This document shows positions 1-64,000 of a stretch of DNA of 64,000 bases, in pieces. Within the stretch, counting starts at the first letter, position 1. Every line of letters starts with the position of its first letter. Made by a program: the position numbers and the translations under genes. The notes beneath the pieces are model-generated. The model ran no database searches and was not told the DNA's origin. It saw only the letters and a list, made by a program, of their open reading frames with translations. The stretch lies in the NCBI RefSeq assembly GCF_916618755.1, contig NZ_CAKAKB010000002.1:62001-126000 (forward strand). The letters are read 5' to 3'. Source of the DNA: Actinotalea sp. Marseille-Q4924 (GTDB taxonomy: Bacteria > Actinomycetota > Actinomycetes > Actinomycetales > Cellulomonadaceae).

Positions 1-67
1 CCAACCCGACGACGCAGATGACCGCGACGTAGGGGATGAGCAGAGAGGGCGGGGCCGAGCGTCTCAC
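1..67 (-). CDS. N-terminal fragment of a membrane protein, cut by the left edge
   Basis: A reading frame on the minus strand starts with GTG (65-67) and runs off the window. The 22 visible residues begin with two arginines and a short Pro-rich stretch, followed by a hydrophobic segment (LLIPYVAVICVVGL) that looks like a first membrane helix. A GGAAGG Shine-Dalgarno-like sequence lies about 9 bases upstream of the GTG. The style resembles small DUF3311-type proteins found next to sodium/solute symporters, but too little is visible to decide. The GTG lies in the loop of a perfect hairpin (48-78), so the frame could also be chance sequence inside a terminator. Confidence 0.35.
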   Translation of the reverse strand, partial: MRRSAPPSLLIPYVAVICVVGL

Positions 68-78
68 GCGGCCCCGCC
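48..78. terminator. Perfect 10-bp hairpin, terminator or translation-control element
   Basis: GGCGGGGCCG (48-57) and CGGCCCCGCC (69-78) form a perfect 10-bp stem with an 11-base loop. Read on the plus strand the stem is followed by TTCC, much like the stronger terminator at 23178-23213. Read on the minus strand it lies just after the small peptide gene (96-206) and holds the GTG of the edge gene in its loop. Confidence 0.5.
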
Positions 79-95
79 TTCCGGAGAGTGGTGCT

Positions 96-206
96 TCAGA
101 ACCACTTATGCCCTGCGCCGACGGCCGCGGCGACTGCCACCAGCGTCGCTGCGCTGACCGACATCCGAGCGATGGTGCTGTCCTTAGCTGCGCGCCACTT
201 GTCCAT
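96..206 (-). CDS. 36-residue putative single-pass membrane peptide
   Basis: An ATG at 204-206 preceded by a GAGAGGG Shine-Dalgarno sequence at good spacing opens a 36-codon frame ending in TGA. The peptide has a charged N-terminus (starts MDKWRAAKD), then a hydrophobic Ala/Val-rich stretch of about 16 residues, and ends HKWF. That is the architecture of a small membrane-anchored peptide; no family is recognised. The same strand continues into the edge membrane gene 29 bases downstream, so the two may form an operon, although the hairpin at 48-78 lies between them. Support is the ribosome site, composition and context only. Confidence 0.45.
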   Translation of the reverse strand: MDKWRAAKDSTIARMSVSAATLVAVAAAVGAGHKWF

Positions 207-380
207 GATCGTTAGCCCTCTCGGTCCAGGCGTTCGTCGGCCCGGCGGGCCGTCCCCTGCCACCTCTCCGAGCTGACCCGGAGCGGTGCGATCGCCATCA
301 GTGGTGAAGTCGGCCGGCAGGGCGCGGCCGTGAGGTGATCCTCGCGGGTTTCGCCCGTCCGGTCTACGACTTCCGCGCGG

Positions 381-424
381 TTCGGGTGAAGTTCACACGG
401 GCAAAACGGACAAGATCACCCGAA
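381..424. repeat. 9-bp inverted repeat, TTCGGGTGA / TCACCCGAA
   Basis: TTCGGGTGA (381-389) is perfectly inverted as TCACCCGAA (416-424) around a 26-base spacer. The position, about 160 bases before the DUF6544 start, suits an operator pair or an RNA leader stem. Confidence 0.5.
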
Positions 425-535
425 AGGGCGCCGACAATGGCTTTCACCCTTGTCAGGCCACGTCACGCATGGTTTACACCGCTTCGACACGTTCTCCGAC
501 GGGGCGCGGGAGACGCATTTTCCCCGGCCCGTGGG

Positions 536-555
536 AAGGGACCGAGGTCCCTTTT
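536..555 (+). promoter_or_regulatory. 18-bp palindrome followed by T residues
   Basis: AAGGGACC-GA-GGTCCCTT (536-553) is a perfect palindrome followed immediately by two more T residues, 31 bases before the GTG at 587. It could be a repressor operator or, as RNA, a short attenuator-like hairpin ending in a run of U. Confidence 0.4.
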
Positions 556-586
556 CAGACGCCCTCCACGGCGCGACCGTGGCCCC

Positions 587-1360
587 GTGACAGCGCTCCT
601 CGACGAGGTCCCGCGTGCCCTCCGTGCCGACTGGCGGCGGGTGCTGGGCGCGCCCGCCGGGCGGGACGTGCAGTTCGACCCCGCCATGACGGACGGGCTG
701 CCGGCTGCGGTCGAACGGTGGATGCACCATGCCCTCCGGCCCGGCGTGGTGCTGCACCGGTCCGTCGTCATGCGTCAGCACGGCGAGATCCGCCTGCGCG
801 GGCGGTGGTGGCCGTTCCGGTCGGTCCAGGCGCTCGACCCGTTCCGCGGGTACGTGTGGCCGGTGCGCACGAGGGTCCTCGGGCTCCCGCTCGTCGGGCA
901 CGACGCGCTCGTCGGTGACCGCGCAGCCATGCGTCACCGTCTGCTGGGTCTCGTCCCCGTGGTCGACGCGACGGGGCCCGACCTCGCCCGCAGCGCCGTC
1001 GCGCGTGCCGCGAGCGAGATCTGCTTCGTGCCCGCTGCCGCGCTCGACCCGCGCGTCAGCTGGTCCGCCCTGTCCGACGACGAGGCGGTCGGTGCGGTCG
1101 AGCTGCTCGGTCACCGGCACGAGCTCACGGTGCGGGTCGACGGCGAGGGCCGGCTGCTGCGCGGCACCATGCCGCGGTGGGCGAGCGTGGACGGCGGGCC
1201 GTGGCAGCTCCACCCCTTCGGGGCGGTCTGCGAGGAGGAGTGGACGGTCGACGGCGTGACGGTCCCGCGCGTGGTCGTCGCGGGCTACGGCCCCGGGGAG
1301 TCGTTCCACACCGACGGCGCCTTCATCCGGCTCGTCGTCGACGACGCCCGGTACGCCTGA
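587..1360 (+). CDS. DUF6544 family protein
   Basis: A 257-residue protein when started at GTG 587, which matches the usual length of the family; the frame is open further upstream but that part is Arg-rich and unlike a protein N-terminus. Recognisable family features are the WMHHAL motif, a conserved block on Arg, Gly and Trp residues around the RQHGEIRLRGRWWPF region, and the C-terminal half with many Val/Trp beta-strand-like stretches. No signal peptide or membrane helix is evident. The biochemical function of the family is unknown. A stop codon and about 40 bases separate it from the convergent hydrolase gene at 1400. The ribosome site is weak, so the exact start is uncertain. Confidence 0.75.
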   Translation: MTALLDEVPRALRADWRRVLGAPAGRDVQFDPAMTDGLPAAVERWMHHALRPGVVLHRSVVMRQHGEIRLRGRWWPFRSVQALDPFRGYVWPVRTRVLGLPLVGHDALVGDRAAMRHRLLGLVPVVDATGPDLARSAVARAASEICFVPAAALDPRVSWSALSDDEAVGAVELLGHRHELTVRVDGEGRLLRGTMPRWASVDGGPWQLHPFGAVCEEEWTVDGVTVPRVVVAGYGPGESFHTDGAFIRLVVDDARYA

Positions 1361-1399
1361 CGTCCGCCCGCGCCGTCCGCGCCGCCCGTCGAACACCGG

Positions 1400-2320
1400 T
1401 CAGGCCCGCACGAGGGCGCCCGCCCACGAGGTGACGGCCTCCAGCACCCGCGGGTCGACCGGGCGCCGGGCGTCCTTGCGGTACGTCGCGAGGGTCGGTG
1501 CGCCGGGCCGGCTCCGCAGGATGTGGCTGACGTCGTCGACGAGGACCGTCCGGACCGGACCCGCCACCGTCGCCGCGATCACCTCCAGGTCGTGCGGCGG
1601 CGCCTGGAGGTCCTTGGCGCCGGTGACGGCGAGGACCGGTGCCGTGACGCGGGCGAGGTCGGTGCGCGGGTCGTGGGCCATGAACTCCCGGTGCCACCTC
1701 GCGTTGATCCGTCGCCCGCCGAGCCGGGCGACGTCCGTCGTCGTGGCGCGCACGCGGTCGTGGTTCTTGGCGACCTGCCGGACCAGGTCCGTCCGGAACA
1801 ACCGGAGGAGCAGGCGCACCGGCGCCGGCAGCGTCGGCGCGATCCGCGCGGCCTGCCACCTCAGCAGCTCCTCGCCGGGCGTGGCGGACGCGCTGATCAG
1901 CGCCACGCCGGTGAGGTCGTCCGATCCGGCCGCCACCATCGACGCGACGATCGCACCCTCGCTGTGACCGACGAGCAGGACCCGGTCCGGGCGGACCTCC
2001 GGGCGTGCCCGCAGGGCCGCGAGGGCGGCGCGGGCGTCGTCGGCGAGGTCGGTCAGCCCGGAGGCGAGAAAGCTGCCGGTGCTCTCACCGACGCCCCGCT
2101 TGTCGTACCGCAGCGTGACGAGGCCTGCCGCACCGAGGGCCCCGGCGACCTCGCGGGTGATCCCGAGGCGCAGCTGCCGCGCGTCGGAGTCCCGGTCGAC
2201 CGGTCCGGAACCGGGCAGCACGAGCGCCGCCGGGAAGGGTCCGTCGCCGTCGGGCACGGTGAGGGTGCCGACGAGGGTCTCGCCGGCGGAGCGGAAGCGG
2301 ACGGCGGTTGTGGAGGTCAC
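1400..2320 (-). CDS. Alpha/beta hydrolase (serine hydrolase, S33/BAAT-like)
   Basis: A 306-residue cytoplasmic hydrolase. The nucleophile elbow GHSEG places the catalytic Ser at 120; Asp237 (TGAKD) and His266 (VSHIL) complete the usual triad, and GSGPVDRD near residue 40 is the typical oxyanion-hole loop of the family. The start is GTG at 2320, chosen because AGGAGA lies at ideal spacing and the sequence upstream is not protein-like. It follows the PH-like gene (2365-2724) after 44 bases on the same strand, so both are probably transcribed from the divergent promoter at 2732-2782 and controlled by the regulator at 2790. The substrate is unknown; an ester or peptide is possible. Confidence 0.85.
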   Translation of the reverse strand: MTSTTAVRFRSAGETLVGTLTVPDGDGPFPAALVLPGSGPVDRDSDARQLRLGITREVAGALGAAGLVTLRYDKRGVGESTGSFLASGLTDLADDARAALAALRARPEVRPDRVLLVGHSEGAIVASMVAAGSDDLTGVALISASATPGEELLRWQAARIAPTLPAPVRLLLRLFRTDLVRQVAKNHDRVRATTTDVARLGGRRINARWHREFMAHDPRTDLARVTAPVLAVTGAKDLQAPPHDLEVIAATVAGPVRTVLVDDVSHILRSRPGAPTLATYRKDARRPVDPRVLEAVTSWAGALVRA

Positions 2321-2364
2321 GGTCTCTCCTGGGGAGGGCGAGGCGACGGCGGTGGGCGGGCCGG

Positions 2365-2724
2365 TCAGCGGAGCGATCCGGCGGCGGACCGGATCGCGTC
2401 GGCGACGGTCTGGGCGTCGTCGACGCCCAGGAGCAGCTCCGACCATCGCTGGCCCTCGAGCTCGACGCGGACGGCGGGACGGCGCCCGCGGACGGTGACG
2501 AGGGCACGCCGGCCTCGGCCGCGCCAGGTGCCGACCAGGCGGATCCCGGGCAGGCCGAGTCCCGGTGCCCGCAGCCCGCGTGCTGCTGCGGCGCCGTCGG
2601 GGACGACCTCCACGGTGCGCACGGCGGAGAGCGGGACGTCGGCGTCCCGGAGCAGCCCGAGGAGCTTCTCGGACCGGCTGAGGCGGACGGTGAGTAGGTC
2701 GGTGGTGAGCTGCACGGTGGCCAT
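2365..2724 (-). CDS. Small PH-domain-like hypothetical protein
   Basis: 119 residues starting at ATG 2724, 8 bases after a probable -10 box, so the mRNA may be leaderless. The pattern of alternating beta-strands (VQLTTDLLTVRLS, SAVRTVEVV, RRALVTVRGR, AVRVELEG) followed by a C-terminal helix with DDAQTVADAI resembles bacterial PH-like folds found in small actinobacterial proteins. There are no catalytic motifs or membrane segments. It is the first gene of a two-gene unit with the hydrolase at 1400-2320 and is divergent from the regulator at 2790. The function is not known; the family call rests on fold pattern only. Confidence 0.6.
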   Translation of the reverse strand: MATVQLTTDLLTVRLSRSEKLLGLLRDADVPLSAVRTVEVVPDGAAAARGLRAPGLGLPGIRLVGTWRGRGRRALVTVRGRRPAVRVELEGQRWSELLLGVDDAQTVADAIRSAAGSLR

Positions 2725-2731
2725 GAGCGCA

Positions 2732-2782
2732 ACTGTTCTCGAAATTGAGAATGTTGTCAACCATGAGACAGCGACGTAGGGT
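2732..2782. promoter_or_regulatory. Overlapping divergent promoters with a palindromic operator
   Basis: Plus strand: TTGTCA (2754-2759), 17 bases, TAGGGT (2777-2782), with ATG at 2790 giving a leaderless transcript. Minus strand: TTGACA (2760-2755), 17 bases, AACAGT (2737-2732), with ATG at 2724. The two -35 boxes share the same bases. The inverted repeat TTCTC-N6-GAGAA (2736-2751) fills the spacer of the minus promoter, an ideal site for repression by the neighbouring regulator. Confidence 0.65.
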
Positions 2783-2789
2783 GGCGGAC

Positions 2790-3353
2790 ATGCCGATGAG
2801 CGCCGTGGACGTGGTCCTGCACCCGGTGCGCCTCCGCATCGCGCAGGCGTTCCTCGGCGGACGGGCGCTGACGACCTCGGCGCTGCGCGAGGAGCTCGCC
2901 GACGTGCCGACCGCGACCCTGTACCGGCAGGTGGCGGTCCTGGTAGAGGGCGGCGTGCTCGAGGTCGCCGCGGAGCACCGCGTGCGCGGCGCCGTCGAAC
3001 GCACCTACCGCCTGCAGGAGGGTGCGGCCTACGTCGACGCCGCGGCCGCCGCAGACATGACCGTCGAGCAGCACCGCCAGGCCTTCCTCGTCTTCACCCT
3101 CGGGCTTCTCGGCGACGCCGACCGCTACCTCGCCGCCGGCGACGTCGACCCGGTGCGCGACGGCGTGGGGTACCGGACACACGCGGTGCACCTCTCGGAC
3201 GCGGAGCTCGAGGAGATGGTCCAGGAGCTCCGGGACGTGCTGCTCCCACGGTTCGCCCACGAGCCCGCACCGGGACGACGGCGCCGCCTGTTCAGCACGG
3301 TCCTGCTCCCCGCGGACCCGGGCCCCGCGACGACCGGGGCCGACGCGACCTGA
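2790..3353 (+). CDS. ArsR-like winged-helix transcriptional regulator
   Basis: 187 residues. The N-terminal 90 residues form a helix-turn-helix of the ArsR/HTH_20 type (HPVRLRIAQAFLGGRALTTSALREEL, then TATLYRQVAVLVEGGVLEV as recognition helix and following helix), and the wing is the RVRGAVERTYRL hairpin. The C-terminal half is helical and probably dimerises or senses a ligand; no metal-binding Cys or His cluster is seen. The start ATG 2790 is favoured because a -35/-10 pair ends 7 bases before it. It probably represses itself and the divergent PH-like/hydrolase genes through the palindrome at 2736-2751. Confidence 0.85.
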   Translation: MPMSAVDVVLHPVRLRIAQAFLGGRALTTSALREELADVPTATLYRQVAVLVEGGVLEVAAEHRVRGAVERTYRLQEGAAYVDAAAAADMTVEQHRQAFLVFTLGLLGDADRYLAAGDVDPVRDGVGYRTHAVHLSDAELEEMVQELRDVLLPRFAHEPAPGRRRRLFSTVLLPADPGPATTGADAT

Positions 3354-3405
3354 TCGCGCCGGCCCGGTCCGCCCCCCGGCCCGTCCGCCTCCCGGCCCGT
3401 GGCGG

Positions 3406-6400
3406 TCAGCCGCGCACGGCGTCGGCGAACCGCCCGTCGTGGTCCTCGTCCCCGCGGCGCACGGCCTCGGGCACCCACCCGGTCGCGGTGCGCCGCAGGG
3501 CTGCGCCGTCGCGCGGGTCGAGGGCCACGAGGTGCACCCACCCGCCGGTCACCAGACTCGCGACGTGCGCGTGCCGGCCCAGCACCGCGTCGATCGCCTG
3601 CGGCTCGGCCGCGACGACCGCGAGCAGGCGGACGGGGTCGTGGACCGCGACCCCGCCGTGCCGGACCGACTGCTCCGCCAGGCCCGTGAGGAGGTCACCG
3701 CTCGGACCGGCCAGGACGCCCAGCGCGCCGACCGGGTTGTGCGCCGTCTTCGTGCCCGAGCCCAGGTGCTGCGGGTCGGCCGCGGAGAAGAGGTACTGCG
3801 CGTTGATCCAGTGCGCGACCACGAGCGGTGCGGTGAGGATCGACTCCAGCAGGGCGCCGTCGGGATCCGCGGCAGCGTCGTACTCGTGCAGGAACGACCG
3901 GCCGCCCAGGTCCACCCGGCGGGTCAGGTCCCGCGGTGCCGCGATGAAGAACGCGTTGCCCGCGAGGCCCCACTCGTGCCGCACCTCGCTGCCGTCCAGC
4001 GCCCGACGGCGCACGTGCCGCGCTGCGCGCTCCGGCGTCACCAGCCCGCTCGGCGCGCCGGGCAGGCGCGTGGTCCGCTCGGCTGCCGTCCGCGCCCCGG
4101 CGCTCGCCAGGGCGGCGACCAGGCCGGCGGTGTCGGGGGCGGGCCGCCCGGCGTGGACGCGGACGGTGTCGAGTGCCGTGTCGTGCTCGGCTGCCACGAC
4201 CACGGTGTCCTCCGGCAGGGCGAGGCCCTCCTGCTCCAGCCGCCGGCGCACGGCGGGCGCGTTGAGGGTCGCGGCCGCGAGCCGCGCGTTGAACGCGCCG
4301 CGGCTGCCGCCGCACGCCCCGCAGTCGAACGCGGCCTCGGCAGGGTTGTTCGTCGAGGTGCTCCCGTGCCCGACGAGGACGACGACGGGCGCGGTCCGCG
4401 GACCGTGCAGTCCCGTCGCCCGCACGAGGCCCACGGCGGCGTCGACCAGCCCGGGCCACGCCTCGCCGTCGGCCACGAGCTCCCCGACCGGCACGTCGGG
4501 CACCGCGCGCGCTGACGGCACCAGGGTGAGCGCCACGGTGACGGCACCCTTGATCGCGGCGACGTCGACCGCGGCGAACCCGCCGCCCGGCGCGTCCAGC
4601 GCCCCCCGCAGCGCGCGGAGCAGCAGCGCGCCCACGCCGGGCTCCACGACGACGTCCTCCCGGACGCTCGCCGTGGGCGCGACGAGCACGGGCAGGCGGT
4701 CGGCGGCACGAGCGGCGTGGCCCGTGCCGCACGTGCGCCGGACGGCGAACCCGAAGAAGCCGGCGAAGCCGACCGTCCGGACGTCGGCGACCGCCTCGAG
4801 GTGGCGCCGCAGCGGCTCGCTGCGGACGTCGATGCAGAACACGAGGTCCGCCGACGCGCGCGCGCCCGGCCCACGGCCCACGCCGCTCAGCGCGGCGCCG
4901 TCCGCGTCCAGCACCTCCAGCAGGCCCGCGCGGAGCGCGGCTTCGTGCTCGTCGAGCGACGCGAGGGCGGCGGCCACCAGGTCGTCGTCGGGGGTCCGGA
5001 CGGCCCGCGCCTCCGCCGCCGGGGCGTCACGGCCCACGTGCCCGGCCGGCACCGTGCGGTCGACGGCGGTGCGGGGGTCCGGCAGCGCGCCCGTCACGGC
5101 GAGCGTGGCGACGGCCCGCACGGCGAGGAGGTCCACGAGCGCGGTGCTGTCCAGCGCCGCGGCGGTCGTGCCGCGCCGGCCGAGGAACCCGGCCCAGCCG
5201 GGCAGCCGGAGCAGGGCCGTGCGTGCCCACGGCGTGAGGTCGACGTCAGCGCCCGGCGCGCGGAGTGCGCCGAGCAGGTCGGCGGCCGCGCCCGGGAGCG
5301 CGCTCCGGACCGTCTCGGCGTCGGCGCCGGCGGGCACCGCGCCGGCACGCACCAGGGCGCGGCGCAGCGACGGCTCGTGGACCGCGACCTCCCGGAACCA
5401 CGCCCACAGGTCGCGGTCGCGGGAAGGAGTGGGCCACGGCGTGTCGCCGGTGTCCGTCCATGCCGCGAGCCAGGAGCTCAGCAGGGCGTCGACGACGTCG
5501 AGACCGTCCGTGGCCCGCGGGTCGTCGGCCGCGCTCGACGGCGAGCGTTCGAGCCCCGGCACGGGCGTCCGCCCGCGAGCCGCCGCAGCACGGACGGCGG
5601 CGGCGAAGCCACGCTCCGCATCGGGCAGCAACGGGTTCGTCGCGACGAACTGCTGCCACCCCCACGAGGGCGGGACGGCCTGCGCGGCGGCGTGGACCTG
5701 CGCGGACACGCGGTCGTCGGCGGATGAGCGGCGGGCGCGCTCCAGCAGCGCGCTCGCGGTGGCGGGCGCAGCCCCGTCGGTCGTCGCCGGCGCGTCGGGG
5801 AGCGTCTCGCCCGCCGTCCCTCGGCGGGCGGGGGAGGGGACGCGCGGGACGACCGGGTCGGCCTGGCGGTGCAGCACCGCCCACAGCGGCACGGGTCGTG
5901 CGGAGCGCACCCAGGCACCGGCGACCCCCATGAGGAGGACGACGCCCGCCGCCGCCCAGGCGAGCGGCCCGTCCGCCTCGAGCGGCAGGCCCAGCACGTC
6001 GGCCAGGAGCCGGACGCCGGCGAGCGTCGGCGCGAGCGCCGCGACGCCGAGCGCACCGGCTGCCAGGCGGGTAGGGAGCGGCGCCCGGAGCGCGAGCAGC
6101 CCGTGGCCGCCGGCCGCGGCCGCGACGAGGACCGCCGCGGCCGTGAGCGGGTGGCCCAGGCCGCCGTCGGCGGCGACGAGGACCGCGCCCGCGGTGAGCC
6201 CGACGACGGCGCCGAGGGCGCGGGTGCGGTGCGTCGTCGTCGGCGCGGGGTCGCGGCGGGCACGCGAGATCTGGTCGCCCGCCGCGAGGAACGCGGTGGC
6301 CTTGTAGGCGCCGTGCAGGACGAGGTGCAGCACCGCGGCGGCGTGCGCGCCGACGGCGAGCAGCGTGAGCATGAAGCCCATCTGGGCTGTCGTCGACCAG

Positions 6401-7224
6401 GCGAGGCGGGTCTTGGCGTCCGCCCGGACGAGCAGGCGCGGGAAGGTCACGACGGCGGTGGCAAGCCCCACCGCGGCCAGCACCGCAGCGAGGGCGCCGT
6501 CGCCCCAGACGGGGTGGAGCTGGAGCAGGAGCACGACCGGTGCGTTGACGACGCCGGCGTGCAGGAGGCCGGAGACGGGTGCGGGCGCCACGACGCTGAG
6601 GGGCACCCAGCGGGCGAAGGGGAGCAGGCCGGCGCGCGCGGCCGCGGTGACCAGCAGCGCCCCACCGGCGACCACGAGGACCGGCGAGTCGGTGCCCTCG
6701 GCCCAGGCGACGACGGCCGGCAGGGAGGTGCTGCCCGCCGACGTCGCGAGCAGGGCGACGGCGACGACGAGGGCTCCGTCCCCGACGGCACGGCTGCGAC
6801 GCAGGGCCGCGACGGCCCGCGCCGACGCCGCGGCCCCGGCGCCGTCGTGGTGCCCGACGAGCGGGGTGAGGGCGACCCCGGTGAGGACCCAGGCGGCCAC
6901 GAGGACGAGCAGGTCCTGCGTGGTGACGGCGAGGACGGCCGACCCGGCGGTGAGGAGGAGGAGCCGGTCGTAGCGGGACCGTGCGGGGTCTCCGTCGAGG
7001 TGCCGCAGGGAGAAGCGGGTGAGCACGAGGGCGAGCAGCGCGGTGAGGACCGCGACGGCGGCCCGGTACGGCTCGAGCGCTCCCAGTGCCGCGACGGACA
7101 CGGCAGCGGCGACGGCCACGACCGCCGCGCCGACGGCGGTGCGGCCGCGGGCCGTCGGGAGCGCGGCGGCGAGGAGGAGGACGGCGGCGGGCAGCCCGGC
7201 GAGGAGCGCGTCGATCGATTCCAT
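3406..7224 (-). CDS. DabB-DabA fusion: inorganic carbon (DAB) transporter
   Basis: A 1272-residue fusion. Residues about 1-455 are a multi-helix proton-translocating antiporter module of the NuoL/MrpA type (DabB role). A polar linker follows, then about 500-1272 is the DUF2309 zinc subunit (DabA role). The four DabA zinc ligands are all visible with correct spacing: Cys797 and Asp799 (FCIDVRSE), His953 (VGHGS) and Cys968 (DCGACGG). In characterised systems DabA and DabB are separate proteins that together pump CO2/bicarbonate using the proton gradient. Having both in one chain is unusual. ATG 7224 is chosen over an in-frame ATG at 7242; neither has a clear ribosome site. The gene is divergent from the regulator at 7284, which is the likely controller. 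Confidence 0.88.
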   Translation of the reverse strand: MESIDALLAGLPAAVLLLAAALPTARGRTAVGAAVVAVAAAVSVAALGALEPYRAAVAVLTALLALVLTRFSLRHLDGDPARSRYDRLLLLTAGSAVLAVTTQDLLVLVAAWVLTGVALTPLVGHHDGAGAAASARAVAALRRSRAVGDGALVVAVALLATSAGSTSLPAVVAWAEGTDSPVLVVAGGALLVTAAARAGLLPFARWVPLSVVAPAPVSGLLHAGVVNAPVVLLLQLHPVWGDGALAAVLAAVGLATAVVTFPRLLVRADAKTRLAWSTTAQMGFMLTLLAVGAHAAAVLHLVLHGAYKATAFLAAGDQISRARRDPAPTTTHRTRALGAVVGLTAGAVLVAADGGLGHPLTAAAVLVAAAAGGHGLLALRAPLPTRLAAGALGVAALAPTLAGVRLLADVLGLPLEADGPLAWAAAGVVLLMGVAGAWVRSARPVPLWAVLHRQADPVVPRVPSPARRGTAGETLPDAPATTDGAAPATASALLERARRSSADDRVSAQVHAAAQAVPPSWGWQQFVATNPLLPDAERGFAAAVRAAAARGRTPVPGLERSPSSAADDPRATDGLDVVDALLSSWLAAWTDTGDTPWPTPSRDRDLWAWFREVAVHEPSLRRALVRAGAVPAGADAETVRSALPGAAADLLGALRAPGADVDLTPWARTALLRLPGWAGFLGRRGTTAAALDSTALVDLLAVRAVATLAVTGALPDPRTAVDRTVPAGHVGRDAPAAEARAVRTPDDDLVAAALASLDEHEAALRAGLLEVLDADGAALSGVGRGPGARASADLVFCIDVRSEPLRRHLEAVADVRTVGFAGFFGFAVRRTCGTGHAARAADRLPVLVAPTASVREDVVVEPGVGALLLRALRGALDAPGGGFAAVDVAAIKGAVTVALTLVPSARAVPDVPVGELVADGEAWPGLVDAAVGLVRATGLHGPRTAPVVVLVGHGSTSTNNPAEAAFDCGACGGSRGAFNARLAAATLNAPAVRRRLEQEGLALPEDTVVVAAEHDTALDTVRVHAGRPAPDTAGLVAALASAGARTAAERTTRLPGAPSGLVTPERAARHVRRRALDGSEVRHEWGLAGNAFFIAAPRDLTRRVDLGGRSFLHEYDAAADPDGALLESILTAPLVVAHWINAQYLFSAADPQHLGSGTKTAHNPVGALGVLAGPSGDLLTGLAEQSVRHGGVAVHDPVRLLAVVAAEPQAIDAVLGRHAHVASLVTGGWVHLVALDPRDGAALRRTATGWVPEAVRRGDEDHDGRFADAVRG

Positions 7225-7283
7225 AGCAGAAGGCAAACACATGAAATCAACTGCATGCGACAGGGTTCCGTAGAGTGGGACGC
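7225..7283. promoter_or_regulatory. Divergent promoter region between the DAB fusion and its regulator
   Basis: The region is AT-richer than its surroundings. TAGAGT (7271-7276) lies 7 bases before GTG 7284 and is a good -10 box for a leaderless regulator mRNA. For the minus strand TTGATT (about 7249-7244) could serve as a -35. No strong palindrome is evident. Confidence 0.45.
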
Positions 7284-7637
7284 GTGCGGACCGAGGGCGG
7301 GGCGACCACGAGGACGTGGACGTTCCTGACGAACCATGCGCGCGTGCTCATCGCCGTCGCGCGGGACCCGCAGGCGCGGGTTCGGGACCTCAGTGCCCTC
7401 GTGGGCATCACGGAGCGCGCGACCCAGGGGATCCTCGCGGACCTCGAGAAGGCCGGGTTCGTCACCCGTACCCGGGTCGGTCGGCGCAACGAGTACTCCG
7501 TGCACCCGGACCTGGAGTTCCGTCACCCGCGCGAGGCGGGGCACGACGTCGGCGAGCTGCTCGCCCTCTTCGTGGAGCCCAGCGCCAGCGGGGAGCCGGA
7601 TCCGGCCGGCGTGGAGCCGGGCGTGCGGGAGCCCTGA
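7284..7637 (+). CDS. Winged-helix regulator, probable controller of the DAB transporter
   Basis: 117 residues. A MarR/ArsR-type winged helix covers residues about 10-80: the segment around NHARVLIAVARDP, then VRDLSALVGITERATQGILADLEKAG (helix-turn-helix) and the wing VTRTRVGRRNEYSV. The C-terminus is Glu/Pro-rich and probably disordered. Start is GTG 7284, just 7 bases after a TAGAGT box; an in-frame GTG at 7275 lies inside that box and is less likely. It is divergent from the DabB-DabA gene with a 59-base gap and no other candidate target close by. The signal sensed is unknown; low CO2 or bicarbonate would be a natural guess. Confidence 0.78.
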   Translation: MRTEGGATTRTWTFLTNHARVLIAVARDPQARVRDLSALVGITERATQGILADLEKAGFVTRTRVGRRNEYSVHPDLEFRHPREAGHDVGELLALFVEPSASGEPDPAGVEPGVREP

Positions 7638-7655
7638 GCCGGCGCCCGGACAGCG

Positions 7656-8267
7656 TCAGGGCGGCGTGAGGCCCCGGGCCAGCGCGTCGAACACGTCGGT
7701 GATCACCTCGACCAGGCCCGGGCCGGCGTCGACGGCGCCCCAGTGCCGCGTCGCGGTGCGGACGGCGGCGGTCGCGGCCGCCACGACCAGTGCGGGGTAC
7801 GGGTCGGCCGGCGGGGAGCCGACGCGCTCGGCGACCGCCTCCGCCAGCACGCGCTCGAGCTCCGCGGTCGCGCCCATGAGAGCGGGCAGGAGGCTCGGGT
7901 TCCGGTCGATGACGAGCAGCCGCAGGCTCCACATCTCCCGGTCGAACCGGAAGCCGTCGGCGTAGTCGAGGAACACCGCACGGAGCGCCTCCAGCGGCTC
8001 CTCGTCCGGCGGGCGGGCGACGAGGTCCTCGCGCAGGAACGCCACCAGCGCCGGGTCGTTCCCGACGAGGGCCTCCTCCTTGGACGCGAAGTAGTTGAAG
8101 AACGTGCGCGGCGACACGTCGGCGGCGGCGGCGACGTCCTCCGCGGTCACCGCGTCCAGCCCGCGCTCGGCGACGAGCGTCAGGGCGGCCATGCGGAGCG
8201 CGTGGCGCGTGAGGCGCTTCTTGCGCTCGCGCAGTCCCTCGCGCTCGGTGTCCACGTCGGGCGTCAC
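7656..8267 (-). CDS. TetR family transcriptional repressor
   Basis: 203 residues. The N-terminal TetR DNA-binding domain is clear at about 15-62: RLTRHALRMAALTLVAERGLDAVTAEDVAAAADVSPRTFFNYF, ending in the typical Phe-Phe-x-Tyr-Phe signature. The C-terminal ligand-binding half is helical with no recognisable cofactor motif. GTG 8267 lies 6 bases after a TACGCT box, implying a leaderless transcript. The gene is divergent from the DHA2 efflux gene at 8402, and a perfect 13-bp palindrome (8310-8322) sits between them, the arrangement of a drug-responsive TetR/pump pair. Confidence 0.88.
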   Translation of the reverse strand: MTPDVDTEREGLRERKKRLTRHALRMAALTLVAERGLDAVTAEDVAAAADVSPRTFFNYFASKEEALVGNDPALVAFLREDLVARPPDEEPLEALRAVFLDYADGFRFDREMWSLRLLVIDRNPSLLPALMGATAELERVLAEAVAERVGSPPADPYPALVVAAATAAVRTATRHWGAVDAGPGLVEVITDVFDALARGLTPP

Positions 8268-8309
8268 GGGCCCAGCGTAGAGCGGGAATGACTGCGCACG
8301 CTGCGAAGT

Positions 8310-8322
8310 TGCAGACTCTGCA
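8310..8322. promoter_or_regulatory. Probable TetR operator TGCAGACTCTGCA
   Basis: A perfect 13-bp palindrome (TGCAGA-C-TCTGCA) in the gap between the divergent TetR gene and the DHA2 exporter gene. Length, symmetry and position suit a TetR-family operator controlling both directions. Confidence 0.6.
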
Positions 8323-8401
8323 TGTTTTACTGGCACCCGGGTGCAGCGACGGACCGCCGCGCCCCGCCCACGGACGACGACGAGACGAGGAACGCCCCCG
8401 C

Positions 8402-10060
8402 GTGCAGCCCACCACCACCCCTGTCGCGCCTGCGACGGCACCTGCCGTGCCGACGGCCCTGACCGCGTCGGCGGCGGCCGCGCCCGCGCCGCCACGTCCC
8501 GTGCCGGCGGCGCCGCAGCCCTTCACCGGCCTGACGCCCCCGATGCGGCTCGTGTTCATCGGGCTGCTGCTCGGCATGTTCGTCGCGGGGATCAGCCAGA
8601 CCATCGTCTCCCCGGCCCTGCCGGTCATGGTCGCGGAGCTCGGCGGGATCGACAGCTACAGCTGGCTCGCGACGGCCGCGATGCTCACGGCGGCCGTCGT
8701 CGTGCCGGTCGTGGGGAAGCTGTCGGACCTGTACGGGCGGCGCCCGTTCTACCTCGGCGGCCTCGTCGTCTTCATGGCCGGGGCGGCGCTCGCGGGCGCG
8801 GCGCCGTCCTTCTGGTGGCTCGTGGCAGCGCGCGCCGTGCAGGGCCTCGGCATGGGCGCGCTCATGACGCTCTCCCAGACGATCATCGGCGACATCGTCC
8901 CGCCGCGTCAGCGCGGCAGGTACCAGGGCTGGGTCGGTGCGGTGTTCGGGGTGACGTCCGTCGCCGGGCCGCTCGCGGGCGGCTGGCTCACCGACCACGT
9001 CGGCTGGCGCTGGGTGTTCTACGCGGGCCTGCCCTTCGGCATCGCCGCCCTGGTGTTCGTCGCCCGCAACCTCCACCTGCCGCACACCCGGCGCCGGGTC
9101 CGCATCGACGTGGCCGGGATCGTCACGCTGACCCTGGCACTCGTCGCGCTGCTCCTCGCGGCGTCGTGGGGCGGCACCACGTACGCCTGGTCGTCCCCGG
9201 TCCTCCTCGGGCTGATCGGTGCCGGGGCGGTGCTCCTCACGGCGTTCGTCCTCGTCGAGCAGCGGGCCGAGGAGCCCGTGCTGCCGCTGCGGCTCTTCCG
9301 CAGCTCCGTGTTCACCCTCGCCAACGTCGCGAGCCTCACCATCGCGATGGCGATGTTCGGCGTCGTCTTCTACATCCCGGTGTACGCCCAGGGCGTGCTC
9401 GGCGTCGACGCCACGCAGTCCGGCGCCATCCTGGTCCCGATGAGCGTCACGATGATCGGCGTCGGCATCGTCGTGGGCCTGCTCATCTCCCGGTACGGGC
9501 ACTACAAGCGGTACGTCGTCGGCGGGACCCTGCTCATGCTCGTCGGCTTCGGCCTGCTCACGCAGACGGGCTACGGCTCGTCGCCGCTGCAGCTCACGGC
9601 CGCCACGGTGGTCATCGGCCTGGGCATCGGCGGGGCGATGCAGACGTTCACCCTGGTCGTGCAGAACGTCGTCGGCCGCGACGACCTGGGTGTCGCGACG
9701 GCGTCCGTCCAGTTCTTCCGCAACGTCGGTGCGACCGTCGGCATCGCGCTGCTGGGCGCCGTCATGACGGCGCGCCTGGGGCCGGCGATCGCCGAGCGCC
9801 TGCCCGCGGGCGGCGACGCGCCGACCGACCTGGGCGCCGAGTCGGTCCTCGACCCCACGACGCTCGCCGGTCTGCCCGCGGGGGCGGAGGAGGTCGTCCG
9901 CCGGGCGCTCGCCGACGCCCTGAGCGGGGTGTTCCTCGCGGCGGTGCCGATCGTCGTCGTCGCGATCGTGGCGTCGGTGCTGCTGCGCGCGATCCCGCTG
10001 CGCGACACGCTGCACGTCTCGCCGGCGCCTGCGGAGGAGGGCGTCGCGGCGCGTCGCTGA
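8402..10060 (+). CDS. DHA2 family MFS drug:proton antiporter (14 TM)
   Basis: 552 residues from GTG 8402, chosen for the GAGGAA ribosome site 9 bases upstream; a longer frame from 8288 would add an implausible polar extension across the TetR operator. After about 45 Ala/Pro-rich residues come 14 predicted membrane helices. The MFS motif A is visible as GKLSDLYGRRPF between helices 2 and 3, and motif C as GVTSVAGPLAGGWLTD in helix 5. The length and 14-helix layout place it in the DHA2 (EmrB/QacA-like) branch, which exports hydrophobic compounds. It is under likely control of the divergent TetR repressor. Confidence 0.9.
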   Translation: MQPTTTPVAPATAPAVPTALTASAAAAPAPPRPVPAAPQPFTGLTPPMRLVFIGLLLGMFVAGISQTIVSPALPVMVAELGGIDSYSWLATAAMLTAAVVVPVVGKLSDLYGRRPFYLGGLVVFMAGAALAGAAPSFWWLVAARAVQGLGMGALMTLSQTIIGDIVPPRQRGRYQGWVGAVFGVTSVAGPLAGGWLTDHVGWRWVFYAGLPFGIAALVFVARNLHLPHTRRRVRIDVAGIVTLTLALVALLLAASWGGTTYAWSSPVLLGLIGAGAVLLTAFVLVEQRAEEPVLPLRLFRSSVFTLANVASLTIAMAMFGVVFYIPVYAQGVLGVDATQSGAILVPMSVTMIGVGIVVGLLISRYGHYKRYVVGGTLLMLVGFGLLTQTGYGSSPLQLTAATVVIGLGIGGAMQTFTLVVQNVVGRDDLGVATASVQFFRNVGATVGIALLGAVMTARLGPAIAERLPAGGDAPTDLGAESVLDPTTLAGLPAGAEEVVRRALADALSGVFLAAVPIVVVAIVASVLLRAIPLRDTLHVSPAPAEEGVAARR

Positions 10061-10109
10061 ACGGGCGGCGACGCCGCGGGGCCGGCGGTTCTGGGGTCGC
10101 CGTCGCCGC

Positions 10110-10940
10110 TCAGCGGCCGCCGCGCTGCATGCGGATCGCCCGGACGGTGAGCTGCGTGGCCGCGACGACGACGAGGAGCGCGAACAGCACGGTCGACGCC
10201 CGCGGCGGCAGCAGGAAGGCCAGCGACGCGCCTCCGAACGACGCCACGGTCGCTCCCAGCCCGACGACCGCCCCCGCCCGCAGGTCCACCATGCGCCCCC
10301 GCAGGTTCGTCACGGTGCCCATGATCGCCGTCGGCAGCATCGTCAGGAGGGACGTGCCCTTGGCGGCGAGGTCCCCCTGGCCGAACAGCGCGATGAGGAC
10401 GGGCACGAGGATCACCCCGCCGCCGATCCCGAACAGCCCGGACGCCACCCCCATGAACAGGCCGGTGGCGACGAGGGCGAGCACGACCAGCGGCGAGAGC
10501 TCGATGTCCGCGCCGCGCTCGGGCACGGTGAGGAACATCCGGATGGCCACCGCGACGAGCAGCGCGATGAACAGCCACCGCAGCCAGGCCATCGGGATGC
10601 GCCGCAGGAGGCGGGCGCCGACGTAGGAGCCCGCGATGCCGCCCACCGCGACGATCCCCGCGACGACGACGTCGACGCTGTCGTTGGCCAGGTAGGTCGC
10701 GGACCCGACGAGCGCGGCGGGGATGATCGCGGCGAGCGACGTCGTCGCGGCCTGCTTCTGGTTGAGCCCCGCCATGAGGATGAGCAGCGGCACCATGAGG
10801 ATCCCGCCGCCGACGCCGAACAGCCCCGACATGACCCCGCCGAGGACGCCCACGACGAGCAGCGCCCACCACCGCTGAGGGCGCTCGGGCGGCGTGGCAG
10901 GGTGGTCGGACGGCGGGGAGGGCGGGGGGCTGGACGTCAC
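10110..10940 (-). CDS. TauE/SafE family permease (sulfite/organosulfur exporter-like)
   Basis: 276 residues with a Pro-rich cytoplasmic head of about 20 residues and eight predicted membrane helices. The two halves each carry the family's Gly-rich repeat: GGVMSGLFGVGGGILMVPLL and GVASGLFGIGGGVILVPVLI. Members move sulfite, sulfonates or related anions, but assignment of a substrate is not possible here. The start is GTG 10940; a TAGCAT -10 box ends 6 bases before it, so the transcript is probably leaderless. It is convergent with the DHA2 gene and has no sulfur genes next to it. Confidence 0.88.
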   Translation of the reverse strand: MTSSPPPSPPSDHPATPPERPQRWWALLVVGVLGGVMSGLFGVGGGILMVPLLILMAGLNQKQAATTSLAAIIPAALVGSATYLANDSVDVVVAGIVAVGGIAGSYVGARLLRRIPMAWLRWLFIALLVAVAIRMFLTVPERGADIELSPLVVLALVATGLFMGVASGLFGIGGGVILVPVLIALFGQGDLAAKGTSLLTMLPTAIMGTVTNLRGRMVDLRAGAVVGLGATVASFGGASLAFLLPPRASTVLFALLVVVAATQLTVRAIRMQRGGR

Positions 10941-11017
10941 CGGGAGATGCTAGGGCCCGGCGCTGGGCTCAGCCGCCGCACTCCGGGCAGGGGACGCGCC
11001 CTGCGAGGTCTCGGCCG

Positions 11018-11371
11018 TCAGTCGGTCGTCGGCCCGAGGGGGATCCGGTTGAGGTGCTCGTCCGGGCGGGCGTCCGCGCCGGCCGGGCCGAGCGGGATGC
11101 GGTTGAGATGCTCCTGGCTCAGACGGTCCGGCACCTGGGCCGGGACGGCAGCGGGTGCGGTGGTGGTGGAGAACACCATCGGGGCGGTGAGGCCCACGGC
11201 GCCGCCGAGGAGGAGCGCGGCCGTCGTGAGGCCGACCAGGCGGCGGCGGGAGATCGTCGAGGTCGGGCGGCCGGCGTCGGACCGGCCGGCCGCGCCGCCG
11301 AGGGTCGGCGACGTGGCGGTGGTGGCAGGGGTGGTGACAGGGAGGCGCACACTGCGCTGTGTGGTGCTCAT
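11018..11371 (-). CDS. Small exported protein with two EHLNRIPLGP repeats
   Basis: 117 residues. A Thr/Ser-rich polar N-terminus is followed by SRRRLVGLTTAALLLGG (about 41-57) and a hydrophobic helix to about residue 64, a long signal sequence or membrane anchor with a twin-arginine-like start. The mature part is short, Pro/Ala-rich, and contains EHLNRIPLGP twice (87-96 and 105-114), 18 residues apart, with the second copy three residues from the C-terminus. No known family is recognised. It is divergent from the large SARP-STAND-WD40 regulator, and SARP-like direct repeats (11416-11433) lie between them, so it is a probable regulatory target. A peptide precursor or surface ligand role is my inference. 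Confidence 0.7.
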   Translation of the reverse strand: MSTTQRSVRLPVTTPATTATSPTLGGAAGRSDAGRPTSTISRRRLVGLTTAALLLGGAVGLTAPMVFSTTTAPAAVPAQVPDRLSQEHLNRIPLGPAGADARPDEHLNRIPLGPTTD

Positions 11372-11415
11372 GGCACTCACGGTGCGCACGCACCGGTACG
11401 CGCAGGGCTCCGAAG

Positions 11416-11433
11416 CGGTATCCGTCCGGTATG
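11416..11433. promoter_or_regulatory. Direct repeats CGGTATC/CGGTATG with 11-bp period (SARP-like site)
   Basis: CGGTATC (11416-11422) and CGGTATG (11427-11433) repeat with a period of exactly 11 bp. SARP regulators typically bind heptameric direct repeats spaced by four bases. The site lies between the divergent small exported protein and the SARP-type regulator. Confidence 0.5.
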
Positions 11434-11475
11434 CGACACCTTGACCGGGTTGCACCGACCTCGGGACCATGCTTC

Positions 11476-14400
11476 ATGAGCATCCAGGTGCTCGGCCCGC
11501 TGCGCGTGGCGGGAGTCGCGTCGCTCAGCCCTCGGGAACGTGCCCTGTTGGCGGTCCTGGTCCTCCGCGCAGGCATGTCCGTCCGCGCCGACGAGCTCGC
11601 CGACGCCCTCTGGGGGGACCAACCGCCGGTCACGTGGCCCAAGCAGGTCCAGGCTTCCGTGGGTCGCATCCGACGCGTGCTCGGCACTGGCCGGGTGGTG
11701 ACCACCCCGGCCGGCTACCGGCTCGTGCTGGACGCCGACGCCGTCGACGCCCGACGCTTCGAGGACGCCGTCCGGCGCGGGCGGCTGCACGCCGCCTCCG
11801 GGGAGAACGACCGCGCCGTGGTGGCGTTCGCCCGGGCGCTCGCCCTGTGGGACGGGACTCCCTACCCGGAGCTGGCGGGGTGGGAGCCGGCACGCGCCGA
11901 GGCCGAGCGGCTCCTCGAGGCGCGCAGGACGGCGGAGGAGGACTTCCTCGAGGCCCGCCTCGCCGTCGGTGAGCACCGCGGGGTCGCCGCGGACGCGGAG
12001 CTCGCCGTCCGCGTCGAGCCGTTGCGTGAGCGACGGTGGGCCGCCCTCTGCCTCGCGCAGTACCGGTGCGGACGTCAGGCCGACGCGCTCGCCACGCTGC
12101 GTCGCGCCCGTCTCACCCTGGCCGACGAGCTCGGCGTCGACATCGGGCCCGAGCTGGCCGCCCTGGAGCGCGACGTGCTGCGCCAGGACCCGCGCCTCGG
12201 TGCGGGGGAGCGACCGCCGCCGGCGAGCGAGACCTGCCCGTACAAGGGGCTCGCTCCCTACGACGCCGCGGACCACGACGTCTTCTACGGGCGTGACGAG
12301 GAGGTGCTCGGCTGTCTCGACCGTCTCAGCATCACGCCGCTGCTCGTCCTGACGGGACCGTCGGGCTCCGGGAAGAGCTCCCTCCTGCGGGCAGGGCTCA
12401 TCGCCACCCTCCAGCGCCGTGGGCACCGCACGGCCCTCGTCGTCCCGGGTGCCCACCCCCTCGCCACGCTCGACGCCGCGCTGGCCGGCGACGACGAGCC
12501 CTCCGTGGTCGCCGTCGACCAGATGGAGGAGCTGTTCCTCCTGCAGCACGACCGGCGCGAGGTCGAGGCGTACTGCCGGCGCCTCGCGGAGGTCGCGACG
12601 AGCGGGACGACGGTGCTCGTCGCGATCCGTGCCGACCAGGTGAGCGGCCTGCGCAGCGCAGCGGCGCTCGCGGACCTCGCCGAGCAGGGGATGCACCTCG
12701 TGTCCCCGCTGACCGGCGAGGCCCTGCGCGCGGCGATCCAGGGGCCGGCGGTGCGTGCCGGGCTCCGGCTCGAGCACGGACTGGTCGACCTGCTCCTCCG
12801 GGACGTCGCGGGGCAGGCCGGTGCACTGCCGCTGCTGTCGCACGCCCTCGCGGAGACGTGGCGGCGGCGCGACGGCTCGGTCCTCACGGTGGAGGCGTAC
12901 CAGGAGACCGGCGGCATCGAGGCGGCCGTGGCGCGCTCGGCGGACCGGCTCTACGAGAACCTCCGGCCGGAGGACCGGCAGGTCTGCCGGTCGCTGCTGC
13001 TCCGCCTGGTCGTGCCGGCGCCCGGCGGCATCGCGACGCGCCGCCGTCTCCAGCTGTCGGCGCTGGGGCACGACGTCGCTCGCGACCGGGTCCTCGCCGA
13101 GCTGGTCGGCACGCGGCTGCTCATAGAGGACCAGGGGACCGTGGAGATCGCCCACGAGGCACTGGTCCACGCGTGGCCACGGCTGAGGACGTGGATCGAC
13201 GAGGACGGGGCCGGCCTGCGCGCGATGCGTCACCTCGTCACCTCCGCGGAAGGGTGGGAGGCGCTCGGCCGGCCGGCGAGCGAGCTGTACCGCGGCGCGC
13301 GTCTCGACGCGGCCCTGGAGTGGCGGGCGGCCACCCGACCGGACCTCACGGCGACGGAGGCGTCCTTCCTCGAGGCGTCGTCCCGGCAGCGCGACGACGA
13401 GGCGGACGCCGCGTACGCCGCCCTGCAGCGGGAGGCGCGCCAGAGCCGACGACTCCGCACGCTGCTCGTCACGGCGGTGATGCTCCTCGCCGTGTCGCTC
13501 GTCGCGACGGGTGTGGCCGTCGTGAGCCGGTCATGGGCGAGGGACCAGGCGGCCGCGGCCCGCGACGCCCGCGACGAGGCCAGGCTCGCCGCCCTGGTGA
13601 ACGCGTCCCTGAAGATGCGGTCGACCGACCGCACCGTCGCCGCCCTCCTGGCGGTCGAGGCCCAGCGGCGCTGGCCCGGCAGCGCGGGGAGCCGGTCGGC
13701 GCTGCTCGGGACCTTCGTGAGCTCCCCGGGCTTCCTCGGGCACACCTGGGTCGGGGAGCGGGAGGGCCGCGACCATGTCGGCGAGGGGCTCGCCGGGGCG
13801 CTCCTGCCGGACGGCAGAACTGCGGTCGTGGCGCTGGCCGGCTCCCAGCCCGTGGTGCTCGACGTCGTCACGGGGGAGATCGATCGCCGGTTCGCCGACG
13901 TCGACCTCCCCGGTGGCCCGGGCGCCGTGGTCCGCGTCAGCGCCGACGGCGCGACGGCCGTGCACTACACCGTCGGGTACGGCCCCACGCCATGCACCGC
14001 GTCGGACGACCCCCTGGCGGTCGCGCCGCTCGCTGCCCGCGCGGCGCTCCCCGGGTGCGCGACGGTGACCACCTACGACGTCGTCTCGGGAGCGACGGTC
14101 CAGGGACCGACCGTCCTGACCTGGCCCTCCGGGGAGATGGCGCTGAGCCCGGACGGGAGGACGGTCGCCCTCACCGACGGCGAGGACGGGACGGTGCTGC
14201 TGCTCGAGGCGCGGTCCGGCCGGTCGGTCGCCGTCGTCCCGCCCCTGCCCGCCCCTCCCGTCCGTGAGTGGGGGAGGGGAGCGGTCGCCTTCTCGCCCGA
14301 CGGTCGGCTCTTCGTGGGATCGACGGCGGGACCGGTCCGGGAGGTCGAGCCGGCGACCGGGCGTGTGGTCCGGCAGCTCCCGGCCCCGCCGTTGTCGAGC

Positions 14401-15753
14401 AACACGAACCTGTGGGTGGGACCCGACGGGCGGGTCGTGGGGACCGGGCACCAGCACGTGGTGGCGCTGGACGGGGACGCCGGTCCAGGTGACGACCCGC
14501 TCCTGTGGACGCGTCCCGTGTCCGGCAACCGACGCTCACCGTGCCCGTGGGCGGCGTTCTCCGCCGAGGCGGGCCGCCTGTGGTGCGGGAGCTTCCACGG
14601 CGTGATCGAGGAGCGGGACCTCGCCACGGGGGAGCTCCTCGGACGGATCCGCACGACCCACTTCGGCAACGTGGGCTGGATGGAGGCGACGGCGGACGGT
14701 CGGGAGCTCGTGGTGTTCTCCGTGGGGGTCCCGGCCGTGCTGCGCTGGCGGCTCGACGGCTCGGGACCGGTCTCCCGGCTCACCGCGCCGGCGCACGTGC
14801 TGTGGGACGGGTTCGACCGGGGCTCGGGTCACCTCCTCACGGCCGCCCCCTACGAGGACGAGCCGGAGCGGTTCACGGTGTGGGACCCCGCGTCGGACGT
14901 GGCGGTGCTCGACCTCGGCGACCTCCGCCGTGCCGCCTGGGTCGCGCCGCGGACGGTCGCCGGTCTCGACCCCGACCAGGGCGCGCTCGTGACGCTCGAC
15001 GTCGCCACCGGCCGGCGGTCGGTGCTGCGGGACGTCGAGCCGGCCGCGGTGGGCCTCCACCCGGCGCCGGACGGCACGATCTTCGTGATCGTGCCCGACG
15101 GCACCGTGACTCGCGTGGATCCCGCCACGGGGCGGCTCGTCGGACCACCGCTGCCAGGGCACGGGCGCCCCATGACGGTCACGGCCGACGCGTCGCTCCG
15201 GACGGTCGTGGTCACGACGGTCGGCCCGGACGTCACCTCGCTCGAGGACGACGTGACCGTCCGGTTCGACCCGGTGAGCGGCGAGATGGTCGGACCGCCG
15301 CTGACCGGGTGGTTCCAGTCCGCCGTCCACGACGACCTCCTCGTCGTCGCGCGGGCCCTCTCGATCGCGTTCTACGACCTCGACACGCTCGAGCTCCGCC
15401 GGGAGGTCGCGGGAGCGCCCGCGGAGGTCGAGCGCCTCGAGCTGAGCGCGGACGGCGCACTGCTCGCCGTCACCTCCCGGGACCAGTCCGTGATCCTCTA
15501 CGACGTCGTCACCGGGACGCGCCTCGGAGACCCCATCCCGACGGCGGCGCCGCCGGAGGGCCGCGCCGCGGCGCTCCGGGAGGACGGGCGCGAGCTCGCG
15601 GTCGCCTCCGCTGCCGGCGTGGTCGTGTGGGACCTCGACCCGTGGGTGATGATGCGGGCCGCCTGCCGTCTCGCCGGTCGCGAGCTCACGGCCGGCGAGT
15701 GGGCCACGCACCTCGAGGGCTACGGGCCCCGTCGGGCCACCTGCGACGTGTGA
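11476..15753 (+). CDS. SARP-BTAD-STAND NTPase-beta-propeller transcriptional regulator
   Basis: 1425 residues from ATG 11476. Order of parts: an OmpR-like winged-helix SARP DNA-binding domain (about 1-85, ending TPAGYRLVLD), the BTAD helical domain (about 90-235), a STAND-type NTPase with Walker A GPSGSGKSS (294-302) and the acidic VVAVDQMEELF strand as Walker B, a predicted membrane helix at about 660-683 (LLVTAVMLLAVSLVATGV), and a long C-terminal beta-propeller with repeated SPDGR-type WD40-like turns (about 760-1425). The helix suggests the DNA-binding part faces the cytoplasm and the propeller the exterior, a one-protein sensor-regulator. The direct repeats at 11416-11433 are the likely binding site. 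Confidence 0.88.
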   Translation: MSIQVLGPLRVAGVASLSPRERALLAVLVLRAGMSVRADELADALWGDQPPVTWPKQVQASVGRIRRVLGTGRVVTTPAGYRLVLDADAVDARRFEDAVRRGRLHAASGENDRAVVAFARALALWDGTPYPELAGWEPARAEAERLLEARRTAEEDFLEARLAVGEHRGVAADAELAVRVEPLRERRWAALCLAQYRCGRQADALATLRRARLTLADELGVDIGPELAALERDVLRQDPRLGAGERPPPASETCPYKGLAPYDAADHDVFYGRDEEVLGCLDRLSITPLLVLTGPSGSGKSSLLRAGLIATLQRRGHRTALVVPGAHPLATLDAALAGDDEPSVVAVDQMEELFLLQHDRREVEAYCRRLAEVATSGTTVLVAIRADQVSGLRSAAALADLAEQGMHLVSPLTGEALRAAIQGPAVRAGLRLEHGLVDLLLRDVAGQAGALPLLSHALAETWRRRDGSVLTVEAYQETGGIEAAVARSADRLYENLRPEDRQVCRSLLLRLVVPAPGGIATRRRLQLSALGHDVARDRVLAELVGTRLLIEDQGTVEIAHEALVHAWPRLRTWIDEDGAGLRAMRHLVTSAEGWEALGRPASELYRGARLDAALEWRAATRPDLTATEASFLEASSRQRDDEADAAYAALQREARQSRRLRTLLVTAVMLLAVSLVATGVAVVSRSWARDQAAAARDARDEARLAALVNASLKMRSTDRTVAALLAVEAQRRWPGSAGSRSALLGTFVSSPGFLGHTWVGEREGRDHVGEGLAGALLPDGRTAVVALAGSQPVVLDVVTGEIDRRFADVDLPGGPGAVVRVSADGATAVHYTVGYGPTPCTASDDPLAVAPLAARAALPGCATVTTYDVVSGATVQGPTVLTWPSGEMALSPDGRTVALTDGEDGTVLLLEARSGRSVAVVPPLPAPPVREWGRGAVAFSPDGRLFVGSTAGPVREVEPATGRVVRQLPAPPLSSNTNLWVGPDGRVVGTGHQHVVALDGDAGPGDDPLLWTRPVSGNRRSPCPWAAFSAEAGRLWCGSFHGVIEERDLATGELLGRIRTTHFGNVGWMEATADGRELVVFSVGVPAVLRWRLDGSGPVSRLTAPAHVLWDGFDRGSGHLLTAAPYEDEPERFTVWDPASDVAVLDLGDLRRAAWVAPRTVAGLDPDQGALVTLDVATGRRSVLRDVEPAAVGLHPAPDGTIFVIVPDGTVTRVDPATGRLVGPPLPGHGRPMTVTADASLRTVVVTTVGPDVTSLEDDVTVRFDPVSGEMVGPPLTGWFQSAVHDDLLVVARALSIAFYDLDTLELRREVAGAPAEVERLELSADGALLAVTSRDQSVILYDVVTGTRLGDPIPTAAPPEGRAAALREDGRELAVASAAGVVVWDLDPWVMMRAACRLAGRELTAGEWATHLEGYGPRRATCDV

Positions 15754-15767
15754 GACCGCGCGTCGGT

Positions 15768-17231
15768 TCAGACCTGGTGCGTCGCCGAGCTCGAGTAGTC
15801 CGTGTACTGGTACGGGTTGTCGAGGATCGTCGTCTCCGGGACGTCGGGGTTCATGCCGTGGTTCCAGGCCTCCTCGCCGAGCGTCGACCGCAGGTGCTCG
15901 ACCGTCTGCTCCACCTGGTGGCGCACGGCGGGCAGGTCGATGCCGACGAGGCGGTGGTCGTGCTTGACGATGCGACCGTTGACGACGACCGTGTGCACGT
16001 CGCCGCGCTGGGCCTGGAAGGCGACGTGCCCGTAGGGGTTCAGGAGCGGGAACATCGCCGGCGAGGCGTCGTTCTTGACGAGCACGACATCGGCCTTCTT
16101 GCCCACCTCCAGGCTCCCGACGAGGGACTCCATGCCGAGGGCCCTGGCACCGCCGCGCGTCGCCCAGTCGACGACCTGGTCGGCGCGCAGGTGGCAGTGC
16201 GTGACCGTGTCGCCGAGGGCGTGCGCCTCGTGGTGCTCCCGGGCGCGGTCGGCGTTGAGCGTCGAGCGCATCGCCGAGAAGAGGTCGCCGCTCCACCACA
16301 CGCTCGTGTCCATCGACAACGACACGGGGATGTCGTACGAGCGCAGGGTGTACGTGGACGGGTAGCCCTGCCCGCAGCTGGACTCGCTCTCGGTGGAGAC
16401 GGAGACCGACCCGCCCGTGGCGGCGATGCGGTGGTAGGAGTCCGGGCTGAGCGTCGCCGCGTGCACGTAGACGGTGCCGGGCTGCATGAAGCCGTGCTCG
16501 TGCATGAGCCGGATGCCGTCGTCGTTCGTCGCGCCCCACACACCGGCGTGGGTGGTGACGGTCGCGCCGAGCTCGCGCGCGGCCTCGAAGGCCGCCTTCT
16601 CCGGGAACGCCGGGTCGCCGGTGACGTCGAACGCCATCTGGAAGCCGAGCATCTCCGACCGGTGCATGCGGCGGTTGACGAAGTCGCGGAACTCGGGGGA
16701 GTGGGACCACTCCCACGGGCCCTGCTGGATGTTCCCGTAGGCGAGCACGAAGCGACCGGGGACGGCCTCGAGGGCGTCGACGGCCGCGTCCGCGTGGTCC
16801 GCCGTCTGCAGGCCGTGCGACCAGTCGACGGACGTGGTCACGCCCGCGTCGAGCGCCTCGACGGCCGAGAGGAGGTTGCCCGCGTGGATGTCCTCGGGAC
16901 GGAACGTCTTGCCGTGCTCGAGGTAGTACCAGACGAAGTACTGGGTGAGGGTCCAGTCGGCGCCGTACCCGCGCATCGCCGTCTGCCACATGTGGCGGTG
17001 GGTGTCGATCATGCCGGGCATGACGATGCCGCCCGTGGCGTCGATCTCGATCGTGCCTTCCGGCACGTCGAGGCCCTCGCCGACGGCATCGATGCTGTCG
17101 CCGACGACGAGCACGTCCGCGTTCGTCAGGACGGTCCGGCTGTCGTCCATCGTCAGGACGGTCCCGTTCCGGAACACCTTCGGGCGATCGTCGTGGTCGT
17201 GGGGGACGCCGTGGTCCGGGTTCGCGCTCAT
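15768..17231 (-). CDS. Amidohydrolase (TRZ/ATZ, cytosine deaminase-like metal hydrolase)
   Basis: 487 residues from ATG 17231 with a GGAGG ribosome site. It is a TIM-barrel metallohydrolase: the first metal motif is DTHRHMWQT in the segment after GGIVMPGMI; THAGVW and the later VTHCH/MDTS segments provide further ligands, and the C-terminal beta-sandwich closes with VGSLEVGKKADVVLV and VVVNGRIVKHD. The closest functional group is the ATZ/TRZ deaminase-chlorohydrolase branch (8-oxoguanine or related heterocycle deaminases). The substrate is therefore probably an N-heterocycle, which fits the catabolic genes further right. The gene stands alone; a 21-bp palindrome lies in its leader (17268-17288). 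Confidence 0.85.
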   Translation of the reverse strand: MSANPDHGVPHDHDDRPKVFRNGTVLTMDDSRTVLTNADVLVVGDSIDAVGEGLDVPEGTIEIDATGGIVMPGMIDTHRHMWQTAMRGYGADWTLTQYFVWYYLEHGKTFRPEDIHAGNLLSAVEALDAGVTTSVDWSHGLQTADHADAAVDALEAVPGRFVLAYGNIQQGPWEWSHSPEFRDFVNRRMHRSEMLGFQMAFDVTGDPAFPEKAAFEAARELGATVTTHAGVWGATNDDGIRLMHEHGFMQPGTVYVHAATLSPDSYHRIAATGGSVSVSTESESSCGQGYPSTYTLRSYDIPVSLSMDTSVWWSGDLFSAMRSTLNADRAREHHEAHALGDTVTHCHLRADQVVDWATRGGARALGMESLVGSLEVGKKADVVLVKNDASPAMFPLLNPYGHVAFQAQRGDVHTVVVNGRIVKHDHRLVGIDLPAVRHQVEQTVEHLRSTLGEEAWNHGMNPDVPETTILDNPYQYTDYSSSATHQV

Positions 17232-17267
17232 GAGTACCTCCGCCGTCGCAGGTGAGCCGTCGTGCGG

Positions 17268-17288
17268 GTGTTCATCCGCACTGAACAC
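17268..17288. promoter_or_regulatory. 21-bp palindrome GTGTTCA-N7-TGAACAC before the amidohydrolase
   Basis: GTGTTCA (17268-17274) and TGAACAC (17282-17288) are perfect inverted arms around seven bases, 37 bases upstream of the ATG at 17231. A perfect TTGACA (17330-17325 on the minus strand) lies about 40 bases further upstream, so the palindrome is downstream of the likely promoter and could act as a repressor operator. Confidence 0.5.
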
Positions 17289-17387
17289 AGCAATGGAGGC
17301 AGCGTGATTTGCGCCACCCGGCGGTGTCAAGGGGTTCGCCGCCGGGTGCGCCCTCGGCTGGTCCGGCGGTCGGCGGCGACGCCGGTC

Positions 17388-17705
17388 TCAGGCGCCGCGC
17401 AACCGGTCCATCTCCGCGCGGATCCGGTCCTCCGACGGCCCGGGGAAGAGCACGTCCCAGGCGTTGAAGGCGAGGCCGATGCCCCAGCCGAGGATCGGGA
17501 AGACCGGCCAGAAGAACTGGTCCGTGCCGTTGAGGCTCCAGATGACGACGAGGAACGCGTTGACGAGGACGTACGCGAGGGCGTGCGCCCCGAGGCTGCG
17601 GCGGTCCTCGAGCCGCTTCCGCGCCCGGGCCCGCAGGTCCGGGTCGGCGTAGTCGGGGTGGCGGACGTCGTCCGGGTACGGGCCGTGCAGGGCGTCCTGG
17701 GTCAT
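17388..17705 (-). CDS. 2TM domain-containing small membrane protein
   Basis: 105 residues from ATG 17705 with a strong GGAGG ribosome site. An acidic/basic N-terminal helix (ARARKRLEDRRSLGAHALAYVLVNAFLVVIWSL) leads into the first membrane helix, then a short loop with DQFFWPVFPILGWGIGLAFNAW as the second. This matches the 2TM domain found fused to or beside signalling proteins, where it is thought to be a membrane anchor. It is not obviously linked to the neighbouring amidohydrolase; it is divergent from the GntR gene at 17951. Confidence 0.8.
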   Translation of the reverse strand: MTQDALHGPYPDDVRHPDYADPDLRARARKRLEDRRSLGAHALAYVLVNAFLVVIWSLNGTDQFFWPVFPILGWGIGLAFNAWDVLFPGPSEDRIRAEMDRLRGA

Positions 17706-17911
17706 GGCGGGGCCTCCTCGGTGGTGCGCGGGGCCGGTGCGCTCCGTCGTCCACCCGGCTGGAGCGACCGGTGGGTCGTCCACCACCGTCGGACGTGCGC
17801 CGCCGTCGGGCCAGGGGCGAAGGTCCCCAGGTGGCGGTCGGCGGTCGATCCTGAGCGTCTTGTATGCAGGGCTCGGCGCCGAGATGCATCGGACCGCCTT
17901 CTGCGGGCCCG

Positions 17912-17943
17912 TTGTATACAAACAGCCCCCGGCGTCCTAGGGT
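17912..17943 (+). promoter_or_regulatory. GntR operator TTGTATACAA and leaderless promoter of the prp operon
   Basis: The perfect palindrome TTGTATACAA (17912-17921) is a classical FCD-type GntR half-site pair. TAGGGT (17938-17943) lies 7 bases before ATG 17951. A related degenerate site TTGTATGCAG is at 17860-17869. The layout fits autoregulation of the GntR-prpDBC unit. Confidence 0.65.
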
Positions 17944-17950
17944 GACGGGC

Positions 17951-18688
17951 ATGCGGGCGAGCGAGCGGGTCTACCGTGCCCTGCGCGAGGAGATCGTCGC
18001 GTGGCACCTGCCGCCGGGCACCGAGCTCGGCGAGGTCGAGCAGGCCGCGCGCTGGGGCGTGTCGCGCACGCCGCTCCGCGAGGCGCTCGGTCGGCTGGCC
18101 GCCGAGGGGCTCGCCGTCGTCGGGCGGGGTCGGACGCTCGTCGTGTCCCAGCTCGACGCGGACGACGTGGTGCACCTCTTCGAGCTGCGTGAGGCGCTCG
18201 AGACCCAGGCCGCCCGCCTCGCCGCCCGGCGTGCCCGACCGGAGCTGTTCACGGCGCTCGCGGAGCGGCTCGCCGGCGCCGGCGACCTGCTCGTCGACGA
18301 CGACCCGGACCGGACCGCCTACTACGCGCTCGTCGGGGAGCTCGACGACGCCCTCGACGCCGCGATGGCGAGCCGTCACCTGCAGCGCTCGCTCGTCGCG
18401 CTGCGCGCCCACGTGGCGCGCGTCCGTCGCCTCGCCCACGCCGACACGGCGCGCCTGCTGCGCGCCGCGGAGGAGCACCGGCTCATCGCGGAGGCGGTGG
18501 CGGCCGGCGATCCCGTCCTCGCGGCTCAGGCCACCGCCGTGCACCTGCACGCGAGCCTCACGCACGTCCTCGATGCCCTGACCTGCGGCGTCGCCGGCGG
18601 CCAACCCCTCACCGGGACTGCCGTCCGACCCCTCACCGCACCTGCCGACCGACCCGCCGTCCTCGACCCCACCGGAGCCGCCCGATGA
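17951..18688 (+). CDS. GntR family regulator (FadR/FCD type) of the prp genes
   Basis: 245 residues from ATG 17951, which lies directly after a TAGGGT box. Residues 1-70 are the GntR winged helix ([19 protein letters not shown], then [19 protein letters not shown] as recognition segment). Residues 80-220 form the FCD all-helical ligand domain, with Asp/His residues ([27 protein letters not shown]) that in the family bind a metal and a carboxylate ligand. The last 35 residues are Pro/Thr-rich and probably disordered. It overlaps prpD by four bases (ATGA), so it is the first gene of the methylcitrate operon and probably senses a propionate-derived metabolite. Confidence 0.85.
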
Positions 18689-20211
18689 TCCGCCACGACG
18701 TCCGCGTCCACCCGTCCAGCGACCGGCTGCCGCGCGGCGAGCAGCTCGCATGGAAGATCGCCGAGGTCGCGGTCGACCCCGTCGAGGTGCTGCCCGAGGT
18801 CGTCGACATGGTCATCAACCGTGTCATCGACAACGCCGCTGTGGCGACGGCGTCGCTGCTGCGGGAGCCCGTGGTGGCGGCGCGCGGGCAGGCGCTGGCC
18901 CACCCGTACCGGCCGGGTGCGACGGTGTTCGGCCTGCCGGCGGACGAGCGCTCCAGCCCGGAGTGGGCGGCGTGGGCGAACGGCGTCGCGGTGCGGGAGC
19001 TCGACTACCACGACACGTTCCTCGCGGCCGACTACTCCCACCCGGCCGACAACATCCCGCCCGTGCTCGCCGTCGCCCAGCACCTCGCCGAGCGCCGGGG
19101 GCTGACCGGTCGCGACGTCGTCCGCGCCGTCGCGACCGGGTACGAGGTCCAGGTGGACCTCGTCCGGGCGATCAGCCTCCACAAGCACAAGATCGACCAC
19201 GTCGCCCACCTCGGGCCCTCCGCCGCAGCGGCGCTCGGGACACTCCTCGGGCTGCCGACCGAGACGGTCTTCCAGGCGATCGGTCAGGCGCTGCACACGA
19301 CGACGGCGACGCGGCAGTCCCGCAAGGGCGAGATCTCCAGCTGGAAGGCGTACGCGCCGGCGCTCGCGGGCAAGGTCGCGATCGAGGCCGTTGACCGCGC
19401 CGTGCGGGGGCAGGCCGCACCGGTGCCGATCTACGAGGGCGAGGACGGCGTCATCGCGTGGATGCTCGACGGCCCCGAGGCGCACTACGAGGTGCCGCTG
19501 CCGGCGGCGGGGGAGGCGAAGCGCGGGATCCTCGACACGTACACCAAGGAGCACTCGGCGGAGTACCAGTCGCAGGCGCTCATCGACCTCGCCCGGAGGC
19601 TGCACCACGAGCGGCCGGAGCTCGCCGACCCCGAGCGCGTCGCGTCGATCGTCATCCACACGAGCCACCACACGCACTACGTCATCGGCTCGGGGGCGAA
19701 CGACCCCCAGAAGTACGACCCGACGGCGTCCCGCGAGACGCTCGACCACTCGATCCCGTACATCGTCGCCGTCGCGCTGCAGGACGGGGCGTGGCACCAC
19801 GTGCGGTCCTACGCCCCCGAGCGCAAGGCGCGGCCGGACACGGTGGCCCTGTGGCAGAAGATCACCACGGCGGAGGACCCGGAGTGGACGCGGCGGTACC
19901 ACTCGACGGACCCGGCGGAGAAGGCGTTCGGCGGGCGTCTGGAGATCACGCTGACCGACGGCTCCCGGGTCGTCGAGGAGATCGCGGTCGCGGACGCGCA
20001 CCCGCTCGGCGCGCGACCGTTCGCCCGCGAGCAGTACGTCGCGAAGTTCCGCATGCTGGCCGAGGGGGTGCTCGACGGCGCCGAGGTGGAGCGGTTCCTC
20101 GACGTCGCGCAGCGCCTCCCGGAGCTGTCGGCCGCGGAGCTCGGCGAGCTCACCGTCGTGGCGCCGGACGGCCTGCTGGCCACGGTGCCCGTGCCCGAGG
20201 GGATCTTCTGA
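18685..20211 (+). CDS. prpD: 2-methylcitrate dehydratase (MmgE/PrpD family)
   Basis: 508 residues, the normal length for PrpD. It converts 2-methylcitrate to 2-methyl-cis-aconitate in the methylcitrate cycle of propionyl-CoA breakdown. Family blocks are visible: the N-terminal helices with [16 protein letters not shown], the [22 protein letters not shown] loop that contributes active-site residues, the [17 protein letters not shown] helix and the [13 protein letters not shown] region near the C-terminus. ATG 18685 overlaps the GntR stop by four bases and the stop overlaps prpB by one base, which shows tight co-translation. No prpE acyl-CoA synthetase is in the window. Confidence 0.93.
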
Positions 20212-21122
20212 TGCTGTACGCGACGACGACGGCCGAGGCCAAGCGCGCCGACCTGCGCCGCCGGCTGGCCGGTGACGAGCTGCTGCGGTTCCCCGGCGCC
20301 TTCAACCCGCTGTCCGCGCGGCTCATCCAGGACAAGGGGTTCGAGGGCGTCTACATCTCCGGGGCGGTGCTCAGCGCCGACCTCGGCCTGCCCGACATCG
20401 GGCTGACCACGGCGACGGAGGTGGCCGACCGCAGCAGGCAGATCACGCGGATGACCGACCTGCCGGCGATCGTCGACGCGGACACCGGGTTCGGCGAGCC
20501 GATGAACGTCGCCCGCACCGTCCAGACGATGGAGGACGCCGGGCTTGCCGGGCTCCACGTCGAGGACCAGGTCAACCCCAAGCGGTGCGGGCACCTCGAC
20601 GGCAAGCAGGTCGTGGACCTCGCGACCGCGGTGCAGCGGGTGCGTGCCGCCGTCGGCGCCCGACGTGACCCGAACTTCCTCGTCATGGCGCGGACCGACG
20701 TCCGGGCGACCGAGGGGCTCGCCGTCGCGATCGACCGCGCGAAGGCCCTGGTCGACGCCGGCGCGGACGCCGTCTTCCCCGAGGCGATGGCCGATCTCGG
20801 CGAGTTCGAGGCGGTCGCGTCCGCCGTCGACGTGCCGGTCCTGGCGAACATGACGGAGTTCGGGAAGTCGGAGCTGTTCACGCACGCGCAGCTGGCCGCC
20901 GCGGGGATCCGGATCGTCATCCACCCGGTGTCCCTCCTGCGCGTCGCGATGGGCGGGGCGGAGCGGGCGCTGGACGCGCTCGTCACCGAGGGGACGCTGC
21001 AGTCGGAGGTGCGGGGGATGCAGCACCGCGCACGCCTCTACGAGCTCCTCGACTACGAGGGCTACAACACGTTCGACAGCTCGATCTTCACGTACACACC
21101 GGACGCGTCCGTCCGGCACTGA
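20211..21122 (+). CDS. prpB: Methylisocitrate lyase
   Basis: 303 residues, standard for PrpB. It cleaves 2-methylisocitrate to pyruvate and succinate. The isocitrate lyase superfamily core is intact: YISGAVLSADLGLPD, the DADTGFG metal-binding loop, VEDQVNPKRCGH with the catalytic Cys126, and the VMARTD strand. The start ATG overlaps the prpD stop codon (TGATG). No signal peptide. It completes the middle step between prpD and prpC in one operon. Confidence 0.95.
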   Translation: MLYATTTAEAKRADLRRRLAGDELLRFPGAFNPLSARLIQDKGFEGVYISGAVLSADLGLPDIGLTTATEVADRSRQITRMTDLPAIVDADTGFGEPMNVARTVQTMEDAGLAGLHVEDQVNPKRCGHLDGKQVVDLATAVQRVRAAVGARRDPNFLVMARTDVRATEGLAVAIDRAKALVDAGADAVFPEAMADLGEFEAVASAVDVPVLANMTEFGKSELFTHAQLAAAGIRIVIHPVSLLRVAMGGAERALDALVTEGTLQSEVRGMQHRARLYELLDYEGYNTFDSSIFTYTPDASVRH

Positions 21123-21178
21123 TCGCGACCGACGACGGCCCGGGCACGCCGCGCCGTCGTCGGCCGCGGCGGAGCCGG

Positions 21179-21206
21179 CACGCGAGACCCAGCACGCGAG
21201 ACCCAG
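21179..21206 (+). repeat. Tandem 14-bp direct repeat CACGCGAGACCCAG
   Basis: CACGCGAGACCCAG occurs twice head to tail (21179-21192 and 21193-21206) and a third copy begins with CACGA. It lies in the 110-base gap between prpB and prpC, 27 bases before the prpC start. It may be a small duplication or a regulator site. Confidence 0.7.
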
Positions 21207-21232
21207 CACGACCGATCGCAAGGGAGCGACCG

Positions 21233-22363
21233 ATGACCACCACCTCCGAGCCGGAGATCCGCAAGGGCCTCGCCGGCGTCGTCGCCGACACCACGGCGAT
21301 CTCCAAGGTGAACCCCGAGACGAACTCGCTGCTGTACCGGGGGTACCCGGTGCAGGAAATCGCCGCGCGCTGCTCCTTCGAGGAGGTGGCGTGGCTGCTG
21401 TGGCACGGGGAGCTCCCGACGGCCGAGGAGCTCGCCGGTCTGCAGCGCGCCGAGCGGTCGCAGCGGGCGTTGTCGCCCCAGGTGCGGGCGGTGGTCGACG
21501 CGATCCCGACGACGGCGCACCCGATGGACGTGCTGCGGACGGCCGTGAGCCTCGTGGGCGCGGAGGACCCGCAGGCCGACGACAGCTCGCGCGAGGCCGA
21601 GATGGCGGCGTCGGTGCGGCTGCTGGCGCAGATCCCGGCGATCGTCGCGTACGACCAGCGGCGTCGTCGGGGCCAGGACGTCGTGGAGCCGCGGGACGAC
21701 CTCGACCTCGCTGCGAACCTCCTGCACATGACGTTCGGCGAGGTGCCGGAGGACGTCGTCGTGGACGCGTTCCGGGTGTCGCTCGTGCTGTACGCCGAGC
21801 ACTCGTTCAACGCCTCGACGTTCACGGCGCGCGTGGTGACCTCGACGCTGTCGGACCTGTACTCGGCGGTCGTGGCGGCGATCGGGGCCCTCAAGGGACC
21901 GCTGCACGGGGGCGCCAACGAGGCGGTCATGCACGTGTTCGAGGAGATCGGCTCCGCGGACCGCGCGGAGGAGTGGCTCGACGCGGCGCTCGCCGAGAAA
22001 CGCAAGATCATGGGTTTCGGCCACCGCGTGTACAAGCATGGCGACTCGCGGGTCCCGACCATGAAGGCGGCGCTCGACCGGCTCGTGGAGCACTACGGCC
22101 GGCACGACCTCGCGGACCTGTACGACCAGCTGGAGACCGCGATGGTCTCCCGCAAGAACATCAAGCCGAACCTGGACTACCCCTCCGGCCCCGCGTACCA
22201 CCTCATGGGCTTCGACACGGCGACGTTCACGCCGTTGTTCGTCGCGGCGCGGGTGACGGGATGGACGGCGCACGTCATGGAGCAGCGGGCGGCGAACTCC
22301 CTCATCCGTCCGTTGAGCGCGTACAGCGGGCCGGAGGAGCGGCACCTGCCCAGGGAGGGCTGA
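21233..22363 (+). CDS. prpC: 2-methylcitrate synthase / citrate synthase
   Basis: 376 residues, a typical short bacterial methylcitrate synthase. It condenses propionyl-CoA (or acetyl-CoA) with oxaloacetate. The three catalytic elements are present: GPLHGGANE with the first His at about 224, GFGHRVYKHGD with the second His at about 263, and the Asp of GFDTATF at about 328. SKVNPETNSLLYRGYPV at the N-terminus is typical for the methylcitrate form. The ribosome site AGGGAG is good. Position after prpDB supports the methylcitrate rather than the TCA role. Confidence 0.92.
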   Translation: MTTTSEPEIRKGLAGVVADTTAISKVNPETNSLLYRGYPVQEIAARCSFEEVAWLLWHGELPTAEELAGLQRAERSQRALSPQVRAVVDAIPTTAHPMDVLRTAVSLVGAEDPQADDSSREAEMAASVRLLAQIPAIVAYDQRRRRGQDVVEPRDDLDLAANLLHMTFGEVPEDVVVDAFRVSLVLYAEHSFNASTFTARVVTSTLSDLYSAVVAAIGALKGPLHGGANEAVMHVFEEIGSADRAEEWLDAALAEKRKIMGFGHRVYKHGDSRVPTMKAALDRLVEHYGRHDLADLYDQLETAMVSRKNIKPNLDYPSGPAYHLMGFDTATFTPLFVAARVTGWTAHVMEQRAANSLIRPLSAYSGPEERHLPREG

Positions 22364-22484
22364 GCCGTCGGCGCACGACGGTGTGACGCAGGTCACCTTC
22401 GATGCCCGGGGTCCCGTCCCTTCCCGCGGGGCTCGCGCTACGCGCCTCTGACCTGCACGTCCGTGTCGCGCCGTCGTCCCACTA

Positions 22485-22512
22485 GGCCTTAGGTCCAGGA
22501 GCCCTTGGGCCT
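22485..22512 (+). promoter_or_regulatory. Tandem GGCCTTAGGTCC-type boxes (DosR/NarL-like)
   Basis: GGCCTTAGGTCC (22485-22496) and GCCCTTGGGCCT (22501-22512) are two similar boxes of the type GGNC-N4-GNCC, 16 bp apart centre to centre; together they also form TAGGCC/GGCCTA inverted ends. They lie about 120 bases before the membrane protein at 22633. Similar boxes are bound by DevR/DosR-type response regulators in other actinomycetes. Confidence 0.4.
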
Positions 22513-22632
22513 AATGAACGGTCCGTGGCGTGGGAAACAGTGTGGTCATCGAGCCGCGGATGGCTCGCCGGGATGGTGACCGGAGTGGTCGGTTCCCGGA
22601 CTCGAGATTCTTTCCTGGGAAGGGAGTGGACG

Positions 22633-23094
22633 ATGTCCACGACTCTGGTCAACACGAAGGCTGTTCGTCTCATCGCTGTGCTGCTCATCGCGGCCGGCGC
22701 GGCGCTCGTGATCGGTGGTGCGGCGACCTGGATCACGGTGCGCAGCCAGCTGGTGGCGGAGAACATCACGATCCCGGACGACGCGATGGCGTTCGGTGGG
22801 AACGTGGTGAATGGTCCGCTGGACGCGTACGTGCAGGCGGACATCATCAACAAGCACGCGCTGGAGGGCTCCGGTGGCAAGACCTACGCCGAGCTGGACC
22901 GTGAGGACCCGGCGCGCGCCTCGGTGATGAACGGGTCGTTCCTGCGGGCGTCGCTGTTCACGTCGGTGATCGCGTTCGGTGTGGCCGCGTTCGCTGCGGG
23001 CATGGGTGTGCTGTTCGCTGCGACCGGGTTCGCGCTGCGGGCGCTGGTCCCGGCTGGTGCGGGTGTCGCGCCGCGGCAGAGCGTCAACGCCTGA
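22633..23094 (+). CDS. Small membrane protein, often labelled LigA-like
   Basis: 153 residues from ATG 22633 with a GGGAAGGGAG ribosome site. Two membrane helices (about 11-35, LIAVLLIAAGAALVIGGAATWITV, and about 107-135, SVIAFGVAAFAAGMGVLFAATGFAL) enclose a polar loop of about 70 residues with the charged KTYAELDREDPARASVMNG segment. Such proteins are widespread in actinomycetes and are often misnamed aromatic ring-opening dioxygenase LigA; no dioxygenase residues are present. The gene stands alone with a strong terminator at 23178-23213 downstream. Function unknown; the upstream boxes hint at stress or low-oxygen control. Confidence 0.8.
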   Translation: MSTTLVNTKAVRLIAVLLIAAGAALVIGGAATWITVRSQLVAENITIPDDAMAFGGNVVNGPLDAYVQADIINKHALEGSGGKTYAELDREDPARASVMNGSFLRASLFTSVIAFGVAAFAAGMGVLFAATGFALRALVPAGAGVAPRQSVNA

Positions 23095-23177
23095 GGGCTT
23101 GACCGGCCGCGATCGAGCGGGTGACCTCGCCGCCTGGGAGGCGAGAACGCAGCACCACTGAACCCTTCCCAGGGGGC

Positions 23178-23213
23178 GAAGGCCCCGTCCTCCTCACCGA
23201 GGGCGGGGCCTTC
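23178..23213. terminator. Bidirectional terminator hairpin
   Basis: GAAGGCCCCG (23178-23187) and CGGGGCCTTC (23204-23213) form a perfect 10-bp stem with a 16-base loop between the convergent membrane protein (ending 23094) and HNH gene (ending 23310), suitable for stopping transcription from both sides. Confidence 0.75.
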
Positions 23214-23309
23214 GGCATGCCACGGGCAGCGCGACGGTGGGTGTCGGGCGGCCAGGGGCGGCCCGGCGACGCGGTCACCGTCGGGGTCCACCGTCCTGGA
23301 GTTCTGAGG

Positions 23310-24833
23310 TCATGGGGTGCGTGGTGGTGGTCGGGACAGTGGTGGGCCGGTGGTGCCGATGTGCCGGCCGTTGCGGTCGTGGAAGACCCAGCGCGGGTGC
23401 AAGGTCATCGCTGACGACGTGCGTGTCGAGGTGACTGTCGCGGTGCTGCCGCCGACTGTCCCCGTCCGACCGGTAGTCCCGGTCGTCCCGGTCGCGTCGG
23501 TGGTGATGGTGGTGATGGTGGTGCCGGTGCGGTGGACGTGGTCGTGGTGGTGCCAGCACAGGAGCACGGAGTTGGTCAGGGAGGTGGGGCCGCCGTCGGC
23601 CCAGTGGTGGGGGTGGTGGACCTCGCACCGGTCGGGGGGTGTGTGGCAGCCGGGGTAGGCGCAGTGCCGGTCGCGGGTGATGACGGCTCGGCGGAGCTGT
23701 CCGGTGACGGTGCGCGCGGCGCGCCCGACGTCCAGGATTGTGGAGCCCGGGCCGAGCAGGATGCGGGTGATCTCGCTGTCGCAGGCCAGGCGCCGCAGCA
23801 CGGTCAGGGGCACCGGGGTGGTGTCGTCCCACGTCGCCGGGCCCGCCGTCCCGGCACGGGGTGCACCGGGGCCGGTGCCGCTGGAGCGGGCAGCACCGGC
23901 GGTGACGTCCGGCGTCGTCGCGGCGTGGCGCAGCCGCTCGGTCCAGGCCGGCAGGAGGTGCTCGGCGTCGAGGTGGATGGTCAGGTGCGGTCGCACGGCC
24001 GCGCCAGCGCCGGCCAGTCCCCGGTCCAGGACGGTGCGGGCCAGGTCGCACAGCGCCTGGGCGCGTCGTTGTCCCGCGGACCGCTCATCACGAGGTGCGC
24101 CGCTCTCGTCGGCGGCTGCAGATCTCTCGCGCGTGGGGTCGGCGCCCTGCGGTGCGGTGGTGACCGCGGCCAGGGCGGTGGCCAGGACGGTGCCGTGCTC
24201 GTGGGTGAGGAACCCGGCCAGGTGGTACCCGCCCAGGGTGGCCGAGACGTCCAGGAACTCCCGCTGGACCGCGTCGGTGTAGCCGCGGTCGTCCGCGTCG
24301 GGGTCGGCCGCCGCGGCCCACCGGCGCACCAGGGACCGGAACGGGTCCACCGGCAACGACGCCGCGTGACGGACCAGGAACCCCTCCCCGCACGCGGAGC
24401 CCGGGTCCGCCAGCGCCTCGCGTCGTGCGTCGGAGGTCGCCGCCACGCCCGCCAGCACCCGCGCGTGCTCCACACCCACCGTCCCGGCACGCACCGCCTC
24501 GCCGGTCACCGGCAGCTCGTCCCGCAGCGCCCGCCCCAGGCGCAGGTCCCGCCGCGCCGTCGAGGCCGACACCCCGGTGTGGTGCACCACCCACTGCGCC
24601 GCCGTGCGGTGCCCCTCCACCGCCCACAGCCCCTCCGCCTCCACGACGGGCAACGCCCGGATCGCGACCGCGCGCAGCCGGTCCGCCAGGTGCGCGACCC
24701 GGACGAACAGCTCCCCGGCCGCCGGCCCGTCCAAACCCTCCACATCCACCTCGGCGATCCCCGCGACCGCGTCGTGCACGGCATCCAGACGGGCCAGGAC
24801 CGAACGCCCGGCCACCCCCGACACCGTGCTCAC
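23310..24833 (-). CDS. DUF222 / HNH endonuclease domain protein (13E12 family)
   Basis: 507 residues from GTG 24833 (AGGGGG just upstream; an alternative GTG at 24872 adds 13 residues). Residues about 25-330 are the helical DUF222 region. An HNH nuclease motif follows at about 405-450: CAYPGCHTPPDRCEVHHPHH, then a WADGG-x-N-x-LLCWHHHDHVH block with the zinc-binding cysteines and catalytic His. The C-terminal 75 residues are low-complexity Thr/Gly repeats with a final HPRWVFHDRNG. This is the actinobacterial 13E12/REP-like family, usually in many copies per genome and of unknown role; some are thought to be mobile-element-related. Neighbouring sequence shows no mobile element. Confidence 0.88.
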   Translation of the reverse strand: MSTVSGVAGRSVLARLDAVHDAVAGIAEVDVEGLDGPAAGELFVRVAHLADRLRAVAIRALPVVEAEGLWAVEGHRTAAQWVVHHTGVSASTARRDLRLGRALRDELPVTGEAVRAGTVGVEHARVLAGVAATSDARREALADPGSACGEGFLVRHAASLPVDPFRSLVRRWAAAADPDADDRGYTDAVQREFLDVSATLGGYHLAGFLTHEHGTVLATALAAVTTAPQGADPTRERSAAADESGAPRDERSAGQRRAQALCDLARTVLDRGLAGAGAAVRPHLTIHLDAEHLLPAWTERLRHAATTPDVTAGAARSSGTGPGAPRAGTAGPATWDDTTPVPLTVLRRLACDSEITRILLGPGSTILDVGRAARTVTGQLRRAVITRDRHCAYPGCHTPPDRCEVHHPHHWADGGPTSLTNSVLLCWHHHDHVHRTGTTITTITTDATGTTGTTGRTGTVGGSTATVTSTRTSSAMTLHPRWVFHDRNGRHIGTTGPPLSRPPPRTP

Positions 24834-24978
24834 ACCGCCCCCTGACACCCCACCGACAATGAGGAGCACCACCGGCCCCCGACTCGAACAAGTGTACGAT
24901 CAGCCACTGACACGACGGCCGTCCTCCACAGCGCGCCCGCCATTGCTGCCGGGGCTATGCGTGCACTAGGCAGGGCGC

Positions 24979-25608
24979 ATGGCTGTGCTGACCGGTGTCC
25001 GCGACCGTCTCCGCTCCGAGATGGGCGCGGAGCCGGCGACGTGGGCCGTGGTCGAGCGGGTCCTCGAGGTGGTCCAGGACCGCCTCCTCGCGCTCGGTCT
25101 GGAGTCTCCGGTCACGTCGGCCGCCGCGGTCGCTGAGGACCGCCCCCCGGGAGACGCACTCTCCGAGGACGAGGCCGCCGCGTTCCGTGCCGAGCTCCTC
25201 GACGCGCTGGACCGCCGTGGTCTCCCGCCGGACACGTCGCTGGCGGACCTCCTCGACCACGTGCGCGGGACGGCGCGCATCGCCGCCCTCGGCGAGATCA
25301 CGGGTGACCTGGCCGACGTCACGGCCGAGAACGAGCGACTTCGCGCGTCGGTCGCAGGCGCCGACCGGGTCCTGGAGGCCCTCCGCGCCTCGCCCGCGGC
25401 CGAGCGCGGTGGTGTCCAGGAGGAGATGGTGCGGTGGTTCACCCGCCTCCTCGAGGACGCGACCCAGACCGCCGGCGCGGCCCTGGCCGAGCTGCGGTCG
25501 GTCGAACGGCACGCCGCCCTCCTCGCAGCCGCCGACGACGTCGGTCTCGACGGCATGGCCAAGGTCGAGTTCGTGGCGCGCGTCAGCGCGACTCTCGGCG
25601 CGCCGTGA
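24979..25608 (+). CDS. Hypothetical mostly helical protein
   Basis: 209 residues from ATG 24979. The protein is Ala/Glu/Leu-rich and predicted almost entirely helical, with a probable coiled coil around EITGDLADVTAENERLRASVAGADRV. No signal peptide, membrane helix, Cys cluster or known domain is recognised. A promoter is visible: TTGCTG about 18 bases before TAGGCA (24968-24973), with the ATG 6 bases later, so the mRNA is probably leaderless. It precedes moeA by 90 bases on the same strand but moeA has its own TAGGGT box (25635-25640), so co-function is not implied. Confidence 0.6.
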   Translation: MAVLTGVRDRLRSEMGAEPATWAVVERVLEVVQDRLLALGLESPVTSAAAVAEDRPPGDALSEDEAAAFRAELLDALDRRGLPPDTSLADLLDHVRGTARIAALGEITGDLADVTAENERLRASVAGADRVLEALRASPAAERGGVQEEMVRWFTRLLEDATQTAGAALAELRSVERHAALLAAADDVGLDGMAKVEFVARVSATLGAP

Positions 25609-25698
25609 GCGCTCGGACCCGGAACCACGAGGGCTAGGGTCGGTCGTCCGGTCGGGGAGTTCCGAGCAGCAGCGCACAGGGTCGAGGCGGGAGCGCAC

Positions 25699-27045
25699 AT
25701 GGGTGAGGGAGAGGGCCGCGGGGACGTGCGCGCGACCACCGCGGACGGCGACCGCGGTCCACACGGGGGGCACGGCACGTACCACGGCACCCACCCCACC
25801 GACGGCGGCCTCCGCACGATCGCCCAGCACCGCACCGAGGTCCTGTCCCTCGTCGACGCGCTCGCACCGGTCGAGATCGACGTCTCGCGCGCCGCGGGCC
25901 ACGTCCTCGCCGACGACGTCGTCGCAGCCACCGACCTGCCCGCCTGGGACAACTCCGCGATGGACGGCTGGGCGGTGCGCCGAGACGACGTCGTCGGCGC
26001 CTCCCCGCGGGCGCCCGTGACCCTGACGGTCCTCGCCGACCTCCCGGCCGGGTCCGACGCCGAGCCGGAGGTCACGCCCGGGACGGCCGCGCGCATCATG
26101 ACCGGCGCGCCCCTCCCGCCCGGTGCGGACGCCGTCGTCCCGGTGGAGCACACGGACGGCTTCGGGGACAGCGGCCTGCGCGACACGGTGCGCGTCGACC
26201 GCGAGCCGGCACCTGCGGCGCACATCCGGCGGGCGGGGGAGGACGTGCGGCGGGGCGACGTCGTCCTGCGTGCGGGTGCCCTGCTGGGTCCGGCGCGCAT
26301 CGCCGCGGCCGCGTCCGCCGGTGCGGGCACGGTCCGGGTCCACCGACGCCCGCGCGTCGTCGTCGTCCCGACCGGGTCCGAGCTCGTGCCGCCGGGGGAG
26401 CCCCTGCGCCGCGGTCAGGTCGCCGACTCCAACTCGATCCTCCTCGTCGCCGCCGCCGAGGCTGCGGGGTGCGAGGCGGTCCGCGTCCCGGCCGTGCCGG
26501 ACGACCCGGAGCGGTTGCGCGGCGTCCTCGACGAGCTGGAGGCGGACGCCGACCTCGTCGTCACCACCGGCGGCGTGAGCGTCGGCGCCTACGATGTCGT
26601 CAAGGCTGCTCTCACGGGCTGGGGCGACGTGCGGTTCGTGCGCGTCGCGATGCAGCCCGGCAAGCCGCAGGGCCTCGGCCGGCTCCCGGGCGGGACACCG
26701 GTCCTCTGCCTGCCGGGCAACCCGGTCAGCGCGCACGTCTCCTTCGAGGTGTTCGTGCGGCCGGCTCTGCTGCGCCTCCGCGGCGTCGGGCGCCTGGACC
26801 GCCCGACGATGCGCGCCGAGGTGGCCGACGGCTGGCGCACCGCACCCGGTCGCGCCCAGTACATGCCGGTGGCCCTCCAGCGCGACGACGACGGCGTGCT
26901 GCGCGCGCGGCGGTCCGTCGCGGGGGGATCGGGCTCGCACCTCGTTGCGGGTCTGGCGCAGTCCGACGGCCTGGCTTTCGTCGACGTCGACGTCGAGGAG
27001 GTGCGGCCCGGCGACGTGCTGCCGGTGTTCCGCACGGGTGGGTGA
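25699..27045 (+). CDS. moeA: Molybdopterin molybdenumtransferase MoeA
   Basis: 448 residues; the first 35 are a Gly/His-rich extension before the normal MoeA start. It inserts molybdate into adenylylated molybdopterin to make the molybdenum cofactor. Diagnostic blocks: DNSAMDGWAV, MTGAPLPPGADAVVPVE, TGSELVPPGEPL, TTGGVSVGAYDVVK and the LPGNPVSA loop, followed by the beta-rich C-terminal domain. Its product is required by the molybdo-hydroxylase encoded at 40601-44297. It is close to, but convergent with, moaA and moaE, so cofactor genes cluster here without forming one operon. Confidence 0.95.
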   Translation: MGEGEGRGDVRATTADGDRGPHGGHGTYHGTHPTDGGLRTIAQHRTEVLSLVDALAPVEIDVSRAAGHVLADDVVAATDLPAWDNSAMDGWAVRRDDVVGASPRAPVTLTVLADLPAGSDAEPEVTPGTAARIMTGAPLPPGADAVVPVEHTDGFGDSGLRDTVRVDREPAPAAHIRRAGEDVRRGDVVLRAGALLGPARIAAAASAGAGTVRVHRRPRVVVVPTGSELVPPGEPLRRGQVADSNSILLVAAAEAAGCEAVRVPAVPDDPERLRGVLDELEADADLVVTTGGVSVGAYDVVKAALTGWGDVRFVRVAMQPGKPQGLGRLPGGTPVLCLPGNPVSAHVSFEVFVRPALLRLRGVGRLDRPTMRAEVADGWRTAPGRAQYMPVALQRDDDGVLRARRSVAGGSGSHLVAGLAQSDGLAFVDVDVEEVRPGDVLPVFRTGG

Positions 27046-27056
27046 GCGGTCAGCGC

Positions 27057-27287
27057 CTACTGGTCGTAGACGGTCACATGCCCGTAGCGGATGGTCGTCT
27101 CGCCGAGATAGGTCACCGCTGCGCTCACCTCGTCCTCGTCCGCATAGGTCACGTCCTCGATGTTCTCGAGGTGTCGCAGCAGCGCGGCGTCCGCGCCGCC
27201 CTCCCGGGCAGCCGTGATGAGCTCTGCCTTGGTTGTCGGATACGTGACTCCACCGATGCGGTCGTGCAGCTGCTGAGCCTCGTCCAT
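27057..27287 (-). CDS. DUF2795 domain protein
   Basis: 76 residues from ATG 27287 with a GAGGAGG ribosome site. It is small, acidic and helical, with the family pattern around GGVTYPTTKAELITAAREGGADAALLRHLENIEDVTYADEDEVSAAV. The function of DUF2795 proteins is unknown; they are common small soluble proteins in actinomycetes. It lies between moeA and moaA and is transcribed in the same direction as moaA/moaE, about 150 bases downstream of moaA. Confidence 0.82.
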   Translation of the reverse strand: MDEAQQLHDRIGGVTYPTTKAELITAAREGGADAALLRHLENIEDVTYADEDEVSAAVTYLGETTIRYGHVTVYDQ

Positions 27288-27440
27288 GGGTCCTCCTCGG
27301 GGTGGTGCACCCAGCCTCTCGCGACGACCTCGCGCGCGCATGCCCTCGTCACCGCGCGGACTGACGCGACCGTCCTCAGCGGCGGGTGTCGAGCCGCTCA
27401 GCCCTGGGGGTGGTTGAGTCATGGCACCGCGGGCCGGACC

Positions 27441-28460
27441 TCAGCCGCCGATCGCGCTCATCGGGCGATCCGGCTGAAGGAAGGACGGGTCGTCGATGTC
27501 GTGCCCGGGCTTCTTGCCCATGATGCACGTCCGGACGGCTGCGGCAAGGACGTCGTCGTCGGCTCCCTCGCGCAGCAGCGTCCGCAGATCCGTCTCCGTG
27601 CGCGAGAACAGGCAGGAGCGGACCTGACCGTCGGCCGTGAGGCGCACCCGGTCGCACGTCCCGCAGAACGGCGCCGTGACGGACGCGATGACGCCGACCG
27701 TCTCTGGGCCGTCATCGACGACCCAGAGCTCCGCCGGGGCTGAGCCCCGACCGCCCACCTCCGTGAGCCGGAACGCTCCGCGCAGCCGTTCCAGGATCTC
27801 GGCCTGCGTGACCATCTGCGCGCGGTCCCAGGTGTGCCCGGCGTCCAGCGGCATCTGCTCGATGAACCGCATCTGGTAGCCGCGGTCGACGGCGAAGCGG
27901 GTGAGTGCGACGACCTCGTCCTCGTTGACGCCGCGCATCGCGACCGCGTTGAGCTTGATCGGGTGCATCCCGACGGCGTCCGCGGCGGCGATGCCGGCGA
28001 GCGTCTGGGGGAGCCGGTCGCGCCGCGTGAGCTGCGTGAACCGCTCGCGGTCGAGGGTGTCGAGGCTGATGTTGACCCGGGCGAGGCCGGCGTCCTTGAG
28101 CGGCCCGGCCAGGGCCGGCAGCCGCAGCGCGTTCGTCGTCAGCGACACCTCCGGCGCGCCGTTCGGCCCGCGCAGGGCGGCGAGGCGTCGCACCACGTCG
28201 ACGACGTCGGGGCGCAGCAACGGCTCCCCACCGGTGAGGCGGATCTCCGCGATGCCCAGGCCGACGGCGACGCGCGCGATCCGGACGAGCTCGTCCGTGC
28301 TGAGCATCTGCGACCCCGGCAGCCACGGGACGCCCTCGGCCGGCATGCAGTACGTGCACCGCAGCGAGCAGCGGTCGGTGAGCGAGATGCGCAGGTCGCG
28401 GTGGACGCGGCCGTAGCGGTCCAGGAGCGGGCCGCCCTGCGGCTCGGGTGTGGTCGTCAT
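27441..28460 (-). CDS. moaA: GTP 3',8-cyclase MoaA
   Basis: 339 residues. A radical-SAM enzyme that catalyses the first step of molybdenum cofactor synthesis. Motifs: CSLRCTYC is the radical-SAM CxxxCxxC cluster, LTGGEPLLRPD is the SAM-binding strand, and CGTCDRVRL...C near the C-terminus is the second iron-sulfur cluster. The C-terminal SAIGG double glycine needed for activity is intact. ATG 28460 overlaps the moaE stop (ATGA). MoaC and MoaD, which act next, are not in this window. Confidence 0.95.
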   Translation of the reverse strand: MTTTPEPQGGPLLDRYGRVHRDLRISLTDRCSLRCTYCMPAEGVPWLPGSQMLSTDELVRIARVAVGLGIAEIRLTGGEPLLRPDVVDVVRRLAALRGPNGAPEVSLTTNALRLPALAGPLKDAGLARVNISLDTLDRERFTQLTRRDRLPQTLAGIAAADAVGMHPIKLNAVAMRGVNEDEVVALTRFAVDRGYQMRFIEQMPLDAGHTWDRAQMVTQAEILERLRGAFRLTEVGGRGSAPAELWVVDDGPETVGVIASVTAPFCGTCDRVRLTADGQVRSCLFSRTETDLRTLLREGADDDVLAAAVRTCIMGKKPGHDIDDPSFLQPDRPMSAIGG

Positions 28461-28918
28461 GGTGCATCCCCCTGCGGGCTCGTGACCTGCTCGCTCGTGT
28501 CCTCCAGCCCCACCCAGACATGCTCGCCGTCGGCGAGCACCTCCTTCTTCCACACCGGCAGCTCGGCCTTCACCTGCTCCACGAGCGCGGCGCAGACGTC
28601 GAACGCGAGCCGGCGGTGGGCCGTCGCGACGGCAGCGACGATCGCCGCGTCCCCGACGGCGAGCCGGCCGACGCGGTGGCTCACCGCCAGTCCGAGCACA
28701 CCCTCCTGCGCCGCCCAGGTCGCCGCGATCCGTGCCAGGACGTCCTGCGCATCCGGGTGGGCCGAGTACTCCAGGGCGACGACCTCGCCCGTCACGGCGG
28801 GGTCGTGGTCACGCACCCGTCCGAGGAACGTCGCCACGGCGCCCGAGCGGGGGTCCGCGACCGCCTCCACGTGCTCGCCGAGCGCGAGGGGCCGGTCCGT
28901 GATGCGGGTCAGCGGCAT
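28457..28918 (-). CDS. moaE: Molybdopterin synthase catalytic subunit MoaE
   Basis: 153 residues. It transfers sulfur from the MoaD carboxy-thiocarboxylate to cyclic pyranopterin monophosphate. Family features are the ATFLGRVRDHD strand, LEYSAHPDAQ, the HRVGRLAVGDAAIVAAVATAHR core and the active-site lysines in VKAELPVWKKE. It is the first gene of the moaE-moaA pair. A divergent promoter region leads to the F420 dehydrogenase gene at 29103. Confidence 0.95.
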   Translation of the reverse strand: MPLTRITDRPLALGEHVEAVADPRSGAVATFLGRVRDHDPAVTGEVVALEYSAHPDAQDVLARIAATWAAQEGVLGLAVSHRVGRLAVGDAAIVAAVATAHRRLAFDVCAALVEQVKAELPVWKKEVLADGEHVWVGLEDTSEQVTSPQGDAP

Positions 28919-29034
28919 CCAGGTGCCCTTCGGTCAGCAGTCGGTCGGACGGCAGTGTGGGCCAAGGGGCCACGGTACTGCCGTGGTCTGATGGTCGCCT
29001 GAGTCGTCCGCCGTGAGAAACGGTGGTGGATGCG

Positions 29035-29053
29035 ATCGTATTTTGGATACGAT
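29035..29053 (+). promoter_or_regulatory. Palindrome ATCGTATTTTGGATACGAT before the F420 dehydrogenase gene
   Basis: ATCGTAT (29035-29041) and ATACGAT (29047-29053) are perfect inverted arms with a five-base spacer. The right arm includes TACGAT (29048-29053), a good -10 box. It contains TTGGATAC (29043-29050), a core seen in several other promoters of this window. Confidence 0.55.
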
Positions 29054-29102
29054 ACGCGGGTCGGGCGGTTCGTCCGGTTCGCGTCGGCCAGGGAGAGGTC
29101 AC

Positions 29103-30107
29103 ATGCTGCAGTTCGGTTACAAGGCGTCCGCGGAGCAGTTCGCGCCGCGTGAGCTGATGGACTACTCGATCATGGCGGAGAAGGTCGGCTTCGACTCGGT
29201 CTTCATCAGCGACCACCTCCAGCCCTGGCGGCACACGGGCGGTCACGCCCCCGCGGCACTGCCCTGGCTCGGGGCGCTCATCGAGCGGACCGAGCGGGTC
29301 AAGGTCGGCACCAGCGTGCTGACCCCGACGTTCCGCTACCACCCGGGCGTCGTCGCGCACGCCTTCGCGACCCTCGGCTGCCTGGCTCCCGGCCGCGTGA
29401 TCCTCGGCATCGGGTCCGGGGAGGCGATGAACGAGGCACCCCTCGGTATCCCGTGGCCCGACGGCAAGGAGCGCTTCGCACGGTTCAAGGAGTCGATCCT
29501 CCTCATCCAGGAGCTGTGGGCGGGGGAGCGCGTCACCTTCGAGGGCAACCACTACCGCACCGAGCAGGCGACCATCTACGACCGCCCGGAGGACCGGGTG
29601 CCGATCTACATCGCCGCGTCCGGTCCGGCGGCCACGCGTCTGGCAGGCCGGCTCGGGGACGGCTTCATCTGCACCTCCGGCAAGGGGCGCGCCCTCTACA
29701 CCGAGACCCTGCTGCCGGCGCTCGCCGAGGGTGCCGAGAAGGAAGGCCGCACGCTCGACGACCTGGACCTCATGATCGAGGTCAAGGTGTCTTTCGACAC
29801 CGACAAGCAGAAGGCGCTCGAGGACACCCGCTTCTGGGGTGCGCTCGCGCTGTCGAGCGAGGAGAAGACGGGGGTCGAGGACCCCATGGAGATGGAGCGC
29901 CTTGCGGACGCACTGCCGGTGGAGCGCACCGCCTCGCGCTGGATCGTCTCGGACGACCCCGACGAGCACGTCGAGAAGATCTGGGAGTACGTGGACATGG
30001 GCTTCAAGCACCTCGTGTTCCACGCGCCCGGTCCGGACCAGGAGCGGTTCCTGTCGCTGTACCAGCAGCACATCCTGCCGAAGCTGCACGAGCGCGCGGG
30101 TCGCTGA
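29103..30107 (+). CDS. fgd: F420-dependent glucose-6-phosphate dehydrogenase (FGD-like)
   Basis: 334 residues from ATG 29103 (ribosome site GGGAGAGG). It oxidises glucose-6-phosphate while reducing coenzyme F420, the main source of F420H2 in actinomycetes. The family fingerprint is extensive: LQFGYKASAEQFAPREL at the N-terminus, SDHLQPWRHTGGHAP, TSVLTPTFRYHP, GDGFICTSGKG, and the RWIVSDDPDEHVEKI/HLVFHAPGPDQ C-terminal segments. It is a luciferase-like TIM barrel without signal peptide. In this island it would supply reduced F420 for the luciferase-like enzymes at 45327 and 56601. Promoter and operator are at 29035-29053. Confidence 0.9.
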   Translation: MLQFGYKASAEQFAPRELMDYSIMAEKVGFDSVFISDHLQPWRHTGGHAPAALPWLGALIERTERVKVGTSVLTPTFRYHPGVVAHAFATLGCLAPGRVILGIGSGEAMNEAPLGIPWPDGKERFARFKESILLIQELWAGERVTFEGNHYRTEQATIYDRPEDRVPIYIAASGPAATRLAGRLGDGFICTSGKGRALYTETLLPALAEGAEKEGRTLDDLDLMIEVKVSFDTDKQKALEDTRFWGALALSSEEKTGVEDPMEMERLADALPVERTASRWIVSDDPDEHVEKIWEYVDMGFKHLVFHAPGPDQERFLSLYQQHILPKLHERAGR

Positions 30108-30175
30108 GACCGGCCGACGGCCCGTCCACGCCCCCGGGCGGGCCGCCTGCCGCGCCGACGGAGCGGGAGGCGCCG

Positions 30176-31414
30176 TCAGGCGTCGTCGCCGTCCGGGGCA
30201 CCGCGGTCGTCGAAGCGAGCCCCGGCGAGCAGGGCAGTGCTGCCGCCCAGCATGACGGCGATCGCCCCGAAGACGGCGGTGACGCCCGCGGCTGACGCGA
30301 CGGCTCCCACGAGCACAGGGATGACCGTCACGCCGACGCGGTTCCCGGTGATCCGGAGGCCGAGCGCCGTGCCGAGCAGGGGTCCCGGAGCGGCCGCTGC
30401 CACCCACGAGAGCGTGACGGGCTGGCCGAGGCCAAGACCCAGGCCGGCGACGACCATCGCCACGACCTTCCCCGGCAGCGGGACGAAGGGAAAGGTCGCG
30501 AGCGCCGTCGCCGGCGCGAGCAGGCTTGCGATGAGGAGGCGCTTGCGGCCGAGGAACCGGATCAGCCGCGTCATGAGCAGGCGCGACGCGACGGAAGCGC
30601 CGGCGCGGGCCGCGAGCAGGAAGCCGACGACCTGCACCGACAGCCCCGTCTGCGTCCCGTAGAGCGGCAGGTATGTCGCCAGCAGGTCGATGCTCGTCAT
30701 CACGGTCAGGCTCACCAGCATCGCCTGCGGCATCGACGGGATGCGCAGGATCTGTCCCGTGGCAGCACGGGCGGTGGTGCGGTGTCCGGCGGCGCGGCGC
30801 CGCGCATCGCCCGGTGGTCGATGGAGGAGCAGGGTGATCGCGACCAGCACCGCGACCGCGGCGACGCCTGCCATCGTCGCGAACACGAGGTCCGTGTCGA
30901 CGTCCTCGGGTCGCACCGAGCTCTCCGAGCCGCCGGCACCGGCGAGCAGCCCGGCGACGGAGGGTCCGATCATCTGCCCGAGGGAGACCGTCGCCGTGTA
31001 GTAGCCGTACCGCGCGTCGCGGCGCGCACTGGCGCCGGCGCCCACCATCGCCTGGTTGGACACCACGAACATGATCTGCGCGAGGCCGAGCGCCGCCTGG
31101 TTGACCGCGAGGAGCACCAGCGAGTCGATCCACACGAGGGTGGTAGCCGAGAGGAGGACGATGCCGGCGCCCGCGAGGAGCACGGGGGGCCCTCCCCATC
31201 GGTCCACACGGCGTCCCATCGGCACGGCCAGCACGAGGGCCAGGACGCCGAACGACGCCGCGACCACGCCGAGGTCGAGTGCTCCGCCGCCGAGCGCGAG
31301 TGCACGGTAGGAGACCATCGGACGGATCGCCTGGACAGCCACGGTGAGCAGCAGCGCACTGAGGACCACCCGCGCGAACCACGAGCTGGTCTGCCGGGGC
31401 GGGACGCCGACCAC
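30176..31414 (-). CDS. MFS transporter
   Basis: 412 residues from GTG 31414 with GAGGAGGT upstream. Twelve predicted membrane helices, with a cytoplasmic Arg-rich loop between helices 6 and 7 (RPPGDARRRAAGHRTT). The motif A equivalent between helices 2 and 3 is the PMGRRVDRWGG segment. There is a short periplasmic insert around ESSVRPEDVDTD. The substrate is not predictable. It is transcribed alone from a promoter region containing a 9-bp inverted repeat (31448-31484), next to the amidohydrolase/ABC operon on the same strand. Confidence 0.85.
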   Translation of the reverse strand: MVGVPPRQTSSWFARVVLSALLLTVAVQAIRPMVSYRALALGGGALDLGVVAASFGVLALVLAVPMGRRVDRWGGPPVLLAGAGIVLLSATTLVWIDSLVLLAVNQAALGLAQIMFVVSNQAMVGAGASARRDARYGYYTATVSLGQMIGPSVAGLLAGAGGSESSVRPEDVDTDLVFATMAGVAAVAVLVAITLLLHRPPGDARRRAAGHRTTARAATGQILRIPSMPQAMLVSLTVMTSIDLLATYLPLYGTQTGLSVQVVGFLLAARAGASVASRLLMTRLIRFLGRKRLLIASLLAPATALATFPFVPLPGKVVAMVVAGLGLGLGQPVTLSWVAAAAPGPLLGTALGLRITGNRVGVTVIPVLVGAVASAAGVTAVFGAIAVMLGGSTALLAGARFDDRGAPDGDDA

Positions 31415-31447
31415 GGCACCTCCTCACCCCGGGCGATCTTCGTCACC

Positions 31448-31484
31448 GCATGGATCGATCATCAAGACGCTAGCGGATCCATGC
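31448..31484. promoter_or_regulatory. 9-bp inverted repeat GCATGGATC / GATCCATGC
   Basis: GCATGGATC (31448-31456) and GATCCATGC (31476-31484) flank 19 bases including, on the minus strand, a TAGCGT box. Both arms contain the palindrome GGATC and lie 34-70 bases upstream of the MFS gene, consistent with two half-sites of a dimeric regulator. Confidence 0.5.
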
Positions 31485-31589
31485 ATGGCCGCTCTCAGCC
31501 CGGCCGTGCTCGCACCCTGAACCGTGCTCGGTCCCAGCCGCCGGCACAGCCGGTGAGCGGCGTCGTCCGACCGTGCACGCGGCTCCGGC

Positions 31590-33242
31590 TCAAAGCCGGC
31601 TGTGCACCAGATGCCCCGCCAGCACAGTGGCCTCCACGGTCAGGTGGGCCAGCGACGAGACGGGTACTTCCCAAGGGTCGTCCGACAGGACGATCGCGTC
31701 CCCGAGGTAGCCGGGCGCTAGTCGGCCCGCCACGTCGTCCTCGTGCAGCGTCTGCGCCGGGGCCGTCGTCATCATCGCCAGCGCCTCGCCCACGGTGATC
31801 GCTTCGTCGGCGCCGATGAGCACTCCGGCTCGTGTCCGTCGCTCTACGGCGGCCTGCACCCCGATGAACGGGTTCAACGGTGAGCACGGGTAGTCGCTGT
31901 TGATCTGCACGTGCAGGCCTGCGTCCAGCGCCGATCGCATCGGCAGCACGCCACGGACGCGCTCCTCGCCGAGGAGGGTCAACCAGGAGTCCCCCTCGGA
32001 GCTGAGCATGGACGGCTGGGTCGACAGCACGAGACCCAGCGCGGCCATCCGCGCGAGCTGGCCGGGCCGCGGTGGCATGAACCCGTGCTCGATCCGGTGG
32101 TGGTGCCCGACCGCAGCAGTGCCGAGGGCGTCCTCGAAGGCGTTGAGGGCGATGTCGAGGGCGCGTTGGCCGATGGCGTGGACGGCCACCTGGAGTCCCG
32201 CCTCGTGGCCGTCGAGGATCGTCGCCCGGAGCACCTCCGGGCCCACGCGGACGAGCCCGTAGTTGGCGGAGGCGCCGGGGAGCGCCTGGTCGGCCCCGTC
32301 ATCCGGGTACGGCTCGTAGAGAGCCGCGTTGCCGACGGTCAGGTTCCCGTCCACGCTCACCTTGATACCGGCGAGACGCAGCATGTCGTCACCCAGACCT
32401 GTGCGGAGACCGAGTCCGAGGATGTGCTCCAAGCGGGTCTGGGCCTCGACCGCCCGAGGATAGAAGCGGATGCGAGCACCCAGCTCGCCCGTCGTCCGCA
32501 TGAGGATGTAGTCAGAGATCTCCCGCGGCTCACGCATGATGTCGTGGATCGTGGTGATCCCGAGCCGCTGGAGTTGGGCGAATCCCGCCCGGAGCGCCTT
32601 CAGACGCGTCGCCTGGTCGAGCGCGGGGACGACCGTGTCGGCCTGGGTCGCATCGAGGCGCAACTTGCCGCGTTCGTGCAGCACGCCCGTCGGCTCACCG
32701 TTCGCGTCGCGCTCCAGGCGACCACCGGCCGGGTCCTGGGTCGTCCGATCGATGCCCGCCAGCTCGAGCGCGACGGAGTTCGCGGCGACCACGTGCCGTC
32801 CGACGCCACGGATGACCGTCGGGAGCCCACCGGTCACCGCGTCGAGCTCGTGCCGGGTCGGGAACCTGCGCTCGTCCAGACGCAGCGGGTCGAGGCTGTC
32901 CCCCTGGACCCACTCGCCCCGCTCCTTCTCGCCGGCTCGGACCTTGACGGCGTCGAGCACGTCACCGAGCGTCGACGGGTCGAGCGTGGCGAAGTCGAGG
33001 TACTCGGACTCGAGCATGGAAGCGCGGTGGAAGTGCGTGTGGCTGTCGGTCAGCCCGGGCAGGACGGTGCGCCCGCCTGCGTCCAGCACCTCCGTGCCCC
33101 GCCCGGCCCACTCCGCCATGTCGGCGTTGTCGCCGACGTGCGCCACGCGTCCGCCTATGAAGGCGACGGCCTGCGCACGGGGAGCCGCATCGTCCATCGT
33201 CCGTACCACGGCGTTCTGCACGATCAGATCGGCGAATCTCAC
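31590..33242 (-). CDS. YtcJ-type amidohydrolase
   Basis: 550 residues from GTG 33242 (AGGAAGG upstream). A metal-dependent amidohydrolase of the YtcJ branch: the N-terminal beta-sandwich (IVQNAVVRTMDD), metal motif DSHTHFHRAS, KVSVDGNLTVG, the HAIGQRALD and HRIEHGFMPP histidines, NSDYP, and the terminal sandwich GRLAPGYLGDAIVLSDDPWEV. Members hydrolyse amides, carbamates or ring amides; the substrate here is unknown. It is the last gene of an operon that begins with an isochorismatase-like amidase and includes an ABC importer, so it probably degrades the imported compound. Confidence 0.9.
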   Translation of the reverse strand: MRFADLIVQNAVVRTMDDAAPRAQAVAFIGGRVAHVGDNADMAEWAGRGTEVLDAGGRTVLPGLTDSHTHFHRASMLESEYLDFATLDPSTLGDVLDAVKVRAGEKERGEWVQGDSLDPLRLDERRFPTRHELDAVTGGLPTVIRGVGRHVVAANSVALELAGIDRTTQDPAGGRLERDANGEPTGVLHERGKLRLDATQADTVVPALDQATRLKALRAGFAQLQRLGITTIHDIMREPREISDYILMRTTGELGARIRFYPRAVEAQTRLEHILGLGLRTGLGDDMLRLAGIKVSVDGNLTVGNAALYEPYPDDGADQALPGASANYGLVRVGPEVLRATILDGHEAGLQVAVHAIGQRALDIALNAFEDALGTAAVGHHHRIEHGFMPPRPGQLARMAALGLVLSTQPSMLSSEGDSWLTLLGEERVRGVLPMRSALDAGLHVQINSDYPCSPLNPFIGVQAAVERRTRAGVLIGADEAITVGEALAMMTTAPAQTLHEDDVAGRLAPGYLGDAIVLSDDPWEVPVSSLAHLTVEATVLAGHLVHSRL

Positions 33243-33309
33243 GTCGCTGTCCTTCCTGTGCGCAGGTCTGGACCGCCGGGGCCGACGGCAGGGGCGGTGG
33301 TCGTCGGGC

Positions 33310-35013
33310 TCACGTCGGACTCACGCGCCGGACGCCGGCGGCGAGCGCCACCGTGATCACGATCATGACGAGGGACAGCACGGCGGTCCCCGCGGTGTCC
33401 CCGGTGTCCCACAGGTTCCAGATCAGCGAGGAGAACACCACGCTGTCGCGCCCGCTGAGGATCAGCGGGAAGACGAGGTTCTTGACGCTGAGCAGCACCA
33501 CGAGCAGGAAGGCGTTGACCAGCGACGGCGTCACGAGGGGCACCAAGATCCGGCGGACGGCCTGCAGGGGGGAGGCGCCGCTCGCCGCCGCCGCGTCCTC
33601 GAGGACCCGCTGCACCTGGCCGATGCCCGTGTTCATCTGCCGGGTCGCCAGGCTGACGTACCGCGTCGCCAGGGCGATGACGAGGATCCAGATGGTGCCG
33701 TAGATCGGCACGCGGATGTTGAGGTAGATGAGCGCGACACCGAGCCCCAGCACGATGGCGGGGATCGAGTGGGGGAAGAACGCGAGGAAGTCCAGCGAGC
33801 TCCGCAGCCGGGACCGGGACCGCACGACGATCCAGGACACGGTGAACGCCAGGGTCAGGGTCGCGACGCCCGCGAGGAAGCCCAGCAGGATGGTGTTGAG
33901 TAGGGCTTGCTGCACGAAGTCGTCGGTGAGCAGGCGGCCGTAGGCCGACAGGCTCACCCGACTCAGCGCCTCGGCGGAGGGGGGGACGTAGAACGGCTGG
34001 AGGCTGGTCCAGATGAGGATCAGCACGGGCAGCAGGAGGTCCAGGAGCAGGTAGAGCCCCAGGAAGAGACCGCCGAAGAGCTTGGTCCGCCACCCCGCGA
34101 CGACCCTGCGTGCGCGGTAGGTGTTGCCCGAGACGGTCGCGTACCTCTCCGACCGCGCCACGATGCGCTGGTAGAAGATCAGGGGCACGAGGACGATGGC
34201 GATGAGCAGCAGGCCGTAGGCGCTCGCCATCCCGAAGTTCGGCAGGCCGCCGGTCGGCTGGATCTCCACGAAGATCTTCGTGCTCAGGACGGGGATCCCG
34301 GCGCGCAGCCCGATGAGCGCCGGGATGTCGAACGACTCGAGCGTCGCCGCGAGCTGGTAGACGAAGGCGCTGAGGATCGCCGGCGTGAGCAGCGGGATCG
34401 TGATCCGGCGGATCACCAGGGGACGGGAGGCACCGGATGCAGCTCCGGCGTCCTCGTACGTCGCGTCCATCGCCCGGAAGGCGGCGGACAGGAGGAGGAA
34501 GGTCACCGGCACCAGCCGGAGGCCCTCCAGCAGGATCATCCCCTGCATGGTGTAGATGTTCAGCGGTCCGGGGCCGGCGAGGTTGAACAGGTCGCGGAGG
34601 AAGACGTTCACCACGCCGTTGGTCGGGTTGAACATGAACGCCCAGGCGATCGCGGAGATGAAACCGGGGATGCCGAGGGAGGCGAGCACCATGACGAAGA
34701 CGGCCTTCTTGGCCGGGAACGTCGTGCGCTCGATCAGCCAGGCCAGCACCATGCTGACGCCGAAGGCGACCACCAGGGCGCCGACCGTCAGGACGAGGGT
34801 GTTCCAGACAATCGCCCCCGTGCCGGCGCTCAGCACCTCGGCGTAGTTCTGCGTCGTCCAGGAGCTCTCGGGTTCGAACGGCAGGGTCCCTTCTGTCAGC
34901 CGAGCACTGCTGAAGACCAGGACTCCGAGCGGTCCCAGCACGAGGAACACGAGGAGCGCCAGCACGGGGAAGGCGAGCGGCGTGCGGGTGAACAGGCGGC
35001 GGACCGCGGTCAT
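33310..35013 (-). CDS. ABC transporter permease, two fused permease domains
   Basis: 567 residues from ATG 35013, overlapping the ATPase stop by four bases. Two binding-protein-dependent permease domains in tandem (about 50-260 and 330-560), each with six or so helices and an EAA-type loop (EDAGAASGASRPLVIRRITIPLL and EDAAAASGASPLQAVRRILVPLV). This fused layout is typical of the FbpB/ThiP/PhnU-like group of importers for iron(III), thiamine and small phosphonates or organic acids. It works with the ATPase at 35010 and binding protein at 36170. Confidence 0.92.
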   Translation of the reverse strand: MTAVRRLFTRTPLAFPVLALLVFLVLGPLGVLVFSSARLTEGTLPFEPESSWTTQNYAEVLSAGTGAIVWNTLVLTVGALVVAFGVSMVLAWLIERTTFPAKKAVFVMVLASLGIPGFISAIAWAFMFNPTNGVVNVFLRDLFNLAGPGPLNIYTMQGMILLEGLRLVPVTFLLLSAAFRAMDATYEDAGAASGASRPLVIRRITIPLLTPAILSAFVYQLAATLESFDIPALIGLRAGIPVLSTKIFVEIQPTGGLPNFGMASAYGLLLIAIVLVPLIFYQRIVARSERYATVSGNTYRARRVVAGWRTKLFGGLFLGLYLLLDLLLPVLILIWTSLQPFYVPPSAEALSRVSLSAYGRLLTDDFVQQALLNTILLGFLAGVATLTLAFTVSWIVVRSRSRLRSSLDFLAFFPHSIPAIVLGLGVALIYLNIRVPIYGTIWILVIALATRYVSLATRQMNTGIGQVQRVLEDAAAASGASPLQAVRRILVPLVTPSLVNAFLLVVLLSVKNLVFPLILSGRDSVVFSSLIWNLWDTGDTAGTAVLSLVMIVITVALAAGVRRVSPT

Positions 35014-36173
35014 GCCACGACTCCCGCGGGGCTGGCGTCCCGTTCGTCCGACGAGTCGGCGGCGGGCCGGGCACGCCGGATGACCCGGCACGCGTCCACC
35101 GGAAGCTCGACCACGACGCGCGCTCCTGAGGGCAGGTCCTCGCGGGAGCCGGACAGTGCCGTGAGGTGCTCACCGCTGGCCAGCGTGACGCGGTACTGGA
35201 CCGACGCACCGGTGAACTGCCCGATCTCCAGGACGCCGTGGAAGGTGTTCATGCGTCCCTCGTGGGCGTCGGCCGGCCGCTCCTCATGGATGACGACGTC
35301 CTCCGGGCGGACCGTCACGGCGACGGGACCCGCGAGGTCGACCCGCGGGTCCGTGGCACAGGCAACCCGCCCGAAGGGCGTCTCGACGAGCACGTGCCCC
35401 TCGCCCGCGGACGCCCCGACCTCCCCATGGAAGAGGTTCGTCGAGCCCACGAACGAGGCCACGAACTCGTCCGCCGGCTCGTGGTAGATCTCCCGCGGCG
35501 TCCCCTCCTGGACGATCGACCCGTCCCGCATGACCGCGATCCGGTCGGACATCGCCAGGGCTTCGGACTGGTCGTGGGTGACGAACAGGGCCGTGATCCC
35601 GAGCCGACGTTGGATCAGGCTCAACTCGGTGCGCATGCTCTCGCGGAGCTTGGCGTCGAGGTTCGACAGGGGCTCGTCCAGCAGCAGCACGCGCGGTTCC
35701 CGGACCAGGGCTCGTGCGAGCGAGAGCCGCTGCTGCTGGCCTCCCGAGAGCTCCGTCGACATCCGCTTCTCGAGACCGCCGAGGTCGACGAGCTCCAGGG
35801 CGTTCATCACCTTGTCGCGCTGCGAGGTCTTGGACTCCCGGCGAGCACCCACCTGGAGCGGGAAGGCGACGTTGTCGTAGACGTTCATGTGCGGCCAGAC
35901 CGCGTAGTTCTGGAACACCATCCCGATGTCGCGTCGGTGGGTGGGCACGAAGACCTGGTCGGAGACCACGACCGTGTCACCCAGGGAGATCCGCCCGCCG
36001 TCGGCGCGCTCCAAGCCGGCCACGCACTTCAGGGTGGTGGTCTTGCCGCACCCGCTGGGCCCCAGCAGGGTGTAGAACTCCCCCTCCTGAACGGTGAAAG
36101 AGAGGTCGTCCACCGCCCGCTGGGAATGGGAGGCCCCGGGGTACCGTTTCTTCAGACCCTCGACGACGATCAT
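35010..36173 (-). CDS. ABC transporter ATP-binding protein (PotA/FbpC-like)
   Basis: 387 residues. Walker A GPSGCGKTTT, Q-loop GMVFQNYAVWPHM, signature LSGGQQQRL, Walker B VLLLDEPLSNLD and switch His VTHDQ are all intact. The C-terminal 140 residues form the TOBE-like regulatory domain usual for importers of this group. It overlaps both neighbours by four bases, so the three importer genes are translationally coupled. Confidence 0.94.
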   Translation of the reverse strand: MIVVEGLKKRYPGASHSQRAVDDLSFTVQEGEFYTLLGPSGCGKTTTLKCVAGLERADGGRISLGDTVVVSDQVFVPTHRRDIGMVFQNYAVWPHMNVYDNVAFPLQVGARRESKTSQRDKVMNALELVDLGGLEKRMSTELSGGQQQRLSLARALVREPRVLLLDEPLSNLDAKLRESMRTELSLIQRRLGITALFVTHDQSEALAMSDRIAVMRDGSIVQEGTPREIYHEPADEFVASFVGSTNLFHGEVGASAGEGHVLVETPFGRVACATDPRVDLAGPVAVTVRPEDVVIHEERPADAHEGRMNTFHGVLEIGQFTGASVQYRVTLASGEHLTALSGSREDLPSGARVVVELPVDACRVIRRARPAADSSDERDASPAGVVA

Positions 36174-37243
36174 CCGGCCGTGCCCAGGCTCGCCCAGATC
36201 GCGGCGATCTGCGCCGCAGCGTCAGCGGCCAGGTCGACCTCCTCGGCCGTCTCGATGGCGGCGATCACGGCATCCTCGGGCGCACCGGCCGGGATGTCGT
36301 CGTTGCCCTTGTAGGCGTACTCGAGGACCTTGGCCGCCCCCTCCTCTCCGACGAGCCAGCCCACCCAGCACGCCGCCGCGTTCGGGTGCGGGGCGTCCGC
36401 GAGGACGACCTGGTAGAAGTCCGACGTGGGGATGACGTCCAGGTAGTGGATCTCGAGGGGCGAACCCTGCGCCTGCTGCTCGAGCGTCTCTGCCGACCTG
36501 CCGTTCGTCGTTAGCTCGTTCTCACCGCTGGCCACGGTGAGCATGCCTGCGGTGCCTCCCTCGATCACGACGGGCTGGACCGTCTCCTTCATCCGCTCGA
36601 CGTAGTCGACGGTCTCGTCGACGCCCCACTCCAGCGCCAGCGCCTGCAGCGGGTTCCCCCTGGGGTCGACGACGACGGTGCCGGCCCACTTGGGGTCGAT
36701 CAGCTCCTCCCAGGTCTCCGGCAGGTCCTCCGGCTGCGTGACGTCCGGGTTGTACACGAGACCGTTGGCGATCCGGCTGTTGCGGACCATGCCGGTCTCG
36801 GTGATGAGGGACTCCCGGACACCCAGAGACGTCCAGTCCACGTCCTGCTGCACGAGGTCCCGCTCCACCAGCGGCTCGAACGCGTCGAGGTTCCCCTCGA
36901 TGACGTCCACCTCCGAGGCGCGCCCGGAGCCGGCCTCCAGGACGAGGCGCTGGGTGATGTCCTCGGGGCGCAGCGACTGGAACTCGACGTCGATCCCAGG
37001 GTGCGCTGCGGCGAAGTCGGCCTCGAGCTTCTGCTGGGTGGCGTCCTCCTCGCTGCCCCAGAAGACGACGGTCCCCTCCTCAGCACCGGCCTCGCAGACT
37101 GCTGCCTGGTCTCCGCCGACCGCCCCGGCGTCCGTGCCGCCGTCGTCCGAGGTCTCGTCCGTGGTCGGGCTGCCGCAGGCGGCGAGGGCCAACGGGAGGC
37201 AGATGATCAGTGCCAAGCTCTTCCCGGTCCTACTGGTGCGCAT
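36170..37243 (-). CDS. ABC transporter substrate-binding lipoprotein
   Basis: 357 residues with a lipoprotein signal: SLALIICLPLALAACGS, the Cys at about 23 being the acylated residue after LAAC. The mature protein has the type 1/6 solute-binding features (VVFWGSEEDATQQKLEADFAAAHPGIDVEF at the start, GLVYNPD, TWEELIDPKWAGTVVVDPR). Such proteins bind iron, thiamine, polyamines or small anionic organics; no iron-binding tyrosines are obvious. Cell-surface anchored. It is followed by ATPase and permease and preceded by the isochorismatase-like gene, so it probably captures the substrate of the operon's hydrolases. Confidence 0.92.
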   Translation of the reverse strand: MRTSRTGKSLALIICLPLALAACGSPTTDETSDDGGTDAGAVGGDQAAVCEAGAEEGTVVFWGSEEDATQQKLEADFAAAHPGIDVEFQSLRPEDITQRLVLEAGSGRASEVDVIEGNLDAFEPLVERDLVQQDVDWTSLGVRESLITETGMVRNSRIANGLVYNPDVTQPEDLPETWEELIDPKWAGTVVVDPRGNPLQALALEWGVDETVDYVERMKETVQPVVIEGGTAGMLTVASGENELTTNGRSAETLEQQAQGSPLEIHYLDVIPTSDFYQVVLADAPHPNAAACWVGWLVGEEGAAKVLEYAYKGNDDIPAGAPEDAVIAAIETAEEVDLAADAAAQIAAIWASLGTAG

Positions 37244-37326
37244 CGTTCGTCCTCTCGGAGGGCCCGGTGCGAGCGACCGGACTGGGGGTGGGTGATGGGG
37301 GCGTCACGTTCTCGCGGGGCGAGCGC

Positions 37327-38064
37327 TCAGCCCGCCCGTCGGTCGACGGCCCCGGTGGAGTCGGCGATCCACTGAGTGACCTCCGCCAGGGAGATCACGT
37401 CCGCGTACTTCCGGTCCATGTCGAAGAGGTTGATGGCGCTCGACGCCTCGTGCCGGTCGTAGACGCAGTCCTCGACCACGATCATCCGCAGGCGCAGGCT
37501 GCAGCCGTCGACGACGGTCGAGCGGACGCAGCCGCTCACGCTCTCGCCGCAGACGATCAGCGTGTCGACCCCCGCCCCGATGAGATGAGCAGCCAGCGGT
37601 GTGCCGAAGAAGGCGCTCGGACCGGCCTTGCGCAGGACGACCTCACCGGGGAGTGGCGCGGCCTGCTCGACGATGTCGAGCCGACGACGGTGGCGGTCCT
37701 CCTCCTCCGAGGTCCTCGGCTCTGAGCGGTGCCGCCCTCCCAGGCGGGCACCCCAGCCGGTCAGCCCGGAGTCCTCCTCGGCGAGCGCCGTCACGTGGAT
37801 GACGGGGATGTCGGCCGTGCGTGCTGCCTCCAGGAGGTCGACGGTCTTCTCGAGGGCGGTCCATCCGTCGAGGCCGGTACTTCCGGGCCAGGTCTTGATG
37901 GCTTCGAGCAGGGGCTCCGGGCGGTCCCCGACTGCCTTGCGATAGTTGTCGACGGAGAGCACCGCAGCGCTTCGGCCGAAGCCGTAGCGACCGGTGGGTG
38001 GCGAGGCAGCCAAGTGCTCCTTGTCCCGGTCCGTGAGGAACCTGTCCCAGACCCGTTCCACCAT
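37327..38064 (-). CDS. Isochorismatase-like amidase (carbamoyl/ureide hydrolase group)
   Basis: 245 residues from ATG 38064 with GAGGGG upstream. The cysteine hydrolase triad is visible: Asp39 (LSVDNYR), Lys146 (VLRKAGPSAF) and Cys179 (SVSGCVRSTV), with the FFGTPL loop. True isochorismatases lack the nucleophilic Cys, so an amidase such as N-carbamoylsarcosine amidase, ureidoacrylate or nicotinamide-type activity is more likely. It heads an operon with the ABC importer and the YtcJ amidohydrolase, all on the minus strand. Promoter at 38116-38150. Confidence 0.88.
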   Translation of the reverse strand: MVERVWDRFLTDRDKEHLAASPPTGRYGFGRSAAVLSVDNYRKAVGDRPEPLLEAIKTWPGSTGLDGWTALEKTVDLLEAARTADIPVIHVTALAEEDSGLTGWGARLGGRHRSEPRTSEEEDRHRRRLDIVEQAAPLPGEVVLRKAGPSAFFGTPLAAHLIGAGVDTLIVCGESVSGCVRSTVVDGCSLRLRMIVVEDCVYDRHEASSAINLFDMDRKYADVISLAEVTQWIADSTGAVDRRAG

Positions 38065-38115
38065 GAGGAGCCCCTCGTCACTCGGACCGCGCTGTCCGAC
38101 ACATGCGTTTCGGCG

Positions 38116-38150
38116 ACCGTAGGACCGGCGGAGAGACCGAGTCAAGACTC
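38116..38150 (-). promoter_or_regulatory. Promoter of the amidase-ABC-amidohydrolase operon with operator
   Basis: On the minus strand TTGACT (38145-38140), 18 bases, TACGGT (38121-38116). The perfect palindrome GAGTC-AA-GACTC (38139-38150) covers the -35 box, so binding there would block the promoter. The divergent MarR gene at 38263 is the obvious candidate regulator. CTGTATA follows at 38150-38156. Confidence 0.65.
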
Positions 38151-38262
38151 TGTATAAAGAATCCGCTGTCTATCTGCGCCGGTCACGCCACCGAGACCGG
38201 CCCGCCCCGGCGCCGTCGGCTGCGTGTTGTCCCCGCAAATGCATGCGTGGTACACACATCCG

Positions 38263-38730
38263 GTGCAGCGATCCGATCTGACAGATGCGTTGGACGACGC
38301 GCTCGTCGCCGTCCAGCGGGTCCCGCGTCGGTCGGGCTACCGCATGCGCCTGCTCGGCTCTGTGGCGATCCCCGGCGGGCTCGGGACCTTCCGTGCTCTG
38401 CGCGCCGTCGAGCGCGGCTCCACGGCAGGCGCTCCGTCGGTGGGTGACGTCGCCGAGGCCCTCGTCGTCGACCCGTCCACCGCGAGCCGCGTCGTGGAGC
38501 GGTGCGTCGACGCCGGGCTCCTGAGCCGGACGCCCGATGCGGAGGACCGGCGACGCTCGGCGCTCGCCCTCACCGCGGCAGGCTCCGCGGTCCTCGCGCA
38601 GGTCACGCGCAACCGTCGCGCCGCACTCGCGGAGGTCGTCGACGGCTGGTCCGACGACGACGTCGCCCGGCTGGTCGCGCTGCTCGGGGAGCTGCTGCAG
38701 GGGATGGACCGGCTCGAGAGCCCGCCGTGA
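38263..38730 (+). CDS. MarR family transcriptional regulator
   Basis: 155 residues from GTG 38263, placed 6 bases after a TACACA box (38251-38256), so probably leaderless. The winged helix is clear: SVGDVAEALVVDPSTASRVVERCVDAGLLSRTPDAEDRRRSALALTAAG, including the DxRxx wing motif (DAEDRRR). Flanking helices form the dimer interface. It overlaps the downstream MFS gene (GTGA) and is divergent from the amidase-ABC operon, and may repress both through the palindrome at 38139-38150 and nearby sequences. Confidence 0.88.
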   Translation: MQRSDLTDALDDALVAVQRVPRRSGYRMRLLGSVAIPGGLGTFRALRAVERGSTAGAPSVGDVAEALVVDPSTASRVVERCVDAGLLSRTPDAEDRRRSALALTAAGSAVLAQVTRNRRAALAEVVDGWSDDDVARLVALLGELLQGMDRLESPP

Positions 38731-39980
38731 CCGACGCCGGACCCGTCGAGGCCGCCGCACCACCACCGCGGAGCTGGGTCCGTCTGCTGCTCGATCCCCT
38801 GTACGGCGCGTTCTTCCTGGGGCGCATGCTCTCGTCGACCGGGATCTGGATCCACAGCATCACGGCCGCCGTGCTCACGTACGAGCTCACCCGCTCGGCG
38901 TTCATGGTGGGCCTCGTCAGCGTGGCCCAGTTCATCCCCCAGGTGCTGTTCGCCGCGTTCACGGGTTCCCTCGCGGACCGGGGTGACCGCAAGCGCCAGG
39001 TCATGGCGGGGCGCCTCGTGGTCACGTCGGGATCGGGCGGCCTTGCCCTGTGGACCTGGGCGCTCGGGACCGGGGCACCCGGCACGGAGTGGGTCATCGT
39101 GCTCTCTGCCCTCGTCGTCGGCATCGGGTTCGTCACGGGAGGGCCGGCGATGCACGCGATGGTGCCGGCCCTCGTGCGGCCCGGGGAGCTCGACGCCGCT
39201 GTGACGCTCAACATGCTGCCGGTGACGCTGTCACGCGCCATCGGGCCTGCGATCGGTGCGGCGGTGGCCCTCTCGGCCGGCGCCGACGTGGCCTTCGCGC
39301 TGGCCGCGGCCGGCAACCTCGGCTTCGTCCTGGTCCTGCTGCGGATGCGCGTCCCGCAGGCGGAGCGGGACCCGGCGGCCGACACGTCGATGCGGGCCGC
39401 CTTCGCCCATCTCCGCGTGGACCGGACGGTCGCGCTCCTGCTCCTCGGCGTGGCCGCCGTCGGTGTCGGCGCGGACCCGGCGATCACGCTCGCCCCCTCG
39501 ATCTCCAGCGAGATGGGGTACGGCACGTCGCAGACGGGCACGTTCGCGGCGGCGTTCGGCGTGGGAGCCGGGGTCGCCTTCCTCGTCATCCCTGTGATCC
39601 GCCGTGCCATCGGACTGCCCTGGTCCGCCACGGCGGGCCTGCTGCTCATCGGCGTGGGCTACGGGGCGGTGGCGGGCGTCTCGACCCCCTGGGCTGCCGT
39701 CCCCGGCTTCGCCGTCGCCGGCCTGGGCATGACCTTCGCGGTGACCGGGCTCAGTGCCCTGCTCCAGCGTCGGCTGCCGGACCAGCTCCGCGGTCGGATC
39801 ATGGCGCTGTGGTCGGTCGGTTTCCTCGGCTCCCGGCCCTTCGCCGCAGCGCTCAACGGCGCCGTCGCCGACCTCGTCTCGGTCGACGCCGCCCTCGTCG
39901 TCGTCATGGTGCTCATGGTGGGTGCGGCGCGGCTGTGCCGTCCCTCGACCACCGATCGGCCTCCACCCGTCCCCGACTGA
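38727..39980 (+). CDS. MFS transporter (MFS_3, exporter-like)
   Basis: 417 residues from GTG 38727, overlapping the MarR stop by four bases. Twelve predicted membrane helices; motif A is GSLADRGDRKRQVMAG. The pattern of an N-terminal cytoplasmic stretch followed by PLYGAFFLGRMLSSTGIWIHSI matches the MFS_3 group, which contains siderophore and drug exporters. Co-transcription with a MarR regulator suggests inducible export of a toxic substrate or pathway intermediate. Confidence 0.87.
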   Translation: MTDAGPVEAAAPPPRSWVRLLLDPLYGAFFLGRMLSSTGIWIHSITAAVLTYELTRSAFMVGLVSVAQFIPQVLFAAFTGSLADRGDRKRQVMAGRLVVTSGSGGLALWTWALGTGAPGTEWVIVLSALVVGIGFVTGGPAMHAMVPALVRPGELDAAVTLNMLPVTLSRAIGPAIGAAVALSAGADVAFALAAAGNLGFVLVLLRMRVPQAERDPAADTSMRAAFAHLRVDRTVALLLLGVAAVGVGADPAITLAPSISSEMGYGTSQTGTFAAAFGVGAGVAFLVIPVIRRAIGLPWSATAGLLLIGVGYGAVAGVSTPWAAVPGFAVAGLGMTFAVTGLSALLQRRLPDQLRGRIMALWSVGFLGSRPFAAALNGAVADLVSVDAALVVVMVLMVGAARLCRPSTTDRPPPVPD

Positions 39981-40054
39981 GGACCGCTCACCGTGGCCGG
40001 TGGCGCGGGCCGTGGCCCCTGGATGGAGGGAGTGGTGAGGAGGTAGGGGGTCCC

Positions 40055-40092
40055 TTGCCCGTCGAGGGGCAGCGTCCTAGAGTCTGTATACA
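40055..40092 (+). promoter_or_regulatory. Promoter of the molybdo-hydroxylase operon with TGTATACA operator
   Basis: TTGCCC (40055-40060), 17 bases, TAGAGT (40078-40083). The palindrome TGTATACA (40085-40092) sits at the expected transcription start, a site where a GntR-type repressor would block initiation. The same GTATAC core is found in the prp promoter (17914-17919). Confidence 0.65.
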
Positions 40093-40142
40093 TTATCTGG
40101 ATCAGACCGCAGGTCGGTCCGGACCCTGAGGAAGGAGAGGCC

Positions 40143-40601
40143 GTGCCTCGTTCGGAGTTCCACCGCGAGCTGTCCGTGGCGGCGTCGCCGGAGACGTCCT
40201 GGACCACCCTCACCGACGTGCCGCGGCTCGTCGGCTGGGTGGGGATCGTGGAGGACGCTGTCGAGCTCGACCCGCTCGCGCACTACACCGCCGTCCTCAT
40301 GGACCGTCTCGGTCCCTTCAAGCTCCGGGCGGATCTCGACATCGTGGTGAGCGACGTGGTGGCCGGCGAGTCTCTGCGCGTGCGGGCCGAGGGCGAGGAC
40401 CGGCAGGTCGGCTCCCGTCTCCAGATCGAGGCGACCATGGCGCTCGCCCCTCAGGAGGGCGGTACGAAGGTGGCCTTCGACGGCTCGTACGAGGTCACCG
40501 GCAAGGTGGCCTCGATGGGGTCCGGCACCATCAACAAGAAGGCCGAGAAGATCATGGGGGACTTCTTCAAGGCAGCCCAGGCGGAGCTCGGGGCCGCGTG
40601 A
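40143..40601 (+). CDS. CoxG-like SRPBCC protein
   Basis: 152 residues from GTG 40143 with a GGAAGGAGAGG ribosome site. A START/SRPBCC fold typical for CoxG: EFHRELSVAASPETSWTTLTDVPRLVGWV at the N-terminus, the long amphipathic C-terminal helix KKAEKIMGDFFKAAQAEL. In carbon-monoxide dehydrogenase operons CoxG anchors the enzyme to the membrane; here there is no C-terminal membrane helix, so it may instead help cofactor assembly or delivery. It is the first gene of an operon with the FAD, iron-sulfur and molybdenum subunits. Confidence 0.85.
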   Translation: MPRSEFHRELSVAASPETSWTTLTDVPRLVGWVGIVEDAVELDPLAHYTAVLMDRLGPFKLRADLDIVVSDVVAGESLRVRAEGEDRQVGSRLQIEATMALAPQEGGTKVAFDGSYEVTGKVASMGSGTINKKAEKIMGDFFKAAQAELGAA

Positions 40602-41410
40602 TGCTGCCTCCCTTCAGGCTCGTCCGGCCCAGCCGCCTCGAGGACGCCCTGGACGCCCTCGGGGAGGACAGCAGCGCCTACTGCGGGGGCACGGAGCTCC
40701 TGCTCGGCATGCGAGCCGGCCTGCACCGCCCCGACGCCCTCGTCGACGTGAAGCGGCTGGACGAGCTCGCTGGTGTCGCTCTCGACGGCGAGACCCTGGT
40801 CATCGGTGCTCGAGAGACGCACATGGACCTCGCGGTCCAACCCCTCGTCACCGAGCACCTGCCGATGTTCGCCCGCGTCGAGCACAAGGTCGGCAACGCC
40901 CGCGTGCGGGCCCAGGGCTCGGTCGCCGGCAACCTCTGCTTCGCCGAGCCGAAGTCCGACGTCGGCACCGCGCTCATCGCGTACGGCGCCAGCGTGACGC
41001 TCGTCGCTGCCGGCGACCAGCGCCGTGAGGTCACGGTCCAGGACTTCATCGTCGGCCCGTACTACGCAGAGAAGGAGCCGGAGGAGCTCGTGCTCGACGT
41101 CCGGGTCCCCGTGCCGACGCCCGGGACCCGGGCCGTCTACCTCAAGTACCAGATCATGGAGCGGCCCACGCTCGGCGTCGCCCTCGTCGAGGACCGCGAC
41201 GCCGGCCGGACCCGTCTCGTCGTCGGCGCCGTGGGGGAGATCCCGGCGGTGTGGGACGTGGACGCCCCCGGCGACCTCGACCCGGACGCGGTCGCGGCCG
41301 AGGTCGACCCCACGCCGGACCTGACCGGGTCCGAGCGCTACAAGCGGCACGTGACCGCGGTGTACGTCCGTCGGGCCGTGGAGGCCCTGTCGAAGGTGGG
41401 TGCCCGATGA
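40601..41410 (+). CDS. FAD-binding medium subunit of a molybdo-hydroxylase (CoxM/XdhB-like)
   Basis: 269 residues from ATG 40601, the start overlapping the previous stop (TGATG); a GTG three bases earlier is the alternative. It carries the two FAD motifs of the family: AYCGGTELLLGMRAG (about 26-40) and GSVAGNLCFAEPKSDVGTAL (about 107-126), followed by the CO-dehydrogenase flavoprotein C-terminal domain. It passes electrons from the iron-sulfur subunit to an external acceptor. It overlaps the small subunit gene by four bases. Confidence 0.92.
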   Translation: MLPPFRLVRPSRLEDALDALGEDSSAYCGGTELLLGMRAGLHRPDALVDVKRLDELAGVALDGETLVIGARETHMDLAVQPLVTEHLPMFARVEHKVGNARVRAQGSVAGNLCFAEPKSDVGTALIAYGASVTLVAAGDQRREVTVQDFIVGPYYAEKEPEELVLDVRVPVPTPGTRAVYLKYQIMERPTLGVALVEDRDAGRTRLVVGAVGEIPAVWDVDAPGDLDPDAVAAEVDPTPDLTGSERYKRHVTAVYVRRAVEALSKVGAR

Positions 41411-41970
41411 GCGAGTCGAGCCGTTCCGTGGACACGACGGTCGACGTCGGCGTCGCGGCCGGGTTCCGCGTGGCGGTGTCGGTCGAGGTGAACGGGACCG
41501 TGGTCGAGCGCACGGTCGAGGCGCGCTCCGTGCTGTCCGACTTCCTCCGCGGCGACCTCGGTCTGACGGGCACCAAGGTGAGCTGCGAGCTCCAGGTCTG
41601 CGGCGTGTGCACGGTCCTCGTGGACGGCCGGCCGGTGAGCTCATGCACGTACCTCACCGCGGACGCCGACGGACGGAGCGTCACCACGGTCGAGGGCCTC
41701 TCCGACGGGCAGACCCTGCACCCGCTGCAGGAGGCGTTCGTCGACTGCATGGGACTGCAGTGCGGCTTCTGCACCCCGGGCTTCCTCATGATGTCCAAGG
41801 CCCTTCTCGACGAGAACCCGGAGCCCGAGCACGAGGAGATCGTGGAGCACCTGGAGGGCAACATCTGCCGCTGCACGGGGTACCGCCCGATCGTCCAGGC
41901 CGTCGAGCAGGCGGCCGCGCAGCAGCGCGCCACGGCCGCGGGTCGCGCGGGCGGGCAGGGAGAGGCATGA
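41407..41970 (+). CDS. [2Fe-2S] small subunit of a molybdo-hydroxylase (CoxS-like)
   Basis: 187 residues. Plant-ferredoxin-type cluster ligands are Cys60, Cys65, Cys68 and Cys80 (CELQVCGVC ... C), and the second, helical cluster uses Cys119, Cys122, Cys154 and Cys156 (CGFCTPG, CRC). The N-terminus has about 20 extra residues before the ferredoxin fold compared with classical CoxS. A Val replaces the usual Ala in the CGAC motif. It overlaps both neighbours by four bases and would form a three-subunit complex with them. Confidence 0.93.
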   Translation: MSESSRSVDTTVDVGVAAGFRVAVSVEVNGTVVERTVEARSVLSDFLRGDLGLTGTKVSCELQVCGVCTVLVDGRPVSSCTYLTADADGRSVTTVEGLSDGQTLHPLQEAFVDCMGLQCGFCTPGFLMMSKALLDENPEPEHEEIVEHLEGNICRCTGYRPIVQAVEQAAAQQRATAAGRAGGQGEA

Positions 41971-44297
41971 GCGGCGACCAGCACCCGAGCCAGCTCCGCA
42001 GCGTCCACGCCGACGCGCACCGCCTCGTCGGTCAGTCGGTCCGGCGCAAGGACCTCGTCGAGAAGGTGACCGGAAAGGCCCAGTACACCGTCGACGTCAC
42101 GATGCCCGGCATGCTCCACGCCAAGGTGGTGCGCTCGGACCGCGCGCACGCGCGCATCGTGGGCATCGACACCACGGGCGCCCTCGCGCTGCCGGACGTC
42201 GTCGCCGTCGTGACCGCCGACGACCTCGAAGGGCTCTTCCCCCGGTTCGGCCACATCATCGCCGACCACCTCATCCTGGCCAGCGGCAAGGTGCGCTACT
42301 TCGGTGAGCCCGTCGCCGTCGTGCTCGGGGAGACCCCGGGGGCGGCCGCCGACGGTGCCGGCCTGGTCGACGTCCGCTACGAGGACCTGCGGGCCGTGCT
42401 GACGGCGGAGCAGGCGCTCGCCGACGGCGCCCCCCTCGTGCACGACGAGACGTACGACGCGACGGGCGACGAGGGCTTCAAGAACCTCGCCAAGACCGCC
42501 GACGACGTCCCCGCGACGCCCTCGAACGTCGCGCACGAGGTCCATCTCGGGTGGGGCGATGTCGACGCCGCGATGGCGCAGGCCCACGTCGTCGTCGAGA
42601 ACACCGTCCACTTCCCGATGCTCTACGCGTACGCGATGGAGCCGTACAACGCCGTGGCGTCGTTCGGCGAGCACGGTCTCACGGTCGTCAGCACCGCGCA
42701 GCACCCCTTCATGGTGCGCGACGACCTGGCTCGGGTCTTCGACCTGCCGCTGGCGAAGGTGCAGGTCACGGTCCCGTACATCGGCGGGGGATACGGCTCG
42801 AAGTCGTACACCAAGGTCGAGCCGCTCGCGTCCGTGTGCTCATGGGTGGTCGGCCGCCCGGTCAAGCTCGTGCTGTCGGTCGAGGAGTCGATCTACACCA
42901 CCCGCGTCGACTCGGCGGAGATCCACGTCCGCAGCGCCTTCGACTCCGACGGCAGGTTCCTCGCGCGCGAGTTCGACATCGTCATGGACTCCGGCGCCTA
43001 CGCCGACAACAGCCCCCTGGTCATGGCGAAGTGCGTCAACCGCTGCTTCGGGCCCTACACGGTGCCCAACCTGCGCGTGCGGGGACGCAGCATCTACACC
43101 AACACCTCGCCCGCGTCGTCCTACCGCGGCTTCGGCGCCCCGCAGGGCAACCTCGCCGGGGAGACCAACCTCGACCGTGCGGCAGAGCAGCTCGGCATCG
43201 ATCCCGCCGAGATCCGCCGGCGCAACCTCGTCCGGCCGGGAGAGGAGATCATGCCGGGCAAGCGCGGGATCGACGCCGACCTGCCCGCGGACCTCGAGCT
43301 GCTCGTCGACTCGCTCGAACGGGACCGCAAGGACGTGCCGTTCTACGGCATCGGGTTCGGGTGCTCGGCCTCGGACGCGGGTGCCTACCCGATCTCCACC
43401 GCGCAGGTGCGGATCCAGTACGACGGCTCGGTGCTCGTGCTCAGCGGCTCCACGGAGATGGGGCAGGGCAGCCGCTCGCTGCTGGCCCAGGTGGCTGCCG
43501 AGGAGCTCGGCGTCGACCTCGACGTCGTCTCCGTGCGCCAGTCCGACACTGCGCTGACGGCCTACGAGCGCACGACCGGCGCGAGCCGGACGACGACGCT
43601 CGTCGGCCTGGCGCTGCAGCGCGCCTGCGACGACGCGAAGGGCCGTGCCCGCGAGATGGCCGCCGAGGTCCTCGGCTGCGAGCCCGACGACGTCGTGCCG
43701 GTCGCCGGCGGGGTCGCCGCGCCGGACGGGCGGGAGCTCACCTACGGCGACGTCGTCCGGAAGTGGTTCGGCGGCGCGGCGGGCGAGATCACCGGGGTCG
43801 GCCTGCTGCGGCGGGACGGCGAGACCAAGCAGATGCCGCCGTTCTGGGAGACGGGCATGGTCGGTGTCGCGGTCCAGGTGGACCCGGAGACGGGGGCGGT
43901 CGACGTCGACCAGCTCGTCACCGTCGCCGACGTCGGCTTCGCGATCAACCCGCAGGCCGTCGAGGCGCAGGACCTGGGCGCCGCCACGCAGGGACTGGGC
44001 GGCGCTCTCTACGAGGAGCTCGTCTACGACGGCCCGCAGCTGGCCAACGCCAACGTCGTCGACTACCGCGTACCGCGGGCGGGCGACATGCCGAACAAGA
44101 TCGATCTCATCCTCGCGGAGCGCCGCGACGGCGTCGGGCCGTACGGGGCCAAGGGCGCCGGCGAGGGCCAGCTCAACCCGGTCGGTGGTGCGGTCGCCGC
44201 GGCCGTGGCTCGGGCCGTCGGGCGATGGCCCACGCGGCTGCCGCTCACACCCGAGCGTGTGTGGCGACTCGCGAACGACCTGCCCGAGACCGACTGA
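41967..44297 (+). CDS. Molybdenum-binding large subunit, xanthine dehydrogenase family
   Basis: 776 residues. The aldehyde oxidase/xanthine dehydrogenase hammerhead domain (about 25-140) and the molybdopterin-binding domain (about 160-770) are complete. The catalytic Glu733 lies in KGAGEGQ. At the position that defines CO dehydrogenases (AYxCSFR) this protein has Tyr386-RGFGAP, without the active-site Cys, so it is not a CO dehydrogenase but a hydroxylase of an aromatic N-heterocycle, purine or aldehyde. Mo insertion would need moeA, moaA, moaE, the MocA-like and XdhC genes, all nearby. It ends the coxG-M-S-L-like operon. Confidence 0.92.
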   Translation: MSGDQHPSQLRSVHADAHRLVGQSVRRKDLVEKVTGKAQYTVDVTMPGMLHAKVVRSDRAHARIVGIDTTGALALPDVVAVVTADDLEGLFPRFGHIIADHLILASGKVRYFGEPVAVVLGETPGAAADGAGLVDVRYEDLRAVLTAEQALADGAPLVHDETYDATGDEGFKNLAKTADDVPATPSNVAHEVHLGWGDVDAAMAQAHVVVENTVHFPMLYAYAMEPYNAVASFGEHGLTVVSTAQHPFMVRDDLARVFDLPLAKVQVTVPYIGGGYGSKSYTKVEPLASVCSWVVGRPVKLVLSVEESIYTTRVDSAEIHVRSAFDSDGRFLAREFDIVMDSGAYADNSPLVMAKCVNRCFGPYTVPNLRVRGRSIYTNTSPASSYRGFGAPQGNLAGETNLDRAAEQLGIDPAEIRRRNLVRPGEEIMPGKRGIDADLPADLELLVDSLERDRKDVPFYGIGFGCSASDAGAYPISTAQVRIQYDGSVLVLSGSTEMGQGSRSLLAQVAAEELGVDLDVVSVRQSDTALTAYERTTGASRTTTLVGLALQRACDDAKGRAREMAAEVLGCEPDDVVPVAGGVAAPDGRELTYGDVVRKWFGGAAGEITGVGLLRRDGETKQMPPFWETGMVGVAVQVDPETGAVDVDQLVTVADVGFAINPQAVEAQDLGAATQGLGGALYEELVYDGPQLANANVVDYRVPRAGDMPNKIDLILAERRDGVGPYGAKGAGEGQLNPVGGAVAAAVARAVGRWPTRLPLTPERVWRLANDLPETD

Positions 44298-44398
44298 GGC
44301 GCTGTGCTCCCGCTGATGGGCGCGCCAGCCACATCCCGTATCCACGACGTCATCCCTGGGTAGGATCACGCGACGCTGACGACGAGGCGAGGACTTCG

Positions 44399-45115
44399 AT
44401 GGCGAACAACGCGAACGGCAACCACCCGGCGACGCAGGGGCAGCTCTCCTCGATCGCCGAGGCGGTGCGTGGCCCCTTCCAGACGGTCGAGGACATGGCG
44501 CAGTCCTTCATCCGCGAGGCCATCCACCAGGGTGCCTTCCCGCCCGGCCAGCGGCTCAACCTGGACGAGATCGCCTCGATCCTCGGCATCAGTCGGATGC
44601 CCGTCCGCGCGAGCCTCCGCCAGCTGGAGAGCGAGGGTCTGCTGCGCATCCATCCGTACCGCGGGGCGACCGTCTCGATCCTGAGCGCCGAGGAGATCGC
44701 CGAGATCTACGAGATGCGCGTGCTCGTCGAGTGCTACCTCGTCGAGCGCGCGATCCCACGGGCGGACGAGGCGCTCATGGAACGGCTCGAGGCGAAGGCT
44801 GCCGAGCTGGACAGCGTGGACCCGGAGGACCTGGGCCGCGGCCTCGACGTCCGGCGCGAGCTCTACCAGATGCTGTACGAGCAGGCCGGCCGTCCGCGGG
44901 CGCTCGATCTTGCCAACCAGCTGCGCGGCTCGGTGGGTCGCTACCTGCTGCTGCAGCGCGTCGACCCCGGCCACGGGCACGAGGTGTTCATGGGCCACGT
45001 CCACGCGCGCGACGTCGACGGGGCGAAGAAGTGGCTCTCCAGCCACCTGCTCAAGGTCTCGGACGCGCTCCAGTCGATGGCCGCCGCTCAGGGAGTCGGG
45101 TCGGACGCGACCTGA
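44399..45115 (+). CDS. GntR family regulator (FCD type) of the hydroxylase region
   Basis: 238 residues from ATG 44399 with a GAGGA ribosome site; a TAGGAT box (44361-44366) lies upstream with GTATCC at about -35. After a polar extension of about 28 residues, the winged helix is residues 32-95 (EDMAQSFIREAIHQGAFPPGQRL, then ILGISRMPVRASLRQLESEGLL). The FCD ligand domain follows with EIYEMRVLVECYLVERAI and conserved His in the final helices (HGHEVFMGHVHARDVDGAKKWLSSHL). It is located exactly between the hydroxylase operon and the luciferase-like/tripartite transporter genes and is the best candidate regulator of the GTATAC and TTGGATAC sites. Confidence 0.86.
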   Translation: MANNANGNHPATQGQLSSIAEAVRGPFQTVEDMAQSFIREAIHQGAFPPGQRLNLDEIASILGISRMPVRASLRQLESEGLLRIHPYRGATVSILSAEEIAEIYEMRVLVECYLVERAIPRADEALMERLEAKAAELDSVDPEDLGRGLDVRRELYQMLYEQAGRPRALDLANQLRGSVGRYLLLQRVDPGHGHEVFMGHVHARDVDGAKKWLSSHLLKVSDALQSMAAAQGVGSDAT

Positions 45116-45239
45116 CCTGGATCGTCGCCGACAGCAGCGGGCGCTCCCGGCCACGGGGGCGCCCGTCGTCGTCGGTCGCCCGCGGGGAACGCATGTGCCG
45201 CCGTGGATGACGGCGCGTCGACGTGGGATGAGACCGACC

Positions 45240-45276
45240 TTGACCCTGCAGAGCGAATAGTGGATACACTATCCAC
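45240..45276 (+). promoter_or_regulatory. Promoter with nested palindrome before the LLM oxidoreductase
   Basis: TTGACC (45240-45245) is a -35 box; GATACA (45263-45268, 17-base spacing) or TACACT (45265-45270) the -10. GTGGATA-CAC-TATCCAC (45260-45276) is a perfect inverted repeat over the -10 box, with a second one, ATAGTG-GATA-CACTAT (45257-45272), nested in it. Confidence 0.6.
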
Positions 45277-45326
45277 ACGGGCCGTGATCAGCGTCGATCG
45301 CGGCCACCAGCTCGACGGGAGCTCGC

Positions 45327-46349
45327 ATGGCGACGGTGTCCTTCGGTGTACGCGTCCCCAACTCCGGCCCGCTCACGTCGGTCGACAACATCGCCCGGGC
45401 GGCGGTGGAGGCCGAGCGGATGGGCTTCGACTCCGTCTTCCTGCACGACCACGTGGTGTGGAGCTCCGAGATGCACCGCCACCACATCTCGTCCGGGGCG
45501 CACGAGGCGCTCTCCGACGACCAGTCGGCTGACTTCTTCGAGTCCCTGACGACGATCGGGTACCTGGCTGCACTCACCTCCCGGGTCCAGATCGGTGTCG
45601 CCTGCCTCGTCATGCCGATGCGCAACCCGATCTACGCGGCGAAGCAGCTCGCCACCCTCGACCACCTGACGCGTGGCCGGCTCATCGCCGGCGTCGGGCT
45701 CGGTTCGAAGGCGAGCCTGGAGTCCAGCGAGTTCGACGTCTTCGGCGTCCCGTTCAACCGGCGCGGACCCATGACCGACGAGTACGTGGAGGCGATGCGC
45801 GCCATCTGGGAGCAGCCCCTGGCCTCGTACAGCGGGCGGTTCGTGTCCTTCGAGAACGCCGAGATCTTCCCGAAGCCGCTGCAGAAGCCCGGCCCGCCGG
45901 TGTGGGTGGGCGGCTGGACGGACCACGCCGCGCGCCGCACGGGGCGGCTCGGGGACGGTTGGGTCCCCGGCTGGCTGTCGCCGTCCGAGATGGCGCGTGG
46001 CGCCCAGGTGGTCCGGGACACGGCGGTCGAGCACGGGCGCGACCCGGATGCGATCACCATCGCGGTGGAGAAGCTCACCGTGATCGACCGGGACGAGGAC
46101 GCGGCGATGGCTCGCGCGATCCCCACCGTCCGCACCAGCAGCAACACCTACGAGCGGGACGTCGACGAGATCCAGTTCGCGCTCGACCGGCACATCTTCG
46201 GTTCCGTCGAGTCGGTTCGGAAGCGCGTGCGGGAGTTCGTCGACGCCGGTGTCACGCACTTCGAGCTCAAGTTCATCTACCCGACGATCGAGGACCTGCT
46301 CTCCCAGATGCAGCTCTGGGCCGAGGAGATCATCCCCGAGTACCGCTGA
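45327..46349 (+). CDS. Luciferase-like (LLM class) F420-dependent oxidoreductase
   Basis: 340 residues from ATG 45327 (GGGAG upstream). A luciferase-like TIM barrel: MATVSFGVRVPNSGPL, the MGFDSVFLHDHVVW active-site strand, TSRVQIGVACLVMPMRNPIYAAKQLATLDHLTRGRLIAGVGLG, and the C-terminal FELKFIYP segment. The family uses F420 or FMN; I favour F420 because an FGD gene is in the same island and the N-terminal strand pattern matches F420 members. Several insertions (HHISSGAHEALSDDQSAD) may form a substrate lid. The substrate is unknown. Regulated by the palindromic promoter at 45240-45276. Confidence 0.88.
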   Translation: MATVSFGVRVPNSGPLTSVDNIARAAVEAERMGFDSVFLHDHVVWSSEMHRHHISSGAHEALSDDQSADFFESLTTIGYLAALTSRVQIGVACLVMPMRNPIYAAKQLATLDHLTRGRLIAGVGLGSKASLESSEFDVFGVPFNRRGPMTDEYVEAMRAIWEQPLASYSGRFVSFENAEIFPKPLQKPGPPVWVGGWTDHAARRTGRLGDGWVPGWLSPSEMARGAQVVRDTAVEHGRDPDAITIAVEKLTVIDRDEDAAMARAIPTVRTSSNTYERDVDEIQFALDRHIFGSVESVRKRVREFVDAGVTHFELKFIYPTIEDLLSQMQLWAEEIIPEYR

Positions 46350-46353
46350 GGTC

Positions 46354-46369
46354 GGGACCTCGAGGTCCC
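46354..46369. terminator. Palindrome GGGACCTCGAGGTCCC after the LLM gene
   Basis: A perfect 16-bp palindrome four bases after the stop codon at 46349, followed by TT. It forms a short hairpin and probably terminates or attenuates transcription between the oxidoreductase and the transporter genes. Confidence 0.45.
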
Positions 46370-46490
46370 TTGCGGGCCCACGGGCATCGACCGACGCCAG
46401 CCGCACGCGCCTCACCGCCCCTCGACGACGAGGGGCCACCGTTCCTACCAGCACCCGTCCCCCCGGGTCGACACGGATTGGACAGCGCAC

Positions 46491-47564
46491 ATGTCTCGCA
46501 CTCTCACCCCGGCCGGACGGCGGAGGCTCGTCGCCCTCTCGGCGGCCGTCGCCCTTCCTCTCGTCCTGGTCGCCTGCTCCGCCGAGGACGGCGGCTCCGA
46601 GACCCCCGACGACGGCGGCGCCGCCGCCGGCGGGGAGACCGAGGCCCCGGCCGAGGCATGGGAGCCGGAGGAGGACATCCAGTGGATCGTCCCCTACAGC
46701 CCGGGAGGCGGCTTCGACACCTACTCGCGCGGCGTCGCGCAGGTGATGGTCGAGGAGGGGTACCTGCCGGACGGCATCGACGTCGTCATCCGCAACACCC
46801 CGCCGCTGCCGCAGGGCATCACGAGCATGTTCACCGCGGAGCCCGACGGCTACACCGTCGGCATCCTCCCGATGCCGGCCGCGATCGCGCAGCAGATCCA
46901 GGACCCCGACCTGGCGCGCTGGGAGACGGAGGAGTTCACCGTCCTCGGCAGCGTCGACGAGAACGCCTACGTGGTCTACGTCCCGGCGGACTCGGAGTTC
47001 GAGACCATCGAGGACCTCGTCGCCGGCAGCGACCTGCGCTCCATCACCGTGGAGGAGGGCTCGTCGTCGGCCCTCGCGACGGCCGCCACGATCGAGGCCC
47101 TCGGCCTGGACGCCACCGTGACGTACGGCGCCGAGGGGTCCTCCGAGGTGGTGGCCGCCGCCCTTCGCGGTGACGCGGAGTTCTTCGTCTACGGTGCGAG
47201 CGACGTCGTCGGGTTCATCGACTCCGGTGACGTCCGCCCGCTGCTCTTCCTGGGAACCGAGGACCAGCGCTCCGAGGAGCTGACGTGGCTCCAGGACGTG
47301 CCAGGTGCGGCTGACGCCGGCTACCCGGACCTCGAGGGCGTGGTCACCGAGCTGCGACTCATCGTCGCTCCGCCAGACCTGCCGGAGGAGGTGGCGACCT
47401 ACCTCCGGGAGACCGTCTTCGAGGTCATGAGCAGCGACGCCTTCGCCGCGTGGGCGGAGACGGCGGAGCGGCCGATCGTGCCGCGGGACTGGGAGGCGGC
47501 GACGGAGGTCATGCTCGACCAGGTCGACCAGATGAAGGTCCTCGTCCCCGAGCTGAGCAGCTGA
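46491..47564 (+). CDS. Tripartite tricarboxylate transporter substrate-binding lipoprotein (TctC-like)
   Basis: 357 residues. The signal peptide RRRLVALSAAVALPLVLVACSAEDGG has a lipobox with Cys at 29. After an acidic linker comes the Bug/TctC fold: WIVPYSPGGGFDTYSRGVA, NTPPLPQGITSMF, GYTVGILPMPAAIAQQ, and LIVAPPDLPEEVATYL. These proteins capture carboxylates or aromatic acids outside the cell and hand them to the TctA/B permease, which is encoded directly downstream. The ribosome site is weak. Confidence 0.92.
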   Translation: MSRTLTPAGRRRLVALSAAVALPLVLVACSAEDGGSETPDDGGAAAGGETEAPAEAWEPEEDIQWIVPYSPGGGFDTYSRGVAQVMVEEGYLPDGIDVVIRNTPPLPQGITSMFTAEPDGYTVGILPMPAAIAQQIQDPDLARWETEEFTVLGSVDENAYVVYVPADSEFETIEDLVAGSDLRSITVEEGSSSALATAATIEALGLDATVTYGAEGSSEVVAAALRGDAEFFVYGASDVVGFIDSGDVRPLLFLGTEDQRSEELTWLQDVPGAADAGYPDLEGVVTELRLIVAPPDLPEEVATYLRETVFEVMSSDAFAAWAETAERPIVPRDWEAATEVMLDQVDQMKVLVPELSS

Positions 47565-47638
47565 CGGTTCTCCCCGGCTCTCAGCGACTCGGGCATCTCG
47601 CTCCCGCGAGTGCCCTCCCCTGACCAGGGAGCACACCT

Positions 47639-49852
47639 GTGGACTTCATCGACGGGCTATGGATAGCCCTCGCCGACATGCGGAGCTGGGCGTTCCTCCT
47701 CGCGTTCCTGCTCGGATGCATGAACGGCATGCTCACGGGTCTGCTCCCTGGTCTGGGGGGATCGGTCGGGATCGCGTTGATGATCCCGTTCACGTACGGG
47801 ATGGACACGTCGTCCGCGATGGGCCTCTTCGTGGCCGCCCTCGCCGGGCAGTCCTTCACCGGCTCGATCACCGCGATCCTGCTCAACGTCCCAGGGTCGT
47901 CGCCGAGCGCCGCGACGACCTTGGACGGCTACCCGCTCGCACGCCAGGGGCGGGGCGGCTTCGCGATCGGGATCTCGGCCTCCGCCTCGTTCCTGGGTTC
48001 CCTCATCGGCACGATCGTCCTCATCGCCCTCATCCCTGCGGTGCGGAGCATCATCCTCGCGTTCTCCTTCCCGGAGTTCGCGATGCTGGGCGTGTTCGGC
48101 CTGGCCATCATCGCCATGGCTGCTCGCGGGTCCATGCTCAAGGGCGTCATCTCGGGGCTGCTCGGGATCCTCGTCTCCTTCGTGGGCTTCGCGCCGATCG
48201 GTGGCGACGTCCGTTACGTGTTCGACCAGCCTGCGCTGTTCAACGGGTTCGAGGTCGTCATCGTGCTCGTGGGGATGTTCTCGGTGACCGAGGCCCTGCA
48301 GCTCCTGCGGACCAACCAGCGGGTGGCGCAGAACGTCGCGCAGCTGAAGTTCGGTCGCAGCCAGGTCTGGGAGGGCGTCGTCTACACGCTCAAGCAGCCG
48401 TTCCTGCTCATCCGCAGCTCGCTCATCGGCACGGGGGTCGGGCTGGTGCCCGCGGTCGGCGGGACGGTCGCGGCATTCCTCGCCTACTTCCAGGCGGCGC
48501 GGACGTCGAAGGACGGCCGGTTCGGCCAGGGCGACCCCCGCGGGGTCCTGGCGCCCGAGGCCTCGAACGACGCCAAGGACTCGGGCTCGGCGCTGCCGAG
48601 CCTCGCGTTCGGCATCCCGGGCAGCTCGGACTGGGCCATCGTGCTCGGAGCGATGATCATCCACGGGGTCACCCCCGGGCCGAACCTCATCCGCGACCAG
48701 CCGGACATCGTGTGGATCGCGATCCTCGTCCTCATCGGCGCGAGCTTCCTGTCCTCGGCCCTCGGGCTCCTGTTCGGTCCTCAGCTGCTCCAGGTGACTC
48801 GGGTCCGGCCGGGACTGCTCTCGCCGACCGTGCTCATGCTCGCGGTCATCGGCGCGTACGCGCTGAACCTCAGCATCACGGACGTCGTCGTCTCGCTCGG
48901 CTTCGGACTTCTGGCCTACCTCATGCGCTCCGCGGGGATGCCGATCATCCCGTTCATCCTCGGCTTCATCCTCGGCCCGATGGTCGAGCGCTCGTACCTG
49001 CAGACGCTGGCGACCTTCGGCGGACTGAGCGGGTTCGTGACCCGACCGATCTCGCTGGTGCTCGTGATCCTCACGGTCGCCGTGCTCGTCTACGAGGTGG
49101 TCAACTCCCGTCGGGCCGGGAAGCGGTCGCGCGAGGAGCTGGCGGCGGGCGTCCGGTCCGCCACGCGACCCGTCTCCATCGTCCTGATGGTGCTGCTCGG
49201 GTCCGTCGCGCTCGCCGCGCTCGTGCTGGCGGGCGATTTCAGCGACCAGGCCCGGACGTTCCCCGTTCTCACGGCGGGCCTTCTCCTGGGCCTCGTGGCG
49301 GCCTACCTCGCCGTCGCGCTCCTGCCCGCGTTGCGCACCCGCCTCGGCGGGTTCATCGCGGACGGGCAGGGCGCCGAGGCGATGATGCACCACCTCGAGC
49401 AGGAGGCCGCGGAGCTGATCGACCGCTCCGCGGCGCCGGGGAGTGCCGGCGGGAGCGGGGGACCGGGGACCCGGGACACCTCCGGGGCGTCGGTCCCGGC
49501 ACGCCGCACCGGCGTCCCGGCGCCCACCCTGGACGACGACGACTCGCCGGTCGTCGTCGGGGCGGCTGCCGACGAACCGCCCGACCCGGTCGAGGCAGCC
49601 CGCGAGCGCCGCGAGATGGACCGCCGGCTGCGGACGAGCCTGATCCTCACCGGGCTGCTCCTCGCGGGCAGCTGGCTCCTGGGCCTCGCGGTCGCTGTGC
49701 CGGTCGTCTTCGTCGGGTTCCTGCGGCTGGTGACGCGGGAGACCTGGCGCACCACGGTGGTCACGACGACCCTCGTCTGCGGGGCGCTCTACCTCGTGTT
49801 CGTCACCGTGCTCGGCGTTCCCGTCGAGGGCGGCTCCCTGCTGCAGTACTGA
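47639..49852 (+). CDS. Tripartite tricarboxylate transporter permease, TctA-TctB fusion
   Basis: 737 residues from GTG 47639 (GGGAG upstream). Residues about 1-490 are a complete TctA with around 11 helices and the conserved GxxxGLLPGLGG and GIPGSSDWAIVLGAM loops. Residues about 515-737 contain four more helices (ATRPVSIVLMVLLGSVALAALVL, PVLTAGLLLGLVAAYLAVALL, LILTGLLLAGSWLLGLAVAVPVVF, TTLVCGALYLVFVTVLGV) that correspond to the small TctB subunit, interrupted by a polar Pro/Asp-rich segment of about 90 residues. No separate tctB gene is present, which supports a fusion. It works with the upstream TctC lipoprotein. Confidence 0.9.
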   Translation: MDFIDGLWIALADMRSWAFLLAFLLGCMNGMLTGLLPGLGGSVGIALMIPFTYGMDTSSAMGLFVAALAGQSFTGSITAILLNVPGSSPSAATTLDGYPLARQGRGGFAIGISASASFLGSLIGTIVLIALIPAVRSIILAFSFPEFAMLGVFGLAIIAMAARGSMLKGVISGLLGILVSFVGFAPIGGDVRYVFDQPALFNGFEVVIVLVGMFSVTEALQLLRTNQRVAQNVAQLKFGRSQVWEGVVYTLKQPFLLIRSSLIGTGVGLVPAVGGTVAAFLAYFQAARTSKDGRFGQGDPRGVLAPEASNDAKDSGSALPSLAFGIPGSSDWAIVLGAMIIHGVTPGPNLIRDQPDIVWIAILVLIGASFLSSALGLLFGPQLLQVTRVRPGLLSPTVLMLAVIGAYALNLSITDVVVSLGFGLLAYLMRSAGMPIIPFILGFILGPMVERSYLQTLATFGGLSGFVTRPISLVLVILTVAVLVYEVVNSRRAGKRSREELAAGVRSATRPVSIVLMVLLGSVALAALVLAGDFSDQARTFPVLTAGLLLGLVAAYLAVALLPALRTRLGGFIADGQGAEAMMHHLEQEAAELIDRSAAPGSAGGSGGPGTRDTSGASVPARRTGVPAPTLDDDDSPVVVGAAADEPPDPVEAARERREMDRRLRTSLILTGLLLAGSWLLGLAVAVPVVFVGFLRLVTRETWRTTVVTTTLVCGALYLVFVTVLGVPVEGGSLLQY

Positions 49853-49924
49853 CCGACGGCACGGACCGTGCGGTCGCGCGTGCGTGGCGGTCGACCTCGT
49901 GCCCGATCCTCCCGAGAGGTGACC

Positions 49925-51116
49925 GTGAGCCCCCGCCCCTGGCGCCCCCCGCTCGACCGGGCGCATCGTCCTCGTCGCGGCGACCGGCGCCGCGGTCGTG
50001 ACCTCGGGCATCCAAGTCATCGCTCCGGGCATCCCCGTGATCCAGGAGCAGTTCGGCCTCAGCGCCGCACAGGTCGGTCTGCTGACGAGCGTGTTCCTGT
50101 TCCCCAGCATGTTCTCCGCGCTCGGTGCCGGTGCGCTGGCCGACCGCTTCGGCGTCCGGTCCGTGTTCACGGGGTCGATGCTCCTGTTCGCAGCCGGTGG
50201 CGCTCTGTCCATGGTGGCTCCGGACCTGGCCGTGCTCCTGCTCGCGCGGGCGGTGCAGGGCACGGCGTTCGGTGCGGTGCTGTCGCTGTCGGTGGCGGTC
50301 ATCGGGCTGGTGGTCCCCACGGGGGCCGCGGCGGCGCGCGGCCAGAGTCGCCGGATCATCGCGATGGCCGTGGCGGAGGCGGTCGCCCCGGCCCTCGGCG
50401 GGGTGCTCATCGCCGTCGCGTGGTGGGCGCCCTTCGGCGTGACCCTGCTGGCCGCCCCTGCGGCCGTCCTCGCCTGGCTCTGGCTGCCGTCGGCGCGCCC
50501 GCCCCGGCGCTCCCGAGGGCAGGCCACCCGCGCCGTGCGGGAGTCCCCGGCTCTGGTCGGCGTCCAGGTCCTGGCGGCGGCACGCTTCGTCACCAAGTAC
50601 GCGGTGCTCACCTACGTGGCGGTGCTCGGCGTCACGGGGCTGGGCATGTCGCCGGCGGCCGTCGGCCTGGCTCTTGGCGTGGCCTCGACGCTCGCCGCGG
50701 TCTCGGCCGCACTGACCGAGCGGCTCGCGCACCGGTGGACGTCCCCGCAGCTCATCGGTGGGAGCCTCGCGACGACGACGGCGAGCATGGTCGCGTTGGC
50801 GTTCGCGCCGTCGCCGGCGGTCCTCGTCGCTGCACTCCTGCTCTTCGGGCTCCAGGACGGCGTCTACGGCGTGGCGCACAACGTGCTGGTGACCGAGATG
50901 GCTCCGCCCGAGGCGCGGTCCACGTACACGGGGCTCACGGGGACGGTGCGCAACGTCGGGAAGTTCACCGCGCCGCTGCTCTTCGGTGCCGCGACCCTCG
51001 TCCTCACCGTGGGCCAGAGCTTCCTGGTGCTCGCCGCGGCGAGCGCCGCCGCGTCCACGGTGCTGCGACGCGTCGCGCGCGCCCACGGCGAGCGGGTGCC
51101 CCTGCGCGATGGGTGA
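49925..51116 (+). CDS. MFS transporter, N-terminal frameshift at a C6 tract
   Basis: The continuous frame for this protein runs from GTG 49998 to 51116 (372 residues, about 11-12 helices, motif A ADRFGVRS). But the first helix clearly begins earlier, with GRIVLVAATGAAVVTSG read in-frame from about 49959, and that part has no start codon. The ribosome site GAGAGGTGACC and GTG 49925 are in another frame, which would join the transporter frame if one C were removed from CCCCCC (49945-49950). Either there is a sequencing error, a real disabling mutation, or a slippery site. The substrate is unknown. The stop overlaps the EamA gene by eight bases. Confidence 0.75.
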
Positions 51117-52029
51117 CGCCCTCGCGCTCGGGGCGCTGCTGATGTTCTCGTGCAACTCCTTCGTGGTCCGTGCCGCCACCCACCGCCTGGACCAACGCAT
51201 CGGCTTCCTCGTCGCCCTCGCCGCGAACGTCGTCGTCGCCGGGCTGGCCGCTCTCGTGCAGCTCGCGGTCCGGGGCGGTTTCTCGCCCGTCGTCTGGTCA
51301 GCCGTCCTCTGGTTCGTGCTCGCCGGCCTCTTCGCCAGCTACCTGGGGCGCCGCGGGTACTTCCGGTCCGTCCAGACGATGGGCCCCTCGCGTGCCGCCG
51401 CGGTGCAGGTGATCAACCCCGCGTTCGCGGCCCTGTTCGCGTGGGTGCTGCTGCGCGAGGGGCTCGGCCGGGTGGACCTCGCCTCGATGGTGGTGATCAT
51501 CGTCGGTCTGCTGCTCACCAACCGCGTGCCTCGGTCGGCCGACGCGCTCGCCGCACGGGGGCCCGGCGAGCGTGGGCGACGTATGGAGGCGATCCCGCCG
51601 GCGATCCTGCTGCCCGCCGTGCTGGCGGCGGTCTGGTACGCGCTGGGCAACGTGACGCGCGGGGGAGCGGTGCGCGCGTGGCCGGAGCCCGTTCTGGGCG
51701 GTCTCATCGGTGGGGTGGCAGGGATCGCGGTGTACCTGCTCTTCCACGTCGACATGGCCCGGCTCCGGGCGGACCTGCGCCAGGCCGACCGGCGTGGCCT
51801 GCTGCTCTGGGGTCTCGCCGGCGGCCTCGCCATCGGCGGTCAGATCATGGTGATCGGGGCGACGCTCTACATCCCCGTGGCCGTCGCCGTGGCCATCTCC
51901 GCGGCGGTGCCCGTCGTCGTGATCCCGGCCAGTGTGGTGTTCTTGCGGGACGTCGAGCAGATCCGCCCGGCGACCGTCGTCGGCGCGCTGCTCATCGTCG
52001 GTGGCGTCGCGACGCTCGTGCTGCGCTGA
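51109..52029 (+). CDS. EamA/DMT family transporter
   Basis: 306 residues from ATG 51109, overlapping the MFS gene by eight bases. Ten predicted membrane helices in two homologous EamA halves, the first ending at PAFAALFAWVLLREGLGRVDLASMVVIIVGLLLT and the second at AVPVVVIPASVVFLRDVEQIRPATVVGALLIVGGVATLVL. A polar loop (ADALAARGPGERGRRMEAI) separates them. The family exports or imports small metabolites. Its place between the transporters and the Mo maturation genes suggests a metabolite of the same pathway. Confidence 0.87.
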   Translation: MGDALALGALLMFSCNSFVVRAATHRLDQRIGFLVALAANVVVAGLAALVQLAVRGGFSPVVWSAVLWFVLAGLFASYLGRRGYFRSVQTMGPSRAAAVQVINPAFAALFAWVLLREGLGRVDLASMVVIIVGLLLTNRVPRSADALAARGPGERGRRMEAIPPAILLPAVLAAVWYALGNVTRGGAVRAWPEPVLGGLIGGVAGIAVYLLFHVDMARLRADLRQADRRGLLLWGLAGGLAIGGQIMVIGATLYIPVAVAVAISAAVPVVVIPASVVFLRDVEQIRPATVVGALLIVGGVATLVLR

Positions 52030-52087
52030 GAGGGCGCGCGACCGCGCCGTCAGCGGGTGGTGGCCCGCGCCGTCGGAAGGAGGGGCC

Positions 52088-52699
52088 GTGACCGGTCGGA
52101 CGGAGGGCGCGCCGCCGGCGCGGCCCGTCGTGACCGGCGTGGTCCTGGCCGCCGGAGCCGGCCGCCGGTTCGGGGGCCCGAAGGCGCTCGTGCCCGGGTG
52201 GTTGGCGGACCGGTGCAGCGCGCTGGCGGACGGAGGGTGCACCGACGTCGTCGTCGTGCTCGGGGCGTCCGCGTCGGAGGCGAGCCGGCTCGTGCCACCG
52301 GGGGCGAGGGTGGTCGTGGCGCGGGACTGGGAGCGCGGGCTGTCCGCGTCGCTCGCCGCCGGACTGGCCGCCGCGCGGGACGGCGGCGCCGTGGCCGCGC
52401 TGGTCGTCCTCGTGGACACCCCGGGTCTGACCGCGCGAGCCGTCGAGCGCGTGCTCGAGGCCACGCGCGGCTCATCCGATGACACGGACCTGTCCACGGC
52501 GCTCGCCCAGGCGACGTACGACGGTGTCCCCGGTCACCCCGTCCTGCTCGGGCGGGGGCACTGGGACGCGGTCCTCACCGGGGCCGACGGCGACCGCGGC
52601 GCGCGGGACCACCTGTCCCGGGCGGACGCGTTGCGCGTGCCGTGCGAGGACGTCGCCGACGGCCGGGACGTGGATGTGAGGGCTCCCGGGCCCCCCTGA
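52088..52699 (+). CDS. MobA/MocA-like nucleotidyltransferase
   Basis: 203 residues from GTG 52088 with GGAAGGAGGGG upstream. The nucleotide-binding loop is VVLAAGAGRRFGGPKALV; the Asp of LVVLVDTPGLTARAV corresponds to the metal/nucleotide-binding Asp-x-Pro of the family; YDGVPGHPVLLGRGHWDAV follows as usual in MocA. Such enzymes attach CMP or GMP to molybdopterin. Because xanthine-dehydrogenase-type enzymes use the CMP form (MCD), and XdhC is directly downstream, this is most likely a molybdopterin cytidylyltransferase for the hydroxylase at 40601-44297. Confidence 0.85.
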   Translation: MTGRTEGAPPARPVVTGVVLAAGAGRRFGGPKALVPGWLADRCSALADGGCTDVVVVLGASASEASRLVPPGARVVVARDWERGLSASLAAGLAAARDGGAVAALVVLVDTPGLTARAVERVLEATRGSSDDTDLSTALAQATYDGVPGHPVLLGRGHWDAVLTGADGDRGARDHLSRADALRVPCEDVADGRDVDVRAPGPP

Positions 52700-52810
52700 G
52701 AGCGCGCCCCCGCGCATCGAGGGGCGGCTCTTCCGCTCGTGACGGGCGCTCGTATCATGGATCCACGTCGCGGGTGCCGCGGCCGAGGGTCCGTGGCCGG
52801 AGGAGGTCCC

Positions 52811-53959
52811 ATGAAGGACGTGCTGCCGGAGCTGCACCGCTGGTGGTGCGCCGGCCGTCCGGTCGCCATGGCGACCGTGGTGCAGACCTGGCGCTCCGCG
52901 CCCCGCCCGGCCGGCGCGACGATGCTCGTCGGGCCCGACGGCGAGGCGGTCGGCTCGGTCTCGGGCGGGTGCGTCGAGGCGGCACTGCACGAGCTCGGGA
53001 CGGAGGTGCAGCGCACCGGCGTGCCCGTGCTGCAGCGCTACGGGGTCTCCGACGACGACGCCGGCGCGGTGGGCCTCACGTGCGGCGGGACGCTGGACGT
53101 CTTCGTGCAGCGCGTCGACCCGACGGCGTTCCCGGAGCTGGAGGACGTGGTGGCGGCGGTGGGCGCCGGCATCCCGGTCGCGGTGGCGACGGTCGTGGCG
53201 CACCCGGACCCCGCCAGGGTGGGCCGGCGGCTCGTCGTCGTGGAGGACCGCGGCGAGGTCTCGTGTCACGGCGGTCTCGGGGGCCGGCGGCTCGACGACG
53301 CTGTCCGGGAGGACGCGCGCGGCCTCCTCGCCGCCGGCCGCACCGGGGTGCTCACCTACGGACCGGACGGCGAGCGACGGGGCGAGGGCGCCCGGGTGCT
53401 CGTCGAGGCGTGGGCGCCGGCACCGCGCATGATCGTGTTCGGTGCGATCGACTTCGCCGCGGCCCTCGCCCGGATGGGCGCGTTCCTCGGGTACCGCGTG
53501 ACCGTCTGCGACGCGCGCCCGGTGTTCGCCACGGTCGCGCGCTTCCCCGAGGCGCCCGACGTCGTCGTCGACTGGCCGCACAGGTACCTGCGCGCGCAGG
53601 CGGACCGCGGGCTCGTGGACGGCAGGACCGTCCTGGCGGTGCTGACGCACGACCCGAAGTTCGACGTGCCCGTCCTGGAGGTCGCGCTCCGCCTCGACGT
53701 CGCGTACGTGGGCGCCATGGGATCGCGCCGCACGCACGAGGACCGGCTGGCGCGGCTGCGTGCCGCAGGTGTCCAGGAGCACGAGCTCGCCCGGCTCTCG
53801 TCGCCGATCGGGCTGGACCTCGGCGCGCGGACCCCGGAGGAGACGGCGGTGTCGATCGCGGCGGAGGTGATCGCGCGGTCCTGGGGGGGACGGGGTGCGC
53901 CGCTGTCCGCGGTGGAGGGCCCGATCCACCATGACCTGTCAGGACTGCCGGTGCTGTGA
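52811..53959 (+). CDS. xdhC: XdhC/CoxI family molybdenum enzyme maturation factor
   Basis: 382 residues from ATG 52811 (GGAGG upstream). The N-terminal XdhC/CoxI domain has VVQTWRSAPRPAGATMLVGPDGEAVGSVSGGCVEAAL; the C-terminal Rossmann domain has VFGAIDFAAALARMGAFLGYRVTVCDARP and YVGAMGSRRTHEDRLARL. XdhC proteins bind and sulfurate the Mo cofactor before insertion into xanthine-dehydrogenase-family enzymes. In the usual Rossmann motif GxGxxG, this protein has GAID, which is normal for XdhC. TATCAT (52753-52758) about 50 bases upstream may be its -10 box, so it may not depend only on upstream transcription. Confidence 0.9.
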   Translation: MKDVLPELHRWWCAGRPVAMATVVQTWRSAPRPAGATMLVGPDGEAVGSVSGGCVEAALHELGTEVQRTGVPVLQRYGVSDDDAGAVGLTCGGTLDVFVQRVDPTAFPELEDVVAAVGAGIPVAVATVVAHPDPARVGRRLVVVEDRGEVSCHGGLGGRRLDDAVREDARGLLAAGRTGVLTYGPDGERRGEGARVLVEAWAPAPRMIVFGAIDFAAALARMGAFLGYRVTVCDARPVFATVARFPEAPDVVVDWPHRYLRAQADRGLVDGRTVLAVLTHDPKFDVPVLEVALRLDVAYVGAMGSRRTHEDRLARLRAAGVQEHELARLSSPIGLDLGARTPEETAVSIAAEVIARSWGGRGAPLSAVEGPIHHDLSGLPVL

Positions 53960-54268
53960 CCCCGGTCGGCGCACCCCCTCCGCCCGCCGGTGGGGCCGGG
54001 CCGGCCGGCGCGGCCAGCCCGCGCATCAGCGCTGCTCAGGGCCTCCGCGGGCGACCTGGGACCTCCGTCGCCCACCGTTTCCGCAGGTTGCTGGATTTTG
54101 GATTCGAAATGCGTAATACTTTCGGAGGCCGCTCGACAGGGCGCGCTCGCGTGCCGCACCGCCGCGGCGGGACGGGACGGACGGCCCGACAGGAGACGTG
54201 GACCTGGTGACCAGGGCCGGAGCGGTACCTCCGCAGCGCCGCGGCGGTACCTGGACGAAGGGTTGAGG
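53960..54268. other. Intergenic promoter region before the hydrolase-hydantoinase operon
   Basis: No gene seen. An AT-rich patch at 54088-54125 holds a likely promoter: CTGGAT (54091-54096), 17 bases, TAATAC (54114-54119). It includes TTGGATTC (54098-54105), close to the TTGGATAC core of other promoters here. A GC-rich leader of about 140 bases follows, with two GGTACC copies that could pair. Confidence 0.5.
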
Positions 54269-55216
54269 ATGCGCACCACCGAGGTGACCTTCTACAGCGA
54301 GGGCGACGAGGTCGCCGGGCTCTGGCGCACGCCGGACGACGGCTCGGGCCCGTACCGGGCGATCGTGCAGGGCCCGGGCTGGCTCGGCCTCAAGGACGCG
54401 AAGCTGTACGTCCGGTACCACCAGGCGCTCACCGACGCCGGCTTCGCGGTGCTCGTGTTCGACTACCGCGGGTTCGGCGACTCGGCGGGCGACAAGGTGA
54501 TCTCGCCCGGCCGTCAGCTCCAGGACCTCGTCAACGCGGTCACCTACCTGACGACGCGCGACGACGTCGTCGCGGACGCGATCGGCGTCTTCGGCACCGG
54601 CGGCACCGGGGGCGGCAACGCGATCCTCCTCGCCGACGTGGACGCGCGGGTCAAGGCGGCGGTGAGCCAGGTCCCCGTCTCGGACGGCACGGACTGGCTG
54701 CACCGGATGCGCTCGGAGTCGGAGTGGCTGCAGTACCTCAAGGACCTCGCCGAGGACCGCAGGCTGCGCGTCACGGCCGGGCAGGGCCGGATGGTCCACC
54801 CCCGCGAGGAGATCATGATCCCGACCGCGGAGCGCAAGACGACGACGATCAAGGCCGACGTCGACGACCGCATCCCCAGCTCGGTGCCGCTGTCCTGCGC
54901 CGAGGAGATCATGGCCTACCGGCCGATCGACTCGGCCCGTCGCCTCACGACCCCGCTCCTGGTCATCGGCGTCGAGGGAGACGCCACCACCCCGACCGAC
55001 CACGCGGTCGCGCTCTACGACGCCGCGCGGGGACCCAAAGAGCTGATCATGCAGAACCACACGACGCACTACGCCGCGTACGACCGGTACTGGGAGCAGA
55101 CGACGCCGCGGATCGTCGACTGGTTCGACCGCTACGTGCGCCCCGCCGACGTCGTCGTCCGCAGCAGCGCCGGGAGCACCGGCGACCACACCGAGACCAT
55201 GGAGGTCCCCTCATGA
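54269..55216 (+). CDS. Alpha/beta hydrolase with atypical nucleophile elbow
   Basis: 315 residues from ATG 54269. The alpha/beta hydrolase fold is evident: AIVQGPGW oxyanion region, VLVFDYRGFGDSAG, Asp in IGVEGDATTP and His in NHTTHYAAY as the acid and base. At the elbow, however, the sequence is GVFGTGGTGGGNA: the residue normally occupied by Ser (111) is Gly, and only Thr113 could serve as GxTxG nucleophile. It may use Thr, act as a non-covalent lyase or be a non-catalytic homologue. It overlaps the hydantoinase-like gene by four bases and probably acts on the same substrate. Confidence 0.82.
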   Translation: MRTTEVTFYSEGDEVAGLWRTPDDGSGPYRAIVQGPGWLGLKDAKLYVRYHQALTDAGFAVLVFDYRGFGDSAGDKVISPGRQLQDLVNAVTYLTTRDDVVADAIGVFGTGGTGGGNAILLADVDARVKAAVSQVPVSDGTDWLHRMRSESEWLQYLKDLAEDRRLRVTAGQGRMVHPREEIMIPTAERKTTTIKADVDDRIPSSVPLSCAEEIMAYRPIDSARRLTTPLLVIGVEGDATTPTDHAVALYDAARGPKELIMQNHTTHYAAYDRYWEQTTPRIVDWFDRYVRPADVVVRSSAGSTGDHTETMEVPS

Positions 55217-56598
55217 GCGTCGACCTGAGACTGTCCGGCGGGACGGTCGCCACCCCGAGCGGCTCGGTGGAGGCCGACCTCCTCGTGCACGGCGGGAAGA
55301 TCGCCGGACTGGTGAGCCGCGACACGCCCGTCGAGGCGACGACGACCGTCGACGTCACGGGCAAGCACGTGCTCCCGGGCATGGTCGACGTCCACGTGCA
55401 CACCCGCGAGCCGGGGTACGAGCACAAGGAGAACATCGAGACGACGTCGCGGCAGGCGGCCGCCGGCGGGGTCACGACGATCTTCGGCATGCCGAACCTC
55501 AACCCGCCGACGACGAACGTCGAGACGCTCACGGACGTGTTCGAGCGCTACGCGAAGACGTCGATCGTCGACTGGAACCACAACCCCGCCCCGACGCAGT
55601 GGGACGACATCCAGGCGATGGCCGACATGGGCATCAACGCCTACAAGATCTACATGGTCGTCGACACCGGCCGCACCTACCCGCATCCCGCCGGCACCGG
55701 CATGCACGACCACGGCCACCTCCTGCGGATGATGGACGAGATCGCCAAGACGGGGAAGCGGTTCATCATCCACCCGCACGACCAGGCCCTCATGGACTAC
55801 ATCGAGGGGGAGGTCCTCGCCCGGGGCGAGAACACGCCGCAGGGCTACGCGTCCGCCTACGCCGCGCGCAGCGGCGTCATCTGGGACACGGCGATCGACG
55901 TCATCCTCCGCCTCTCGGAGGCCGCCGACTGCCCGATCCACATCGCGCACATCCAGACTAAGCGGTCCATCGAGGCGGTGCGGCGCGCCAAGGCGCGGGG
56001 CGTCGACGTGACCTGCGAGGTCAACCACTGGGGTCCGTTCCTGTCCACGTGGGACGACGTGGAGCGGCTCGGCCCGTACGCGCTGTCCTACTGGGTCCCG
56101 GACGAGGGCCGCGAGGCCATCTGGCAGGGCATGCGCGACGGGACGATCGACATGTGCTCCTCCGACCACGCGCCGCACACCCGCGAGGAGAAGGAGGTCG
56201 GCTGGACCGAGATGTGGAGCGCCCACACCGGCACACCGGGCATCCAGTACTACTACCCGCTCCTGCTGGACGCGGTGAACAAGGGGCAGCTCACGCTCGA
56301 GCGCGTGGTGGACCTGGTCGCGACCCGACCGGCCGCCTCGTTCGGGCTCGCCGGGCTCAAGGGCGAGCTGACCGTCGGGGCCGACGCGGACGTCGTCGTC
56401 GCCGACATGGCCTCGCCGTGGACCATCACCCACGACGGCGTCCTGTCCAAGATCGGATGGACCTGCTACGACGGGCGCGAGATCTCCGCCCGCATCGACC
56501 GGACCTACGTCCGCGGCACCGAGGTGTTCGCCGACGGCCAGGTCACCGGCACGCCAGGACACGGCCGGATGGCCGCCGCGAACCACGGAGGTAACTGA
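55213..56598 (+). CDS. Dihydropyrimidinase/hydantoinase/allantoinase-like hydrolase
   Basis: 461 residues from ATG 55213. A cyclic amidohydrolase with all key metal sites: His61 and His63 (DVHVHTREPG), carboxylated Lys145 (INAYKIYMV), His190 or His188 (FIIHPHD), His243/His246 (PIHIAHIQT) and Asp318 (CSSDHAPH). This group opens cyclic imides and ureides (hydantoins, dihydropyrimidines, allantoin, dihydroorotate). The substrate cannot be read from sequence; the island context suggests a ring from the Mo-hydroxylase pathway. It lies in an operon with the alpha/beta hydrolase and an LLM oxidoreductase two bases downstream. Confidence 0.9.
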   Translation: MSVDLRLSGGTVATPSGSVEADLLVHGGKIAGLVSRDTPVEATTTVDVTGKHVLPGMVDVHVHTREPGYEHKENIETTSRQAAAGGVTTIFGMPNLNPPTTNVETLTDVFERYAKTSIVDWNHNPAPTQWDDIQAMADMGINAYKIYMVVDTGRTYPHPAGTGMHDHGHLLRMMDEIAKTGKRFIIHPHDQALMDYIEGEVLARGENTPQGYASAYAARSGVIWDTAIDVILRLSEAADCPIHIAHIQTKRSIEAVRRAKARGVDVTCEVNHWGPFLSTWDDVERLGPYALSYWVPDEGREAIWQGMRDGTIDMCSSDHAPHTREEKEVGWTEMWSAHTGTPGIQYYYPLLLDAVNKGQLTLERVVDLVATRPAASFGLAGLKGELTVGADADVVVADMASPWTITHDGVLSKIGWTCYDGREISARIDRTYVRGTEVFADGQVTGTPGHGRMAAANHGGN

Positions 56599-56600
56599 CC

Positions 56601-57584
56601 ATGAAGTTCGGACTCCTGCTGCCCCACTTCGGCGAGCACGCCAACAAGCACAACATCATCGAGGGGGCGAAGGCCGCCGAGCAGATCGGGTTCGACTCGG
56701 TCTGGGTGCGCGACCACCTCGTCTTCGAGCCGCACGGGGAGATGGAGAAGCCCAACCGGGAGTTCTACGACGCCCTCACCGTGCTCACGGCGATCGGCGC
56801 GGTGACGGAGAAGATCCAGCTCGGCACCGGCTCGCTCATCCCGTTCCGCCACCCGCTCGTGACGGCGCTCATGGCGGGGACGATGTCCCAGCTCGTGGGC
56901 CCGGACCGGATCATCCTCGGCTGGGGTGCCGGTACCTTCGACCACGAGTTCGAGGCGATCGGCTGGGGCGACCTGGACCGCGTCGAGCTCGTCCGCTCCA
57001 ACGCGAAGATCCTCGAGAAGGTCTTCACGGAGAACGAGGTCGACTACGACGACGGCGTCTTCTCCTTCACCGACGTCTCCATCGAGCCGAAGCCGCTGGG
57101 CGGCAGGCTGCCGTTCTGGTACTGCGGCGCGACCCCCCGCTCCGCGCGTCTCGCTGTCGAGTTCTGCGACGGCTGGATGCCCGGTCGGATCAGCATGGGG
57201 ACGCTGAACAAGCGGGTCGAGACCATGCGCGAGCTCTCTGCGGAGCAGGGCAAGAAGATGCCCACCGTCGCGGTCATCCCGCCGACGAGCATCGAGCGGA
57301 CCCGCGAGGAGGCGCTCAAGCACGTCAACATCCCCGGCCTGCTCGCCTGGGCCAACAAGGCCAAGTTCGCCGTCAAGCCGCCGTCGGGCCGGTTCGAGAC
57401 GGCGGAGGACCTCGAGGGCCAGCTCATCGTCGGCAGCCCGGACGAGGCCGTCGAGGAGCTCAAGAAGTTCGAGGCCGCCGGGGTCGAGCACCTCGTCTTC
57501 GACTTCCGGTTCAAGTTCGACAAGTGGTTCGACCAGATCGAGCTGCTGGGCAGCGAGGTGCTGCCGAAGTTCCGCAGCGCCTGA
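56601..57584 (+). CDS. Luciferase-like (LLM class) oxidoreductase
   Basis: 327 residues from ATG 56601 (GGAGG at good spacing), two bases after the hydantoinase stop. Luciferase-like barrel: MKFGLLLPHFGEHANKH, IGFDSVWVRDHLVFEP, IGAVTEKIQLGTGSLIPFRHPLVTALMAGTMSQLVGPDRIILGWGAG, and HLVFDFRFKFDKW at the end. F420 or FMN dependent; the presence of FGD in the island favours F420. Co-transcription with hydrolases suggests a redox step on the same compound, such as reducing or oxygenating the ring before or after opening. Confidence 0.88.
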   Translation: MKFGLLLPHFGEHANKHNIIEGAKAAEQIGFDSVWVRDHLVFEPHGEMEKPNREFYDALTVLTAIGAVTEKIQLGTGSLIPFRHPLVTALMAGTMSQLVGPDRIILGWGAGTFDHEFEAIGWGDLDRVELVRSNAKILEKVFTENEVDYDDGVFSFTDVSIEPKPLGGRLPFWYCGATPRSARLAVEFCDGWMPGRISMGTLNKRVETMRELSAEQGKKMPTVAVIPPTSIERTREEALKHVNIPGLLAWANKAKFAVKPPSGRFETAEDLEGQLIVGSPDEAVEELKKFEAAGVEHLVFDFRFKFDKWFDQIELLGSEVLPKFRSA

Positions 57585-57595
57585 CCCGCACGCCA

Positions 57596-57659
57596 CACGA
57601 CGGGGCACGGCCCGCCGCGTCCGGTTCGTCCGGGCGGGTGGGACGTGCCCCCCGTCGTG
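57596..57659. terminator. Long hairpin, bidirectional terminator
   Basis: CACGACGGGGCACG (57596-57609) pairs with CGTGCCCCCCGTCGTG (57644-57659), leaving a two-base bulge, and the enclosed part contains a second GCCCGCC/GGGCGGG pairing. It separates the convergent oxidoreductase and ArsR-ECF genes. Confidence 0.65.
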
Positions 57660-57893
57660 CGCCCGGCCGCCCCTCCCGGAGAACCATCAGAACGCCGACG
57701 ACGACGCCCGCGACCGCGCCGACCACGGTCCCCGAGCCCTCGACGAGGCTCGAGCACGACCTGCTCGGGGAGCCTCCGGGCGTCCGGCCCGCGGCGCTGC
57801 TCGGGCCGCCGCCGGGCGGCGTTCCCTCCTCCCGCACGGCCCGGCTGACGACGCCTCACCGGTCCTCCCTGCCGCCCCCGGTGACCGGCGCGC
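57660..57893. other. Intergenic region, possible short minus-strand ORF
   Basis: Mostly GC-rich without a clear gene. A minus-strand frame (57837 to 57511) encodes a hydrophobic GTVVGAVAGVVVGVLMVL segment that would be a membrane helix, but it runs over the terminator and the oxidoreductase 3' end and lacks a convincing ribosome site, so I do not call it as a gene. Confidence 0.4.
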
Positions 57894-58307
57894 TCAGGAG
57901 TGACGGTGCGGGCCGTGGCGGGCGCCGATGCGGTGCAGGAGGTCGTGCACCGTCTCGTCGTCGAGGCGGTAGACCACCAGGCGCCCCTCGCGGCCGGCGC
58001 GCACCCAGCCCCGCTCGCGCAGCAGGCGCAGGGCGTGGGAGACCGAGCTGTCGCTCATCCCGACCGCCGCCGCGAGGTCCGACACGCACAGGCCGCCCGT
58101 CCGGTGCAGGGCGAAGAGCAGCCGCAGCCGGGTCGGGTCGGACAGCAGGGCGAACCGGCCCGCCCAGCCCTCGAGGTCCGCGATCTCGTCGATGGCCGCG
58201 AGGGCGGCGGCGACGGCGCGCGGGTCGACGTGCCGCGCCGCCTCGTCATGGGGGGCGTCCTGGTCGCGCGGGCCAGGCTCGGTCCCCGTCCGCCCGGTGC
58301 CGATCAC
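57894..58307 (-). CDS. ArsR/SmtB family metal-sensing repressor
   Basis: 137 residues from GTG 58307, overlapping the CbiO stop by four bases, so it is the last gene of the cobalt/nickel importer operon. The winged helix has WAGRFALLSDPTRLRLLFALHRTGGLCVSDLAAAVGMSDSSVSHALRLLRERGWV and wing REGRLVVYRLDD. The C-terminal helix is rich in His (VHDLLHRIGARHGPHRHS), as in NmtR/KmtR-type nickel-cobalt sensors that bind metal at helix 5. It probably represses the operon until metal is sufficient or excess, via the site at 61205-61218. Confidence 0.88.
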   Translation of the reverse strand: MIGTGRTGTEPGPRDQDAPHDEAARHVDPRAVAAALAAIDEIADLEGWAGRFALLSDPTRLRLLFALHRTGGLCVSDLAAAVGMSDSSVSHALRLLRERGWVRAGREGRLVVYRLDDETVHDLLHRIGARHGPHRHS

Positions 58308-59206
58308 CGTGGCCCCGGCGCGCGGTGCGGATCGTGAGCGTCCTGGGTGTGCCGGGAGTGCTGGGCGTGCTGGGCGTGGGGCGCGTCCGGCGCAGCCCAC
58401 CCGGTGACGGCCCGCAAGCCGTGGGGTGTCATGCCGAAGGGCAGCTCGAGGCGGTGGCGGCGCAGCAGGTCCTCGTCGCCGAGGAGGGCCCCCGTCGGGC
58501 CGTCGGCCACGACGGTGCCGACGTCGACGACGACCGTGCGCGGGCACAGCTCGAGGGCGAGCGGAACGTCGTGGGTGATGACGAGCTGGGTCACCGGCAG
58601 GCCGCGCAGCACCTCGACGAGCTCGCGTCGCCCGGCCGGGTCGAGGTTGCTCGTCGGCTCGTCGAGGACGAGCACGTCCGGGTCGGTGGCCAGGACCGTC
58701 GCCACGGCGACCCGGCGGCGCTGGCCGAGCGACAGGTGGTGCGGGGGCCTGCCCTCGACGCCGGCCATCCCGACCGCTGTCAGGGCACCGTGCACCCGAT
58801 CCTCCAGCTCGTCGCCGGTCACGCCCAGGTTCGCCGGCCCGAACGCGACGTCGTCCCAGACGGTCTGCGAGAACAGCTGGTCGTCCGGGTCCTGGAACAC
58901 CAGGCCGACGCGGCGTCGGATCTCCCGCAGCGTGGCGCGGTCCTGGGGGGCCAGGCGCAGCCCGCCGACGTCGACCGTGCCCGCGCCACCGGACAGGATG
59001 CCGTTCAGGTGCAGGGCGAGCGTCGTCTTCCCGGCGCCGTTCGGGCCGAGCAGCGCGACGCGCTCCCCGCGCTCCATCACGAGGTCCACGCCGTGCAGCG
59101 CCTGGCGCCCGTCGGGATAGGCGAACGCCAGGCCCCGGACGGCCAGGGCGGGGGGTGCCGGCGTCGTCGTCCCGATGTCATGGAGTGCCGTGACCGGGTG
59201 GCTCAT
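58304..59206 (-). CDS. cbiO: Cobalt/nickel ECF transporter ATPase (CbiO/NikO-like)
   Basis: 300 residues from ATG 59206. Walker A LGPNGAGKTT, FQDPDDQLFSQTVWDDVAFGP (ECF-type Q-loop region), signature LSLGQRRRVA, Walker B VLVLDEPTSNLDP and switch His. The C-terminal tail of about 35 residues is His-rich (DAPHAQHAQHSRHTQDAHDPH), an unusual extension that might bind the transported metal. Energises CbiQ/CbiM, to which it is coupled by a four-base overlap. Confidence 0.92.
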   Translation of the reverse strand: MSHPVTALHDIGTTTPAPPALAVRGLAFAYPDGRQALHGVDLVMERGERVALLGPNGAGKTTLALHLNGILSGGAGTVDVGGLRLAPQDRATLREIRRRVGLVFQDPDDQLFSQTVWDDVAFGPANLGVTGDELEDRVHGALTAVGMAGVEGRPPHHLSLGQRRRVAVATVLATDPDVLVLDEPTSNLDPAGRRELVEVLRGLPVTQLVITHDVPLALELCPRTVVVDVGTVVADGPTGALLGDEDLLRRHRLELPFGMTPHGLRAVTGWAAPDAPHAQHAQHSRHTQDAHDPHRAPGPR

Positions 59207-60084
59207 GCGAGCACCCACCCGACCGCGAGGGTCGTGGCCGCGAGGACGGGCAGGACCGCGGCCACGGCGGGGTGCGTCGTGGCGACAGGACGGGCGGCAG
59301 CGATCCGGAGCCCGCTCCCGCCACCGCGCGCCAGCATCGCCAGGTGCACGCGCTCCCCGCGCTCGTAGGTCCGGACGAAGAGGGCGCCGGCGACGCGCAC
59401 CGCCGCCGCGAGCCGCGCCCGCCGCTGCGGGGGCAGTCCGCGCGCCTCCTGGGCGACCTGCATCCGGTGCAGGTCCTGCCGGACGATCCCGAGGTACCGC
59501 ACCATGAAGGAGACGATCGCCACGAGCGTCCCGGGGACGCGCAGCGTGCGCAGGGCCGCGACGAGGTCGGGGACCGTCGTGGTCCTCGCCAGCACGACCG
59601 ACGCGACCACGCCGAGGGTCGCCTTCGCCAGGACGTTCCATCCCGCGAGGAGCCCGGCCGCCGACAGGCTGAGCCCGAGCACCTCGGTGCGGGGCCCGAG
59701 CGCGACGAAGGGCAGGACGACGGCGAACGTCACGAACGGCAGCTCCACGCTCATGCCGCGCAGCACGGTCCGGGCGGGCAGCCGGGCAGCGACGACGGCG
59801 GCGAGGAGCAGGACCGCGTAGACGCCGAAGGCCCAGAACCAGGCCGCCGGCGTCGCCACGACGACGAGGACGAGGGCGACGTGCGCCACGAGCTTCGCCG
59901 GCGCCGGGAGGCGGTGCACCGGCGACGGGGCGCCGGCACCTGGCGGGGCCGGACGGCTGCGGGCGAGACGCGCGGGAGGCTCGGTGACCCGGTCGACGAG
60001 CCCGACCGCGCCCTGGGAGGCGACGGGGCCGACGGCCTCGACGAGGCCGACGCTGTGACGGTGCACGCCCGGCCGGTCAGCCAC
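59203..60084 (-). CDS. cbiQ: ECF transporter transmembrane protein CbiQ
   Basis: 293 residues from GTG 60084, overlapping the cbiM end by eight bases. Five or six membrane helices from about residue 65 and the two coupling motifs of EcfT proteins: AQEARG and HLAMLARG near the C-terminus, which contact the ATPase. The first 60 residues are polar and Pro-rich. Transmembrane scaffold of a cobalt/nickel importer with CbiO and CbiM. Confidence 0.88.
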   Translation of the reverse strand: MADRPGVHRHSVGLVEAVGPVASQGAVGLVDRVTEPPARLARSRPAPPGAGAPSPVHRLPAPAKLVAHVALVLVVVATPAAWFWAFGVYAVLLLAAVVAARLPARTVLRGMSVELPFVTFAVVLPFVALGPRTEVLGLSLSAAGLLAGWNVLAKATLGVVASVVLARTTTVPDLVAALRTLRVPGTLVAIVSFMVRYLGIVRQDLHRMQVAQEARGLPPQRRARLAAAVRVAGALFVRTYERGERVHLAMLARGGGSGLRIAAARPVATTHPAVAAVLPVLAATTLAVGWVLA

Positions 60085-61132
60085 GAGGTGCTCCGACGGC
60101 GCCGGACACCCCGCGCCGGGAGCGCCCGGCCAGACGGAAGAGCGCCAGACCGACCACCACCGTGGCCGCCACACCGACCAGGCCCGCCGCCCACACCGGG
60201 ATGCCGCCGACCGCGCCGTAGTCGGCGAGCGCGGACGTGCCGAGCAGGTGGTCCCTGGCCGTGCCGAGGAAGCCGGTCTGCTCGGCGACCTGCTCGAGGC
60301 CGTCCGGGTCGGAGCTGGCGAGCGGGGCGCCGACGACGACCAGGAGCACGCTCGCGACGGCCAGCCCGGCAAGGACGACGCGGGGCGCGGGTCGGCGCCG
60401 GGGACCGCCGGAGGTCGGGCGGCCGTGCACCGGGCCCCCGCCGGCGCTCGGGAGCGGCTCCCCGGATGCGCTCGTGAGGACCGGTCGCAGGTCGTGCACG
60501 GCCCGGACGAGGTCGGGACGGACGGCCACCACGGCGCCGACCGTGAGCGCCGTGATCGTCGCCTCGCCTGCACCGATGAGTGCGTGCCAGCCGAGCATCG
60601 CTGCCGTGAGGGCGCCCAGCGGGACCGGCGCGGCACCGCCGGCCGCGTAGAGGGCCACGAAGAGCGCGGCCGCCGCGACCACGGAGGCGAAGGCCCCGAC
60701 CGCCGAGGCGGGGACCGCGGAGCGCGGTCGGCGGGGGAGCAGGCGCAGCGCTGCCCGCGTCGCGAACCACCCGACCGCGACGGCGGTCACGCCGAGGAGG
60801 GTGATGTTCGTCCCGAGGGCCGTCAGGCCGCCGTCGGCGAAGAGCAGAGCCTGGACGAGGAGGACGACGGAGACGCTGAGGACGGCCGTCCACGGCCCGA
60901 CGAGAACCGCGGCGAGCGCCCCGCCCATGAGGTGCCCGCTCGTGCCGAGGCCGACGGGGAAGTTGACCATCTGGCCCGCGAACACGAACGCGGCCGTCAT
61001 GCCGGCGAGCGGGACGGCCCGCTCGTCGAGCTCGTGCCGGCCGCGGTGCAGGGCCACGCCGATCGCCGTCGCGGCCACGACGCCCGTGGTCAGGGAGGTC
61101 GGGACGTCGAGGAAGCCGTCAGGGACGTGCAC
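60077..61132 (-). CDS. cbiM: Cobalt/nickel substrate-binding subunit CbiM fused to a PDGLE domain
   Basis: 351 residues from GTG 61132. The mature N-terminus begins Met-His-Val-Pro-Asp-Gly, where His2 and the free amine form the metal site of CbiM/NikM. Seven helices follow; GQMVNFPVGLGTSGHLMGG gives the conserved His. After a polar linker, residues about 245-345 form the PDGLE domain (SSDPDGLEQVAEQTGF, then a final helix), the counterpart of CbiN/NikN. Fusion of M and N is known in actinomycetes. First gene of a four-gene operon with cbiQ, cbiO and arsR. Cobalt versus nickel cannot be decided. Confidence 0.9.
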   Translation of the reverse strand: MHVPDGFLDVPTSLTTGVVAATAIGVALHRGRHELDERAVPLAGMTAAFVFAGQMVNFPVGLGTSGHLMGGALAAVLVGPWTAVLSVSVVLLVQALLFADGGLTALGTNITLLGVTAVAVGWFATRAALRLLPRRPRSAVPASAVGAFASVVAAAALFVALYAAGGAAPVPLGALTAAMLGWHALIGAGEATITALTVGAVVAVRPDLVRAVHDLRPVLTSASGEPLPSAGGGPVHGRPTSGGPRRRPAPRVVLAGLAVASVLLVVVGAPLASSDPDGLEQVAEQTGFLGTARDHLLGTSALADYGAVGGIPVWAAGLVGVAATVVVGLALFRLAGRSRRGVSGAVGAPRG

Positions 61133-61184
61133 AGGTGGTCCTCCGGGACTGGGGGCACGACCACGACCTCAGCGTCGTGATTCT

Positions 61185-61219
61185 GTATCCAACATATGCA
61201 CACCTGAGCGGATGTTCAA
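61185..61219 (-). promoter_or_regulatory. cbiM promoter with ArsR operator over the -35 box
   Basis: On the minus strand TTGAAC (61219-61214), 17 bases, TATGTT (61196-61191). The imperfect palindrome TGAGCGGATGTTCA (61205-61218) overlaps the -35 and has the TGAnC-N4-GnTCA form of ArsR/SmtB operators. TTGGATAC follows the -10 (61192-61185), a possible second regulator site. Confidence 0.65.
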
Positions 61220-61329
61220 GTATCCCTTCGCACCCGGGTCCAGGGCGGCTCGACGGACGACGGCCCCCGGTCCAGTACTGACCCGCGAACGCCCCGGCCG
61301 AGGAGCTCCTCGTCGGCGGGCGTCGCGGC

Positions 61330-61373
61330 TTGGGCGCAGCGCGCCGAAGGGTGTATCTATGTATCCAAGATAC
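61330..61373 (+). promoter_or_regulatory. MFS promoter with GTATC-CAA-GATAC palindrome
   Basis: TTGGGC (61330-61335), 18 bases, TATCTA (61354-61359). The palindrome GTATC-CAA-GATAC (61361-61373) covers the expected transcription start, suited to repression by a GntR-type protein. Confidence 0.55.
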
Positions 61374-61453
61374 GCGTGCGCCGACGCGCGCGGTCCGCGC
61401 CGAGCGACGCGGGCGGCCGCCGGCGGGGTCCCCGAGCGAAGGGTGGTTCCACG

Positions 61454-62641
61454 GTGGTCGAGCTCTCACGCCGAGAACGGATCGTCGCCTACACCACCGG
61501 CGGCTTCGGCCTCAGCATGAACGCCATCCTCTATCTCCTGGTGCCCCTGCGTGCGTCCGAGCTCGGGGCGAGCATCGGCGTCATCGGGCTGCTCGTCGGC
61601 ACGAAGGCCCTTGCCGAGACGGTGCTCTCGGTGCCGATCGGCGCCTTCATGGACCGCACCGGCCCCCGGAAGGCCCTCCTCATCGGCACGCTCGGCACCG
61701 CGGTCATCGGCGTGGCGATGGCGCTCGCGCCGTCCGTCCTCCTGCTGTTCGTGCTCCAGCTGGCGATGGGGGTGGTCCGGCCGCTGGGCTGGTTGGGCGG
61801 CCAGTCGTACGCCGCCGGGATGCGCGGGGGGAAGTCCCGCGCCTACGACACGGGCAAGTTCGGCTTCGCCGCGAACGTCGGCCAGATCGTGGCGCCGCTC
61901 GTCGCGGGTGCTGTTGCCGGCCTCGCGGGCACGGCGGCGGCGTTCCTCGTCGTCGTGGCGTGGGGCCTGGTCTTCTTCGCCCTCTCCTGGACGCTGCCGG
62001 ACGCGGGCCGGGCCGCGACGACGAAGGACAGCGGGTCCGGCTTCGGCGCCGCCGGGACGCTCCTGCGCATCCAGGGTGTGCAGGTCGTCATGCTGCTGAC
62101 CTTCACCCGGCTCTGGATCCCGGCCGTGTGGTCGGCCTTCTTCCCGCTCTACCTCGTGAGCGAGGGCCTCTCGCCGGCGCTCGCGGGCTCCGTCCTGTCG
62201 TTCATGGGCGTCGCGGCGAGCGTGACCTCGCTGCTGACCGGTCGTATCGCGGCGCTGGGCGGCCCGATCGGTGTCACCGCGTTCTCGCTGCTCGTGTCGC
62301 TGCTCGGGGTCGGGCTCTCCGGGGTGTGGGCATCGGTCCCGCTCGCGTACGTCGTCGCGGCCCTCGTCGGCTTCGGCCAGGGGCTGAGCCTGCCGATGCT
62401 CATCACTCTCACCAGCCAGGCGGTGCCCGCCGAGGTGCGGAGCCTTGCCCTCGGGCTGCGCTCCGGTGTGAACCAGGCAGCCGCGACGCTCGCGCCCGTC
62501 ATCGTCGGCCCGCTCATCGGTGCCACCGGCGCCGGCGTCGGGTTCCCCGTGGCCGCCGTCATCGGGGGGCTGTTCATCGCCGGTGCCCTGGCCAGGGGTC
62601 GGGGAGCGGTCGTGGAGGACGCGGAGAGGCCCGCGACCTGA
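61454..62641 (+). CDS. MFS transporter
   Basis: 395 residues from GTG 61454 with AAGGGTGG upstream. Twelve predicted helices; motif A is GAFMDRTGPRKAL. Helix 5 motif C region is GFAANVGQIVAPLVAGAVAG. The substrate is not clear. The gene is divergent from the cbi operon and has its own palindromic promoter with the same GTATCCAA core, suggesting it belongs to the same regulon as the catabolic island. No partner gene follows on the same strand. Confidence 0.87.
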   Translation: MVELSRRERIVAYTTGGFGLSMNAILYLLVPLRASELGASIGVIGLLVGTKALAETVLSVPIGAFMDRTGPRKALLIGTLGTAVIGVAMALAPSVLLLFVLQLAMGVVRPLGWLGGQSYAAGMRGGKSRAYDTGKFGFAANVGQIVAPLVAGAVAGLAGTAAAFLVVVAWGLVFFALSWTLPDAGRAATTKDSGSGFGAAGTLLRIQGVQVVMLLTFTRLWIPAVWSAFFPLYLVSEGLSPALAGSVLSFMGVAASVTSLLTGRIAALGGPIGVTAFSLLVSLLGVGLSGVWASVPLAYVVAALVGFGQGLSLPMLITLTSQAVPAEVRSLALGLRSGVNQAAATLAPVIVGPLIGATGAGVGFPVAAVIGGLFIAGALARGRGAVVEDAERPAT

Positions 62642-62723
62642 CCGCCGGGAGGAGCCGGCGGCCGGTCGCGGGCCCGTCGAGCGGCCCGGGAGCGACGACG
62701 CGGAGACGCACGTCCCCGGGCCG

Positions 62724-63392
62724 TCAGGCCCAGCTGTCCCAGACGGCGCCGCAGTCGCCGCACTCCACGAGGATCGGTGTGGCGCCCCGCGCGTCGGGCT
62801 CGGAGCGGCTGATCTCGAACGCGGCCGCGGAGCCGCACTCCGGGCAGCTCTCGCCCTGGACCGCCCTGTGCCCGGCTTCGACGGGCGTCTCGGCCACCTC
62901 GACCCGGTAGGAGACGCCGAAGACGACGACGCCGCCCCCGCTCTGGTCCAGCACCGCCTGGACGTCGCTGTCCGTGGTGGGGTTGAGGTCGCCGTCCTGC
63001 ACGGCGACGATCACGTGCGGTGCGTCTGCGAACTCCTGCGACATGCGGGCAGCCGTGAGCGCTGCGACGTCGCCGTCCGCGTTGGCCAGGACGTGCCCCG
63101 GCACCGGCTGCGTGAGCGTCCCGGTGGGCACCGCGTCGGCCGGCAGCGCGTCCCACACGATGGCCCGCAGGCCGCGTCCGGCGTTCGCCGGGTCGACGGG
63201 GCGGAACGGCAGATCCGGCGGGACGACCTCGTGCCCGTGCCCGTGCGCGTGGCCGTGGCCGGTCCCGTGGTCGTGCCCGTGGCCGTCGTCGTGCCCTGGG
63301 TGTTCGCCACGGCCGGGCAGGGGCCCGCGGGTCTCGATGTGCGCTCCCGCCGGGGGCCGGACCGGCTCGTGCTCGTGCTCGTGATGGTCCAC
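62724..63392 (-). CDS. His-rich zinc-ribbon protein of unknown function
   Basis: 222 residues from GTG 63392 with GAAGGAG upstream. The N-terminus is extremely His-rich (16 or more His in the first 55 residues, with HDDGHGHDHGTGHGHAHGHGH). A central region resembles a small beta-rich domain (IVAVQDGDLNPTTDSDVQAVLD, VVVFGVSYRVEVAE). Near the C-terminus CPECGSAAAF and CGDCGAVWDSW provide two CxxC pairs that would bind a zinc ion. The function is not known; the His tract suggests nickel or cobalt storage or buffering, in line with the adjacent cbi operon. It is convergent with the MFS gene and followed upstream by the cupin gene. Confidence 0.7.
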   Translation of the reverse strand: MDHHEHEHEPVRPPAGAHIETRGPLPGRGEHPGHDDGHGHDHGTGHGHAHGHGHEVVPPDLPFRPVDPANAGRGLRAIVWDALPADAVPTGTLTQPVPGHVLANADGDVAALTAARMSQEFADAPHVIVAVQDGDLNPTTDSDVQAVLDQSGGGVVVFGVSYRVEVAETPVEAGHRAVQGESCPECGSAAAFEISRSEPDARGATPILVECGDCGAVWDSWA

Positions 63393-63497
63393 CGTCGCTC
63401 CTTCGTTGGGCGGCGTCCGGGGGCGGACGCGGCCAGGCGGGGTTCGGACACGGCGGTGCCCCGCGACGCCGGGGCGTGCGGGGCACCGCCGTCGTGG

Positions 63498-64000
63498 TCA
63501 GTCCGCGCGGGTGATGAAGCCCTCGGGACCGAACCGCACGCCGTCCTCCGGGTTGATGCTGTAGTGCGAGTACGGCGAGAACTTCTTCGCCGCGATCTCC
63601 TTCTCGACCTCCTCCATCGGCATGTGGATGCCGGCCTCGACCTTCCGGTCCAGCCCCAGCCAGTCCAGCATGCGCTTGTTGGTGATGCCCATGTAGAGAA
63701 CCGGGCCGTCACCGGAGTTCACGTGCGTGTGCCACTGCATCGTGGGGATGAAGAGGAAGTCGCCCTGCTCCCAGGGGTACCGCTCGCCCTGCACCTCGCT
63801 GTGGCCGACACCCTTGATGATGTAGATCGCGGCCTCGTTGTGGTGCTTGTGCAGACGGGTCTGCTGCCCCGGGGCGAGCTCGGAGATGTGCAGCTGGATG
63901 GAGCGGAGCGGCAGGTCGACGTCGCGTGCCGGGTGGCGCCGGTCGCGGTCGGAGTACAGGTCGAGGTGCGGCTGGCGGTGGATGATCGTCTTCGCCTCGA
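63498..64000 (-). CDS. Cupin domain protein, 5' end beyond the window
   Basis: The C-terminal 167 residues of a protein on the minus strand; the start is outside. The cupin core is clear: HKHHNEAAIYIIKGVGHSEVQGERYPWEQGDFLFIPTMQWH, giving the metal ligands of motif 1 (HxHxxE-like: HKHHNE) and motif 2 His in MQWHTHVN. The end of the protein has KKFSPYSHYSINPEDGVRFGPEGFI. This resembles cupin dioxygenases or isomerases acting on organic acids. An N-terminal cupin may lie beyond the edge, as in bicupin gentisate dioxygenase-like proteins. It lies about 100 bases upstream of the His-rich protein on the same strand. Confidence 0.8.
   Translation of the reverse strand, partial: EAKTIIHRQPHLDLYSDRDRRHPARDVDLPLRSIQLHISELAPGQQTRLHKHHNEAAIYIIKGVGHSEVQGERYPWEQGDFLFIPTMQWHTHVNSGDGPVLYMGITNKRMLDWLGLDRKVEAGIHMPMEEVEKEIAAKKFSPYSHYSINPEDGVRFGPEGFITRAD

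Follow-up and report, generated by a model that had tools for sequence, protein, structure and literature searches.

Why should a very large transcriptional regulator of the SARP type and a small exported protein be encoded back to back in the genome of Actinotalea sp. Marseille-Q4924, separated by a short region of phased repeats? The pair lies in a 64,000-nucleotide stretch of this genome (contig NZ_CAKAKB010000002.1, positions 62,001 to 126,000, forward strand), which is referred to as the window and whose first letter is position 1. An earlier note, made from the sequence alone, had described an exported 117-residue protein with two identical decapeptides starting 18 residues apart, divergent from a large regulator with a membrane helix and a propeller. 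Both descriptions hold: the reading frame, its hydrophobic segment and the two copies are confirmed, and the regulator is borne out by domain matches, a conserved helix and a structure model. We tentatively interpret the two as a dedicated one-component surface-signalling pair, in which a membrane-bound SARP switch would drive the divergent gene for a surface protein that is in turn probably read by the propeller, although our confidence in this interpretation is somewhat below even. The features on which it is built are compiled in Table 1.

Table 1. Features of the regulator-partner locus in the window, and divergent partners with their motifs at homologous loci.
Feature	Position	Strand	Remark
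SARP-nSTAND1-TM-double-propeller regulator, 1425 aa	11476..15753	+	start ATG 11476 common to homologues
SARP part: winged-helix DNA-binding domain and BTAD	11521..12180	+	Pfam domains, PDB matches
nSTAND1 NTPase, Walker A GPSGSGKSS	12238..13275	+	PF20703
Predicted membrane helix	13456..13524	+	position conserved in homologues; N-terminal side arginine-rich
Predicted extracytoplasmic part: helical linker and two beta-propellers	13528..15750	+	C-terminal Cys pair, structure model
Small exported motif protein P0001, 117 aa	11018..11371	-	ORF (ATG at 11371, stop at 11018); orthologue in G004
Hydrophobic export/anchor segment LVGLTTAALLLGGAVGLTA, SRRR just before	11183..11239	-	read from translation; no lipobox cysteine
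EHLNRIPLGP, first copy	11084..11113	-	
EHLNRIPLGP, second copy	11030..11059	-	four silent differences to first copy
Three-box SARP-type operator GGTAC-N17-GGTAT-N6-GGTAT	11395..11432	.	pattern and homologous loci; box starts 11395, 11417, 11428
Candidate -10 CACCGT of small gene	11379..11384	-	10 nt past last box, 7 nt before ATG
TTGACC, candidate -35 of regulator gene	11441..11446	+	TTGAC in nearly all homologous loci
L065 lipoprotein			DDPRGRHGVP x3
L071 lipoprotein			DDLSP x3
Agromyces cavernae L044 lipoprotein			DLAESRAQMSREL x3
L066 lipoprotein			RYV-x-SL x2
L068-L070, L076 anchored proteins			four or five YEPISGGLPDYA-like units
L093 lipoprotein of G658 (another order)			RDHTNRMDFGD and NSSRLDFGDD
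Partner family f17 (L081, L088, L089, L090)			signal peptide, conserved IDDNALELLQLG, C-terminal membrane segment

Architecture of the regulator

The open reading frame of the regulator as listed from 11359 is too long; its conserved start is the ATG at 11476, from which residues are counted below. The SARP part exceeds the Pfam cut-offs for the DNA-binding domain (PF00486) and for BTAD (PF03704, E = 1.1e-31) and is matched in a PDB search by the structures of AfsR and EmbR. The nSTAND1 assignment is likewise clear (E = 6.7e-101), WD40-like domains were also found, and the helix between the STAND module and the propeller recurs at the same place in aligned homologues. Since the SARP part must reach the DNA inside the cell and the helix follows an arginine-rich stretch, the SARP and STAND modules presumably reside inside and the propeller outside. 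An AlphaFold run on the outer part, using 27 homologues, yielded a tandem of two propellers (mean pLDDT 89.9, pTM 0.88), whose best matches among solved structures are WD40 propellers. The model superimposes onto the prokaryotic propeller of Thermomonospora curvata (5yzv) with Z = 30.3 over 285 residues, and onto both propellers of Apaf-1 (3sfz) with Z = 29.3 over 548 residues at an rmsd of 9.7, which reflects a different orientation of the domains. A C-terminal pair of cysteines (residues 1397 and 1423) shows no variation among the 27-28 homologues long enough to cover it; as a sequence feature this pair fits, but does not prove, an oxidising location of the propeller outside the cell. Across the family, the SARP-STAND part is 44-51% identical to that of the window regulator compared with 18-33% for the propellers, the closest relative being set aside. 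In PADLOC, no match to an anti-phage STAND system was found beyond short matches at the P-loop.

The small exported motif protein

The 117-residue protein consists of a polar N-terminus of 40 residues, a hydrophobic segment following SRRR, and a short polar C-terminal part that carries the decapeptides. Its self-match is far stronger than that of shuffled versions (z = 9.7). The two copies of EHLNRIPLGP are encoded by GAGCATCTCAACCGCATCCCGCTCGGCCC and GAGCACCTCAACCGGATCCCCCTCGGGCC, which differ in four of ten codons, always at the third position and silently; the peptide has thus been kept while the DNA drifted, and a fresh DNA duplication is not indicated. The protein has no match in Pfam, NCBIfam or PADLOC. 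It is too divergent for a scan against genome contigs, which returned no relative, and its nearest relative, in the Actinotalea genome G004, was retrieved only by a whole-genome search. Weaker matches below it (E > 1e-5) were set aside as low-complexity noise, and a match in the own genome (C6:8858-9133) was dropped because it lies inside another SARP gene.

Among 19 genomes examined within the genus, the full regulator occurs in two, that of the window and G004. In G004 the divergent small gene is kept; its product is 44% identical overall and carries the motif as EHTNRIPLGP and EHLNRVALGP, so that the motif survives while most of the other sequence does not. The earlier note had made conservation of the pair in relatives a test of its reading; pair, motif and operator are found again in G004, and many families show the layout. 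In 296 other genomes of the order, permissive DNA patterns for the motif gave zero matches. A lipobox cysteine is absent after the signal segment in both Actinotalea proteins but present in many homologous partners. Tat export, which SRRRLV might suggest, is not claimed because the twin arginine is missing in G004. In both Actinotalea genomes a gene for a TauE/SafE-like permease follows the small gene (10110-10940 in the window, 459-1289 of locus L007), which accordingly keeps its neighbour on that side.

Operator and candidate promoters

Between the two genes, the earlier note had recognized heptamer repeats with SARP-type spacing at 11416-11433. The 11-bp phasing is real, but the element is not confined to this pair: it comprises three boxes from 11395 onwards, phased at 0/22/33 bp, in keeping with the 11- or 22-bp distance between the direct repeats of SARP targets. 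The same form, GGTAY-N17-GGTAY-N6-GGTAY or a variant with phasing 0/22(21)/33 bp, is found upstream of regulators throughout the family. The strict two-box pattern occurs in 19 of the 28 upstream regions covered by that scan, compared with about 0.13 expected from dinucleotide shuffles; in an assumption-free test, three like 7-mers at 0/21-22/32-33 reach, at 22 of 32 loci, a level attained by at most 3 of 200 shuffles; and a looser three-box model scores high at 31 of 34 loci, all these counts being taken over related and hence not independent loci. The three boxes of a locus have in some lineages shifted jointly to another sequence, namely GGTGT (L077, L087), GATAT (L072) or GGTAC (L086, L044).

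Of the 18 loci whose boxes are spaced by 22 bp, 9 have a -10-like NANNNT on the side of the small gene exactly 9 nt past the last box, counted from the 5-nt core of the box, and none of the other offsets between 4 and 15 occurs in more than two of them; in the window the distance is 10 instead of 9 nt. In published SARP targets the repeats follow each other at 11 or 22 bp, and 8 bp separate the 3' repeat from the -10 element (PMC10936776), and the placement at the family operators is close to this rule. An ATG follows the hexamer within 6-7 nt at L065, L066, L071, G004 and Agromyces cavernae (Acav); these short distances point to leaderless transcripts, and the transcript of the window's small gene may be leaderless as well. 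Within the own genome the operator pattern is found with no or one mismatch only at 11395-11432, and the remaining hits need two mismatches and are no commoner than in a reversed control. The regulator therefore looks dedicated to this locus. The claim that the SARP domain activates the small gene is, as far as sequence can tell, well supported by the conserved three-box operator and the position of the -10-like element.

Divergent partners in the wider family

A family search with an alignment of four regulators as query gave 30 matches in 23 of 396 genomes of the order and further matches in other orders of the class. At most of about 34 homologous loci a divergent gene encodes an exported or lipid-anchored protein. 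Several SARP genes instead follow a gene oriented in the same direction or are accompanied by a tandem paralogue. Where the partners carry repeats, the repeated sequence is lineage-specific (YEPISGGLPDYA, DDPRGRHGVP, DLAESRAQMSREL and others). Internal repeats with z of at least 5 are present in 11 of 23 small partners and in none of ten unrelated exported-looking proteins (an eleventh listed protein, L099, was left out as a member of the family itself); given the small control set and the relatedness of the partners, this enrichment counts as support, not as proof. Clear repeats are lacking in about half of the small partners. At a few loci the partner is a larger secreted protein; those put through a Pfam scan include one cupin-like and one CapA-like protein, the rest having no Pfam match. 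In the IDDNALELLQLG family of partners (L081, L084, L088, L089 and L090) the membrane segment ends with SRRxHAHAAHPA, and neither repeats nor a Pfam match were found; at L089 two such genes stand in a row.

The motif of G004 and that of L093 share HTNR-x-x-[LF]G across orders, at a nominal p of 0.004 in about 200 pair comparisons; this likeness is only suggestive, and the two receptors are not sisters. In the turned loci L093 (1088-1426) and L095 (1060-1491), lipoproteins with HTNRMDFGD and RNRMDFND come near to EHLNRIPLGP, possibly by shared ancestry of the motif or by transfer. Neighbouring SARP-propeller paralogues form the pairs L068/L085 (G457), L072/L086 (G140), L077/L087 (G216), L080/L088 (G274), L079/L089 (G418) and L093/L095 (G658), in most cases each with its own operator, and local duplication may feed the diversification of receptors and partners. 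The own genome codes for a second large regulator of 1737 residues with SARP and nSTAND1 domains (L061, G000:C6:10210-10647), at whose locus no divergent exported gene was found.

Proposed mechanism and alternatives

From the domain architecture, the pairing, the operator geometry and the conservation of the motif, all apparent at the level of sequence, we propose the following scenario. The large protein would span the membrane, the SARP activator and the STAND switch facing the cytoplasm and the double propeller the exterior. Once the propeller is engaged, the STAND module would release the SARP domain, which would bind the three phased boxes and activate the divergent gene and probably its own as well. 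The divergent gene would yield a small protein kept outside the membrane, on which a short linear motif is displayed in multiple copies. This motif would most likely be recognised by the propeller of the same regulator, either as its ligand or as a partner in feedback, and propeller and motif would have co-diversified from lineage to lineage. The topology, activation of the target by the SARP domain and binding of the motif by the propeller are what we infer; of the things that the propeller might read, the motif of its partner seems the most likely. This is indicated by the multivalent copies, by their conservation in a fast-changing protein and by the different motif of each lineage, and it fits the joint occurrence of diversified repeats and diversified propellers. 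Caution is advised by the partners without repeats, and the small and the larger secreted proteins among them imply that not every partner has to be a motif ligand.

These repeat-less partners are an argument for a reading that we regard as distinctly possible, in which the small protein is solely an output. The propeller would sense a cell-wall fragment, envelope stress or a foreign protein, and the small protein would be an effector whose repeats bind the wall or another surface partner. The cupin-like, CapA-like and C-terminally anchored partners point to expression of an exported product as the conserved trait, and the conserved operator speaks for regulation alone. However, with a single such operator in the genome, the entire system would be devoted to one small protein, and conserved motifs in a fast-changing sequence beside a fast-diverging propeller fit recognition by that propeller.

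A further-reaching version of the surface-signalling pair would be a receptor-ligand pair of a new class, whose propeller reads lineage-specific multivalent motifs on a co-regulated surface protein, with receptor and motif co-diversifying and like and unlike neighbours being told apart; we consider this rather unlikely.

That the repeats are cut out and released to neighbours as a free multi-copy signalling peptide is improbable. An exported protein with a motif present twice in identical form close to its C-terminus does recall multi-copy precursors, and repeats occur in many homologues, but the flanks differ within the window protein and from those in G004 (LSQ/AGAD, RPD/TTD, LDR/SGPV, LST/GTGE) and thus offer no common cleavage site, and no recurrent protease or exporter gene was found beside the pair within 1.5-kb flanks. 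Most partners, moreover, are lipoproteins or look anchored; together with the lack of a processing site around the repeats, this makes a freely diffusing peptide less likely than a surface-tethered motif protein.

Similarly improbable is a role of the small protein as an anti-activator, which would keep the regulator inactive until the motif protein is lost or masked and the SARP domain thereby triggered. Negative feedback by a divergent, co-regulated partner is a common arrangement in bacteria, but the sequence says nothing on the sign of the feedback, and multivalent repeats hint at clustering, by which STAND proteins are usually activated. Inhibitors do hold some STAND proteins inactive (PMC10936776), which counts for this role.

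Relation to known systems

AfsR and other large SARPs of Streptomyces resemble the regulator in their N-terminal SARP domain, central STAND NTPase, C-terminal sensor and target repeats 11 or 22 bp apart (PMC10936776). AfsR is, in contrast, soluble, contains NB-ARC and TPR domains and serves antibiotic regulation, whereas the window regulator has nSTAND1, a membrane helix, a double propeller and a dedicated divergent exported partner. Correspondingly, the AfsR equivalog model matches only residues 5-254 and scores far below its cut-off, and the NB-ARC/TPR layout without membrane segment, typical of AfsR-type large SARPs, is replaced by nSTAND1, helix and propeller. The regulator is therefore a SARP by domain and operator, but by its sensor no large SARP of the AfsR type. 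EmbR (PDB 2fez) shares the SARP-type DNA-binding and BTAD domains but is soluble and carries an FHA domain. Apaf-1 likewise joins a STAND NTPase to two beta-propellers, but it is a eukaryotic, cytosolic protein with a CARD effector and cytochrome c as ligand, and a common fold shows no common function. A 2024 review divides SARPs into the classes small, medium, large and SARP-LAL, none with WD40 repeats or a membrane anchor (PMC10972967). A literature search, with subscription journals mostly outside its coverage, yielded nothing relevant on SARPs with WD40 repeats, a propeller or a membrane anchor, or on such partners.

Similar in layout are proteins of Streptomyces and Nocardia (L045, L047) with nSTAND1, membrane helix, propeller and a similar C-terminal segment, whose N-terminal part is not a SARP. 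Such nSTAND1-TM-WD40 proteins with other N-termini are widespread, so that the receptor half is of a known kind, here preceded by a SARP; what appears new is the motif protein paired with it and the operator that the loci share. Other nSTAND1 proteins are associated with a caspase-like or similar peptidase region, either before the STAND module or in the preceding gene (L048 3227-7480, L091 742-1533), which suggests that the same membrane STAND receptor is preceded by varying effectors.

The recurring layout, together with the same DNA switch in relatives that carry other repeated motifs, suggests a cell-surface signalling pair that has not been described before. SARPs have been known as soluble proteins that regulate antibiotic gene clusters; a branch anchored in the membrane, bearing an Apaf-1-like double propeller on the outside and linked through a conserved three-box operator to one diversified surface protein, would extend them to direct sensing at the cell surface. 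Operator and motif are both defined sharply enough for immediate testing, and the matched propeller-motif pairs in many genomes would provide material for testing how bacterial STAND receptors switch.
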